Source: Sinohyriopsis cumingii
Lineage: Eukaryota; Mollusca; Bivalvia; Unionida; Unionidae
Direction of reading: 5' to 3'
Length of the DNA: 64,000 nt
Assembly: GCA_028554795.2 (NCBI GenBank)
Contig: CM068839.1
Coordinates: forward strand, 45,009,117 to 45,073,116
In this document: in pieces, positions 1-64,000 of the stretch
Layout of the letters: every line of letters starts with the position of its first letter
Position numbering within the stretch: position 1 is the stretch's first letter
Translations under genes and position numbers: made by a program
Notes under the pieces: model-generated
Told to the model about the DNA's origin: nothing
The model's database searches: none
What the model saw: the letters and a program-made list of their open reading frames with translations, nothing else

Positions 1-1030
1 TATTAACTAATTAATCGTGAAAGAAACGTTTATGCTAATGTTAATGATAGTTTTTCTTTACATTGGCTTTCAATAATGTATCCTTTATAGCATGTTGCCC
101 TTATGTCAACTGGATTTTATCCTCAGATACATCATCGGCTCCAAAAGTGTATCTATTCCTCCTATAAATTCATTCAAGAATTCATATCATCTTACAAGCT
201 GGGCTATCGTAAAACTTCGTGTTAATTATCGGAATTTGAAAGAGCTTAGCATTTATTGAAAGAAATTGACGTGTTACTTCCGCTAGATGATTCCAAAAAT
301 GGATGTCAAAGTGTGAATTAATTCCTTGCTGAGTTAGAATATCTTTGCTTATTGGAAAGAGATGAAACGTTCTGTAGTTGATGTGGTTTAATTCGGTGCG
401 AAACAGAATATGATTGCTGTAAGTGTGAATGTTCACCTTTGTACTCAAAGTATTGTCGTCGTAAAGTCAGACTATTTTTTTTATGAGTGGAGAAAATTAA
501 ATTTAGTTTTTTCTATTAGGCATTAGATACTGTGCAAATTGAACAATACAAATTAGCACCATTTCAGAGCAATTCATTCTAACTGATAATGACTGTAGAC
601 CGGAGCTCGATCATTATACGGTTTTAGACTTGGTGAAATAATAAATGATTCTTCTTTTCTGCATACAAATGTATGAAATTGTATTGGAGCTAGACTCAAT
701 TTTCTTGATGGATGCATCATAAAGAGTTCAAATGTTGCAAAGTAAGACGAAATGATAGAATCATGTCTGATCTGAATTACGGTAGTTTAGGTGACATTGT
801 GTTGGCTCTTTTAAAATTAAGATCGGTATTTTTCTATCGTATAGATATTTCTAATTAGTTTTACTATTGTTAATATTAATCATTTGTTCAGCGACTTTCT
901 TTACAAGGGTATATACAGAGGGAAACTTTAGACCATATTGTGTTTTTCAAAGCCTTCTTTGACAAGTGTTGTCAGATATTAATATAAAAAGGAAACCAAA
1001 GCAAAGATATTTATCAAATGTGAGAACACA
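1..1030. other. AT-rich DNA with no recognisable feature
   Basis: Short open frames only, none with a recognisable motif. I see no repeat array or SINE head here. Confidence 0.6.
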
Positions 1031-1083
1031 ACGAGTATACAGCTATGACGCGAGAAGCCAAAATAAAGCAAACAACGAGTTAA

Positions 1084-2094
1084 TTACGTAGGCAAGAACT
1101 GCTCCTCCGATACTCCATTCGATTAGATACCCACCCAGACAACCATCCCACAAAAATAGCTATAAATAAGTGTAAAATTGTATTCAAACCCAAAATCATA
1201 CCCATCACACCAAGTGGCAAAGTAATCCTTGAACTAAGAGAAAAGATACCTCTACTAAAAAAACAGGTAACAAACAATACAGACCAGAACAAATCACCAT
1301 GGTTACAAAAACCACCAAGGATTATCAATGAAGCTACCAAATTAGGCAATAAAGAAGGACAAGAAAACTTACTAAAACCTGTACTGGTAAACGAAATCAA
1401 CCAAAAATACCCGGACTATGTTAAAATATATACCGATGGATCAAAAACAAACAACCCACCTAGAACAGCAGCAGCAAGGATTAACACTGAGGCTACCAAA
1501 TTAGGCAATAAAGAAGGACAAGAAAACTTACTAAAACCTGTAAACGAAATCAACCAAAAATACCCGGACTATGTTAAAATATATACCGATGGATCAAAAA
1601 CAAACAACCCACCTAGAACAGCAGCAGCAATAGTCATCCCTGAATTCAATATACAAACGGGATCCAGATTACCGGACTATTGCTCCATTTACACCACTGA
1701 ATTCTGGGCTATACTTGAATCACTACAATGGATCAAAGACAACCAAATACCTAAAGCAGTCATTATAAGCGATTCCCTAAGCGTTATCAATTTGATCCAA
1801 AATCGCAATGCACACTCTAGGGAACAGTTCCTCGACAGAGCATGCCAATTAATCGACGATGTCACTACAGCACATCAATTAGTCGAGCTCATGTGGATAC
1901 CGTCGCACATTGGAATCTCTGGCAACGAAACAGCAGACAAAGTTGCAAAACCCAAACTAGGAGATCAAAACTCTATCAAGCTTAACTATAGCTCTACAGA
2001 AGCAATACGCTTCACACAAACATATATAGACCAAACATGGCAAGATTTTTGGAACTCCTCCACAAAAGGTAAAAAGCACCATGAAACCCAATAA
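1084..2094 (+). pseudogene. LINE ORF2 C-terminal fragment: RNase H domain with internal duplication
   Basis: One frame stays open for 337 codons between the stop at 1081-1083 and the stop at 2092-2094, although it has no ATG near its start. Early residues (LLLRYSIRLDTHP) resemble the linker between reverse transcriptase and RNase H in I-type LINEs. RNase H motifs follow in order: IYTDGSK (catalytic D), TTEFWAI (E), IISDSLS (D) and WIPSHIGISGNETADKVA (last D). All four acidic positions are present. RNase H removes RNA from the RNA:DNA hybrid during retrotransposition. The segment holding the first motif is duplicated in frame (1317-1628). A frameshift near 2081-2094 separates this frame from the C-terminal Cys/His part. 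It is a fragment, so not expected to work alone. Confidence 0.75.
1317..1628 (+). repeat. In-frame tandem duplication inside the RNase H domain
   Basis: Two adjacent copies, 1317-1475 (159 bp) and 1476-1628 (153 bp). They differ by a 6-bp indel (extra codons for LV in the first copy) and a few substitutions near the start. Both copies keep the reading frame and both carry the YTDGSK catalytic motif. Confidence 0.9.
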
Positions 2095-2449
2095 AAAAAA
2101 CGTAGATAGGAACATACAGCTACCTAAGGGTACCTATTTAGAACAGAAAACCATAAACAGGATAATAACTGAAAAAACTAAACTAGCAAGCAGTTTTGAA
2201 AGGTTTATAGGACCCAAACCAGCAACCATTAACTGCTTTAACTGCCACACCACCGAAGATCTACACCACGTATTCAATATATGCCCAAAATATAAACCCG
2301 CTCGGAAAATATTTATCAAAAACCAAAAAGAGATTGGATCACCACACACATACCCAGAGTTACTTATGGACTCTAATAAAAACAAACAATCAGCATATAA
2401 AAATATAAATCAATTCATAGACTCAGCAGGGCTTGGGAACAAAATATAA
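2081..2449 (+). pseudogene. LINE ORF2 C-terminus with Cys/His motif, frame-shifted from RNase H
   Basis: 122 codons in a different frame from the upstream RNase H part, overlapping it by 14 bp. It contains a cluster with order C-x2-C-x6-H-H-x4-C at 2233-2284 (residues about 52-68), followed by the IF..N tail seen in C-terminal zinc-binding segments of RNase H-bearing LINEs. The ATG at 2081 is probably accidental. The simplest reading is that a one-base indel in or near the A-run at 2088-2100 broke the original polyprotein. Stop at 2447-2449. Confidence 0.6.
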
Positions 2450-2610
2450 TTACTATCCCCACAAAACCAAAAGACCCAGTAACTAGCTAAATAAATTTAG
2501 AAGCCACCACATAAAAACCCATAACATATCATTCAATTTTATAAAAGTATTAATAAATAATTCACTTACGAAGCACCTATAAAAAACTAAGGAAACCGCA
2601 AAATCGGATG

Positions 2611-2698
2611 TCCTAGATGTCCTTAACGAACCGAGTAATCACCTAGGATTCCGGTCCTAGATGTCCTGAACGAACCGTGTAATCGGCTAGGACTCCGG
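2611..2698 (+). repeat. 44-bp direct repeat, two copies, in LINE 3' region
   Basis: Units start at 2611 and 2655, each beginning TCCTAGATGTCC and ending ATTCCGG or ACTCCGG. They are nearly identical with a handful of substitutions. Confidence 0.85.
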
Positions 2699-2926
2699 TC
2701 TCTTGCTAAATAAAGTATAAATAACATTCAATCTCTGAAAACATTAATTAACAAATAACTTAAAGAGGTAATATCTAAAAATTTATAAATAACATAACGT
2801 ATGAAACGCACCCTAAACACCTCGACTAGTAATACCATAATAATCTTGAAAATCTCTCTTCATACATGATTTCTACTACTAACCTCTATAAACAGCATAG
2901 AACACCCCTACTTTTTTAGAACATTT

Positions 2927-2983
2927 TGAAAAAGAAGAAAGAAAAAAAAAGAAGAAAAAAAAAATTGAAAAAAAAAATAAAAT
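2927..2983 (+). repeat. Purine-rich low-complexity tract (A/G)
   Basis: Almost uninterrupted A with scattered G. Either part of the LINE 3' region or an old poly(A)-like end. Confidence 0.8.
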
Positions 2984-3289
2984 CGCAAGAAACACCAGGC
3001 AAATGCAACAAGAAACCAGCAATATAAAGCAAGCATGACCGTTCCCGAGCTCTCCTTCCCACTAATGACAGCCAACCATTGAACTGTAAGGGACCTTTAT
3101 GGACCCACATATTGAGGCCAAACTATCAGGGTTCCTTGAATCCATAAAAGCCTGGGGGAGGTGGCACCATTCCCTTCCCCAGGAACAACTAGCAGGCTGC
3201 AGTGCAGTCAGAAAAAAGTGGCACATGCACAATTGTGCGCACGCCACTATAATTAAACTCAACAACAACAACAACAACAACGAATTAAA

Positions 3290-6553
<3,264 letters not shown>

Positions 6554-6559
6554 CGTATT

Positions 6560-9500
6560 ATGAATTTATAATATATGCAATTTGAACCCGTACATTTGCA
6601 AGGAATAAATATTCATAGGGAATGTCATGAATGGACATTAATCTAAACCCCTTATAATAGAGAAGGTCATACTTTTCATCTATTGTGCAGAGAGGGCAGT
6701 AATAGTATTTTCAGGGTTGATTACTCTCTCTCCCTTGCTCTCCACCCCTCCCATCAATTCACATATTGTTAGTTGAATTTGCAAAGCAGGAGATAATATT
6801 AGTTATATTTGACGATACTGGAATTTAATTTAATGAGAACCAGAAAACTTTGTCTTAAACCATCGACTTATTTGTGGACGTGGCATCTAAGATTAGCCTA
6901 CCCTAAGATGATATGGAATTAGATGGAACGGTTTGATGTTCTTCACCAAATATGCTACGTTAATCCTGGAGAAGATATCGACTTCAATTTCATTTTTAAA
7001 TGACACATAAAACAATTTCTTTATTACAATAAGAAGAAACAAATAGAGAGTCCTGAAATAAATGTAATTATTTCTGGCATTTAATTTATAATATCGGATT
7101 CGATTCTGCACTTTGACAAAACCGCATCCATAACAAAAATAAATTGTTAGCCCTCAAGCTGACGTATTTTATTCTTGATTCGAATTTCTCCAGGGGTTAA
7201 TTACTTTCAATTCCTTTATCAAGTCGAACATTGCTTTTCTAGGATGTTATTGTTTAACATGTTAAATATTATACGCATCTAAAACTAAGTCTTGAATAAT
7301 ATTCGAGACCGCACACAATGCAGTTGATGAATTGTTCTTATCAAATAAAACTTTCCCATTTCGCAATTTAAAGAAGTTGGAATTATGATCATTGCAACCA
7401 AATAAATTCACATGTGCTGTTTTTATTGCATTAAGCATAATTATCCTTTGCTTTATGCTACGTGTTTAGATTCGAATAAACAGTAACACAAGAAAGAGTG
7501 AAAAGAACAAGCTTTGAAAAATATAATAATTTATTTCCCTTGATAAATTATGTAAAAATGAAAAAATATGAACTTACGGTTTTAAGAATCAAATCCAAAA
7601 CTAATTTAAGAATAATCCACAAACAAAATTTTAGAAATCCTAAAAATAAAATGTTCCATTGATTTCAAGTTCAAGTCCCGACGAAGAATCCTGGATGGAA
7701 GACGATGACGTATGCTGTAACTTGTAGTGTGTTGAAGCCTACAGTTCCTTGTAGTAATAAGAAATATCACACCGGTTTTGGAAATAATAATACATTTTTA
7801 TAAGAGCTGTCTTTGTTCAAGACTTTTGTATAAGCACACGTATATCGCCAGGAAATAAAAAGAACTAATCCTTTTGAATCCAAGTAATTCTAAATAACTC
7901 CAAACGACACAACGCTTTTCATTGTGAAAGCCCAATTGAGAATATTTTCTCTAAAACTAAGGTTATATCGTATTCTAAAATGCAGTTTCGATAATCCCGA
8001 AGTTGCGAAGTCGTGAGGGGGTCACGTGATCCTGTTTATATCACGTAAGATTAACATGACTCTGACATAAACCAATTATATTACTCTAAGAAATTTTTTA
8101 AAACTCTTAAATGACGTAGTCCCATCATGACCTCGACAACAACCAATCATTTTAAAATAAAAATTGAACTTCTTTACATGGCTGCTACTCATTTTGTTTA
8201 CGAAAAAATGACTCAGGTAAACTGATTTTCTGGGAAAATATCTCCAGGGAAAAAAATTACAGTACAATATCATGTAATGAAAAGTTAATAACATTAAAAC
8301 TGACAAACAAAGAATTAAATTAAAATAAATAAATATATATTAAATCAGATGTAATTTAATCAATATACATAACATTTGACTGTCACATATTTCACCGTGA
8401 TTGCAAATTATTTATAATGAAATATCAAGCAATTCAAGTTTTCACTTGAAACCAAATTCCTCCACTCAGTAAAGTTCATTAGTGTTCATACTTTGCGTTT
8501 CTTGAAAACGTATTATAGTCACATGTAAACACATATCCATTATAAAACTACTTGCATCCAGACGATGAGACATGTTGATTTGTCTGTAGTTGATAATTAG
8601 TACCGTTTATTATAAATAACATACACTAGTTTAATAAAACAAAATTCTTAGAAATTAAAGAAAAAACATCCATGAAAATATGCAAAATAAGAATATAAAC
8701 GATACGTGACAGACTGCTAAAAATAGGGGAAAGGGAAATTAAATAAGGGTATTCTTGATAATGCTCCGACAAAATCCTAATCAGATCTAAATTACATCAG
8801 CTTAGTAAAATATCAATCACAATAAATGCGAGTATATTAATTTAATGAAGGAACTAGTGCAAAACCGAGAGAAGAAGAAACACGTTGTGGGTGTGAGGGT
8901 TAAAAATTACAAAAACAACAAAAACGCCCTCTCATGTATTCTATAAAGATCCAATCAAGGTCGATTATTATGCTTCCTAAACATTGAAGTCAAATCTTGT
9001 TCCCGAAACGAGATGACCTATTAATCAATCCTCCCTTGAATCATTATGCCACGTAGTTTACAAACTTTTAACTGATGTACAGGCAACTAATAAACTATCT
9101 AAACTGTATGTTATAGTATGTTTTGATCTACCTTGCATGTGATAAATGCATTCTTATGCTTATCTCGTGCATGTGTATACGTAAATACCTCTAAGTACAA
9201 GGAACAACAGGAGAGGAAGAAAATTAATTTACAAACGTTTATCTTAAAATGCAGTCCGAACGGAGCAGAAGTCTCCAGGTAACTACCCTTATGTATTTAA
9301 CACCTTCACTTACTCGAATTTATTCAAACGTCCGTTGCCCTTCACATTTACACATTTTACCTAGCTACTTGCCGCAGTTTGACCGGTTTTCCACTATTTT
9401 TAGTGGAGTCCCAAATTAAAGATGTACACAGAAATTTTGAGTGGAGATAGATTGATTGAGGAACTTGAATAGTTTTCTACTATAAAATAAATCATATATG

Positions 9501-11310
9501 CAGACAGATTAAATTACAATAGAAAAGATCATATTTAATTTCTGATAAACAAACAGAAACAAACAAACTGCCAAGGTTAGTTTTCCCTACAAGTTAAATA
9601 CTTTAATTGGATAGGAACAAATAGTTTCTTTTCTAACGTAAAATGATTTGCCGACAAATATAGAACCGTTGTGTCCATTTTAACATAGCTGTCAACGAGG
9701 CACTAGCAGCATAGGCCTAACATAATATCTATCCAACAAAGGTAAAGAAAATTAGACATAGGTTTTTGGGTGCAGTGCCGTAACGTTTAATACCTACATT
9801 AACAAAGTAGATACTAAAATGTCTGCTTCTGGGAGGGGTTGAGCAGAAAAGCGAGAGAATCTTAAAATCGTTCTTTATGTTTTCTGAATTTTCCAAGGAT
9901 TCTCTATTGCTGAACAATAATTATGATTATTTCATATTTGAAGTTAAATTTGTGTAAGTTTTTCTGTCTTTTGCGAGTTTTTTTAATAGAGTAAGGTGAA
10001 TGTAAATTCTCTGCTGTTTTTGCCAGAACAACTTGATACACAAACGTTAGATGACAGCATGGTTTGGTCTTTAAATGATGCGGCACTTGTCTTTGGATCT
10101 TTGGATATATTTGTTAGAGTTATATTTGCTTGATTATGTTTAGTAATGCATGAATATCTTTTGTTAATCTATGTATGTGTAAAGCTTGATATTACAAAAA
10201 TAAGTATCAGCAGCTCCTAGTAATATCAATACGATAGCTCGGCATAGTTTCCAGAAGGGTTTTTAAAGTCGTGATACGTCATAATTGCAGTGCTGCCGTA
10301 GAATATATCTTTCCTCGCGCAAATCGATACAATCATAAGGAAAATCAACGCCCCAAAATGACGGTAGATAAGAAAAATAGTATGTATCGAGTTTTATGCT
10401 ATTGCAATTCAGACAAGTAATGCAGTTGATTACGTCTGTCGACTTAGAAACTTATTGACTGTTCTTTTTGCCGATAAGTATCTACAATGATTTATAACAG
10501 AAAGGAGACTCTGGATAATACATTAAAACGGTGTGTACATTTTACAAATGTCCCTAAAGCAAATTAAACTTCACTGCTCTTTAGAACATGACTCATAGAG
10601 CCGTCGGTATTTTTTCACATATTGACCATTTTATCACCTAAATTACAAAAAGGGATAAGAATTCACGCATTTGTTTTATTGTCGCAATGTAATTCGAAAT
10701 GATTCTAATGGATTACTATTGCACTGGATGCTTTGAAGCTGTACATTTCCGTTTACCTCACCTTGCTTTGGAAAAATGGTTTTATGTATCTGTCATCTAC
10801 TTATTACGATATTCTGAGTATCTGCTGTTAAATTTAACAAATATTATGAGCTGCTTGCATCGAATGAATCGTGAAATAATAAAATTAAAAGTTTCATCTT
10901 CACTGTGTTTGTCATCATCATTTGTATGTCGTTTCGTGCAAGATTACGCCATAGAATAATCCAAATATAATTCGTAATTTACAATCAGAACACTGTCACA
11001 AGGTTTAAATAATAGAGAAATGTTTTATAACTCTGACATGAAAACCAATATCCTGAAAAGTCGCTATTCTATTATTGGCGTCCAGAATGACAGCAGGTAT
11101 TTGTATTAGAAATTATATAATGTTAGAAAAAGGGCATAACATCAGGGTACTATGTCGCAGTGGTCTAATGTACTGGACCAGGCATCAATTGTTAACAGGA
11201 CGATTTAAAAACATCAAAGTAGCAACAATGCTTAATTGTCTTTTCTCTAATGTCACAAGAGCCAAACAAAGCAGAGACTGTTTTCTTGAATATATGGAAT
11301 ATATGACATA
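6560..11310. other. AT-rich DNA with no recognisable feature
   Basis: Only short frames of low complexity. I see no convincing exon, repeat array or mobile element. Confidence 0.5.
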
Positions 11311-11312
11311 CG

Positions 11313-11690
11313 TTCTATCCTAACCCTTTGATTGGATACATCAATGACATAGTTCCTTTATGAACCCTGTACTTGGACACATCTCTGATAGATTTCCCTC
11401 CTTAACCGTTTGATTCAATACATCTGCGATAAAGTTCCTATCTAAAACAATTTGATTGGACAAAGCTGCTATAAAGATTCTATCCTAACACTTTGATTGG
11501 ACATATCTGTGACAGAGTTGCTTTCCTAATCTTTTGATTGAACATACGAACCCTTTTATTAAAACATTTGTGATAGAGTTCCTATTCTATCACTTAGATT
11601 CCACACATCTGTGAGAGAGTTGCTTTCCTAACCTTTTGAATGAACACATCTGCTGGAGTTGCTTTCATAACGCTTCGACTGAACACCAAA
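11313..11690. repeat. Degenerate ~45-bp tandem repeat, about 8 copies
   Basis: A diverged unit recurs with the themes CCTAAC, TTTGATTGGACA, CATCTGTGATAGAGTT and C(T)TTC. Spacing is roughly 40-50 bp and indels are common, so copy number is approximate. Confidence 0.75.
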
Positions 11691-14250
11691 TAATCAAACT
11701 CTATTGACTTTGATTGCTTTATGGACTACAAATGAAAAGAAACACAAATCAATATTAGTGATAACGAATGGACAAATCACAGTTCCATAGTTTCATGCGA
11801 TTGCATTTGAAATTATATTTGGAAACAAAATAAATTTAAAAAATATAACTTTGTTTGCCTTAGTAATCATGAATGTTCGTATTCCAGCTCAGTTACGTTT
11901 ATAATGAAATCAGAACCATATCTTATATTTCAATCTAATGAAACCCTGCTCTTCCTACTTTGAAGCATATTACTGAATCATCCATTCATTAAATGCGATT
12001 ATAAATGATGACCAATCACCACTGAAGGCGATTATAGGTTATGAAACTGGAGACAGCTAGTTTTCTTATATGTTTTTGGTCATTGAGATAATTTGTAAAA
12101 ATATGCTTAATGTTTTTGGATTGTTATTGAGAGACTTGTTAAACTTATAAATCAAGCATAACGTATTAAAGTAAATTAAACGAATTTATAATCGGAAGGC
12201 AAGTTTATACTTTAAAATATAAGTTTATTTTGAAAAATTGGTGTAATATTTGGTCTTTTTAATTTAACCCGAATTGAAATCTTGCGTGAAAAAAGAAACT
12301 GATTTGTAAAACGCCAAAACCACAAAAAATAATTATACTTTGCATTAAAGGTTTTGTGTTAAAAATAAATAACTAACGTCTTTGAAATATCTCAGTGTTT
12401 TCTTTTGTATTAATGTATCGTAGTTTATAACAGTATCTCCTTCTGAAAGCAATTGTTACAAAACGAAGAATAAATATTGGATCTATTTGAAAATCATATT
12501 ACAAGGAAACAGTTGATACCATTTTGTTACATGTTACCATATCATCCATTTTACCGTAATGCAATCAGCATCATTAACAATTAAGAGGAAGATAAGTATA
12601 TGTGTAGCAGTGGTAATGCGTAATATATGTTCGGGTTTGAACCAATTATGTGGTGATTACCATATACAAATTATGTTCCACATTTTATGAATCCCATGCC
12701 ATACATCGCAAAAAGGCAAAAGTCATTTTGGTAATAAAAGCTTTAGGAAATATAAGTGGTTTTCTAGGTTCTTTAAGTACAAGTCAACGGTACTGTTGAT
12801 CCTTTCAGTCCACTGCAATTGATGATAGATGCAACGATCTATCATTAGAAGAAACTGGTTACGAGTTTGGCTGAAGGCAATATTTACATCAATAAAAATT
12901 AGTTTTCATTTCAGACGCGCTATGTTTCTAAAGGTCTCACAATCATCTTTTAAAACGTTTTGTATCTTGTGTATGGAGAGTACCAATAAATTGCTTGTTG
13001 TAGCTGAGACATTAATTCGAGAGTAAAGATTGTACTTAGTAAAGAAGAAGATTATCCTTTTAATGCAGTTTGTAAAAGAACTTTCCAACATAGTGCTTTA
13101 AAATCATGGATAACACCATATAAGATATAGGCTTGTATAATTATTGATATAATGTTGTTCCATAAGTCTGGGAGGAAGGATGGTGATGGGACATTGAGAG
13201 ACGTAGCCGATATCTCTATCCATAAAGTGAATTCAATTTCGCTGCTTAAGTCTGCATGATGATCAACACTGCTGTAAGGAATGTTGGATTAAGGGTGGAA
13301 CCAGCAAAATAAAAAGATTAAACTGAAAAGGTAAAATATAAGTTGGTGATATTAGTAGTGCTTTATGGATATGACATTTTCCTGGCAACATAAGACAGTT
13401 TAAATGACAATAACCTTTACATTATAATCAATAGTCCTTTGAAGCAACAGAGACATAATGTTCACGTGTGTTGTTTAATGCCTTTGAAGTTATTTGTCTT
13501 CAAAACCGAACCTGAAGGATGAGGAAAAGATCCCAGTTCACCGCATTCATTTGCAAAAATTAAAGTTCGCACAGAAACAATAGCTTACAATATAAAACAT
13601 CAGCAGTTTAGGAGAGATGAATAGACATTAGGATAAATGAACATGACCTCAATACTACTACCACTAGTATTATTGACGGTCATGGGCTGCAAAGTTGCAA
13701 TCATCTCCTAGATGACAGTTACGTTCTATGAAGTTCCTTAAGAGTGAAATGATATAATGTTCTCTATTTTATATAATAAATTTATTTTACTGCACAAATT
13801 CGTAGAAAACGTCCATTTTGATATATTCTTAAAACCGCAGATAAGATTCCATCATATCCACGAAACGGAGATTTAGTATGGTAATAACTGACATGTTTAA
13901 TATGAACAAATCATCTTGTTGGATTGCTTTGTCCTAACGTGTATGCATTTATGTCTTATAGGATCTCGTCGAAAAACATGAATAAAGTTGTTATGTCTCT
14001 CCACTGAATATTCCAGCGGAAGACTTAACACGTTTAGATCGAATACAATTTTTATTTTTTGCATGTAACATTCTTCAAGGGGACAGTTTATTTGAAGTTC
14101 GATATTTGTTCAAACACCAGACAAGGCTGTATCACTGCAGAGATGCACAAAACGTCTGTTACGCATTGTTAGGTTAAAAATAAGTAAAATCGTAAAAGAT
14201 GTTTTTAGCACTTTGTGTTTTGTATATCTGTACTTCAAATATTCCATTTC
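11691..14250. other. AT-rich DNA with no recognisable feature
   Basis: No motif-bearing frame or repeat family recognised. Confidence 0.5.
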
Positions 14251-14362
14251 GTCTGGATGTAATAGATGGCTATATGCCATGTAATAGATGGCTATATGCC
14301 ATGTAATAGATGGCCATATGCCATGTAATAGATGCCTATATGCCTGTGATTACCATCCAGAC
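14251..14362. repeat. 22-bp tandem array (x4) enclosed by a 13-14 bp inverted repeat
   Basis: Four 22-bp units (TGTAATAGATGGCTATATGC plus CA) run from 14258 to 14345. The block starts with GTCTGGATGTAAT (14251-14263) and ends with ATTACCATCCAGAC (14349-14362), which are inverted copies apart from one extra base. Each unit also carries a short palindrome, TGGC-TATAT-GCCA. Confidence 0.85.
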
Positions 14363-14364
14363 AG

Positions 14365-17300
14365 AGATTAACCTTTGTTACAAAAAATATTGACTTAGCA
14401 AACCAGTCGTTAATTCATTCTGCTTCAAAGGGTAGGGGCCAGCAAATTAACGAATCATGGAAAATAACAACATTCCCAATATATATTTAATTAATAAGAC
14501 GAATACGTTTCCAAGTTATTGTTTTATAGGAATATAGAAAATATGGACATGTAGCTGATTATCCCATTGGATTAAATGCTTGTTTAAGCGAGATTTGGAC
14601 ACAAACAATTAGACGAGGATATCTGTTTGGACTTTATGATTTTGATTTACATCAGTACCGGTATGAGCGTGCGCTTGAAAGCTCGCGAGAACAACTGCCA
14701 AAGTTTAATTTAGTTTTGAAGACGATTTTGTCACTAAAAGCTGCAGAAAAAAGGAATTACTGCTGAAATTAAGTCTGATGAGATTTTTGTGTAAAGCCTG
14801 AATATCATAAAGTCAGAACCCAACAAGTTTGTTTCTCTTTTACAAATACTGTTTGGGTTTGGAGGAGAATTAATCAGCTATTTTGTACAAACATGTTACA
14901 GGAATTGTCTGTTTTTACTGGCTATCACTCTCTTTGACAGAGCAATAATATTTCCTGTTCAAATGTGCAAAGCAAAATATATCCCATGGTAGATTAGAGT
15001 AATTGCAGCCACAAGGTTATATATTCCACTCTACACTGATTAAAAGTTTCAATAATATTACCACAGATTTCGATTAACATCTTCATTGAATCTATGGAGC
15101 AAATGCTTCACATAAAATATTTCGAGGAGTTAAAAGCAGTAACAAGAACATAGAACCAGAAAGGTTCCAACTTTATGAAAGAAAAGGATAGACGATCAAG
15201 TTGTCAATAAATTTAATATGGAATGCATAGCATATAGCAGTTGTTCCCTAACATGTGTTTGATTCGCGGACCAATTGAACATTGCTAAGGATCTCGGTGG
15301 AACACTTGAATATAATTGTTTCCCTCCAAACTGGGCCAAAGATTATACTGATTGCACTTGAATTTAGAATTATTGTAATAAGCGTTTTTGGGGTCATTTA
15401 TTAAGACCATACTGCTATTAAAAATAATAAGCTTTTTTACTGAAAAATTAGGTATTTAGAGAAGAGAAAGAGATTCTAAGGCTTGTCAATAAAATTGTTT
15501 CTTCCTAATGAAATATTCTTATTGATCTTCATTTTATTCTTCTACTATACAGCAATGGTAGGCAACATAGATAACTGTATTTTAGAGGCACTGGATCATC
15601 TTTATTAGATGCTCGTATTCCGTTATATTATGCTCTCATCCATTTCGTGAAAATGCATTGTATTTATGCTCTATTTGAAGTCTGCCAGTTTGCTTAGGAG
15701 GTTATACAGATAGCGTTGTGTTTAATATTTAATTATTACATTTGAACTCGGATTGAATGATTGAGTGAGTGAAATTTAGCAACATACTCATCTTATGAGC
15801 AACTTTTTAAATCTAATGTCTCCGAAATCGTGCATTGAGTATTATTCCGTTTGTTTCCCGACCTTTCGACAGAAGAGTTATGTTCTGATTCATTTCAACC
15901 TCCGCTATTTTCCTTATTTCCAACTGTGGTGTTATCTGCTGTGTATGGCAAAACAAAGGCTTTGCTTTCCAAGTGATCTAGTTAAATCATCGAAAAAGAG
16001 CGAATTAATAAAAAGACAATAATACATTGCCTAAAACACAAATCATGGTGTTTATATCTGATGCTTAATTTTAAATATACATCTTATGTATTTGCCTGTA
16101 TAGCTGACTGGATACAAGTCAAGTAATGCAAAAGGTTGCTTGTTGAGGATATCTTTATAAATTTATTGGTCTCAAATATACTTGAAATATAGATGAAACT
16201 ATTTTAATCTGCATTCAAATTATGTCTCATTTTAAATGTTGAACAAAGATATTTGCTCATGCCATTCCCAAAGGGAAACTGACGCGAGCAATAATGACGG
16301 AAGAAAGGTGAAACTGGTAATTGCTGATACAGACTTGTATGAACACTATGAAATATGATCATGTGTTTGATAATCTAGTTCATGAAGATAACCACGACTA
16401 CGATCAGAGTAACGAGAATATATTACACCCACGAAAACATTACATGATGAGAATTTTGATGATGATGAAAAAAGTCGCTGTTCTGAATTCATTTTCAAGA
16501 CAATGTTCTAGAAATCATTGAAATCGCAGAGCTTAATTTAGAAGCATTTATAAAACATCGCATTGTAATTGACAGTTCGCGCAATAACACACCATCCCAT
16601 CACAATGACAAAGGTCCATATCTCGTGCTAAATGCTATCATAGAATTATTAAAAACACAAATTATCTTTGATGCATCGATGAACATAACTATGAGACGAA
16701 AAAGAGAAACAGGCGGTGAAATATATATTTCTTCCATAAGCGAACTGGCGCCATTACTTTAATTCTTGAAACTGTATTTTAAATTATTTTCTTTCCTTTC
16801 TGATGGATTTGTATTTGTTGTTGAAAAAGTCTATTGAACAAGTTACACGAATAATATAATTGTTTGCAACTCAATTTAGTGTAGAATGGTACTTTATTAT
16901 CTTAAAATAGTCTATTTTGAAAGAAAATTGGAATCAGAGGATGGTTGAGCCGATAATTACTTGAAAGTAAAGAATGTGTGGTTTTAGCTTGTCTGCTATT
17001 TAATCTCTGTGCCTGGTGTAATTAACTGAAAACTGTCGCTGTACGGACAGCAGAAATGAAGTCTTAGGTAAAGTAAATGGAACGTATGATTCTGCATTAA
17101 ATTTACAATACTGAGAAAAAATAGAACTATTTTCTTCATTTTGATTGTTTAAGGTTTATCCTTTTTATTCTGAAACATGACATTAATTTGCATATATTCA
17201 CAAAGAAAAAACGACTGACAATTTGGAAGAGTTTGTAACCACACTTACACGTTTATTTTTTGTGGAGTTCTTTGAAGTACTCTTTATTACTCTATTTCAA

Positions 17301-17630
17301 ATATCTCAAAGAAAGATGCAATATACCATCGAACTAATTATATCACACTTTATTCAATTCTGTGCTGTTTGGATGAAAGAGAAGAAGCCAGAATGGAAAA
17401 GGTTATAGGGGTAAACAATCGAAATTTAATATTGGAAAAATTTGTTGAAATGTGTGATTTATAACCCTGGCAACGTAAGAGATGCTTACATAATGTTTAA
17501 AGAATTGCTGAAACAATTCCCTGGGTGTATGTCTCCAGAGCAAGATCAAATGACAATTAAAAACAAGAGTTTTTTCTGTTGGCCAATACTCAATGTGTGT
17601 TTTGTAATGTTCACACAAATTTTATTTTTG
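14365..17630. other. AT-rich DNA with no clear feature
   Basis: Scattered short frames without motifs. A stretch at 15,240-15,300 vaguely recalls the end of a hAT-type element, but no matching second end was found. Confidence 0.45.
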
Positions 17631-17634
17631 TCAG

Positions 17635-17820
17635 CTGCTTCTTGTCGAATATAGTCTAATAACATTTCGTCATTATAACTTGATGTCCAAGAACAGCGTC
17701 AAGGAAGTTGAAAGGTTAGAAGCTCTTTCCGACCTGTCTCAAGTGGTGACTGATGAATGCAACCTTTCCGCCTCGGAAGATAAATATATTGACAGGCTTG
17801 GAAGGGATTATACCTTTTAA
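17635..17820 (+). CDS. Candidate terminal exon, unknown protein (weak)
   Basis: A frame of 61 codons plus a TAA stop begins exactly after a good acceptor-like sequence (TTTTATTTTTGTCAG, ending at 17634). Its composition is less biased than the surrounding AT-rich DNA. The second half is acidic and helix-like (KEVERLEALSDLSQ, then SASEDKYIDRLG). I recognise no domain, and no upstream partner exon with a matching donor was identified. Frames this long occur by chance in a window of this size, so this is a lead, not a gene call. Confidence 0.22.
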   Translation: MLLVEYSLITFRHYNLMSKNSVKEVERLEALSDLSQVVTDECNLSASEDKYIDRLGRDYTF

Positions 17821-18739
17821 ATGACTGTGGTTTATATCAAATTTGACTGTACATTTAAACGATTTTACCCTGTTTTTGTATTATCGTTGTTGTGTATGCC
17901 TTTATCTGCATGAGTGAAATTAGTATAGATTACTTGGCGAGGATTGTGCTAAAGTGCCATTAAATCATGCTTTGCAAAAGCCCCTCCCTCCCCTTTCTAA
18001 CAAGTTTATTTTTGTCACTTCCAATAGATTAAATTGTTCACATAAGTTACAAATTATATGTTCATTTATATGTATCAGGAATTCAAAATAAGCGTGTCTT
18101 ATGTAAAGGGTTGATTTACAATCAGGAATGTATTTAATAATTATTTGAATGATCACTCAAGCAAGATGTTGTTTAATTAAGATCTCAGAAGAGGAAGCAT
18201 CAACTTTCTCTAATTATCGAATAATTCACTTTTACACCATATTTCAAGTGATTTTCGGTTGGTCAGTTTAACTCATCTATCAACATCTCTAGATTGTACT
18301 GATGTTCTATAGCATCCTAAGACTATTGGTCATTGTCCGAAGGCATTGCTAGAAAGCACTATTTTTGAAACATGGTACCTGAAATGTACTTACTAAACAT
18401 ACGCCATTTAAAAAAGTCATAAGTGTGGATCAGTTTTATTACGTTTATCCAGTCAACTCATTAAATTTTAAAATATCACAATGCTTCTATAAAAAAGAAT
18501 TATCTTTCCTGCCATTTTATTGCAAGCACAGGAAAGTTTCATTATAAGGTTTTGACGAAACAAACCATGCAAATTAGAATTAAGTTTATGCATGAAACTG
18601 TATGTTTGGCACTCAAATTTGATCGCAAAACTATCAAAGTCGTGTCACTCCTTTTTTTCTATAAGAATTTCAAGTACGATTAATCTACATTTGTGGAAAT
18701 GAACTAGTATTAGGCTATTTGGGATGACGAGCTATGTAG

Positions 18740-18910
18740 AACATAACAAGAGATTCCTTCACACATGTATTTACGAGAAGGAAAGTAATTGCCAATCTCA
18801 TCTCTGTTGATATAACAACAGATGTTGCAACGAAGCTTGCGAAGAAAGAAGGTACTACAAATGATGTCGCTTGTCAAGATTGGCTCCAGCTTGAACACTT
18901 ATTAGACTAG
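18740..18910 (+). CDS. Candidate exon-like open frame, unknown protein (weak)
   Basis: 56 codons after a stop at 18737-18739, ending at a TAG (18908-18910). The residues (ITTDVATKLAKKEGTTNDVA, then QDWLQLEHLLD) look more protein-like than neighbouring frames. It lies on the same strand as the 17.6-kb candidate about 1 kb away, but both end in stops, so they cannot be consecutive coding exons. No domain recognised. Confidence 0.15.
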   Translation, partial: NITRDSFTHVFTRRKVIANLISVDITTDVATKLAKKEGTTNDVACQDWLQLEHLLD

Positions 18911-19476
18911 ATTTAATCTCTAGATGCAAAGATGAAGTAAATACAGTTACGAGTCGACATGTTTACATTAAGTATTAAGTATTCTATTAAGCCTTTTCTA
19001 AAGATCTCCACTCTTTATTTTACATTTTTTAAAACTTTACCTTTAGCTATCACTATGTAGCTATTTTTGTGCTGAAATGTCGTAAATACTGCTACATACG
19101 TATTGCTCTTTTCATTGCTGAACAACGGGATTTCTTTTCGTTTCAGATTACAATCACTCTTTGTTGAAATAAATTGACAGATGTTTATCTTTTCGGTGTG
19201 TACCTCATTAGCAACCGTCTCTAGAGCGTCATATTTTTTTCAAGGGCTCTCCATACCAATATAACCAGACATATTGAAAATTGTCTTTTATATAAATTAT
19301 AAAAACCCTATATCGTAATATATTATTTATATTTAATTAAGAAATGTGAAAATAGATTTTGAGTACACATTTTATTTTTTATTAGTTCACTGATATTCTG
19401 CACGTTCGCAGATATGATAATTACATATGTCTTCTTGAAATGCTTGTGCTACGTGACTTTCAGACGAGCCATGAAT
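18911..19476. other. AT-rich DNA with no recognisable feature
   Basis: Nothing supported on either strand. Confidence 0.5.
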
Positions 19477-19800
19477 GGGTTCAAAAGGATTTGTGAGGCG
19501 GAGTACACTACAGTTATATTATATACTTACGGTTTCATAAGAATTTGTGAGGTGGCGTACAAAACAGTTATATTATAAACTAACGGTTTCAAGAGGATTT
19601 GTAAGGTTTCTTTTAAGACATTTATATTATATACTAATGGTTTCATAAGGATTTGTGAGGTGGCGTACAAAACAGTTATATTATAAACTAACGGTTTCAA
19701 GAGGATTTGTAAGGTTTCTTTTAAGACATTTATATTATATACTAATGGTTTCAAAAGGATTTGTGAGGTGGCGTACAAGATAGTTATATTATATACTAGT
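19477..19800. repeat. 54-bp minisatellite, 6 units, alternating two unit types
   Basis: Units start at 19477, 19531, 19585, 19639, 19693 and 19747, exactly 54 bp apart. They alternate between a type with GTGAGGTGGCGTACAAAACA and a type with GTAAGGTTTCTTTTAAGACA, so the higher-order period is 108 bp. Because 54 is divisible by 3, the minus strand stays open across the array; that frame is probably not a gene. Confidence 0.95.
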
Positions 19801-20463
19801 TTATAAGTCTAGTCCACTCATGCAACATAAAACAGATAAAGCGAAACTAGGCATAATTTGATAAATTTGTCTTGCCTGTTTTGTAGGATGACTCTAAAGA
19901 GGTATATCTATATTAAAATCGAGCCTTGTGGACAAACCAAATCAACGGTTGACTGAAAGCAACATTCAAACGGATGAGATATTTTAACATATTTTATTTA
20001 TTTATTATGTATTTATTTATTTTCTCTCCGTCAATAACATTTTAGTAACTTAAACAAAAGAAAGCAAGCACTGGTGGTATAATTAATTTAGAGACAAAAT
20101 CCCCCAATCAAACCCAAACAGAAAGAAAAAAAAAATTAAATTAATCCATGAGACATGTTCTTTTCTTTTAAAGAGTTATAAGAGCTGACTTATAACGGAC
20201 CCAGCTGAAAAGGAGGAAGAGAAAGGCTTTTTAACAAATTTGCACACACCTGTATGTACATGATTTCGTCTTTACGATGAACGTGGAAAGTATGTAAAGA
20301 TCTTAGGTTATATATGTATACCTACTATAGCAACATAAATGCATTCTAAGACTGGCCTATAAAAATGAAAATGTTTTGAATGTTGATCGTATAAAACGAT
20401 TTTATTTCCAAATCTGATTGTCTGTTCAACTGAACATTTTTAAGATTACATTACGTTTGAAAG
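19801..20463. other. AT-rich spacer with TATTTATT-type low complexity
   Basis: A T/A-rich stretch (about 19,985-20,030) and an A-run (about 20,128-20,140). No feature otherwise. Confidence 0.5.
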
Positions 20464-22330
20464 ATGAATATTGTCTGTTGCTTTTTAGAGTCATTCATAA
20501 TATGTTCTATAATCCACGCTCATAAAAAACAAAATACCGCCGGTATTCTAGAGTGCATGAAAACAATATCACTAGCTATTAAATTCAGATACAGTCCGGA
20601 ACGCCTTTGACCTTATCCTTGGACAGATCTTAGATGCATCCCTCTCAAACACTTGCAAAGGGGAAGCGAGGCTTTTAGACAAGCTAAGCGATCTATATCA
20701 GCTACTTCTACCCCCATAACATTGCCCCAAGTGCATCCCGTGCCGATCGTCCATGAGCCCCTCGCGCTTGAAACTACCAACTGACGTCTTCGTTTCCCAA
20801 CTAAACATTATTGTGAATCCTCGACCATTTACTCAAATTCTACCGTGCGTGGATCAATTGCCTGATTCGATTCAGTTATAGCGCTAACACTCAACAACTT
20901 GGCAAATATGATGAGACCGCTTTCTGCTACTGTGAGAATTTACCAACGACACTAGTAACACTCGATATAGTCACGAGAGCAAATCTGATCGGTGCACAGA
21001 TAATGGTTATCATGGAAACGATTCCTGCCAACAGTTATCTGGGCGGCGAGTATACAAATCGGCACCGGAATGATACACATCTGCCTTTTTCACGAGTAGG
21101 GCAGTTCTTCTGATGATTTCCTCTCTCCTTTTTGGTTCAATTAGTTACTCTGATTGGTAACTTGGAGAGCCCATCACATTTCTTCTTTTAAAAATGTTAC
21201 CGCATAATATACATGTTCTACAGGCTTTCTTTTTACGGTGCAGGGCGCACACGCTCTTCTAACGAATTACTTTCTTTAATGATACAATTGCCATGCAATC
21301 ACAACAAATATCTACGTGGAAAATATTTAAGCCTATTTAAGCCTCATGCGTTTATGTGCTCTGGAGGTCCATGTAGAACCATATTGACTACATCATTGAT
21401 TGGTGTCGGAAGCGATCATTCTCGTTTTCGCCCAAGAACTGTTACACGTAAAAATGCGTCCTTGTTCAATAACAGTCCAGTTATTTCTTTTCTTAACCGA
21501 GTCAATGTTAGTTCACATAACTGTATGCGATTCAATAGGCGTGTATTTGTCAATGAATTTCACGTCAATGTTACGTTCAGCGACCGGGAGTTTTTACGCG
21601 CTAATGCAATGATACCAAGTTGGCCTTGAGTCGATATAGGTACAAAAGACTAGTCCTGACTGTCGATTTATATCTGACTCTTGACAAGGGCTATTTTGAG
21701 CGTAAAATAGGTTATGTTAACCATGTTTGCATGCAGATATTCAACGACAAGAGGAAGAAAATTGCGATCGATATGAACATGACCTCCCAGCTAATTCAAT
21801 ACGCCGTCTTCTGATTCAGCCCTATCATCACCATTGAACAAATTCTTCAGACGGTTTCTGATAGGCGTTTAGCCTAAAAGGAATTCAAGCAACTAATAAA
21901 TGTTCAAATAGCATCGTACTATGAGCCCGTCCACCGTTAAGCTGCTATCTTGAAGCACCAAAACACGTTTTGCTACGCTAACACCTCGTCGGGTATTTAT
22001 TTTGCCATGAAAATTAATGAACACTTTTCTTTCGAGTCCTTTTTGAGCGCGAGAAATGACACCGTTGACACACATCCGAATCTAATGAACGACATCAAAC
22101 TCGTTTTTGTGGTCAGTGAAGTGGTTAGCAAAGGAATACACAATATGAATTTTGTCAGCTTAACTTTACTATCAACACCACTATCACGCCCAATTGCACC
22201 GATGGCGTTTCACTATTCATGTAAAATTACCGTGTTATTGACTCAAAATATAGCCATACAAACATTGCTGCAAAACCCAAATATACGACAAAGAAGAAAC
22301 GCGCACGAAAACATTAAAGAGAATTTATAA
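20464..22330 (+). pseudogene. Decayed long gene of unknown family, candidate endogenous viral (plus strand)
   Basis: A run of protein-like frames, broken by stops and shifts, covers about 1.87 kb (about 620 codons if joined). Islands: 20,464-20,610 (ATG at 20,464), about 20,590-20,877, 20,886-21,113, 21,213-21,629, 21,620-21,814 and 21,950-22,330. The islands at 20,886 and 21,213 share one frame, and those at 21,620 and 21,950 share another, as expected from one ancestral gene with a few indels and point stops. Base composition is clearly less AT-rich than the flanks. I recognise no reverse transcriptase, transposase, integrase or cellular enzyme motif. The end is lysine/arginine-rich in one frame. 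It converges on the minus-strand pseudogene starting its stop only about 50 bp away, a packing more usual in viruses than in animal DNA. Viral origin is inference. Confidence 0.45.
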
Positions 22331-22382
22331 ACTTGTTCTCGACGATGAAGAAATCTAAGAGCATACTCTTCAATTTTGCTAC

Positions 22383-25300
22383 TTAAAGCAGACGTTGCAT
22401 CGTTCCTGCGAGGTTTCTGACTCTTCCGATGGTACTAAAGCTATGCTCTGCAAGGTTAATGCTTCCTTGTGAACCATAATTGACGTGCCAGAAGATCTCG
22501 AATAATTGTCGCAACAATGGTAATGAGGTCAATACGTGTTTTGGATTACCTCCCGTTGATGAAATGTTGTGCGTTGTAGATGCCATTGTTAATAAATCCA
22601 CTCTGAGTACTGTCGGAGTAATTACGACCATCGGGCTGTATAAGTTTTCCCTTCATTCCCAAGAAGGCTTTACACAGGATAGAGATGCACCATGCACTTG
22701 TAATTCCCAATTTTAACTTATTTAGGTCCATAGCAGGGTACGAGTAATACTAACGTCCGCATCCAATTATGGCATTTTCATTCATCAAATCGGTGGTGGC
22801 ATGTGTGAACTCACTGTGAAGTTGATGCTTAATTGATGACTTTAATGACCTTCACTGGTATTTTTTCGTGGAAAAAAGCGCAATCGTCTCCCGTTGTACC
22901 TGTGGAACCTTTGGTTATGGATTAATTAATCGCCTTAGTCGATCTCTAATCAATTGAAACTCATTTCCATCCCATAATTTTTATGCGGTTTACAGCAACA
23001 CAGCTCACCGTGTTTAGCTATCGGTACATAGCGTGATGTAAGGCCCGCTAGTGCATTTAGGGCTTCCGCATACAATCCCTGGATACAATCGCCAGGACCA
23101 TTAAATGCTAGGTAGATATCTAATGTACATTTGTCTCGTCAAGGCCTCCACACAGAGATTCAACACGTTCCGCTCTAGTGCATAGGTCGAGGATTGTAAC
23201 ATGGAGATATACAGACATCAGCCTCAGTAGGGAAAATCCTAAGCAGTGAATAACCTGCAAAGCAGTGTCATTCCCGAGGTAGTTCATTTTGGGTTATCCT
23301 CCTCACAGTATCTGCCACTGATCGTGTCACCGGTTAGATTAACTTGAATTGCTCTGGTGATTCAAACAATATCTTTTGTGCAGTTCTGGAAGGGTTCTAA
23401 TGGATAGCTCATCAAAGTTCATTATTGTAACGTATATCATCGATGCTTTTAAGTTCAAGTAGCAATGTGTGGAACTTGGCTGCGTACATAATATCGTCCT
23501 TGAGCAGCCGTTGACAAATCGATGCGACCTCGTTGATGACCTCTAGCGTGTTGTTGCCTGCGCAAACTAATCCTATGAGGGTTTCAGACGTTCATTTACA
23601 TACACTCAGTTGGGGCTGGACCTAAGAGGTGAAGCTAACAAAGCTGTCTCATAGTTTAATCTGCGATCTCCAAGAACTTTACCACTTTTTGGTGGTTGAG
23701 TCGGAAAGTCTCCACTGAGGAGTCTTTGTCGGCCGCAGTAGGTAGATCCTCTATGTACCGGGAAATATTTTCTCCATTGTTTCTGTCCTTTTCAGCTTCT
23801 TTGTTACTATATAGTACAATGAAAATATAACATTCGTTTCACATTTCATTTTTATGGTAAAGTCTTCCAAGTCCCAACCACTCAAGGAAATAGCCATCTG
23901 GGGAATTCACTATTGATGTAACTCGTGTGCGTATCCACGGGCAGTTCATGCCCCAAAAACTTTTTTTATGTCCAAGGGATTGGGTACATCATCAAAAACT
24001 TCAAATGATCTTAAAATGTCATCCGCCGTGCTCGTACACTAAATGTTTGGAAGTGGTATTGACAACCTTGTTGACAAACTCATGTGATTGTTCTTGTGTA
24101 ATATTCACAAGTGCTTTTCAGACATCAACTTGTATGTCTTCGAACACTGTATGAATGTGTGATAATCGTGCTAATGCAAGCGTAATGGAGCCATGTTTCG
24201 TATCTGTTCTCATTATCTTTTCGATTGTTACCTCGACTTTTCCCACCTGTAATTTCTAGTATGGGTCTAATCAGCGGTCCATCCATTAAACCATTAAATT
24301 GTTTTCGATGACCGCTGTGAGGTCTTCTTGTGCTTCTTGTCGCAACATACTGTAGCATATCTTTGACACTTTCTCCAACAGCTATATGCTCCCGAAAATT
24401 TCTAGTTTTCCACGGGCTCGCACGTGGCGTCAGTTACCATTATGAGGGCATCATGCCGAGCAGGAATTATTAATTTATGATTGGTCCATGGATATGACTT
24501 TGCCCGGTCAAATGATCTTTAAACAATTAAATTACTCTTGCGACGCGGTTGAAAGCTAAAGACGCGTTCCGGCTGTATCGTGCAAAATGGTTTCATTGCC
24601 ATAACCACTGGCGCTTCACTCCTTTAATGCAATTACAATCTCGGACCTACTTGATATTTCCTGATCAGCTAACGCGCTCTGCGGTTAAAAAACAAGCGAC
24701 AAAGACAAGTGAGCTGTATCCACAAGATGCGATGTCTTCAAATAGATTATATGTTGTGGAAGAAATTAAAGGTCATTGTCACTGGTACACAATTACCGTC
24801 ATGATCGATGGTAGCAAACATCCTTGGACATCAATCTCGTTCTGTCCGTACGCGTAAGTGATTATTCTATCAAGGTTAAACTCGTTCACTTGGTATCAGC
24901 TAAGACAAACTATATTTGGTGCAATGGTACGCACTCAGGCATGTTTCCAAGTCCATATAAAAAATGGTGTGTGTACCATTTCTGTGAATTCACGTCGTTC
25001 TCTCAAACATTACACTTGCCTGAGTTCTTTAGGAGCTCATTTGTCATTCTTGATCTTTTTGCCGGAGACATTCTTTTTTGCGTACCTTTTGGTTTGCAGT
25101 CTCAAGTATTCCTCGACTGGTCTGCCTATGCATCCGTCTTTCAATTTGCCCACAACTCTCTTTCTGACCTTGCTGAACATAGTATGGTTCTTTGCTTGAG
25201 CCAACCTCACATGCGATCGATCTCTCACCGATTTTTGGGTACATATCATCAGTGGTAACATACCTTTGTAGAGCATCCGTACACGGGCACCATAGGTGAA

Positions 25301-25837
25301 CTCCTACAAGAGAAGTATTGACAAGTCCAACACGGACATGCCAAAGTATACAGGCTTCATTAGATTCAGTTTTCGTTGTTGACTGTGGCTGCAACCAATT
25401 CGTCGTCAAACATTTAATGCAATTCGAATGTGGGGTAGACAGAAAGTCTGAACATTTTCTCCCGAATACCTTCCCCAAAAAGGTCAGCACCGATACGTTT
25501 ATACAGGTTTAACACTAACGTAACCCTTACTCAGACTGTCGAAACCATATACGATCAACAGGAAGCAAAATGAGCGCGTGCATCGTGCATCATTGCTGCA
25601 TAATCAAGTGTCTGTTCTTATCTGAAGCTAAGGACTAAACGTTCCAGATGCAGCCCAACAAGCATCCATGAACAAGATTTGACGCAAAATGTTCAACATT
25701 ATATTCTTATTGGCCTGTGTGACTTTGTATTCGTTGTGGTTTTCTTTACAATTTATCAAACTATCATGCATTTTTCCGCTTTGGCAAGGTAACCCATAGG
25801 TACGAACCTCGCACATTTTAGCATAGACGTAGATCAA
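22383..25837 (-). pseudogene. Decayed very long gene of unknown family, candidate endogenous viral (minus strand)
   Basis: Reading leftwards from an ATG at 25,837 to a stop at 22,383-22,385, protein-like frames succeed one another for about 3.45 kb (near 1,150 codons if joined), switching frame at least six times with scattered stops. Clear islands: 25,628-25,837; about 25,440-25,500 (GEGIREKMFRL); 25,037-25,310 (very basic, ends in a lysine-rich stretch); about 24,020-24,330; about 23,420-23,580 (NNTLEVINEVASICQRLL); about 22,960-23,110; and 22,383-22,731. I found no motif of a known transposon enzyme. Length and head-to-head packing with the plus-strand pseudogene suggest a structural or replicative protein of a large DNA virus, but I could not match it to a family. 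A decayed host gene or unknown giant transposon remains possible. Confidence 0.45.
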
Positions 25838-25844
25838 TATAGTT

Positions 25845-26250
25845 CTAAATTGTCAATGATGGCTTATGCTGGTATTATTAAACCTTCACAATCAAATGAT
25901 ATATCTAATTTTAATAGATAAAGGTAAAGCAACAAATTATTGATAGTGATTGACGAAACATATTAAAATAATAAAGAAATGATTTTACTCGGATAGGCGT
26001 TTTATAAAATATGTGAATCATCCGCGATGGATCATAGATGTTAAGGTATATCCTTGAATATCGTACTGGCTATAAAGGGAAATCACTCTTTCTGACTCTT
26101 AGTGCCACCTAATAAATCAATTGACGTTTCTCTGAAGCTAGATACTAATGACCTCTGTTTGCATAATGACAGGTATCAATCGAGGTAAGAATAATATGTG
26201 TTCAGTATGGTTTTTATTCAGATACGTCATGAAAGCTATTTTAGCACAAT
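25845..26250. other. AT-rich spacer
   Basis: AT content rises again immediately after the pseudogene island; nothing else seen. Confidence 0.5.
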
Positions 26251-26254
26251 GTTG

Positions 26255-26510
26255 GGGACCCGGTTAGCCCAGTGGTCGAAAAAGCTCGCCTTTACCAATA
26301 ATTGACATTTCTCCTATGTTTTCGTGGGCTCGAGTATCAGACTCGGCTAACGTGGGTATTTGAGAAAGTCATCCGTAGCTTCCTGTGGATCGGTTGTTCT
26401 TTCCTAAGGTTTTCAGGGTTCTGCCTGCCCCAGTTATACTGGCCGCCGTGTATAGCATATCTTGTGCTGAGAATTGGCGTTAAACTCCACAAACAACAAT
26501 AACAACAACA
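26255..26510 (+). mobile_element. tRNA-derived SINE, near full length
   Basis: The head carries a pol III A-box-like TAGCCCAGTGG (26,265-26,275) and a B-box-like GGGCTCGAGT (26,325-26,334). A body with GTGGGTAT, TCGGTTGTTCTTTCC and ACTGGCCGCC follows, then GGCGTTAAACTCC and an (AAC)n-like tail. The body matches the copy at 28.65 kb, so both belong to one family. SINEs of this kind are transcribed by RNA polymerase III and mobilised by a partner LINE. Confidence 0.85.
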
Positions 26511-28650
26511 AGGAACTGCGTTATTTCCGCGTGACTAAATATCTTCTTAACAGAGACTTTTTAAAACAAAAACTCGGAATGATTCTGACCTTTGAAGCTC
26601 CTCAAGACATAAAAAAGTAACATTATTTCTTTCGTCGTGCGAAGTATAAAGTCAGTTATTAGAAACTTCTTTATACATGCATCGCATTTTCCATTGTTTC
26701 TTTTTCGTGTTATTATATTATGGGATAAAACTAATGAAATCCCCGAACGTCTCACGGTACTAATGATGTGATGGAACATTAACCAGCCTAGAAATGGGTG
26801 AAGAGACAATAGAGTTATATAGGTGTTTGGCTGACCAGGATGTGTTTATAATGAAAGTAAGATTTAAGGTAAAAGAATCGTTTGAGAGCTAATCCTAGCT
26901 GTAAAGGAACAGAAAGAGATACATTAATTTATTGATGAAATTTCAGCCATATTACTTGAGTTTGGAAACCTCGTAACAGAAATTAGGACCCGACTGTTTT
27001 GAACGCAAATGTTTCAAACACATTTACATCCAAAACAAATGCTACGGATCAAATGATTTTCTCTACTTAAAAATGTCATCAAGGATGTGTCAATCCTGAT
27101 AAATATGGGTTTGATCATGCAGAAATTTAAAGTTATGGAATATCATGGTTTTTGCGTTGGTTTACAATGGGGATTGAAATAATGTCGTGTGTTCTGTAAC
27201 AAGAATATAATATTGTGTATAACATTACTCTTTGGGATTTTAATCACTGCAATTTTAGGTATATTTGAATGGGAGATGAAGCTGCGCCAATTAGGGCAAC
27301 ACTGATCTTAATAATGTATTCCATGAGTATTATGACTAATTTCACAGTATGCGTCATTTTAAAATACCTCAATTAATATCGCATATATTTTATTCTGTGT
27401 AATTGAAATATCTATCTCTATTTTGTCTCTGTTAGTGGCTATCAAACGGGTTGGTACTGTAAGAGGCAATTTTGGCCCGTAATCAGATCAAGCTGAAACT
27501 TTTATATACAAAATATGCCGCAGCCTCTTCCTTAAATGTATATTTGATTTTTATACATTATCGCTTTTACATTGATTATGGTTTTCTTTCTGTGTTTTGG
27601 TACCTATATATGTGGTGCTTAATGCCATTCAATTACCTTTAATACACTGTTAGTAAAATAATACTGTGGAGTACTATTTTGTTCTTGTTTTTGATCGACT
27701 TCTTTCATGTGCCTCATCTATATTTAAGTACCCTCATCCTAATACTCAGAATGTTCTTAAACGCGATCAAGATTGCCACCAATTTGAATGCGAAGATGAA
27801 TTTTACGTGAAAATATGAGATTAGGAAATATTGTTCTGTTGATTTGGATGATATGTTGTGCAAACTACATATCATTGAAAAACGATTAGTTGCGCATATT
27901 AATACAGATAAAAAATTGTTTAGCCGTATGCAACATTTTACTTCGGAATAAAGACATGTATACACTTCAATGGTTTAACTAAACTAGGGAGGAATATAAC
28001 TTAGTGTATTACATTAGAATTTTCAAACATTATGGCCAAGAAAGACACCAACATTTGGTCATTAGTCAGATGTAGTCTTTTCCCAAACAAGCATGAGTAA
28101 CAAATTGAGGAGGTAAATTCTAGAAAGATAAATAATGTCGTTTCCATTATTGAAAGAGCTGACAAGAATAGCTCGTTACAACAGAAAAATCAATTCCCTC
28201 CATACCAAAAACACGTATTAGCATATTTTATATACTCAAATAAATTAGGCGAGCACTTACGTTTTCGGTTAATTTAATTACCCCTGTGTGTAATGTAACG
28301 ATCTACATGATGTAAATATGAAACCAACACATTTATCTGATCAAGTGGTAAATCAAATTTGTTTGACGCATTATGGAATTTTGTGTTGGGCAGTCTAACA
28401 TTAGTCCAGGGTTATATTGATTAATTGTGTCTTTACTTATTAGTAGTTGATGGATTTATTGATACAATTATGTCTACTGTATTCATTGAATTAATGTAAT
28501 TAAAGCAGACTCACGGGAGTTACTTGTATACAAAGTATATATTCCATAAAAGGGATTTTGTTTACCAAAGATGCAAGAAACAGGATGTTTAATGTTACAT
28601 CATATAAAAACTGAATACATGATGTTTCATTACAATTTTTTTATATCACC
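26511..28650. other. AT-rich DNA with no recognisable feature
   Basis: No motif-bearing frame or repeat recognised. Confidence 0.5.
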
Positions 28651-28846
28651 TCTGTCTGCGTGGGTTCGAGTCTCGGATTCGGCTAATGTGGGTATGTGAG
28701 AAAGCTTGCCAGTAGCTTCTCGTGGGTCGGTGGTTCTTTCCGGGTTTTTGCCGGGTTCTTCCTCCACCATTAATACTGGCCGCCATGTATAGCCTATCGT
28801 GTGCAGAAAAATGGCGTTAAACCCTACAACAACAACAACAACAACA
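28651..28846 (+). mobile_element. tRNA-derived SINE, 5' truncated in the tRNA head
   Basis: Same family as the 26.3-kb copy. It begins inside the head, keeps a good B box (GGTTCGAGTCT, about 28,663), the shared body and the tail GGCGTTAAACCCT-(ACA)n. ACAATTTT occurs at 28,632-28,639 and 28,844-28,851 and might be a short target-site duplication, but the left copy is about 11 bp from the apparent start. Confidence 0.85.
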
Positions 28847-28849
28847 ATT

Positions 28850-30440
28850 TTATTACAGAGTTTACTTTACAAAGCATTTTAGAATTTAACCTAAGCGTTT
28901 CTTACTGTAGTGCTCTCTTTATCTGCTGAGACCTTTCAATCGAGATGATTCGACCTTCTTGACAAATGTAAATATCATTACGTTCGTAGTAAACATTGAA
29001 AGTGACAGATCTTAGAAGGAAATATGCATTTTGAAAGAAATTTCATGGATTTATATCTCGCCTGCTACTCTGCCTAATGCATACAATTTTCCATTTTCAA
29101 ATGACATTGACGTAACCCGGGGGTCAGAGATTCATTTATACTTTTACTACAGAACCCAGAAATGTTAAGTATCCGTATCAAAGTTAAGCCTCCCTGGATC
29201 TTGGATTAACAATAAAAAAAAGGAAACCGAAGACTTAAAACTAAGTTATCTAGCGAACCTTGCACTTGACTGAGGGTCAGATGAAGGAACTGATACATGA
29301 ATTTAAGAGGGGAAGACTTACTGATTCCATGGTCCAACTTTAACAGCAAAATCAATGAACAATGAAATTTACATTACTCTAAGGACAGATGGAGGTTACG
29401 GCTGAATTGATTTTAAAAGGCTCTACATTCTGACTCCACCATTCAAGTAATTAATCACCCACACATGGTTTTAGGCACCCACACATGGTTTTAGGACTTC
29501 GGACCTTTCAGAAACTGTAACCGAAATCTTACACAAAGTTGCTCCTGCCGCCCTTATATATCTTGGCTCCGACTTAACAAGGGATTCATATCATTTACTA
29601 GCGTGAGAGCCTGCTAGACAATAAAAGGCATTAAAAATAGTTTTAGTTAAGATTAGGGTTTTATTTTCTTTTTTCAATTAATCTTTAGTTGAGAGGAAAA
29701 AGAGTGATAATCGAGATTTTATGAGGCACCGATAATTAATGAGATATGCTTGTACATGAAAATTACTGTTTTACATTAACAAATGCAAAAGTTGTACACG
29801 GTTTATCATTTCGAATTAAGCTAATTTACTGACGTCTACGTCATTTGTTGTTGTTACAGAACGATACGTTATTCTGATGACAAAGGTGGATAAAAACTTC
29901 TTGGACACATTTGTAGTAGACAGAGCTTAAAAACTAGCAATCAGAACAAATAATGATATTACATGTAGATTTTGAGTATGGATTAATAGTACTTTTAGTT
30001 TATAGAAGAATCCTGAAAATGTGAGAAAAATATGCCATTGAGCACAAAGTAAATCCAGGATTTGCTGAGGGAATCAAGCGAGAGTTCAATCGGACAGATT
30101 CCATTATGTCATATTACTTCATAATCATTGCAGTGTCTCAAAATGAACAATTTTAAAAAGAAGGAGCTTTTTCGATTTAAATATTTTCAAGAATAAAGTT
30201 ATCGGTTGCAGTGTTCCTGAAATTTTTTAAAATCCCAAGAGATGTATGACGTATAATCTGTTTGAGCTATATCATAAGCATTATCATGCATACTACTTTT
30301 TGATGATAAGGCATACGTGTCAGAAAAATGAGGTCTGTAAACCCGTCTTACGTTATTTTAGGTCCCACTTAGTTCGTCAAATAATATAAGAAAGAAAATA
30401 AAAATGAGAGAAGAATTCCTTATTTCAGAATGCATGGTCC
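28850..30440. other. AT-rich DNA with one 20-bp class duplication
   Basis: CACCCACACATGGTTTTAGG occurs twice in tandem at about 29,457-29,494. Nothing else supported. Confidence 0.5.
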
Positions 30441-30444
30441 GTAC

Positions 30445-30526
30445 CTCTGTATTAAAATGCAAAGGTGGACGGGTCTTTCTATCAAAGATATTTTGCCATA
30501 TGGACGAAGCAACCGATCTGTTACGT
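30445..30526 (-). CDS. Candidate internal exon, unknown protein (weak)
   Basis: On the minus strand an acceptor-like GTAGACACTTTCAG precedes 82 bp of open frame (VASSIWQNIFDRKTRPPLHF near its end), followed by a donor-like GAG/GTACGG. The encoded segment looks protein-like but matches nothing I recognise. Its start phase does not fit directly with the 31.4-kb candidate, so another exon would be needed between them. Confidence 0.22.
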
Positions 30527-31424
30527 CTGAAAGTGTCTACAGTTATCAACTGTGGATGACACTTCCGGCTAGGTGGTCTCAATTTCGGGACACGTGGATA
30601 AAAAATTTTCGATCATACGCAATTTAACGTTTTCATACGTCAGTACTAGGCGATATTTGGATATACTTTCTTACTTCAGCCAGATATAACAGTGTGCAAG
30701 AATGCCAACACTGGGGGAAACCTATTATTTGTAGCTCTTTTCCCCAATCAGCAGCTAGTGGAATCAAGAGGAACGACTTCAAAATATAATAATGCTTAAA
30801 ACAAATACCTCATTAAACATTACTCTTGAACATTCAAGGAAAACTCAACACTACATATATAAAGGTAATTCCACACTTACGACAGACGTGTTCACCGGAG
30901 GTACAATCGGGAACTTTCTGCCTTTTTGTAGCCAGTCCCAGATCCATTGTTAGGCCGTGGATGTGTTTTGAATAGCTTTCGACTGCTTACGTTCTTCACA
31001 TGTTCAAGAGAAGCTTATGTGTCATTCACTATTTTTAAGCAGGAACATGAACAAGATAGTGACATACCTTATTTTAGGCAATGTCTGTTCTTTATATGTC
31101 GACATCTTTAAAGACCAGATATAATGCATCAATGAGAATGTCAACTTTACTTATACGTAAATAGAGTTTATACCTAGGCAGACGAAAAATGATCACATTT
31201 TTTAAATCTAAAATTGTCTGTTCTCGTTTTTGCAAATTACACAGAATGCACGATGACTTTACAATCGATCTTGACGGTTGCCTTTTTTTTCCTGTTTTGG
31301 AGTAGACCAATGAGAGATTTGCAGTTCCGTACTCAATCTTTTCAATTATTCTGATTTTATAACTTCAGTCAGAAATCAGTTCACAAATTTACGGAATGAA
31401 AGTGTATTTATATAAAATCATTAC

Positions 31425-31634
31425 CTTCATTAATGCGCACTTGAACGGCCACCATCTCTTGGCTGGGATCTGTGCGCTAAACCTAACATTATACCGTAAT
31501 TGTATGCCAAATGACAAGTTAATCGAACATTGTGCAGGATTCTTATGATAGTTGTCTATAATGGACATGACAGTAAATCTTTCAAAGATTTCCTTGACAA
31601 TTGTCGCAACAGTCATATAAAATAGATTCATTTC
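31425..31634 (-). CDS. Candidate internal exon (210 bp, phase 0-0), unknown protein
   Basis: On the minus strand the pyrimidine-rich acceptor TTTGCTTCTTGTTCTCAAG is followed by exactly 70 open codons and a donor AAG/GTAATG. Both borders fall in phase 0. The residues (KEIFERFTVMSIIDNYHKNP, later AKRWWPFKCALMK) look like a folded protein rather than repeat translation. I do not recognise a domain. This is the best-bounded exon candidate in the window, yet chance frames of this size exist, and no start or terminal exon has been tied to it. Confidence 0.28.
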
Positions 31635-32028
31635 CTTGAGAACAAGAAGCAAACTTTTCAAGGTGTAATCTACCTAACAAAATTGAATTGAACTTGATCT
31701 GTGTAATATTCGTCTTCCTTATTTATACGCATTGAAAATATGAAAGACCAATGTTAGAGGTGCCAACCTTTTAATCAACTATAATTAAATATCCCCTCTT
31801 TGACATCAACCTTCGATAAAGTTCTTATGTGCATTTAAGCATAATCCGAAAATAATTTATTAGTCATGTACGCGCTCATCGTAGTGTACGTTGACTTGTA
31901 GAAGTTAATATTTGTATCCAGGACTGATCAATAGTTAAGAACTCCTTAGTCAGATTGTCTAAAGATCGACCAACAATTTCCATTTCAAATCAAACACAGT
32001 ATGAGACAGCTTTTGGTCAACTTCGTTT

Positions 32029-32199
32029 TGACGTCAAATACAAATTAGAATGTATAAATAAAAGGGTCTAGTCGGCGTTCCGCTTTTGTGGATAGTCAGA
32101 GCGGAAGGACATATATTCAAGATGCAAGGCACATATTTAAATAAGAAGCAAATTAGTCCCCTGTCGATATTAGACCGTTACCTTATGGCCATGAAATAG
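32029..32199 (+). promoter_or_regulatory. Promoter-like cluster (CRE, TATA) before a 25-codon open frame
   Basis: A perfect TGACGTCA (about 32,029-32,036, the CREB/ATF palindrome) lies about 17 bp before TATAAATA (32,053-32,060). About 60 bp on, an ATG with A at -3 (32,122) opens a 25-codon frame ending TAG at 32,197-32,199. The arrangement resembles a pol II promoter, but each element is short and no transcript evidence is available. Confidence 0.25.
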
Positions 32200-33070
32200 G
32201 CCAAGATTTATTCCATTGATCTGCTTCAGACAAGAAGTATAATATACGATCCCACAGGATTAATTATTTGAGCAAATAGCCACATTTACTCTTTTGTTCT
32301 TTCTTCTACGAACGTTTAAGACAGAGGAGGCGGTCAACTTTGTAAATTTAAAAAAACAAAACTTACTTATAAATGAGATCACGACAGCTTAAATAAGGTT
32401 TGAAATGACTACAAGAGTGATCTTATTAGTGTATTGTGCTATCGGAATTCATTCATTAGATAAAGATCTGTATGATAAGAAATATGATTAGAATGTGTTA
32501 GCAGACTGAGAAATAATATGGCTTTTATTCGGTCTCTATACTATCTCGTTATGTACAGTCATCAACCGGCTATTGTTTCTTTGGAAGACCATAGTGGTTA
32601 CGTACGCACGCCATAAACAAAGACAAACATTTCAAAACGACTGCATTCTTAACGCAGTTATAAATCCATATTTTGCATACAAAGATTCCTATCCCCATCC
32701 ACTAGTACCCACAAACAAAATCAAACTATAGTGTGATCGTCAGCGAAGGAGGATACACTTGTGTCCTTTGAATATATCACCCAAAATGATCGTTATATGA
32801 CGAAAGTTCGTGTTCAGTGTTAGAATGCTAATTATAGCTGCCTTTATGCGCAGTCATTGATGTTCTATGTTATAATTATTAGAATAGTTGTCAATTTCCC
32901 CCGTCTTTGAGGTTTACTATTGAAATTGCTAGCGTAGGCGCGTTTGATACGCTGTGTAATGTTTATAGGGCATGAGTAATATAAATATAACACACATAAT
33001 GCGGTGTTTTGGTAGACCAGCTCCTTGTTTGATGGAAATGATTCTTAAGATAGCAAGAAGTTTTATTTTA
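32200..33070. other. AT-rich DNA with no recognisable feature
   Basis: Nothing supported on either strand. Confidence 0.5.
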
Positions 33071-33072
33071 TA

Positions 33073-33727
33073 GAATTACTACTGAGGGCTACGAGTGTCC
33101 TTTCTCCAGTCTTTGACAGTTACGAGTCTCCTTTTCCCAGTCTTTATTCGAAATACTAGCGAGGGCTATAAGTATCCATTTTCCCAATCTAGTGAGCTAG
33201 GGGTGTTATTTTCCCAGTCTTTATTAGAATTACTAGTGAGGACTACGAGTGTCCTTTTCCCAGTCTCTGTTAGAATTGCTAATGACGGTTAGCGGTGTCC
33301 TTTTCCCAGTCTTAATTAGAATTACTAATGAGGTATACGAGTGTGCTTTTTCCAGTCTTTATTAGAATTACTAGTGAGGGCTACGAGCGTCCTTTTCTGT
33401 CATTTTTAGAATCACTAGTGAGGACTACGAGTGTACTTTTCCCAGTTGTTGTTACAATTACCAGTGAGGGCTAAGAAATGTACTTTTCCCAGTCTTTGAT
33501 AGAATTAACAGTGAGGGCTACGAGTTTCCTTTTCCCTGTCTTTATTAGAGTTACCAGTGATGGCTACGATTGTCCTTTTCTCAGTCTTAAAAAGAATTAC
33601 CAAAGGGGCTACGAGTGTCCTTTTCCCAGTCTTTATTAGAATTACTAGTGAGGGATACAAGTGTTCCTTTTTCCTTGTCTTTATTGGAATTACTAGTGAG
33701 AGCTACGAGTGTCGTTTTCTCAGTTTT
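33073..33727. repeat. ~46-bp minisatellite, about 14 copies
   Basis: The consensus theme is AGAATTACTAGTGAGGGCT then ACGAGTGTCCTTTTCCCAGT and CTTTATT. Copies vary by substitutions and small indels; copies near 33,560-33,700 are closest to the consensus. As 46 is not a multiple of 3, no frame is maintained. Confidence 0.92.
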
Positions 33728-33829
33728 TACCAAGTTCTGAACGTTTACGATATAAAAATTGTATTATTAAAGTTATTTATATTTCATGATTTTGTTGTCA
33801 CGTCATATCGCAAATTTAATGTTTGCACG

Positions 33830-33929
<100 letters not shown>

Positions 33930-34965
33930 CATTTACAAAGGACAAAACGAGGTTAGAACATATACATTTACTTTGAGGCGATCCCAAGGGATGAGCCAAG
34001 AGATAGTAAGATAAGTTTAGATTGAAAAGCTTGAAATTTAAACCAGGAATATAAAATGTAAAATGATGACAGAAGATTGTCAACACTGTATTGATCAACT
34101 GCATCCTTACTGAAAAGTCAGAAGTTCAAAGAATCAATAATTGCAGCATTTTGTTTAGTACAAACCCGAAACTAGAAAATTAATAGGCAAACCATTATGT
34201 TAAACTGAAAGATCGCAGTTCAGTCTAAACAATTTTTGTATGATAGATTAGTTTGCAGCTATGTTTAGAATAATGAAATATATTGCACTCAGAAAGGGTG
34301 ACACAAAAGAAGGTCTATTACTAAGTTTGTAATGTTCAAGTTTGTCAGTTCTGTATGGACACTTGTGCAAAAGAAAATTCTTATGTAAAGTAAAAATGAA
34401 ATTTGATGACCGTTTTAAGAATTTCGTAAGATACTTCCTAGAAGGTACAAGCTAAAGTATGAGTAAGCATAATTGGTGTTGTATTTGATGTAATGATGTA
34501 ATAGCATAGCCTGTTATACAAATTCAGTTAATTAGTAAATATCGCTGACAATATAATTCAATTATTATTCCGCATTTATGCAGAACAATAATAAAATCAG
34601 CCATAACTTTACCATTATGTTAGAAACATGCTAAAGTCATTTAGGATATCAGTTGACTCCGATCATTTGATTATTGTCCCGTAGTAAAGTTGATATCCTG
34701 GTTATTCTGCGAAATGGTGACTTAACTGCGGATACAATCTTGAAAACGGGATAAACTATTATGATGTTACATTTCTCCAAACACTAAAACGGATTTCCGA
34801 ATGCTCTTAGTACCTGAACCAAAAAGAATGCAAAGATCAATACAGAGTAAATTACTGTTTCAAATAAAGAATGAAGAAACTTGATTGGATACTATTTTAA
34901 TAAAATGACAATGATAAACGTTATGGTTGAACGAGCCATGTATACGTAGGTTCCGCCTTACGATT
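33930..34965. other. AT-rich DNA with no recognisable feature
   Basis: Nothing supported on either strand. Confidence 0.5.
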
Positions 34966-34968
34966 CTT

Positions 34969-35097
34969 TACATACATGCATGCATACATACATACATACA
35001 TACATACATACATACATACATACATACATACATACACATATGCATACATAACTTTACATACATACACACGGAAAGTTAGATGGTTGGTGTACGGAAG

Positions 35098-35161
<64 letters not shown>
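34969..35161. repeat. (TACA)n and (TA)n microsatellites
   Basis: (TACA)n with TGCA variants at 34,969-35,036, then a 60-bp unique gap, then (TA)n at 35,099-35,161. Confidence 0.97.
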
Positions 35162-35163
<2 letters not shown>

Positions 35164-35189
35164 AGCTAGGTAGTGATCCATCTTTTCAC

Positions 35190-35447
35190 TTAAACGTAGG
35201 CGAGTGCCTTCTTGAACTGTTTAATGTCTTGGCAAAATTCATTAAACATAACTTTAGCAAACGTTTCTCGGTAAGCCTTCCATTTAAACGTCCGTCGCAT
35301 TTTATTTTCGAAAACAATTAAACCAGAATGGAGAACACCAAAGCCTAAATTTGCTTCACTCTGTGATTGACTTATTCCAAAGAGAAATACCTGCACAGAA
35401 GCCTCATATCTATGTTCGGTTTCTAGGTCTGCTCATAATTTAACGTG
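35190..35447 (-). CDS. Candidate exon, possible FERM-C-lobe or PPPDE-like segment (weak)
   Basis: The minus strand is open from after a TGA near 35,440 to a stop at 35,190, with possible acceptors TTATGAGCAG (about 35,435) and CTTCTGTGCAG (35,391). The core LGFGVLHSGLIVFENK, then TFKW, fits two folds loosely: the FERM C-lobe (LG..x..G.lvf...F.W) and the His box of PPPDE/DeSI thiol peptidases (G.GV.HSG). Neither match is complete, and the segment after the tryptophan fits only roughly. It is followed by a stop rather than a clear donor. Same strand as the 31.4- and 30.4-kb candidates, so they could belong to one gene, but this is inference. Confidence 0.28.
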
Positions 35448-35449
35448 CG

Positions 35450-35950
35450 ACCCTTTCTTGACTTTATTACTTGTCAACAATATCGTCCAATAATGCTAAA
35501 GTGGCCACTAGTACTAAAGACTTGAATCCAGAATAATCTATCTCTAAAAGCCGTCGATAAATAAATTGATATATAACTGAACATATTTTAAAATCTTGTT
35601 TAAGCTAGATAATATTTCGCTTAAGCATGGTATTTTCCTGTTTGAACAAGAAGTAAGGTAATATTTCTTTACACTATTCAGCCACTGTAGGTTTGGAATG
35701 AATGTTTATTAAATCAAATAAATGTTTGAAATGCCTCGATAGCCATTCATTTGTCAGATAACAATTTCAGAAACAAATGGTATATAAAATTTGATTTCGC
35801 ATGTTTCATCTACATATTTATTATTTCTTTCTAAAGGTTCTTTTAAGAGCACCTTATTTTATCTAGTTGTTTTGTTTCAAGACTTTTACTTCGTTTTAAG
35901 CAAGATATTTGATGGCAAATGCTGATAGATTTTATATATAAATTTTTAAT
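35450..35950. other. AT-rich spacer
   Basis: Nothing supported. Confidence 0.5.
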
Positions 35951-35955
35951 GGAAA

Positions 35956-36285
35956 GTGTATGTGTGTGTGATTTGTTTTTTTTTAACGTTGCTATACATA
36001 TTTTCTAGTCATATCGCTACGATGTCTGCAGTGTGGCAGTTTATAGTGATGTCTAGCACTGGGGCATCATGTAGCAGACATGTAGCGTGATGTCCCACCC
36101 AGTCACATTATCCTGACACAAGGCCGACAAGTCCTAAAACACTAACCTTGTAATGTTGAGCGCCAAGCGAGGAAGTTGTTAGTACCATTTTTATAAGTCT
36201 CTGGTATGACTCGGCCGGGGATCGAACCCATGTCATCCCGCATCCGAGGCAGACGTTCTAACCACTAGGCCATCGGAGCGGTCTG
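35956..36285 (-). mobile_element. tRNA-derived SINE with central domain and (AC)n tail
   Basis: On the minus strand the element starts GACCGCTCCGATGGCC, with A box TGGCCTAGTGG (plus 36,262-36,272) and a B box GGTTCGATCC (plus 36,219-36,228). The body holds CTTCCTCGCTTGGCGCTCAA and AATGTGACTGGGTGGGA, blocks I recall from molluscan SINEs, and ends in AACGTTAAAAAAAAAC then (CA)n. Both promoter boxes are close to consensus, so it is a fairly well-kept copy. Confidence 0.8.
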
Positions 36286-36289
36286 AATG

Positions 36290-37130
36290 GAAAAACACTG
36301 AGCTTTTGTTTCTTTTGTATTATTATTTCACATTATTTTATATGAAACTGAATATTTGAGGATAAAGACAATTTGATTTTACAAACTAGAATAAAATATT
36401 CAGATATATAATTATATGATTCTTTATTGACAATTTAGCATATTTAAAGTCACACAATCAATCCGACTTTGTATCCTCACTGTAAGACTATATAGCGCCA
36501 TAAACGTGCTTATACGATAAAGATTTGTATGTATCAGAACGGTTTATTATCAACGAGCGATACACGTAACCAAACACAACAACGATATGGTGCTGATAAT
36601 ATATGAAGATTCCCGATCAACGGGGGATGTAAATAGTTTTTAGTTAGGGTAATTAGATAATAATATATCAATTATGGTGATTCAAAGTACCCATGCTGGT
36701 TTAAAAAATTCATGAGGTTGCACACAAGCTATATTTTAGAATAAATATCAATTTCCTTCCATACAGATGGTTCTGTAAGAAGGAAGCCATTCGTCTAAGG
36801 TAAGTTCGATCAAATGGAATTTGTTCTTGACGGCATGATGCATGCCATTTACTAGATATGAGTTTTAGATAAGAGGTTTAAAATCAGAATATGTTATTAT
36901 AAAATCATATAGTTGTTGAGGCCTATTTTACTAGCTTATTATCTATAATACTATCATGGCTAGGTAACAAACAATATACTGTATTGTGAGAGGTACACAG
37001 TTCAGTAAACGGATAAGAATATGTTTCAATAATGGGTTTTCCAACTTCCGATTGTGACTGAAATACTGATAGGGAATTGAAGAAGATGGTAAAGTTTAAA
37101 ACATGTTTGGTGTCAATATTTTTTTTTCAG
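36290..37130. other. AT-rich spacer
   Basis: Nothing supported. Confidence 0.5.
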
Positions 37131-37134
37131 GGCA

Positions 37135-37765
37135 AGAACTTTATGCCTTATTTTTCCTGAAAGTACTGATCCATTGTCTGGCAAGCAAGGCTGTGTAATG
37201 TGATTCCAGTAATGAAGGCTGCATCCGCATTTTCGCAATCCTTTGAACCATCGGTACTAATTATTGTGTAGTTCTTAAATTTAGAGAGAATTAGTTTTTA
37301 AAGTTTAGGAAAATTCCCTTATAAGCATTATGAGGCACGTAAGTATTACAGAAACAAACGACGTTTGGATTTTTGAAAGGTCAATGTATGTATGGTCAAG
37401 GCTGGAAGGTATGTTAATGCCACATATAGGAATGACATTTGCTTTATTTTGGTGTAATGTATTGTATTTAGGTTGGAAAACATATACAGAAACAGGGTAT
37501 GAAGCGTTGAATCTTAATTTGAGGGCACATGTAAAAGTAATGTTTCTCTGAGATATCATAAATGTGGCTCACTAGCTTCAGCCCAAGGCAGTGTCATGGA
37601 GACGTCATAAACCATCAAAACGCGAGTCGTATTGGTTGGTGATGAATTGGATCAAGCATCTTTGAATATGTCTTTCTGGCTGAACCATAAACAACACAAC
37701 CATAGACCAGTTTGGATCTAATTAAGGTTCTGTGTCGGTAAAGAATAACTTTGTATTGTATGTAC
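37135..37765 (-). pseudogene. LINE fragment: RT thumb to start of RNase H (I/Nimb-like)
   Basis: Minus-strand frames, shifted several times, spell LIRSKLVYG, SARKTYSKMLDPIHHQ (plus 37,632-37,660), VFQPKYNTLHQNKAN, IDLSKI and STDGSKDCENADAAF (plus about 37,215-37,265). The same blocks occur in the 43.8-48.0 kb element at about 46,470-47,000 (IRSKLNN, MLDPIHHQ, VFQPKYKTVYE, FDLSKIL, YTDESK). This fixes it as a relative of that LINE. It is non-functional. Confidence 0.75.
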
Positions 37766-37800
37766 ATAACAGAGACGGTGGAGCACACTCTTACCTTGAA

Positions 37801-37955
37801 TACTGTATTTGAAATACAGTTCTATATTTATAGGTTGCTGCATTTGTATGGGAAAATATGAACGAGTTTTGGGATGGAATACTGCACGACCTTGGGAGTA
37901 CAGTATATCCTTCCGACAAAACAAGTTCATATTTTCCCATGCAAATGCAGTAACC
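37801..37955. repeat. Long imperfect inverted repeat (39-bp arms) plus a small palindrome
   Basis: Arms 37,833-37,871 and 37,917-37,955 are inverted copies with four differences in 39 bp; two of these would still pair as G-U in RNA. Inside the loop GGAT...ATACTG pairs again. Just before lies the palindrome ACTGTATT-TGA-AATACAGT (37,802-37,820). Confidence 0.9.
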
Positions 37956-37959
37956 GTTT

Positions 37960-39085
37960 TATTATATGCTCATTTTGTTTTTATTCTACCTAAGGTTTAA
38001 TTATATAAACACAATACACTACAAGAAACAACGTAAATGAATGTATGCCGCATTCCAAAATAAATACACAAAAGCGCATATTTATCATTACACAAATCAA
38101 CATTATTACTGCGTACATAACTCCGCCCAGATAAATTTGAACTTAGTCGCGCGCTCGACATAACTTTCGAAAGAAAATGGCGTGTCTAGTTAAAATTGAA
38201 ATTTGGAGTCATATTGTGAATGAATGTGCATTGCAACAACTTTTCCATTTGATCTGGAATGAATAGATTTTGGTATTTTTCTCGATTCTATGAAATTTCG
38301 TGATTATGGACTCGATTTGTATGTGAAGATTCCACATGAAATACATGAGATTTAATAAGCTAGGTAGAAGCGTGTTGATATCTGCAAACGTGTCTCTGTT
38401 TCTGTCATTGAATGTTTGAAATCGTAATGTGGGAAAAATATGAAGTCTTTCAATTGCAATTTTCAAAAAGACCCTATGGAATTTAAATGCTTATTTCATT
38501 TTTGGTGCACTAAGGAGGATGCAATTGCACTTATCATCAAAATTACAACACAATTTCGAAATGTATAATCCAGATTGAAAACCTATGACGTGGCTCGTGT
38601 AATTCCGATTTGCAGAATTAATAAAATACATTTTGAGGAAATTCAGGATGTAAAACTGTAAGTATATTTTATTTTGCCATTCTTATCACCAGCTAAAGAA
38701 GAGAGTATATGACTTGTCGCTTGTATGTTATTTGTAAGGACCTTATCTAGCGTCTGTTATATAATGTATCTAGCCTAAATCCGTAACATTGCATCAACGC
38801 GGAATGTGTCAAAGCAGCTGGTATGTGGCAGTCTACGAAACATCTGTTTTAGTTCATTCAGAAACAAATTTAAACAACCACAACGTAAAGAGCATCTTAC
38901 GCGAGTGTACATGATTTGTGTACAAATCAAAAGTGTTGGCGTCTGCGTCCATTGTTTGTTTACAATAGAAAGTAGTTCCTTTATGCACGTGAATGCTATA
39001 TGTTTATTGTCGCGCGAGTTCAGTATCGGGTAATACTGAATGATTCTGACAATGTAAAGTTAACGGGGAAATAAATGAGCATATA
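37960..39085. other. AT-rich DNA between two LINE pieces
   Basis: No reverse-transcriptase motifs seen here, although it separates pieces that would be about 0.6 kb apart in an intact LINE. Confidence 0.5.
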
Positions 39086-39089
39086 ATAT

Positions 39090-39640
39090 AAAAAATTGAC
39101 TGGACGGCCTTTTAGACCCATATTGTGCAGGTCATTAATTTATTCCCTACCTTCATATTGTATCATAGTCCTTTTCCAGATCCAGGAAAACAGCCATTAA
39201 ATGTTCGTTCTATATAGAAACCGTCGCGAATGAACGTTTTAAGTCTATCCAGATGATCGTTGGTACTTTGACTATATATGAACCCAGTTTATGAAGGAGA
39301 TTTTAAATTGTTAGTCTCCAAATACTCGTCAAAAGAATAGGATGGTAGTAAATATGATCTGCGTTATCTTTACCTGGTTTTGGAACATGTATTAACAATA
39401 ATTACTTTTCATGTTTTTCATCTACAATCTGTGGTCGATAAAAAATTGAGAATTTCCAAAACAGCGATTATTAATCAGTATTTCGGTAGGAGTTTTGTAA
39501 ACTGCCAATGCACTTCGTCAGACCCGTTGGGTGTATCTTGGGCCTTGCTTAAAGCATTCATAAATTCAAAAACTGAAAACCTGAAAACGGTTGATTATTA
39601 TATTGTGAATTATTTTTTTGTGAATTCATTTTGAGTTTTC
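39090..39640 (-). pseudogene. LINE reverse-transcriptase fragment (fingers/palm)
   Basis: Minus-strand frames with shifts give SKAQDTPNGSDEVHWQFTK, PKPGKDNAD (plus 39,362-39,383) followed by Y.PI.LTS, YLETNNLKSPS, DRLKTFIRDGF, then the palm motif A as VFLDLEKDYDT (plus about 39,160-39,190) and LHNMGLKGRP. Order and spacing are those of RT blocks 0 to 3 in non-LTR elements. Several stops. The RT catalytic YxDD box is not present in this fragment. Confidence 0.75.
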
Positions 39641-39689
39641 GGCCTTCGAATATTTGCTGAATAATTTTTGTAATGGTATATTTTTAATA

Positions 39690-40060
39690 TTTTTCAGACG
39701 ATTCCAAATTAGGAATAACCATAGGAGCAGTTCCCTCTGGAAACCCTGTGTTAGCTGATTGTAATACTTTTATTGCGACAACCCTTGTTCATTTACAAAT
39801 AGTGACAACAAAAATGGAAATAAGAGTTGGATCATTATTTTCAAAACCAAAGAAAGGGGAAAATTGGTCCAAATATTATTCCTATTTCTCGAACTACCAA
39901 ACACGTTGGTATCTATATGGGATCAGAGAAGGGCTGCATAGCAAAAGTAGAAAATGCGTGTTTAAAAGGAAGAAAATCACGTAAGTTCATTGTCGGGATT
40001 GGGAAAAAACTTTCTGGTCTACATCATTGTGATACATCAAGACTGTTGGCATATTAACAC
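39690..40060 (+). pseudogene. LINE fragment on the opposite strand: RT palm/thumb
   Basis: Plus-strand frames contain an FSDDSK palm-like start (about 39,695), then KIGPNIIPISRTTKHVGIYM (about 39,855-39,915), GSEKGCIAKVENACLKGRKS and a short continuation to 40,056. The TTKHxGIxxG...CxxKGR pattern is that of a separate LINE lineage I have seen in molluscs. One frameshift near 39,855 is needed. Clade not assigned. Confidence 0.5.
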
Positions 40061-40911
40061 ATTCAAAGCGACTAGTGCATCAGTACATTCAAAATTGTAC
40101 TTCATTCACAACACAACTGGAATGCATTCGGAATACCATATACGTTTGGACTTGTGATATAATTTTAGGACCATTTGGGACTTGATTCACAAGGTTTAAA
40201 ATCCTTTTCAAAGTTTCACTTTGTATTCTAGGTAAATAAATTATTCGTTAAATTTTAGAAAATAATTTTTTTAATATCTTTTCTGTTACTTAGTTTAAGT
40301 CCATTGAGTCGCAGCAGACAAGAATGGTTCATAATTCTTCAAAACAAGAATTAGCCTGGGGTTTGTTTGAGCCAACTAATGTATTGCTTCAATATAAGAC
40401 TGACACCTTAACCTCATAGAAATATTAGTATTCGGAATAGTTCTGTCCTTATTCTGATGCTTAGTTGTTAATCCCATCGCAATCAGAAATAACGTGCCTT
40501 TTTCTTGCAATAAGTGCAACTCTAACGAGATACCGATTTCTGATCAGTCTTATAAAACGTTTGGTTTCTAAAAGTTGTGCCAGACTGAGATTTGGAAATA
40601 CTTGTATGCGGCAGACTTGAAGTTTTATAAAAGAAACCGAACAAGAGTGCGTCTTACTGACAAATGTATCATATATAATCAAGAATGTCTTTGAATGAGT
40701 CCTCGATACTCACAAAGTAGTGTTTTAATTTTAAAAAATCAATGAGCACTTTGTTATTTCGATGAATAATTTAAACTACATGATTCCTATACAGTTGTAT
40801 CTGAACTCAACTAAACGTGATTCCATCGACTAATCTTATGAAAGGAATGAAACTATTGAGGTTTGAGAGACAGGAAAATAAAGTCTGCTCGCTTGAGTGT
40901 GTGAAGGCACT

Positions 40912-40915
<4 letters not shown>
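40061..40915. other. AT-rich DNA with no recognisable feature
   Basis: Nothing supported. Confidence 0.5.

Positions 40916-40959
<44 letters not shown>
40916..40959. repeat. (GA)n microsatellite
   Basis: About 44 bp of AG repeats. Confidence 0.97.
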
Positions 40960-40960
<1 letters not shown>

Positions 40961-43790
40961 ATTATGACTGTACGTCAGTGTCTGCATGTGAAAAAGTTAA
41001 TAAAATTAAGAAAGATATTTGCTTTTAAAATATATAATAAAAAATTAGCGAAAAAAAGTACATTCCTCTTTATCATTTTTGTAACAGTCTCCGTCGAAAA
41101 AGCATAAAAAGCAAGAGAATTAATGACTAAATAATAGGCAGCTAAATGCTAAATATAATTCTTAACCGGTTTATCTGCAAGCGTTTAGATTTTAGCAATT
41201 TACCGTAATGACGGGTCTTTCTTTCATGTGAAGAATTTCGATAAGCCTATTGTCGGCCTTACTCAGTGACGACTCGGTCGTCAAGTATTGAATTTGATTC
41301 GCATGCTGTTAGGACATTTCTTGATCAAGGACTTGCCGATAAGCATAATACGATATTTTCTAACCGTAAACGGTCTGGCCCAGCGTCTGTCATGATGTTT
41401 TTTTAATATAAATCACGACCACAGGCTATTTATGGACCATATATGTTAACATTTTATGGAATCTAACATCCAAAATAAATGTCTAAGTTTCATTTGAGTT
41501 TAGTTGTTATGAGATGTCTTATTTTAGTGAAAAATCGAAATTTATGATCACATATATGTTTCGGTCATTATAGTAAAGGAATTCTACTTTGCGAAATCAT
41601 GTATAAAAATGTAGGCAACATTGACTTGGCGTTAGATCAACGTAACTTTAAGGACTGGAAACAGAAAGTCATCATGATACAGCGAAATATCCCCTTTATT
41701 CCACCCTCTCCGAGAAAGTATATGACGGCGCAGCTTATCTCATAATTGCAGTGTTACATGCGATAATAATGAAACAGATACACGCCGTCTATTTAGCATT
41801 CAAGGAATGAAGTAAACATGACGAAATGTATATCGATAGAGGCAAAACAGCTTGTAGTCGTTGTCTAAGGATTAAAGGTTTAAATAATATTATCTTCTAT
41901 GAATTATTAATCAGGAGACCAGTTTTCATCAGATCAAGAGATAAAACAAGGAAAGGTCAGTATGTCTACCAAAGTAGAGAGTAAATCTCCGTATTTTCGT
42001 TCTTGTATCCGGTTGTTTGGGTGATCAATGCCTTTTTATTGACCTTGCCAAACTGTAATAGAATGTGAGGGGAATGATGTGGCAGAAGATTGTTTATCAG
42101 AAACTTATATTCATTATCCTGTAAACAAAGCTTGTACAAGCTGATAAATGTATCTGCCATGCAGTTTTGCCAGTCTGCCGTTGTTGGAGCATTATAACAC
42201 AAGATAATTAATATTTGTTGGGAATTTCCTTCCAAACTTCATCGGCTATATGGTTAGTTTTGTACTTAGAGCAACAGGTAGAAATGAACACAAAATATGT
42301 GAAAAGTGAAATGGTTTCTTACAGTTGTTGTACTTATGGTTGATCTGTGATATATTTCTTGACCTGTACACGTTTTTATAGTCAGAAACGTTTCTATAAT
42401 ATACACACTAGCTTCTGCTTACACGAATGATCATTATATGCGCTGTAATTTAACACAAAAATACATAAAATCGCTTCACTTCAGCTTATCACTGTTCCCA
42501 TATTTTTGACAAAAATCTATCGCCAATCAGTGTCTTTAGTTGTTATTTTTTACTAAAAAGCCTTTATTGCACTCTCCAAAAATACATGCATTCACCCATT
42601 CTAACATTGGTAAAAGATATACTGATTCACAGATGTTGGTATATTACCGGGTACATTAGAACCTTGAAATACGCATATGGCATTTCAATTTTCTCTTCAA
42701 GATCTTCTGCTAGCTACAGGTTTGACCAATACATTTTGTGCATAAGATAATATTTCAGAAGCAAGAAATATGCTCTGCTTTTTTAAAACCAAATAAGGGT
42801 AGCTATTTTCCATTAATCTTAAACGGCACTGTTGCTTTCTAAAATGTTGATGTATTATACAAGGCAAGCTCATATATCATATGGGTATTGAATTCAGAAA
42901 TAAAGTTGATTCCAAGATCATTAAATACATAACAAAGAATCTGATTTCAGATAGTGTCCGTCTGGTATTGACCTCTGCTGAGACCATCACGGAACTATAC
43001 AGAAAGTCAATAAACTCCTGCTTGTCAATACATTTCCTCATAGAGCGCAGACTTGTCATGCGGTGGTTTGTCTGGGAAATTAGTTGCAGAATATTGGAAT
43101 TCTAAATTAACGTTTGCCGTAGATATTTCAAGATTTCAGAGGCCACAATGCTGGCAGTATTTCTAATTAGAACAAAAGCCAAATTACTTTCATCAAGGTG
43201 TGAAATGTATCACAAACCGGCATTAAAATCAAGTAAGAACAAATATACTTTAGTTTGCTATCAAAGTTCCTAGCAGAGGGGCTTTGTTATAGCGCCCACT
43301 TAGAACACGTCACTAACGGAGTAAATTAATGTTGAATTAGATGTCAGTTTCATAAGGGAATTACATTCTTTGAACACCTTTGATTGCCTATCAGTTAATT
43401 TGATATAAATTTTACTTGTATCCATTGTGAGTGCTCGTTTGCTCTTTTCACACAGACTGAAATAATTTGCTAGTATTAATAAAAGTAGAAACAATGATTG
43501 TATAAAAACTATATTTGTCATCCTCATGAAATGAACGTACTCAGTAGAGGGTCAATTGTTTCACCTTCAATTACATTTTTTTCTGTGTTATACCTTTGTC
43601 CTGCATCCTCCACTTTCTTGCCGACAGTGATTCATAGATTTTTCTTCATTTGTAAATATAAAAGTTATGTTATCCACGAAAAGGTTGAGGATATAATTGT
43701 TACACTAAAATTGTATCCGACTTAAAGAATGTTTTCACTTGATTTCACGAAATGAAGTAATCTGTCATTTATCACAACAACAAATAATTC
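40960..43790. other. AT-rich DNA with no clear feature
   Basis: A minus-strand frame at 41,966-42,235 has exon-like composition but no clear donor or domain. Otherwise nothing. Confidence 0.45.
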
Positions 43791-44247
43791 GTGTCGTACG
43801 AGTCGTACGAGGCGGCTAAGTAGAGGCAACCTGTTTGCCGTGTGTTGCGTCCCGTGTCGGTGGAGGAAAGTATCCCGGTATTTGAGCAGAAGCTTTCCGA
43901 TGCAATACACTACTTTGTCTTCTACGTCTTCTAGACTGGTGGTTGGGATGAGATCAGTCTCAACAAATCGGCTGGTCATAGGAAGTCTTTATTTACTCGC
44001 TCACTCACTTTATCTTTCTCCTTGTATCTCTCTTGATACCACCGTTGCCCCTACAGCCTATTCTTTTAGCTTTCTATTTCGCAATTCTTGGAAGACTTCC
44101 GAGAAGGCAGTGACCTAACGGGTTGATTGGGAGGTAATTTTACCGACTGAGTATAACATATGTGTATCCCTGGCACATGAAAAGTGTCCCCTTGTTAGGC
44201 TCCATGGTAGGCAGTGAGCACGTGTGCTGAATTTGAAACAAACCAGC

Positions 44248-45010
44248 ATGGATAATTACAAAAAAAATCATGACAAACGAAAGAAAACTGTATCTGACTC
44301 AGATGACGAACAATGTAGTGTGGAGTCATTCCAACGCTTCATGGTTATATAATCAAAAGATTATACAATCAAAAGAGCCTTCAAGACGGCTTGTGTCACT
44401 CTCTCCGCTTGTAATTGAAAAGTCCATTACAGGATCGATCGGCACACCAAAACGTGTAACAAATTAAATCGGGCTGCCTTCTAGTTGAGCGTGAGCGAGG
44501 ATGACAAACAAACAACATCCATAAAATGAAAACTTTCGTCGATATTCCAATAACCTCATTCGCTCACGCAACACATAATATGTCCAAATTCGTGATTCCT
44601 GTCGTGACTTGGCTGGAATTAGCGACACAGATATAATCGAAAAGATGAAAAGGAAGGTGTCACTGCGGTCAGTAGAATACGTGTTAAACGTAACAACATC
44701 CTGCAGGACACCAACACCATAGTACTCACTTTTAAAAAACAAACAGTACCCAGAGTGAACACATTTGGCTTTTTGCAAGGGAAGGTTGAGATATACATAC
44801 CGAACCCACTTCAATGCTATAAGTGTCAAAAATATGGCAATCATGAAGACCGATGCTAAAATAAACAATATGTGGCCGATGCGGAGACCATTTCCATCAA
44901 GAATGTGAGTGTAGAGCAACTCCGCATTGCGACAACTGTGGAAAGGAGCACCAAGCCAGTTCAAAGGATTGTTATACCTGGAAAAAGGAGAAGGAAATAC
45001 AGAGGGTAAA
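44248..45010 (+). pseudogene. LINE ORF1 (gag-like) with zinc knuckles
   Basis: The ATG at 44,248 begins an acidic/basic N-terminus (KKTVSDSDDEQCSVESFQRF) that stops after 34 codons. Further frames carry CRLLVE-like and VLTFKKQTVPRVNTFGFLQG segments leading to a zinc knuckle CYKCQKYGNHEDRC (44,815-44,856), in which the histidine is one place later than the usual CX2CX4HX4C, and a second Cys/His cluster CDNCGKEHQASSKDC (44,938-44,972). Gag-like ORF1 proteins bind the LINE RNA. Several stops and at least two shifts. Confidence 0.7.
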
Positions 45011-45498
45011 ATAGATTACTGATATTCCCTATCTAGAGGCCGGAAAGCTTTTACAGGCAATAAACATCTGTTCCTGGCCCAGCTTTCCCCACTGTAGTGA
45101 AAAACAATCCGAAAACAACGAAGGACGCTCAAACGCAAACAGATCCACCCGATTCATATTCAAGCTGTAACATCCCCCCAATTACCAAGCACAGAAAAGC
45201 ACGGCATCTACATAAACAACTTTCAATAATACCTCACCAGCGAAATCACTAAAGACTAAAAAGAAATCTGAACAATTAGGCCCAAAATGGGTCAGATGAC
45301 CCCATTTAACTATTTAATAAGTTTGAAGGCACTGAGAACATGTATGCAGAAGACACTGTTCCATGTGCTCAACGCGGCTTCAGACCCACCACCAAAATAT
45401 TCACCCCCCGTACATCTTCCAGAGAAATAACCACACAGATCGCCCCCGCGAAAGGTCTAGCCTAGCTTCACAATCTTCACCTGAAACTTATAATGACG

Positions 45499-45722
45499 TA
45501 TGCCATCATACAATGGAACTCTCGAGAACTTAAAGCCAGCTGTAATGATATTCTTATGTTGTTAAACGAACATGATCCTGCAGTACTATACCTTCAATAA
45601 ACATTCTTGAAAGATATGTATAACATCACACTTAAATACTACTCCTTGTTTAACACATTCTTTCAAAATGTTAACAGGGCCTCAGGAGGAGTTTCTTTTG
45701 TTGTGAACAATACAGCTCCTTA
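45499..45722 (+). pseudogene. LINE ORF2 start: N-terminal endonuclease remnant
   Basis: Frame reading YAIIQWNSRELKA, then LLNEHDPAVLYLQ*TFLKD, and ASGGVSFVVNN. This is the start of an apurinic-type (exonuclease/endonuclease/phosphatase) domain that nicks target DNA. A stop replaces the catalytic glutamate expected right after LQ. The remaining endonuclease is missing. Confidence 0.7.
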
Positions 45723-45739
45723 AAGCGCAATCCTTTTAA

Positions 45740-47560
45740 ACACATACGTGCAGCTCCAATGACCATGTGGTAAGACTAGAAACATTTATTCGCGATGCTG
45801 TTATCAAAAATGAATATTTAGTAACGGTTTATTTTGATTTAGAAGAGGCCTATGACACGACATGAAACTACGTTATACTGAATGACCAGAATGATCTGGC
45901 TCTATTAGGCCGTTGCCCTCTATTGTATCGAACTTTCTCTCAAACAGGACATTCAAGATAAGCATGAGTTCTACTCTCAGATATGTACAAGCAAGAGATG
46001 GATGTGCCAAATGGCAGTATTTTATCTGTAATGCTTTACAACATCAAAATTTATAGTATTACCAAGTGCCTAGCTCCTGGTGTGGATTGTTCTCTATACG
46101 TTGACGATTTCTTAATATATTACCGATCAAAGCACATACATGCAATTGAAAGACAACTACGAAAAATATAAACAATATTCAAATTTGGGCCAATACCAAT
46201 GGTTTAATTTTTTTTTGAAAGTCAAAAACAGTATTAATGCATTTCTGTCAGTTACGAAAACACTTAATGAACCTATGCTCACACTGAACGGAACACCTAT
46301 ACCAGTTGTTAAGGAAACAAAATTTCTAGGTATTATCTTCGACAAAAAACTTATCTTTATTCCACACATAAAAAAAAGAAAGCTAATGTTTGAAATTTCT
46401 AGATTTACCTAAAGTGATAGTGCACACTGAATGTGGTGCTGATAGAAAAGTCATCTTCAGTTTATGTAGAAAGTTTATTCGCTCCAAACTGAACAATGTT
46501 TGCGATGATTTTGGTTTGGCCAGAAAGTCATATTTGAAGATGCTTGACCCAATTCATCATCAATTAATAAGACATAGGATCATTTAAGACATTCCCATGT
46601 GAATGCCTTCGCGCTGAAGCCAACAAACCACCTTTATCACATCGTAGAGAAATGCTTTCTGCATAGCATGCACTCAAATTAAGATCAAACTGTCTGAACC
46701 CTGCTTTGTCGGCTGTTTTTCAACCCAAATACAAAACCGTATACGAAATAAAACAAGCAAACGCCACACCTTGCTTTGTCATTAGATTATCACCCAGCCT
46801 TGACAGTATAAAATTTGATCTTTCTAAGATTCTAAAACATCCATCTCCGAAACACATACCTGGCTACGTAAGCAGCCAGAAGTTTTGTTTTACTCTACAC
46901 GATGGAAAAAAATCGGATAAAACCTTTCTATCTTCCACAACTCTTATCAGGAGCTCCTCACCGATTTAGAATATTACACAATAATTTATACTGATGAATC
47001 AAAGGTTGAGTAAAAGGCTGCTGCAACCTTTGTTGGTGGAAAACACACAACAAATGGTACATCGATATTTTCAGCCGAAATCAGAGCAATAGACCTTGCT
47101 CTGCAATATATCGAAAACAAACGTATTTCAAACAAACATCATCTTCTCCGGCTCACTATCAGTAATACTGCAGTCACTACACCATAGCAAATTGGACAAT
47201 CGATTATTAACCAATATCATCATAATAATACTGAGCTGAATACCTCCCACAGTATAGTATACTATTGGTTACCCAGCCATATTGGTACTATAGGTAATAA
47301 AAAAGGAGATCGCGCTGCTGAAATCGTCCTCTCCTTTGAACCATCTGATTTTAAAATAATTTATACTGATTTTAAAGCTAGTATCAACGAGTCTATGAGA
47401 ATGGACCCCTTACTACAGAACCATCCGTATGGAGGAGGTCGTCAATGCAAGAATAATTAGAATTAGTCATACATATATAACCCACACCCACATGCTAAAA
47501 GGCAAAAAAACCAACAGAGTACGTTACTTGCAATAGGCCATTCACTGTTAAGTACTTTAT
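45740..47560 (+). pseudogene. LINE ORF2 remainder: reverse transcriptase and RNase H remnants
   Basis: RT: VYFDLEEAYDTT (45,826-45,861), QEMDVPNGSILSV (about 45,990), and an intact catalytic SLYVDDFL (YVDD codons 46,097-46,108). Thumb: LNGTPIPVVKETKFLGIIFD (about 46,285), SYLKMLDPIHHQ (about 46,530). RNase H: IIYTDESK (46,981, usual G changed to E), SAEIRAIDLALQYI, YYWLPSHIGTIGNK. Frame changes and stops throughout; not functional. Confidence 0.75.
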
Positions 47561-47991
47561 AATAGTGTTTCGACCTACAACCTATGCGCGATCAGTACTA
47601 CAATGTGCTTTGACATGATAGAACGTTTTGATACAATAAACGTCACTTGTATTTTGGAATTATTGAAAGAAGTAAAGATTTATTCTAAGATATAACCTTT
47701 ATGATATCACCTTGAGCATTTGTATGCACTGTCTATACCGTCCTTCATAATCAATACATTTTGATCTAAATGTTCATTAGCACAAACCATTTACATTCGC
47801 TGTTGATCGGGAAGCTTTATATATTACCCATATCATGTTATCGTTTTACTTTTAACTGTTTGACATTTCTATCGCTGGTCGATAAGAAACCTTTGATCCC
47901 TTTAAAATAATCTTACATATAACCTTTTGTATGGCGCTAAATAGTCTAACAGTGCTGATGCGCCATTAAAATACAATCAATCAATCAACCG

Positions 47992-48275
47992 TCAAAATGC
48001 CATGGATGGTTAATTCGTGCTGTATGGGTTATCACATTACCATTAAAGTGCCATGGCTGGTTAATTCGTGCTGTATGAATGTTATAAGAAGCCCATCAAA
48101 AGTGCTATGGCTGGTTAATTCGTTATGTATGCATGTTATCAGATTACCATCAAAGTGCCATGGCTGGTTAATTCGTACTGTATGCGTTATAAGATCACCA
48201 TCAAGGTGCCCTGGCTGGATAATACGTTATGTATGCATGTTATAAGATTACCATCAAAGTGCCATGGCTGGTGCT
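47992..48275. repeat. ~56-bp minisatellite, 5-6 units
   Basis: Units contain TGCCATGGCTGGTTAATTCG, T(G/A)CTGTATG..TTAT and AG(A)TTACCATCAAAG. Unit length varies by a few bases. The array begins directly at the (AATC)n tail of the preceding LINE. Confidence 0.9.
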
Positions 48276-48279
48276 GTAA

Positions 48280-49020
48280 GTGTTTTTGAACTCGTTCATT
48301 TTTAAATACTTGAGTGAGATTTCCAGATTTGTCTTTTCATTTAAATATTTTACCCAATTATATAAAAAACATGGGTTATGTCCAATTAGATATATAGCTA
48401 CCGTCTGAAAGAGGAAAGTCTTTACCTGGCATTTGTCCACACGTATATACATGTACAATGCATTTTCTGACGAACTATCCATTGATTTTTTTAGCTCTGG
48501 ATAAAACACAGATCAAAAGGACTAGTTGAATAATAGACTCTTATACTCATAATAATTAATTAAGACTCCGATAAATAACAATATACTGTTACGTAATTCG
48601 CATAGTTATATATGTTCTGGACAATGAACTTGGGCTGATACTTCTAGCAAGGAGAATAAAGTTTGAAAATTAGAGTCATCAGTGATCTTATATGCCCATA
48701 GGAATAAATCCCAGAATTGATACATTTGAAAGGAATTTCAATATATTAAGGAAACAAAATTAAATAACAGTGTGGTAAAAAAAGATTCCGTGCTCAAATC
48801 TACAACGTCAACAAACAGCTGTGGATGACAAACAAATGAAGGTCGCAGTAAATGGATTTCAGCATATTAGTCATCTGTTGATAAAAAAAATATTCACCAG
48901 CTTAAAGCAGATAAGAACAGATGGAAAATTTATGTTTTTAGATCGCATTCAAGAGCACGTTATGATACACGACCTTATAGAAGATGTTGATTTACAAAAT
49001 ACATTTCTTCTTCCTTTCAT
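48280..49020. other. AT-rich DNA with no recognisable feature
   Basis: Nothing supported. Confidence 0.5.
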
Positions 49021-49023
49021 GAA

Positions 49024-49190
49024 GGGTCACCGGGTGGCAGAATGGTCTAAAGCGCTTCCGTTTACCGATCTCTGCCATCTCAACGAGAGAAACAAATCGA
49101 TTGAATAATAAGCTAAATTGTTAATGGTATGTCCCTTACATGCCTTGGCCACTTTAAAGGTTGGCAAAATAAAAGAAGAATACAAATCCT
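49024..49190 (+). mobile_element. Possible SINE with leucine-tRNA-like head
   Basis: GGTCACCGGGTGGCAGAATG then GTCTAAAGCGCTTCCG at 49,025-49,060 resembles the 5' half of a tRNA-Leu-type head, with an A box (TGGCAGAATGG). No good B box follows. The segment ends near an A-rich TTGGCAAAATAAAAGAAG. Confidence 0.4.
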
Positions 49191-49194
49191 TTTT

Positions 49195-52100
49195 CTAATC
49201 TCGTAAAGCTATTTAAGAACTGCTTTGTACCACTAAAAATTGTTGAATAAAAATGTGTACAATCTCGTTTCCCTGTATAATAATATTTCTGGACATCATA
49301 TTCTTTACAAACCAATTACCCTCGACTTCCTAGATCATAGTGTTATTTCTCAGATGCACCACTCATTGTTAAAAAGCAATATACTCGTTTACAATCATTG
49401 ATCATTGGTACGCAGAGTTAGACCACTCATATTAACAGACAACAAATCAAATATACACCCAGCTTTGTATATCAGAATTCATTTTCCTTATTAAGCAGAG
49501 CAAGAAAAAATAATTTTTTTTAAACCGCACAATAGTGATATAAATTAAGACTAAGTTATACGTCTCAGCAAAATTTTAATACATGTCACAGGCGGATTAC
49601 ATATCTATTCAGAACCAATATAAAGCACACTGAATTGAAGTAAAGGTGTACCTAAGTACATATCATCGTCCTTTCAGGACATCAGTTGCTGCACATCAAC
49701 ATCATTCCCTTCGGAGACGGCTCCACCATTAGATGGACGCGAAGCCTAATATATAAATAGCATTATTAAGAAGCATACTATATTTCAGTTCTTTGATGGA
49801 TAACTGGTTTTGAGAATAGAATGCAACCGACGCAGAACAATTAAAACACGCACAACATGCACGTTTGTTTTGATCATAACACCTTAAGGGAAAAGATAAA
49901 ATATTTAATAAAATATAACAGCTACAGCAACAAAATGGTACATACAAGAAACGTACCAAGATGATTAAAATGTAGACAATGTTTGAATATGGTAATAAAC
50001 GACACCACATAAGAAATAAAAAAGATAGCTTTGAAAACTACGAAGTTGATGCAAAGTACATTTTAAGAACAGCAGAAAAACAATGTAAAATATTACGTTC
50101 TACCCACGACATTTCGAACAAGAAAAAAGACTTTGAAGATCACATGTCGATATACTTAATTATACGTCATTTAAGCTAGTTGAGAATGACACAAAAGCCA
50201 AATATGCAATCAGCTATGTATTTATTCTGGACAAACGTTTTACAGTGATCAATTTTAACGCACCCATTTAAGTATTGGATGACAAAGAAATACTACGCAA
50301 CTAACTAAAACCAGACGATACGGCAAAAGCTTCGTCAATATCTGGATTAATTAAAATCCAGTATACCTTTAGCATGTCTACGATGTGCCAGCAGGTGTGA
50401 TTAGAGGCACAATATGCTGACGTGCTTTTTGTCTTCATCTTCAGTTGATAAGTCTTACAAAGTGCAGTAAGTGTATGTTTTACATACGACACTAAGCTTT
50501 TGTAATTTAATAATAGACTTTTGATTACAAATAGTTACTTCTGGTAACAAATACTGAATATTGTGATAATGCGTTAGTAAGATATTGTAATATTCGCTAG
50601 CGACTTTGATGCTCACTTTTTTCACTGACTTAATAGTCAATTGGGATGCTAAACACTGGTTCGTATTGTCCTCACACTGAGAGATATACCTTTTGTTTGT
50701 CAAGCCTATCTGAAGAGCAAAGATCACAACATCATGCATGATTCAGTTTGATAATAAAACAATTGCATTATCAAAGATGAAAATAACGGAGGCAAGTTTT
50801 AACAACTTGATGTAGGAAATCTTGTAGAGGAATGATTTTACAAAAACTGCAACAAACCAATAACAGCAAAGGAAACACAAGCTTTGCTTTCCAACAACCT
50901 AAAGGTTCAGAGTAAGAAAAAAAGTTTAATTCATAACCTCTCCAAGACAAAAGAAAGATTGATTCAGCTTTCTATTTATGTATATATACATGTATATAGT
51001 ACACCATGAAAGCGCTAGATATTAGAACACCAATGACCATGTCCTCACAATTATAAGATTATATAGTTCTTACCTGACCTCAGGTCACAATTAGGATTTT
51101 CTAAAAAAAATTACCTAATGGAAAATAACCTCTAGAATGATCCTGATGTTTGTCAAATCAAAACAATAACCAGGGTTATACTCAGAAAATTCCAAAACTT
51201 CGACCCAAATAAACATATTTACTTTTTTTATTAATACTGATCCTGATATATTTCCATACACAGAGAGAATAATTTAGCTATGCATTAATTATTTACACAA
51301 AGTAAAATAAAAGGTACATCATACAATGTTACATTACAATAGCTAACAAACACACAATTCTATTAAATATACATAACACTCCTCTTTGGAGGCTAGGTTT
51401 GGTTAAGATATTGTCACTGATGACAACAGATTCTGATCCCAAGTTTCTAGATGAGTTTTTCAGGGCTATGGATCAGCTGGACATTTTGTTATATTGTTCT
51501 GGTCAGTAAACAGTGACCATATTAATTTAATAAAATTTAATAATTTGAAAATGGCATTAATATCTGAGTTGTGTTATCATTATTTGAATACATACTTCTT
51601 CACCATAATGTAGGAAACTGCCAGTTTGTGTGTAAACTGCTCTCATTGTTTGTTTAAAACTATATCAATATTCTGCATCGCATGCATTTGATTACACCAT
51701 CTGGCTAAAAATCGGAGACTGTTTATCAAGGTTGTAGCTCGGAGAAATGCGCCCTCGAACCAACGGATATGGATTTGAGTTAAAATTTACGCTTCCTTAC
51801 GTATAGAAGGTCTAATGGGTTTACCTAGGGTTTAAAAGATATCTTCAACTAATCGTCAAGTCCAATCTCTCAGAACCAAGTTGGTTTTCAGGATTAAAAG
51901 ATGTAAAACATACTCGGCATATCATCTGATCCTCTATCAGTCAATCTATTTACGTATGAGGAATATAAAAACCTGTAAATAGGTTTAATACAATTTACAG
52001 CTAACCAAACAAAATCACTCGAAACAGCCAACGATGACTGGTGTATATCGTCAGAATATCTGGATGAGATTAATATTCTACTTTAAACAAATACACAATT

Positions 52101-54572
52101 CTTGATGACGTATTCATTCAGAATATGAGGGCTAATATGACAAAGATAACATTTTACTTTGAAATCGATATTTATGGCCTGCTAAAGATACAATCTAAAT
52201 ATTTTGTCCTCTTCTTGCCGGTTCGATGCTTCATGCGTTATATACTATTTATGGGCATGCTTGGGGTGAGGCCAGGAGGGACACCTATAGACCTTGTGAA
52301 CACTTATAAGTAGCGATAAATCTATAATCCATTATCGCAGTGAAATCAAGCTTTCTCGATGTTCTGATATGTAGTTGTATTGCTATATGTTATGTTACTG
52401 TTGAAGGTTAGACATACATAGTAATCATAGCTGTATTTCATTGTTATAATGCTGGTAATGCAACAAAAGCACAACTTAATTTTAGAAAGCAACAACCAAT
52501 CTAGGACATGAAATATGAATGTTTTTTTCCTGAGGTCTGGTCATATATTAATAAAATAATCTCTCTCAGATTTGTTTCTAGATAATAACCTGAAATGAAG
52601 CCAACATTTTAATCCTGCATGCAAGTGTTTGCGAATATATATATAAGTGCCATGTGCTATAAAAAGCAAACTATATCTAATGAGACGAAATTGTTATTAT
52701 TTTTCTATGCGTACATTTCGCTATTTTTTAGAGCAAATTGTAGAAACTGTTCGAAAATTTGTAAAAAGTTAATTTCAAATCAATCAATAATACATAAAAT
52801 ATGACATAAACGAAAATAAACCCCACAAATATTTATGTTTTTCAATTAAATCTTTTCTTAAAAGATAGACAATCACTTCCTTACATCATGAAGATGAATC
52901 TTATTGTTTTCATTCAGACAGTACGATTATCACCAAGGATCCTTTGGATAGTTAGCATGATAAGTAGTCAGATGTTAAAATGCCAATGGATCGTTGGTAT
53001 AATTAATTTGCTTTAATCGATCAAAATAATTGTATTTCATAAAGACTATCAAGTCCAATTAGTAGTCAATTCATAAACCACCACTTATTTTGGGATTATG
53101 GAAATTATAAGTTGAAGTGTTTGTTGAAGTAGAGGGGGATAAAAAATACATGATAGTTTCCAGGAATTTCCTCAAAGATTTGCATAATTAAATGCTATTG
53201 AGTGTATTTTAATGCAAACATGAAGACTAAGCATGTTATACTTTTTTCTGTATGTATCAAACAATATGTAATTATTTATTAGTATATTGTCCTCTGCACG
53301 GTTGTCAATATTTAGCCAATTAAAGACTTCCGAAATATGTCCTAGCATGCACTTAGCAATGTCCCAATGTTGTTCTCTTCGCACGAAGGCAAATTGATAA
53401 GCAGTTTACAAGGCATAGTGGCTTAAAATATAAATCATCCATATGTGGCAATGCATGAGGCATTACTAACATCCAGTCAGAGAGCCTTAAGCATGATTAA
53501 CAAACTAAACTGTCACATGACCAACAATGTCTATCTTCTGTCACCAACAAACCTGGGATATTAGGTGTATGGTATACTTCTACAACTGAATTACAATATC
53601 AACTTGTTCATTAGATGTACGTGTTTCATGGTGTCTGAGTGGGATTTTATTTGCTTTTGACTTATTTCATGCATTGTTATCTATATTTAATACTTGTACT
53701 GTTTGTTGGGTTTTATTCATGGTTATGTTATGTATGTTGAATTTGTATTGTATGATTGACCTTTGTCCATAATTGAGGGTAGGACTTGGACCTATTTGTC
53801 TAATGTCTTTTTATTACAAAACGAATATTACATATCTAAACCTTGTCTACGATTTTAGATTATATATAAAGATTAGTATCATTCGGGGGTAAACATGTTT
53901 ATGTGTCCTTTTGACCATGGAAGTTTCATGAAGAAATCTTGCTTAAGAATGTGATGGGAAAATTACCCTCATCCTTATTAATTTATTGTGTCTTATTCCA
54001 TATCTTAACAACATTGTTAGTGGAACCAATTTTAGTTCTATCCATTTGAGAAGATTTGATTTATTTATTTGGAGTATATATTGGAATTACAGAGTGTTAA
54101 TTGATTTAGGATTAAACCTCAATGTTGTAATTATTGTGAATTTATTCAAGGAGATTGTCAATTATATCATTGTGACAAATCTAGATAGTAAGCACATTAG
54201 AACATTCCATAATACAAGCTAATCAGAATATTTAATATAAGAATTCATTCGGAATACTACTATACTTTTAGATCTGTGATAAAACATTCAGGAGTATATG
54301 AAATGTAAATCACAATACTGTAATTTCTTTCTAAAATTTCACTTTCTATTTAAGGGAATTAAATTATTTCTTGGATTTTGCTAAACCTTGCTGGTCTTCG
54401 TTCGTTTCTCTTTCTTAGTTTAAGACCGTAGATTCGTGACGGCATGAATACTTGTAATGGCAATTTATATTTAAATTTTAATTCTTAAGTTGTTCTATGA
54501 CTTATAAACATCGCTTTTAGTAAATATAAGCAGAATAGATACTGACTTTGGAATATATTATATATACAGTAT
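49195..54572. other. AT-rich DNA with no clear feature
   Basis: About 5.4 kb of short frames. An open frame without ATG at 51,306-51,509 (+) is somewhat protein-like but unbounded. No repeat arrays or SINE heads seen. Confidence 0.45.
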
Positions 54573-54585
54573 TGGGTTTCAAGAG

Positions 54586-54945
54586 CTATGCACCTACCAT
54601 GGCCTGTGCATCACAAACACCTTCTTCAAGTGTAAGCCACAACACAAAGTGTCATGGAAACACCCCAGATCTCATCACTGGCACCAACTCGACTTGGTCA
54701 TCACCAGGCGCTCTGCCCTTAACAGCGTCATCTCCACCAGAACCTACCACAGTGCAGACTGTGACTCCGACCATGCCCTTGTGAGCAGCAGAGTGCGACT
54801 ACAGCCACACGCGCTACACCGCTCAAAACCAAAAGGACGTCCTCGCATAAACACTGCACAGATGTCAGTCCCTGCCAAGGTGGAGGAGTATGTGTCTGCC
54901 CTGAACAAGGCTCTCCAGGACCTGCCTGAGTATGACGCTACAAGC
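54586..54945 (+). pseudogene. LINE endonuclease C-terminus, one frameshift away from RT
   Basis: The frame is open from the first base of the element. It contains YHGLCITNTFF, WHQLDLVITRR and the catalytic end motif CDSDHALV (SDH codons 54,766-54,774), all typical of the apurinic-type endonuclease of non-LTR elements. After about 54,945 this frame reads nonsense, while the RT frame becomes sensible from about 54,935. One base lost or gained near ACAAGCCAAGTGG explains it. The N-terminal endonuclease is missing through 5' truncation, so this domain is dead. Confidence 0.8.
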
Positions 54946-57241
54946 CAAGTGGAACGCCATGAAGGGTGCCATCTACAGTACAGCTATGTCAACGTTTGGC
55001 AAGAAGGAACGACCCAGCCAGGACTGGTTCAATGCACACCTATCAAGGATGGAACCACAAATCGAGGAGAAACGAAAAGCCTTCATAGCTTACAAAAAAT
55101 GCCCTAATGAACGGACGCTTGCTGCTCTCAGAAGTGCCCGAAGTAACACCACACGCATTGCTAGACAGTGTGCGAACGAGTACTGGCAACAACTGTGTGA
55201 AGGAATCCAGCGCAGTGCCGAGTCCGGACACATCCAAGGCATGTACAGTGGCATCAAGAAGGCTCTAGGCCCTACAGTGAAAGTAGTCGCTCCCCTGAAA
55301 TCCCTGACGGGAGAGAAGATCACAGACCGTGGGCAACAGATGGCCAGATGGGTGGAGCACTACTCAGAACTATACTCCCGAGAAACGTCAGTCACTGATG
55401 CAGCCCTCAGCAGCATAAAGAATCTGCCCACCATGGAAGAGCTCGACAAAGTGCCAACCTTAGAGGAGCTCAGCAAAGCAATCGACTGCCTTCCAAACGA
55501 CAAAGCACCAGGTAGTGACAGCATCCCGCCCGAAGCTATCAAACGTGGAAAACCAGCATTGATTAAACCACTGCACGACCTACTTTGCCGCTGCTGGGAG
55601 GAAGGAGTAGTCCCCCAAGACATGCGTGATGCCACAATTGAGACCCTTTACAAAAACAAGGGCGACCGCAGTGACTGTAATAATTACAGAGGGATCTCGC
55701 TCTTGAGTATTGTTGGTAAAGTGTATGCCCGCATCATACTCAACAGGCTGCAGTTGCTGACAGACCGTGTGTACCCGGAATCACAGTGCGGCTTCAGAGC
55801 AGGCAGGTCGACGACAGACATGATCTTCTCCCTACGACAACTCCAAGAGAAGAGCAGAGAGCAAGGTCAACCACTCTACATGATGTTCATCGACCTCACC
55901 AAGGCCTTTGACTTCGTCAGCAGGAAGGGCCTTTTTGAACTTCTGAGTAAGATCGGTTGCCCCCCAAAACTCCTCAGCATGATAATCTCTTTCCATGCAG
56001 ATATGAAGGGAACAGTCCTGTATGATGGATCATCCTCAACTTCCTTCCCAATTAACAGTGGTGTGAAGCAGGGCTGTGTGCTGGCACCAACACTTTTTGG
56101 GATCTTCTTCTCCCTGCTCCTGTCCTACGCCTTCGACACGTCCACGGATGGCATATATCTACACACCAGGTCTGATGGGAGGCTGTTCAACCTGGCACGA
56201 CTGCGCTCAAAGACCAAAGTGAGAGCTGTGCTCATCAGGGAGATGCTTTTTGCAGATGACGCAGCTCTTGTGGCCCACACCGAGGAAGCCCTCCAGAGAC
56301 TGGGAGACCGTTTTGCTGTTGCCTGCACGCAGTTTGGTCTCACAATCAGCTTGGAAAAAACAAATGTCAGCGTGCAAGATACCACCATTGCCCCTTCAAT
56401 CAAAATCAGCGGTGTCACCCTGGAAGCAGTCAACAACTTTACCTACCTAGGGTCAACCATCAGCAACACTCTCTCGATTGATATGGAGCTGGACAGAAGG
56501 CTTGGAAAGGCAAACACCATCATGGCTCGATTAACAAAGAGGGTTTGGGAAAACAACGCGCTGACAGAGCACACCAAGGTCCGAGTCTACCAGGCCTGCG
56601 TTCTCAGCACCCTTCTATATGGAAGTGAGACGTGGAGTACCTACATGAGGCAAGAACGCCGGCTCAACTCCTTCCATATACGGTGCCTAAAACGCATCCT
56701 GAAAATCAGCTGGCAAGACCGTGTTCCACACAGCGAGATCCTGCAGCGTGCAAGTACCCCCAGCATGTACTCCCTGCTAATTAAACGCCGCCTTCGATGG
56801 CTGGGTCACGTCCGACGCATGGAGGATGGAAGGCTGCCAAAGGACATCTTATATGGACAGCTGGCTACTGGCATGAGAAGAGTCGGACGCCCCTCACTCC
56901 GTTTCAAAGATGTGTGCAAGAGGGACATGAAGGCATGCAACATTTCACCCGATGGCTGGGAAGAGCTGGCTGAGGACCGAGGCACCTGGAGACTGATGGT
57001 AAACAATGGCATATCAGTCGCTGATGCGAGGAGAGGCCAGTTGGCGGCAGAGAAACGTAAGAGAAAGAAGAACGCAACAACAACCACAGTAACGCAGACT
57101 TCCCAGTATGTCTGCACCAACTGCAGTAGGGACTGTCACTCACGTATAGGCCTGTACAGCCACAGCAGACGTTGCCAACAGAGACAGACAACACCCCAAG
57201 GGCGCTATTCGCATGGTCTTTCGAGACCAAGTCGCCAATGA
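54932..57241 (+). CDS. LINE reverse transcriptase (769 codons, intact frame)
   Basis: Reverse transcriptase of a non-LTR retrotransposon, which copies the element RNA at nicked chromosomal DNA. Coiled-coil-like linker to about residue 150 (RGQQMARWVEHYSELYSR), RT block 0/1 KAPGSDSIPPEAIK (about 190), CNNYRGISLLSIVGKVYARI (about 248), CGFRAGRST (about 285), motif A FIDLTKAFD (319-327), GVKQGCVLAP (377-386), catalytic FADDAAL (FADD 440-443), then thumb. A conserved C-terminal block follows (RRLRWLGHVRRMEDGRLPKD, about 619-638) and a zinc-finger-like C-x2-C-x12-H-x3-C (residues 728, 731, 744, 748). All RT catalytic residues are present and there is no internal stop. The ATG at 54,932 is not the original start; the frame was joined to the upstream endonuclease. 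Copy is truncated, so unlikely to move by itself. Confidence 0.92.
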   Translation: MTLQAKWNAMKGAIYSTAMSTFGKKERPSQDWFNAHLSRMEPQIEEKRKAFIAYKKCPNERTLAALRSARSNTTRIARQCANEYWQQLCEGIQRSAESGHIQGMYSGIKKALGPTVKVVAPLKSLTGEKITDRGQQMARWVEHYSELYSRETSVTDAALSSIKNLPTMEELDKVPTLEELSKAIDCLPNDKAPGSDSIPPEAIKRGKPALIKPLHDLLCRCWEEGVVPQDMRDATIETLYKNKGDRSDCNNYRGISLLSIVGKVYARIILNRLQLLTDRVYPESQCGFRAGRSTTDMIFSLRQLQEKSREQGQPLYMMFIDLTKAFDFVSRKGLFELLSKIGCPPKLLSMIISFHADMKGTVLYDGSSSTSFPINSGVKQGCVLAPTLFGIFFSLLLSYAFDTSTDGIYLHTRSDGRLFNLARLRSKTKVRAVLIREMLFADDAALVAHTEEALQRLGDRFAVACTQFGLTISLEKTNVSVQDTTIAPSIKISGVTLEAVNNFTYLGSTISNTLSIDMELDRRLGKANTIMARLTKRVWENNALTEHTKVRVYQACVLSTLLYGSETWSTYMRQERRLNSFHIRCLKRILKISWQDRVPHSEILQRASTPSMYSLLIKRRLRWLGHVRRMEDGRLPKDILYGQLATGMRRVGRPSLRFKDVCKRDMKACNISPDGWEELAEDRGTWRLMVNNGISVADARRGQLAAEKRKRKKNATTTTVTQTSQYVCTNCSRDCHSRIGLYSHSRRCQQRQTTPQGRYSHGLSRPSRQ

Positions 57242-57257
57242 TGATGGGTTTCAAGAG

Positions 57258-58190
57258 AATAAGAAGCAATTTGCAGAAAATGAAATGTATTTGTGATATT
57301 AATCAATAGTATGTGTGGCGAGAATGACACGAACCCGACTCGCGTTTATCCAGGTTTTGCAGAATAGTTCACTTAGCAGTAAACATTACAAGGAAATAAC
57401 GTTTTTATAAATCAGCTGATGTAAATATTTCTTCTGCGTGATTTAATTTCATTCCGTTCCTCCTGCTGATCTTACGTTATCTCCGAAAACATCAGTATAT
57501 TAGTTCACTGTATAGGTCATGAAAACTCAGCAGCTACCGATTTTACATATCGTTGCTTTACAAAATTAACATAACGTCTATTGATGAAGGGATGGGAATC
57601 ATTTTAGTATGACTACAATACAACTCATGGCAGCTTTGAAACTTGTATATTCAAAGAAAAACTCAATTTACATTTCAAACTAGATTAAATAATTGTTCTT
57701 ACACGACCTTCCTTTGATATGATCAACTTCTAAGATATGGAATAAGACACAATAAATCCTACTTGACAAAATAGATCATCACAGACACAATTTCCTTACA
57801 ACGATGAAAAGGTTTCATGGGCACATGTCTTCATGCCTTCTATATTAAGGACTGTTTAACTATAAGTAACAAAGACTGTTTTAAGAACACATTGCTTTAA
57901 TCTTGAAAGTATGCAAATGACGTTTGCATTTCCTTGTCTTTTATCACTTATGACTTTCACGATCAGTCTTAGCCAACACATGCTGTGTGATTTAAATTAA
58001 TTTTGCATCCACTATAATCCATTGTAGAAGCATATTCCTATGTTCTACACGTGTGAGAAATAACATTATATTATGTTTATTTTTGTCGTACAGAATTATA
58101 ACTTTCATTAGTAACAATACTAGCATGTCGTTCATAGATATGGATGGACGTGAAGAAAATTTTTTTTTCAGCCACTCGTTTTGGCAGTAT
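57258..58190. other. AT-rich DNA with no recognisable feature
   Basis: Nothing supported. Confidence 0.5.
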
Positions 58191-58459
<269 letters not shown>

Positions 58460-58838
58460 TTATCCAAACATAGTATTTTCCCTTAAGCATAAGCGATGAA
58501 ATATTGAGAAGGAGAGTGATGGAAAAAGCTGAATTACCATCTGGAATATGATATCGAACTTCACACGATGATACCTAACTTCTCACGATCAGAATACGTT
58601 TGAAAGTTTTGACTGATAAATTATGTCGCATTTACTTTTGTTATAATTTGCTCGATCAAGAAACAATTAATCTTATAATGTATATTTAGTCTTTTGAACA
58701 ATGTTAGAAGAATTAAAGAAAACAGTAACTCCTGGTGATTGTACTGATTTAAAAACAGGAATATATCTAAATAGGTTGTGTACACAAAATATTAGAAGAT
58801 TGATTTAGTCATAGTTCACTGTGTATTTCTTTGCTTTT
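58460..58838. other. AT-rich spacer
   Basis: Nothing supported. Confidence 0.5.
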
Positions 58839-58841
58839 TCG

Positions 58842-59055
58842 AGACCGCAGGTGGCTAGGTTTCCTAAGGCGTTCGCCTATGCAGACGGCTCACTAACTAA
58901 CCTTTTGCATGGGTTCGAGTTTCTGCTCTGCAAATCTGGATATGTTAGAAAGGTAGGTGGTTCTACCTGGGGTCTTTGTGTTTTTCTTCAACACAATGTA
59001 TTGGTCACCATGTGTGTATCATACACGGACTAATGGCGTCAAACCCACAAAACCA
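58842..59055 (+). mobile_element. tRNA-derived SINE, diverged
   Basis: Head GACCGCAGGTGGCTAGG then TTTCCTAAGGCG resembles a tRNA-Arg-type 5' half, with a B box GGGTTCGAGTTTC (from 58,911). The body keeps GTAGGTGGTTCTACC and TTGGTCACCATGTGT and the tail AATGGCGTCAAACCCAC, an altered version of the GGCGTTAAAC tail of the 26-28 kb SINEs. The (ACA)n end is nearly lost. Confidence 0.7.
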
Positions 59056-60045
59056 TGCCAGTCTTTCCTTATTTTATTTACTATATTACTTGTCTTAATG
59101 TGGATGAATCGCTGATACTTTATTATGTCGAGTTCACGCTTTTGTCCCTAATTATTTTTTCTATACGTGTATTTTTAATTCCAAGTTCACAAACGTTATG
59201 ATAAACGACTTGACTTTCAATCGAAAAGTGAAATATGTTGCTTAAGATTGTTCAAATAAGACTTTTCCCTCTCTGCGTACCGTTCTTCAAGCTTTGCTAA
59301 CGAATGCTTTTGCCTATTAAAATCCTTCAAAAAAGCTTCATTAGAATCTGGTATCAATCGTTAAATTCTAGGCACAGTCCATATACTGTTAAGTTACTCT
59401 TTGTATGTCAGGTAGCAATTTTAGTGAATTTTGAGATTGATACAAACAAAAAATACATTCCAGGATTTTATCTGAAAACAATAAGACACCTTCCCAAATT
59501 ACCGACATAAATATCATACGAAATTACATACTATTGAAAAAAGAGTTCAAGATAATATTTAAAAAAGTCAATGAAAGTACCAACATCAATTCTTCAAAAT
59601 GTTGAATTGCTGGATCACACTCATCATTGTAGAGAGGTAATCCAATTAAGTAGACGTGTCATCAGGTCCCGCAGTTCATTCCACTTCCACAAGTAAATTT
59701 AGAGAAACTCACCATGGTTATAATACTCAAGAGACAGACGTAAAATACAAAATAATGACATTTTGTCAACAAACGTCCTAAATTATATGGAGCGGTGTAT
59801 TCAAGGGACATCGAAGGGCATGGCTTAAATTCGATCAAAAAGGTTAGCAACACATTAGTCTACATTAGTTCAGTGGAACAAGTACACAAAGTTCGTATCA
59901 AAGCGTAAGCTTCTTTATTGAACGCTTCATTTAGAGAACATGAGATTTTTCTATGTTACAACACAACGATATGAATATGAATCATTGCAAATGAGAAGAA
60001 AATATGAAACGTTATAAATTGTCCGTTTTACAGGAAAATGCGACT
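59056..60045. other. AT-rich DNA with no recognisable feature
   Basis: Nothing supported. Confidence 0.5.
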
Positions 60046-60049
60046 TTGT

Positions 60050-60310
60050 AATCTCATTGAAAGATATTTCTTTTATGATTTTTGAAAACGATACTGGAGT
60101 AATTGGAATATAATGCCTCGCCCAAGCACTCAAAACAGTAGCTGATCCTAGTTAATTCGATGGTAGGGCTTGAAAAATTACCCTTTCGGTCACGAATCTA
60201 GAACGCTATCAACTGAGCCAACGCGGCTACAACCTCCATTAGTAGCCTTTTACGACATGTCGGAAGGCGCATCGACCCTCTCCATGTGAGTGAGTCCACA
60301 GGGGGCTAAA
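60050..60310 (-). mobile_element. tRNA-derived SINE, degraded B box
   Basis: On the minus strand: CCTTCCGACATGTCGTAAAA, GCCGCGTTGGCTCAGTTGAT with A box TGGCTCAGTTGATAGCG (plus 60,204-60,220), GATTCGTGACCGAAAGG, a ruined B box, and a body with TGCTTGGGCGAGGCATTATA. The last block resembles the widespread CTTGGGCAAGGCACTTTA theme of metazoan SINE bodies. Its 5' side touches a (TATG)n array. Confidence 0.65.
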
Positions 60311-60311
60311 T

Positions 60312-60470
60312 AGTATGTACGTATGTATGTATGTATGTATGTATGTATGTATGCATGTTTGTATATATGGGGCTTAATAGTATGTATGTATGTATGTATG
60401 TATGCATGTTTGTATGTATAAATGGATGCATAGATGGATGAATAGATGTAATGATGGATGGATGGATGTA
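60312..60470. repeat. (TATG)n and (GATG)n microsatellite cluster
   Basis: Two TATG arrays separated by a near-repeat of GGGGCTAAATAGTATG / GGGGCTTAATAGTATG, followed by GATG-type repeats. Confidence 0.93.
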
Positions 60471-60976
60471 GTACTTAGATTCATTAAGTTTCGAAATCTC
60501 CAGCCAAGCCTCAGAAAATATACATTTATTCGTCCTATTCGTCCGGCAAAAAATATTTAAGTAGACGCAAATGAGATGAATTTCATAAAGCTTAAAGCAT
60601 TAGCTGCCTTCGTTTGTATGATGCCTGCACGGAGGTTCGGTATTTTGTTACATACAAGATTTTTACAGTTTAAAACTGACAACGTCACCAAGAACCAAAT
60701 CAAATGTCTTTAGTAATTGTTCGCCGTGATAACGAAATATTTGTGAATGCGATTGACAGAGAAAGCCGTTTTCTGATTGACGTATCTGCAGGTCTTTGGT
60801 TAACAATTGTAATAGAGAGGCTTTTCATGTCGAGCTCAGATGGAAAACAAAACAACGGATTACTGACGAGCAGCTGTCAACGTGCGTGTTATTAAACCAC
60901 TTTTGATGAACGGTGAGAAAATCGAGACCTTTCAAGCCTTCCATACAGCGATACCATTGTACATGACATAAACCCA
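60471..60976. other. AT-rich DNA with no clear feature
   Basis: A 63-codon frame at 60,704-60,895 (+) has no recognisable motif. Confidence 0.45.
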
Positions 60977-61034
60977 CGTATGTATGTATGTATGTATGTA
61001 TGTATGTATGTATGTATGTATGTATGTATGTATG
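60977..61034. repeat. (TATG)n microsatellite
   Basis: About 58 bp of GTAT repeats. Confidence 0.97.
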
Positions 61035-62494
61035 GGTGTAAAGCGGCAAGTCAGCACAATAATGGCTATATGGTAACAAAGAATAAAGTTCTAAATCAAA
61101 TAATATAGAACTGCAAAAATCGTTTGGAAGATTAACCATTCATAATAGATATAAATTTGAAGCATTACAAGGGAGACTATTAAGTCAAACTTAAAGGTAA
61201 GAAAATGAAATCCTTAAAAAACAACGTAAAATGTTTTTAAATTGTTCATTTTCCCTCCAAAGTCAATGATTATTTTTTGTTGGAACATAGTCATAAAGTT
61301 CACAAAAAAACAAAACTTCTGTCTCAAAGGAAGGAAATAAACACACTTAATAAAACATGTGATGTGCTGTCAATCTCCGTTAGATTCACCCTTCAGGAGA
61401 TGTGAATGAGTCAGTAATGTGTATCCGCATCTCTGCAATTTTGTTATATCTGAGGGATGCCATACTCCGATGACGGGTCTGATATTACTAATTTTGTTTG
61501 TCGGATTCCCATTCCCTATATTTTGCCAAGTATATAAAACATGCAGATTTATATAATATTTGAAGTCTGTATATGGAATCTTCTATTATGACATATGCGA
61601 CTGAAAGACAGTTTTGGATGCGCTATCTCCTCTTTCAGCTTCCTTATTACAAATCTGACTAGGAAGAAAAATAGTGCAGAATGCCTTTTTTATATTGGAT
61701 GAGCAATTCATGCTTCTGTGAGATTTTGTATATTAACCAATTTCAGGTTTTACACAAAGGTTTCACTGTGTAAATAGAATCCGCACAGATGATGAAAATT
61801 GTTTTTGTGAGTTTTCAACATAGTTAAATTTGTTTTACAATGGCTGTTAAAATAGAGGCTTTCTTTCGCTCAGGATGGCGCCGCTGGTCTTTCAACGGCT
61901 GTTCAAGCATTGTCTCCCTCTTCCTGTCTTTATCAAGAATATATGGCCACGATATGAGGCTATGATTTAATTGAAGTTGTACCAAAATGCAAGAAGTCTT
62001 GTTGATGACTTTTTGTATTGGCAGGATTTGAAAGATATTGGAAGGTGGGTCAAAACCATTGTGGTGATTTGGGAACATACACTTTTGCCGTATTCAGAAA
62101 ACTGATTCCTTGCTGCTTTAAGGTAAGGAATAATTCCTGTCCAAAAACATATTCTATATTTAAGACGAAATTAATTTATAATCAGAAATAATTTAGATAG
62201 ATGTTAGATTATATACAATGAATTCCAAATACAATTATATTAATATGACAAATAACAATATCAAAACTGTACAATGTCCATACTTTAAGGTCGAGATTAC
62301 CGGCTCCAAAAACTATCCATGATTTCCGGTGCATCTCTGTTTAGTGAGCTAGTGCGATGCATTTTTGTCATATTGCTGCAAATGAATGGAGAAACTTAAT
62401 TTATCACCAAAAGATGAAATGAGTAGTTAAAGGCAGCCCGATTCCGCATAGTAAAACCAATCCTGCTTAGTGCAACTAATGAAATTAGTATACA

Positions 62495-62500
<6 letters not shown>
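61035..62500. other. AT-rich DNA with no recognisable feature
   Basis: Nothing supported. Confidence 0.5.
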
Positions 62501-62566
<66 letters not shown>

Positions 62567-62578
62567 GAGAGAGAGAGA
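62501..62578. repeat. (GA)n microsatellite
   Basis: About 78 bp of GA with one GGGA interruption. Confidence 0.97.
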
Positions 62579-64000
62579 TCAAACAAATAATAAAGATAAT
62601 GGATAACGTAGGTTCTAACAAGAAATCTAGGATATTATATAATCATTGCAATTACTGCAGACTGATATTGAAATTTTAATAATTATATTTAATGATTAAT
62701 GAATACAATTGCTCTGAAAAACAAAAGCTTATAAATAAATTTGTGCGTGTTCAAAAACAAATATTAAAAATCTTGCTAATATTCAATGATCTTGAATTAA
62801 ACAACAGAAAAAAGTAAAAACTAAGCGAAAACTAAGACGCTTTGTAAAATTTAACAAATAGAAATTTATTTCTCTAGAATACAATACAAATATTTAAAAA
62901 GAACTTACAATATTGTGAATTAATCCCAAAGATTCATAAACGTTATTTTACTAGTCCAAAAGTGTTACAAATAAATTCCAGTGGTGTTCCGAACGAATTC
63001 CGCTATTGCATGCAGTGATGTACTAATAGTTAGGAAGGTGGCAATGTGGTAACAGTCTTGATGTATCACAATAGTATAATCCAAAATGTCTTTGAATGAA
63101 TTCACAATAATTCCAAGATAGTAAGTGCACTTTGATTACAATGAATAATTGAAATAAATAAATGACATCCTCTCAACTAAACACGCTTGATTCCATTAGG
63201 ACTGATGCTATGGTATGGAAAAAGCAATTCTAAAGTAAACAAATTTTATTCAAAAAGCTGTGACACAATGACATAACCATGATGAAATGTAGTGTTTCCA
63301 TTTTTTTCGTATACACCGTGCTTCTAGAAGATTCTTATTTTCTAAATAAAGCTGGACATTAAACGCAACATCTGTAAACATGTTTAAATTAAAAAAAATA
63401 ATAACATTAATATACAATCTAAAATCATCAAAGAAATATTAGCTATGTAATTTGTTGTTGTAAAATAAAATATGTGTTTTCAGAATCCCATAACCTCAAT
63501 TACTCAATATCTGATCAAGTTAAATCATAAATGAAGATATACGTCACATATAATCAGAGAAAAACCAACACACAATACAAATTAAATACACATAACAATG
63601 TACTGACGAAATGCATATACTTTATTTAATTTCGTCTCACTTCTGAATAATGCATATGTAGATATGTACTGATGTATATGCATTTCTCACTGTTTCAAGA
63701 TTTATAGATATATGTGCCACTGTCCAGTTGTTTTGCATTCTAATCTTCATTATGTACTAGCGTTGGTCACTTCGCTATGTAAACTTAAACTTCACCTTAT
63801 TTATTAACTTTTAACCGGAAGCCAAGAATATAGGAATCAACAAAACAGTGTTATACTTAAGGGATAGACTTCAATGTCGCTTGGGTTTCGATGCTTTCAG
63901 ATTCTGTCCTTCACAGTGGTCATTATAAACGTTTACAATTCTATAGAGGCAATTGAGGCTCACATTTTGAAATATGCATTCAGCTGATGTTTAGACTATT
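62579..64000. other. AT-rich DNA with no recognisable feature
   Basis: Nothing supported on either strand. Confidence 0.5.

Follow-up and report, generated by a model that had tools for sequence, protein, structure and literature searches.

A replicase type that joins a polymerase and a helicase has been described for Polinton-like viruses and transpovirons (PMC11071308). Tlr1-type Polinton-like viruses are similar to a group of elements in the freshwater mussel Sinohyriopsis cumingii which join an rve integrase, a protein with polymerase-like motifs, SF1 helicase and HNH parts, and a double jelly-roll (DJR) capsid protein (MCP). The mussel elements differ in that their host is an animal and not a ciliate as for Tlr1 from Tetrahymena, and in that they have an MCP of the PF21738 family and an adenain-like protease. 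The copy studied here is itself without a detected replication or integrase gene.

Canonical Maverick/Polinton elements and adintoviruses have the DJR capsid fold in common with the mussel elements. Compared with a canonical-looking Polinton of the same genome (L039), the mussel relatives L040 and L034 show 30% identity in the integrase (3.8e-24) and 31% in the protease (5.5e-10). In contrast, the MCP of L040 gave no BLASTP match to that of L039 (E up to 1), the chromodomain found by Pfam in the L039 integrase is absent from that of L040, and the L040 replicase resembles a polymerase-helicase fusion and not the plain pPolB of canonical Polintons. The capsid itself leads to PF21738 proteins from metagenomes and from the freshwater mussel Sinanodonta woodiana (P0012): in a protein search with the MCP, in which the 7,997 candidates with most words in common were scored, all 20 matches listed carry PF21738, P0012 being the only one of them named after an organism. 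Unlike the elements described here, none of these 20 has a source name that points to a virus or a mobile element.

A capsid gene within the island

The locus is an island within a window of 64,000 nucleotides, which is the whole stretch of S. cumingii DNA that was analysed. It has the following features:

20464 to 25837, no strand assigned: whole island, very probably part of a Polinton-like element that has decayed and suffered an internal deletion; the genes recognised are all on the minus strand
20894 to 21834, no strand assigned: high-copy block, a piece of one or more genes of the same elements (29 copies aligned)
21835 to 21842, no strand assigned: putative deletion joint, with the MCP end, the protease and neighbours missing
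21843 to 21935, minus strand: further MCP piece in another frame, residues 388-418 of the L040 MCP (tblastn), one stop
22027 to 22749, minus strand: MCP core (DJR, PF21738 family; tblastn and shuffle test), seven in-frame stops
22953 to 23138, minus strand: open piece between g333 and the MCP, matched at about 23,100-23,171 in L029, L035 and L038
23436 to 23585, minus strand: C-terminal end of g333, the gene upstream of the MCP (tblastn and shuffle test)
23586 to 25837, no strand assigned: right part of the island, matched by L035 at 24,193-24,407 and by L037 at 25,082-25,458

The initial annotation had taken the island for two decayed protein genes in DNA of higher GC than both flanks. In 500-base windows the GC inside the island (0.38-0.44) indeed exceeds that of the left flank (0.29-0.37), while the right flank is mixed. 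Its protein-like appearance was borne out: seven stop-free pieces of at least 100 aa are present, compared with a mean of 2.1 in 300 dinucleotide shuffles, none of which reached seven, and the longest piece, of 154 aa, was attained in 34 of the 300. The expected codon-position signal was also found, as mismatches between the island and its copies show a three-base rhythm, which confirms a coding ancestry.

At the centre of the island two stop-free frames, 21941 to 22330 on the plus and 22383 to 22652 on the minus strand, end just where the initial annotation had placed the stops of two convergent genes (22,330 and 22,385). Such a gene joint is refuted by the capsid match on the minus strand: residues 77-354 of the L040 MCP align to 22,749-22,027 in one gapped tblastn match (31% identity, E 1.6e-21) and the L046 MCP does so with E 4.4e-24, the matches of MCPs to the island scoring 85-95 bits compared with at most 26.9 bits in 300 shuffles. 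From these alignments, the predicted capsid gene passes straight through the supposed meeting point, and at least the 22,027-22,330 part of the rightward frame is thus antisense to it. The capsid proteins of the relatives are assigned to PF21738 by Pfam, and the fold of a homologue (P0001) supports the DJR identity; what had been called undescribed therefore belongs, at the level of kind, to a known capsid family. The MCP identity between island and relative is low, about 31%.

Upstream of the capsid gene, the g333 protein of L040 (2479-3477, minus strand) matches 23436 to 23585 with 50% identity over 50 columns (tblastn, E 1.8e-7; 44.3 bits compared with a shuffle maximum of 25.0). A 148-aa gene is found in L046 at the place equivalent to the open piece 22,953-23,138, and the score between the two does not beat shuffles; a pVI-like gene was dropped for this piece, as some shuffles score higher. 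On the other side of the capsid gene, the segments flanking 21835 to 21842 are about 0.8-1.75 kb further apart in L035, L038 and L045, and in L035 and L038 protease (PRO) matches sit between the MCP and the block, which suggests an internal deletion at this joint. In the right part of the island, none of the nine pieces scanned gave a Pfam family above cut-off. The match of an RT-like frame of L047 to 24,094-24,240 is weak (E 0.002, one among many queries) and we do not believe it.

Copies and relatives in the same genome

Other copies, for which the initial annotation had proposed to look, do occur. A twin 98% identical to the island lies on the same contig at a distance of 12.8 Mb (G000:C16:57838877), the similarity spanning the whole 8.4 kb compared, flanks included, and partial copies (L035, L037 and L038) are colinear with the island. 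Among the best candidates scored, all 82 copies of the MCP of a relative are 92-100% identical and 71 of the 82 are without any stop.

The intact relatives carry an rve integrase (PF00665 in L040), an adenain-like protease (PF00770 with E 0.0058 in L034 and 0.019 in L046, both below the Pfam cut-off), the PF21738 MCP and a large polymerase-helicase protein resembling the one of Tlr1 elements. The latter includes an SF1 helicase (PF13245, 1.5e-9), a C-terminal HNH endonuclease and, in the alignment of the relatives, polymerase-like motifs that we name IDMxACYP-like, HLRxSML and ATDS, the last being present in eight of the nine rows covering it and reading AVDS in L040. Its structure model is of low quality (pLDDT 55.2). 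Neither the MCP nor the polymerase-helicase matched the PDB by sequence, and three queries found no relatives in IMG/VR. A comparison of L040 8200-9901 with L034 1-7200 and with L039 gave no terminal inverted repeat, and L040 seems to stop before the element end.

In the window copy, tblastn with the proteins of the relatives found nothing above chance for the integrase, the protease or the polymerase-helicase that resembles the Tlr1 type. Neither the rve integrase nor the adenain-like cysteine protease by which members of the Polinton/Polinton-like supergroup are recognised was thus found in it, and element ends and target-site duplications were not found either. Being a deleted fragment, this copy is filed as a fossil fragment and not as a complete member.

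The high-copy block and its strand

The block left of the joint has a high copy number, two genome searches giving 346 and 417 first-look candidates for block-like places. In 17 of the 29 loci aligned, minus-strand late genes of these elements are found right of the block; protease matches lie beside nine of the copies, and ten show no Polinton-like match in the stretch examined. The block protein matched neither Pfam nor the proteins with which it was compared.

It is possible, if doubtful, that the block (20.9-21.83 kb) holds a plus-strand gene facing the leftward capsid gene, with a joint near 21,840. In the six-frame comparison among block copies, the counts for minus and plus change along the block from 6-0 at 20,894-21,130 through about even values in the two middle chunks (11-10 and 13-15, minus being best in 11 of 21 and 13 of 28) to 4-15 at 21,520-21,700 and 3-13 at 21,600-21,834, where plus is higher for 15 of 19 and 13 of 16 copies. 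The codon-substitution score, taken over 21 overlapping windows, is best on plus in 11 and on minus in 10, with the largest minus margin at 21,746-21,835, and by codon-position order 11 overlapping windows speak for minus and 6 for plus. Single copies have a plus-strand ATPase (L016) or integrase (L018) left of the block, which would fit a plus-strand gene. Against it, a 145-aa plus frame at 21,192-21,626, which was rejected as a gene, has its third codon position on well-conserved sites; this frame has no relative among viral contigs. In genome searches all 150 matches scored for a minus-strand piece from copy L026 had E values of at most 3.8e-9, and the plus-strand piece from the window gave 67 matches (best 1.6e-11, excluding window and twin); since the two cover different parts and copies of the block, they do not decide on the strand. 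Microsatellite sequence makes up most of the long open frames that L047 and L048 have at the block. A convergent pair at 21,840 would rival our reading on this one point and is compatible with a Polinton-like fossil; its joint coincides with the proposed deletion.

Origin of the island and its meaning

We are confident that the island is what is left of a virus-like element, once integrated and now dead, that belonged to the Polinton/Polinton-like supergroup, so that the initial annotation, which had thought of an integrated dsDNA virus or a giant transposon, was right in kind and wrong about the gene joint. It is very improbable that the island derives from a host gene or from an ordinary transposon, be it a LINE or a cut-and-paste DNA transposon: the many block-like places and a block that matches no known protein would suit it, but the capsid homology of 22,749-22,027 contradicts it for the capsid part, and none of 20 island pieces reached the Pfam cut-off for any family, LINE, reverse transcriptase and DNA-transposon families included, though the same library recognises the RVT_1 (6.1e-32) and RNase_H (2.5e-19) frames of the window. 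Even less probable is a fossil herpesvirus (e.g. a malacoherpesvirus) or other large dsDNA virus, the first impression from the sequence, in favour of which there is just the fold-level similarity common to DJR capsids, also present in large dsDNA viruses and listed by fold searches: the sequence match is to PF21738 capsids of elements with rve integrase, adenain-like protease and SF1 helicase as neighbours, and herpesvirus capsids have the different HK97-type fold. No herpes-type capsid or terminase exceeded the Pfam cut-off in the 20 pieces, though in short decayed pieces such genes could escape detection.

For the Polinton-like element the relatives suggest a life cycle in which the rve integrase would put the DNA into the chromosome, the polymerase-helicase would replicate it, and the DJR capsid proteins would package it, with the adenain-like protease responsible for maturation. 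The ancestor of the island probably had such a Tlr1-like replicase. In the island the recognised late genes, g333, a putative short gene and the MCP, are read leftwards, followed past the putative deletion by the piece of the block gene or genes; the window copy has lost part of the capsid gene and gained stops and frame changes.

We give about even chances to a wider reading, which makes the fossil an old representative of a lineage of Tlr1-type Polinton-like viruses carried by animals (rve integrase, polymerase-helicase, PF21738 capsid), long present in freshwater mussels and still expanding as capsid-encoding, perhaps still mobile elements, partly in tandem arrays and largely unrecognised in repeat annotation. 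The locus also cautions that antisense open frames can imitate a convergent gene pair. To judge from the fossil, Polinton-like elements with capsid genes have probably resided in the mussel genome long enough to decay, and that genome also contains many nearly identical copies of the capsid gene of a relative, most of them open. If the relatives are of Tlr1 type, an animal would be added to the replicase type described in PMC11071308 for Polinton-like viruses and transpovirons, and the question of whether these elements still form particles could be addressed in a pearl mussel.

Capsid gene across the presumed joint

The island at window positions 20,464-25,837 is an old Polinton-like virus copy, dead and internally deleted, and both of its recognised genes, for the major capsid protein (MCP) and for a protein here called g333, lie by homology on the minus strand. 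The initial annotation was correct in proposing a fossil of an integrated DNA virus, and no support was found for a herpes-like origin. One copy, locus L034, was fetched with its surroundings, and the neighbouring stretch led us to L040 (contig C2:641900-651800), which has long open frames. Its 524-aa protein belongs to the double jelly-roll (DJR) family PF21738 (6.5e-17), and for its 333-aa g333 no Pfam family was found. Both could be placed in the island:

22,749-22,027, minus strand: MCP core (tblastn with the L040 MCP, 31% identity, E 1.6e-21)
21,935-21,843, minus strand: further MCP piece (tblastn with the L040 MCP)
23,585-23,436, minus strand: end of g333 (match to the L040 333-aa protein, upstream of MCP as in L040)

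Gaps and 7 in-frame stops interrupt the main MCP match, and the second piece, which lies in a different frame, has 1 stop. Nearly the same positions were matched by the MCP of another element, L046 (E 4.4e-24). In the real island the two MCPs scored 85.1 and 95.5 bits and g333 44.3, compared to best scores of 26.9 and 26.6 bits (MCPs) and 25.0 (g333) in 300 dinucleotide shuffles of the island, of which 131, 137 and 115, respectively, gave any match. The stop-free frames do end at 22,330 (plus) and 22,383 (minus) as described initially, but a joint of two genes at these stops is contradicted as the capsid match runs through both of them, and for this reason the rightward frame over 22,027-22,330 is read as antisense of the leftward capsid gene. 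Between g333 and MCP the window has an open minus-strand piece, which we left unnamed because its resemblance to the 148-aa gene of L046 was no better than that of shuffles.

Coding signal and copies of the island

The island does have the higher GC ascribed to it when compared with the left flank; the right flank is mixed. Stop-free pieces of at least 100 aa number seven (five plus, two minus), whereas dinucleotide shuffles of the island (n = 300) had 2.1 on average and never seven; a piece as long as the longest one, 154 aa, was reached in 34 of the 300. Mismatches between the island and its copies follow a three-base rhythm whose phase shifts from place to place, a pattern that decayed coding DNA should show, and both the coherent decayed frames and the codon-position periodicity, suggested earlier as a check, are therewith confirmed. 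A 54-bp tandem array (19480-19798) lies immediately left of the island, and a dispersed repeat (26242-26499) has matches in several fetched loci. Elsewhere the window holds an open 778-aa frame with LINE-type reverse transcriptase (54905-57238, RVT_1 6.1e-32) and an open frame with RNase H (1084-2091, 2.5e-19) containing a 153-bp tandem duplication.

The search for other copies in the same genome was also successful. A DNA search with the island covered the 2,904,868,851-base assembly G000, in which the window is C16:45009117-45073116. Of 346 first-look candidates 40 were scored, and the 41 matches obtained comprise the window itself, one twin of 98% identity (C16:57838877) and 39 partially matching places, of which 37 map to 21.09-21.84 kb. 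As the twin alignment spans all 8.4 kb fetched including the flanks, it looks like a segmental duplication and not a separate insertion. Three loci (L035, L037 and L038) match several separate island segments in kept order, which argues that the left and right halves belong together. Beside the capsid fossil of L037 a 565-aa open frame (7425-9119), without family in a Pfam search, is possibly another transposon's gene.

The high-copy block

The high-copy segment at 20.9-21.83 kb (the block) directly adjoins MCP on its left in the window copy. In L035, L038 and L045 the corresponding segments lie about 0.8-1.75 kb wider apart, with protease matches between them in L035 and L038, and we infer an internal deletion at this place in the window copy. 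No known relative of the block was found among available proteins or in Pfam. Nor could a gene be assigned to the right part of the island at 23.6-25.8 kb, where the nine pieces scanned had no Pfam family above the cut-off. Comparing 29 copies, without the window, the twin and loci duplicating longer ones, Polinton-like protein matches (E up to 1e-3, fetched stretch) were present in 19 and absent in 10. Late genes were sighted 31 times in 17 loci, each gene counted once per locus and 4 of the 31 being L034 matching its own proteins. They comprise protease (9), fibre-like (7), minor capsid-like (5), MCP (5), g333 (2), the 148-aa gene (2) and a 184-aa gene (1), and all sit on the minus strand, to the right of the block; fibre-like and minor capsid-like are presumptive names given on weak matches. 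Integrase matches (three right, one left) and the one ATPase match (left) are on the plus strand.

In 21 windows of the block itself, the codon-substitution score preferred plus 11 times and minus 10 times, and codon-position order favoured minus in 11 windows and plus in 6. The six-frame comparison among copies, with stops written as X, favoured minus at 20,894-21,130 (6 of 6 copies), was even at 21,088-21,540 (11-10 and 13-15, minus-plus) and favoured plus at 21,520-21,700 (15 of 19) and 21,600-21,834 (13 of 16). The convergent arrangement, which fails at 22,330/22,383, would survive in kind if the block holds a plus-strand gene, the joint then being near 21,840.

Related elements and apparent capsid expansion

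Besides MCP and g333, L034 and L040 encode an rve integrase (PF00665, 5.8e-9), an HNH endonuclease (PF13392), an adenain-like protease (PF00770, E 0.0058, below the cut-off), a coiled-coil protein, two more genes and a 1,169-aa protein with SF1 helicase (PF13245, 1.5e-9) and HNH-like tail (phrog_1035). Ten database relatives of the latter have common motifs resembling polymerase motifs A, B and C, which we regard as putative polymerase motifs; of the 9 rows covering the motif C candidate 8 have ATDS, and L040 has AVDS. According to the sections consulted of PMC11071308, Tlr1-like helicases carry a substitution of the first Asp in motif C and may end in HNH or GIY-YIG tails, a description that the motifs and HNH-like tail of the L040 protein fit. 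The structure model of P0001, an MCP relative (pLDDT 77.6), matches DJR capsid proteins. About 8 kb from the frames of the L034/L040 element end those of a canonical-looking Polinton, L039 (C2:622000-632000), with rve integrase with chromodomain, A32-like ATPase, protease and MCP-like and minor capsid-like frames; its MCP differs in having no BLASTP match to that of L040.

Neither Polinton-like elements nor DJR capsids nor Tlr1-like replicases are new. In the consulted parts of the respective papers, cnidarian MCPs are reported to be the sole MCPs of metazoans that fell outside the main Maverick-Polinton cluster (PMC10120064), Mavericks are mentioned as present in the molluscan genomes analysed (PMC10294476), and mollusc or bivalve terms do not occur (PMC12721341, PMC10328495). 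None of the papers among the matches listed (titles and abstract openings, partial literature coverage) dealt with bivalve elements of the Tlr1 type, and the main text, as accessed, of the Sinohyriopsis cumingii genome paper (2,904,942,185 bp, 36.07% GC, 19 linkage groups; PMC10969987) has zero occurrences of 'Maverick' or 'Polinton'. Many chimeric animal viruses of the broad Polinton-like kind are described in the consulted part of PMC11071296, and these may include relatives.

At G000:C33:2218230-2292973 five capsid-region matches, spaced about 14.9 kb with one gap of two units, probably represent whole elements arrayed in tandem. In the MCP search of the own genome all 82 scored copies, the best of 35,481 first-look candidates (which is not a copy count), were 92-100% identical (e.g. 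L040:216-1787), 71 having no stop and 11 one. From these sequences, the capsid genes of a Polinton-like element look to have expanded recently and on a large scale within an animal genome.
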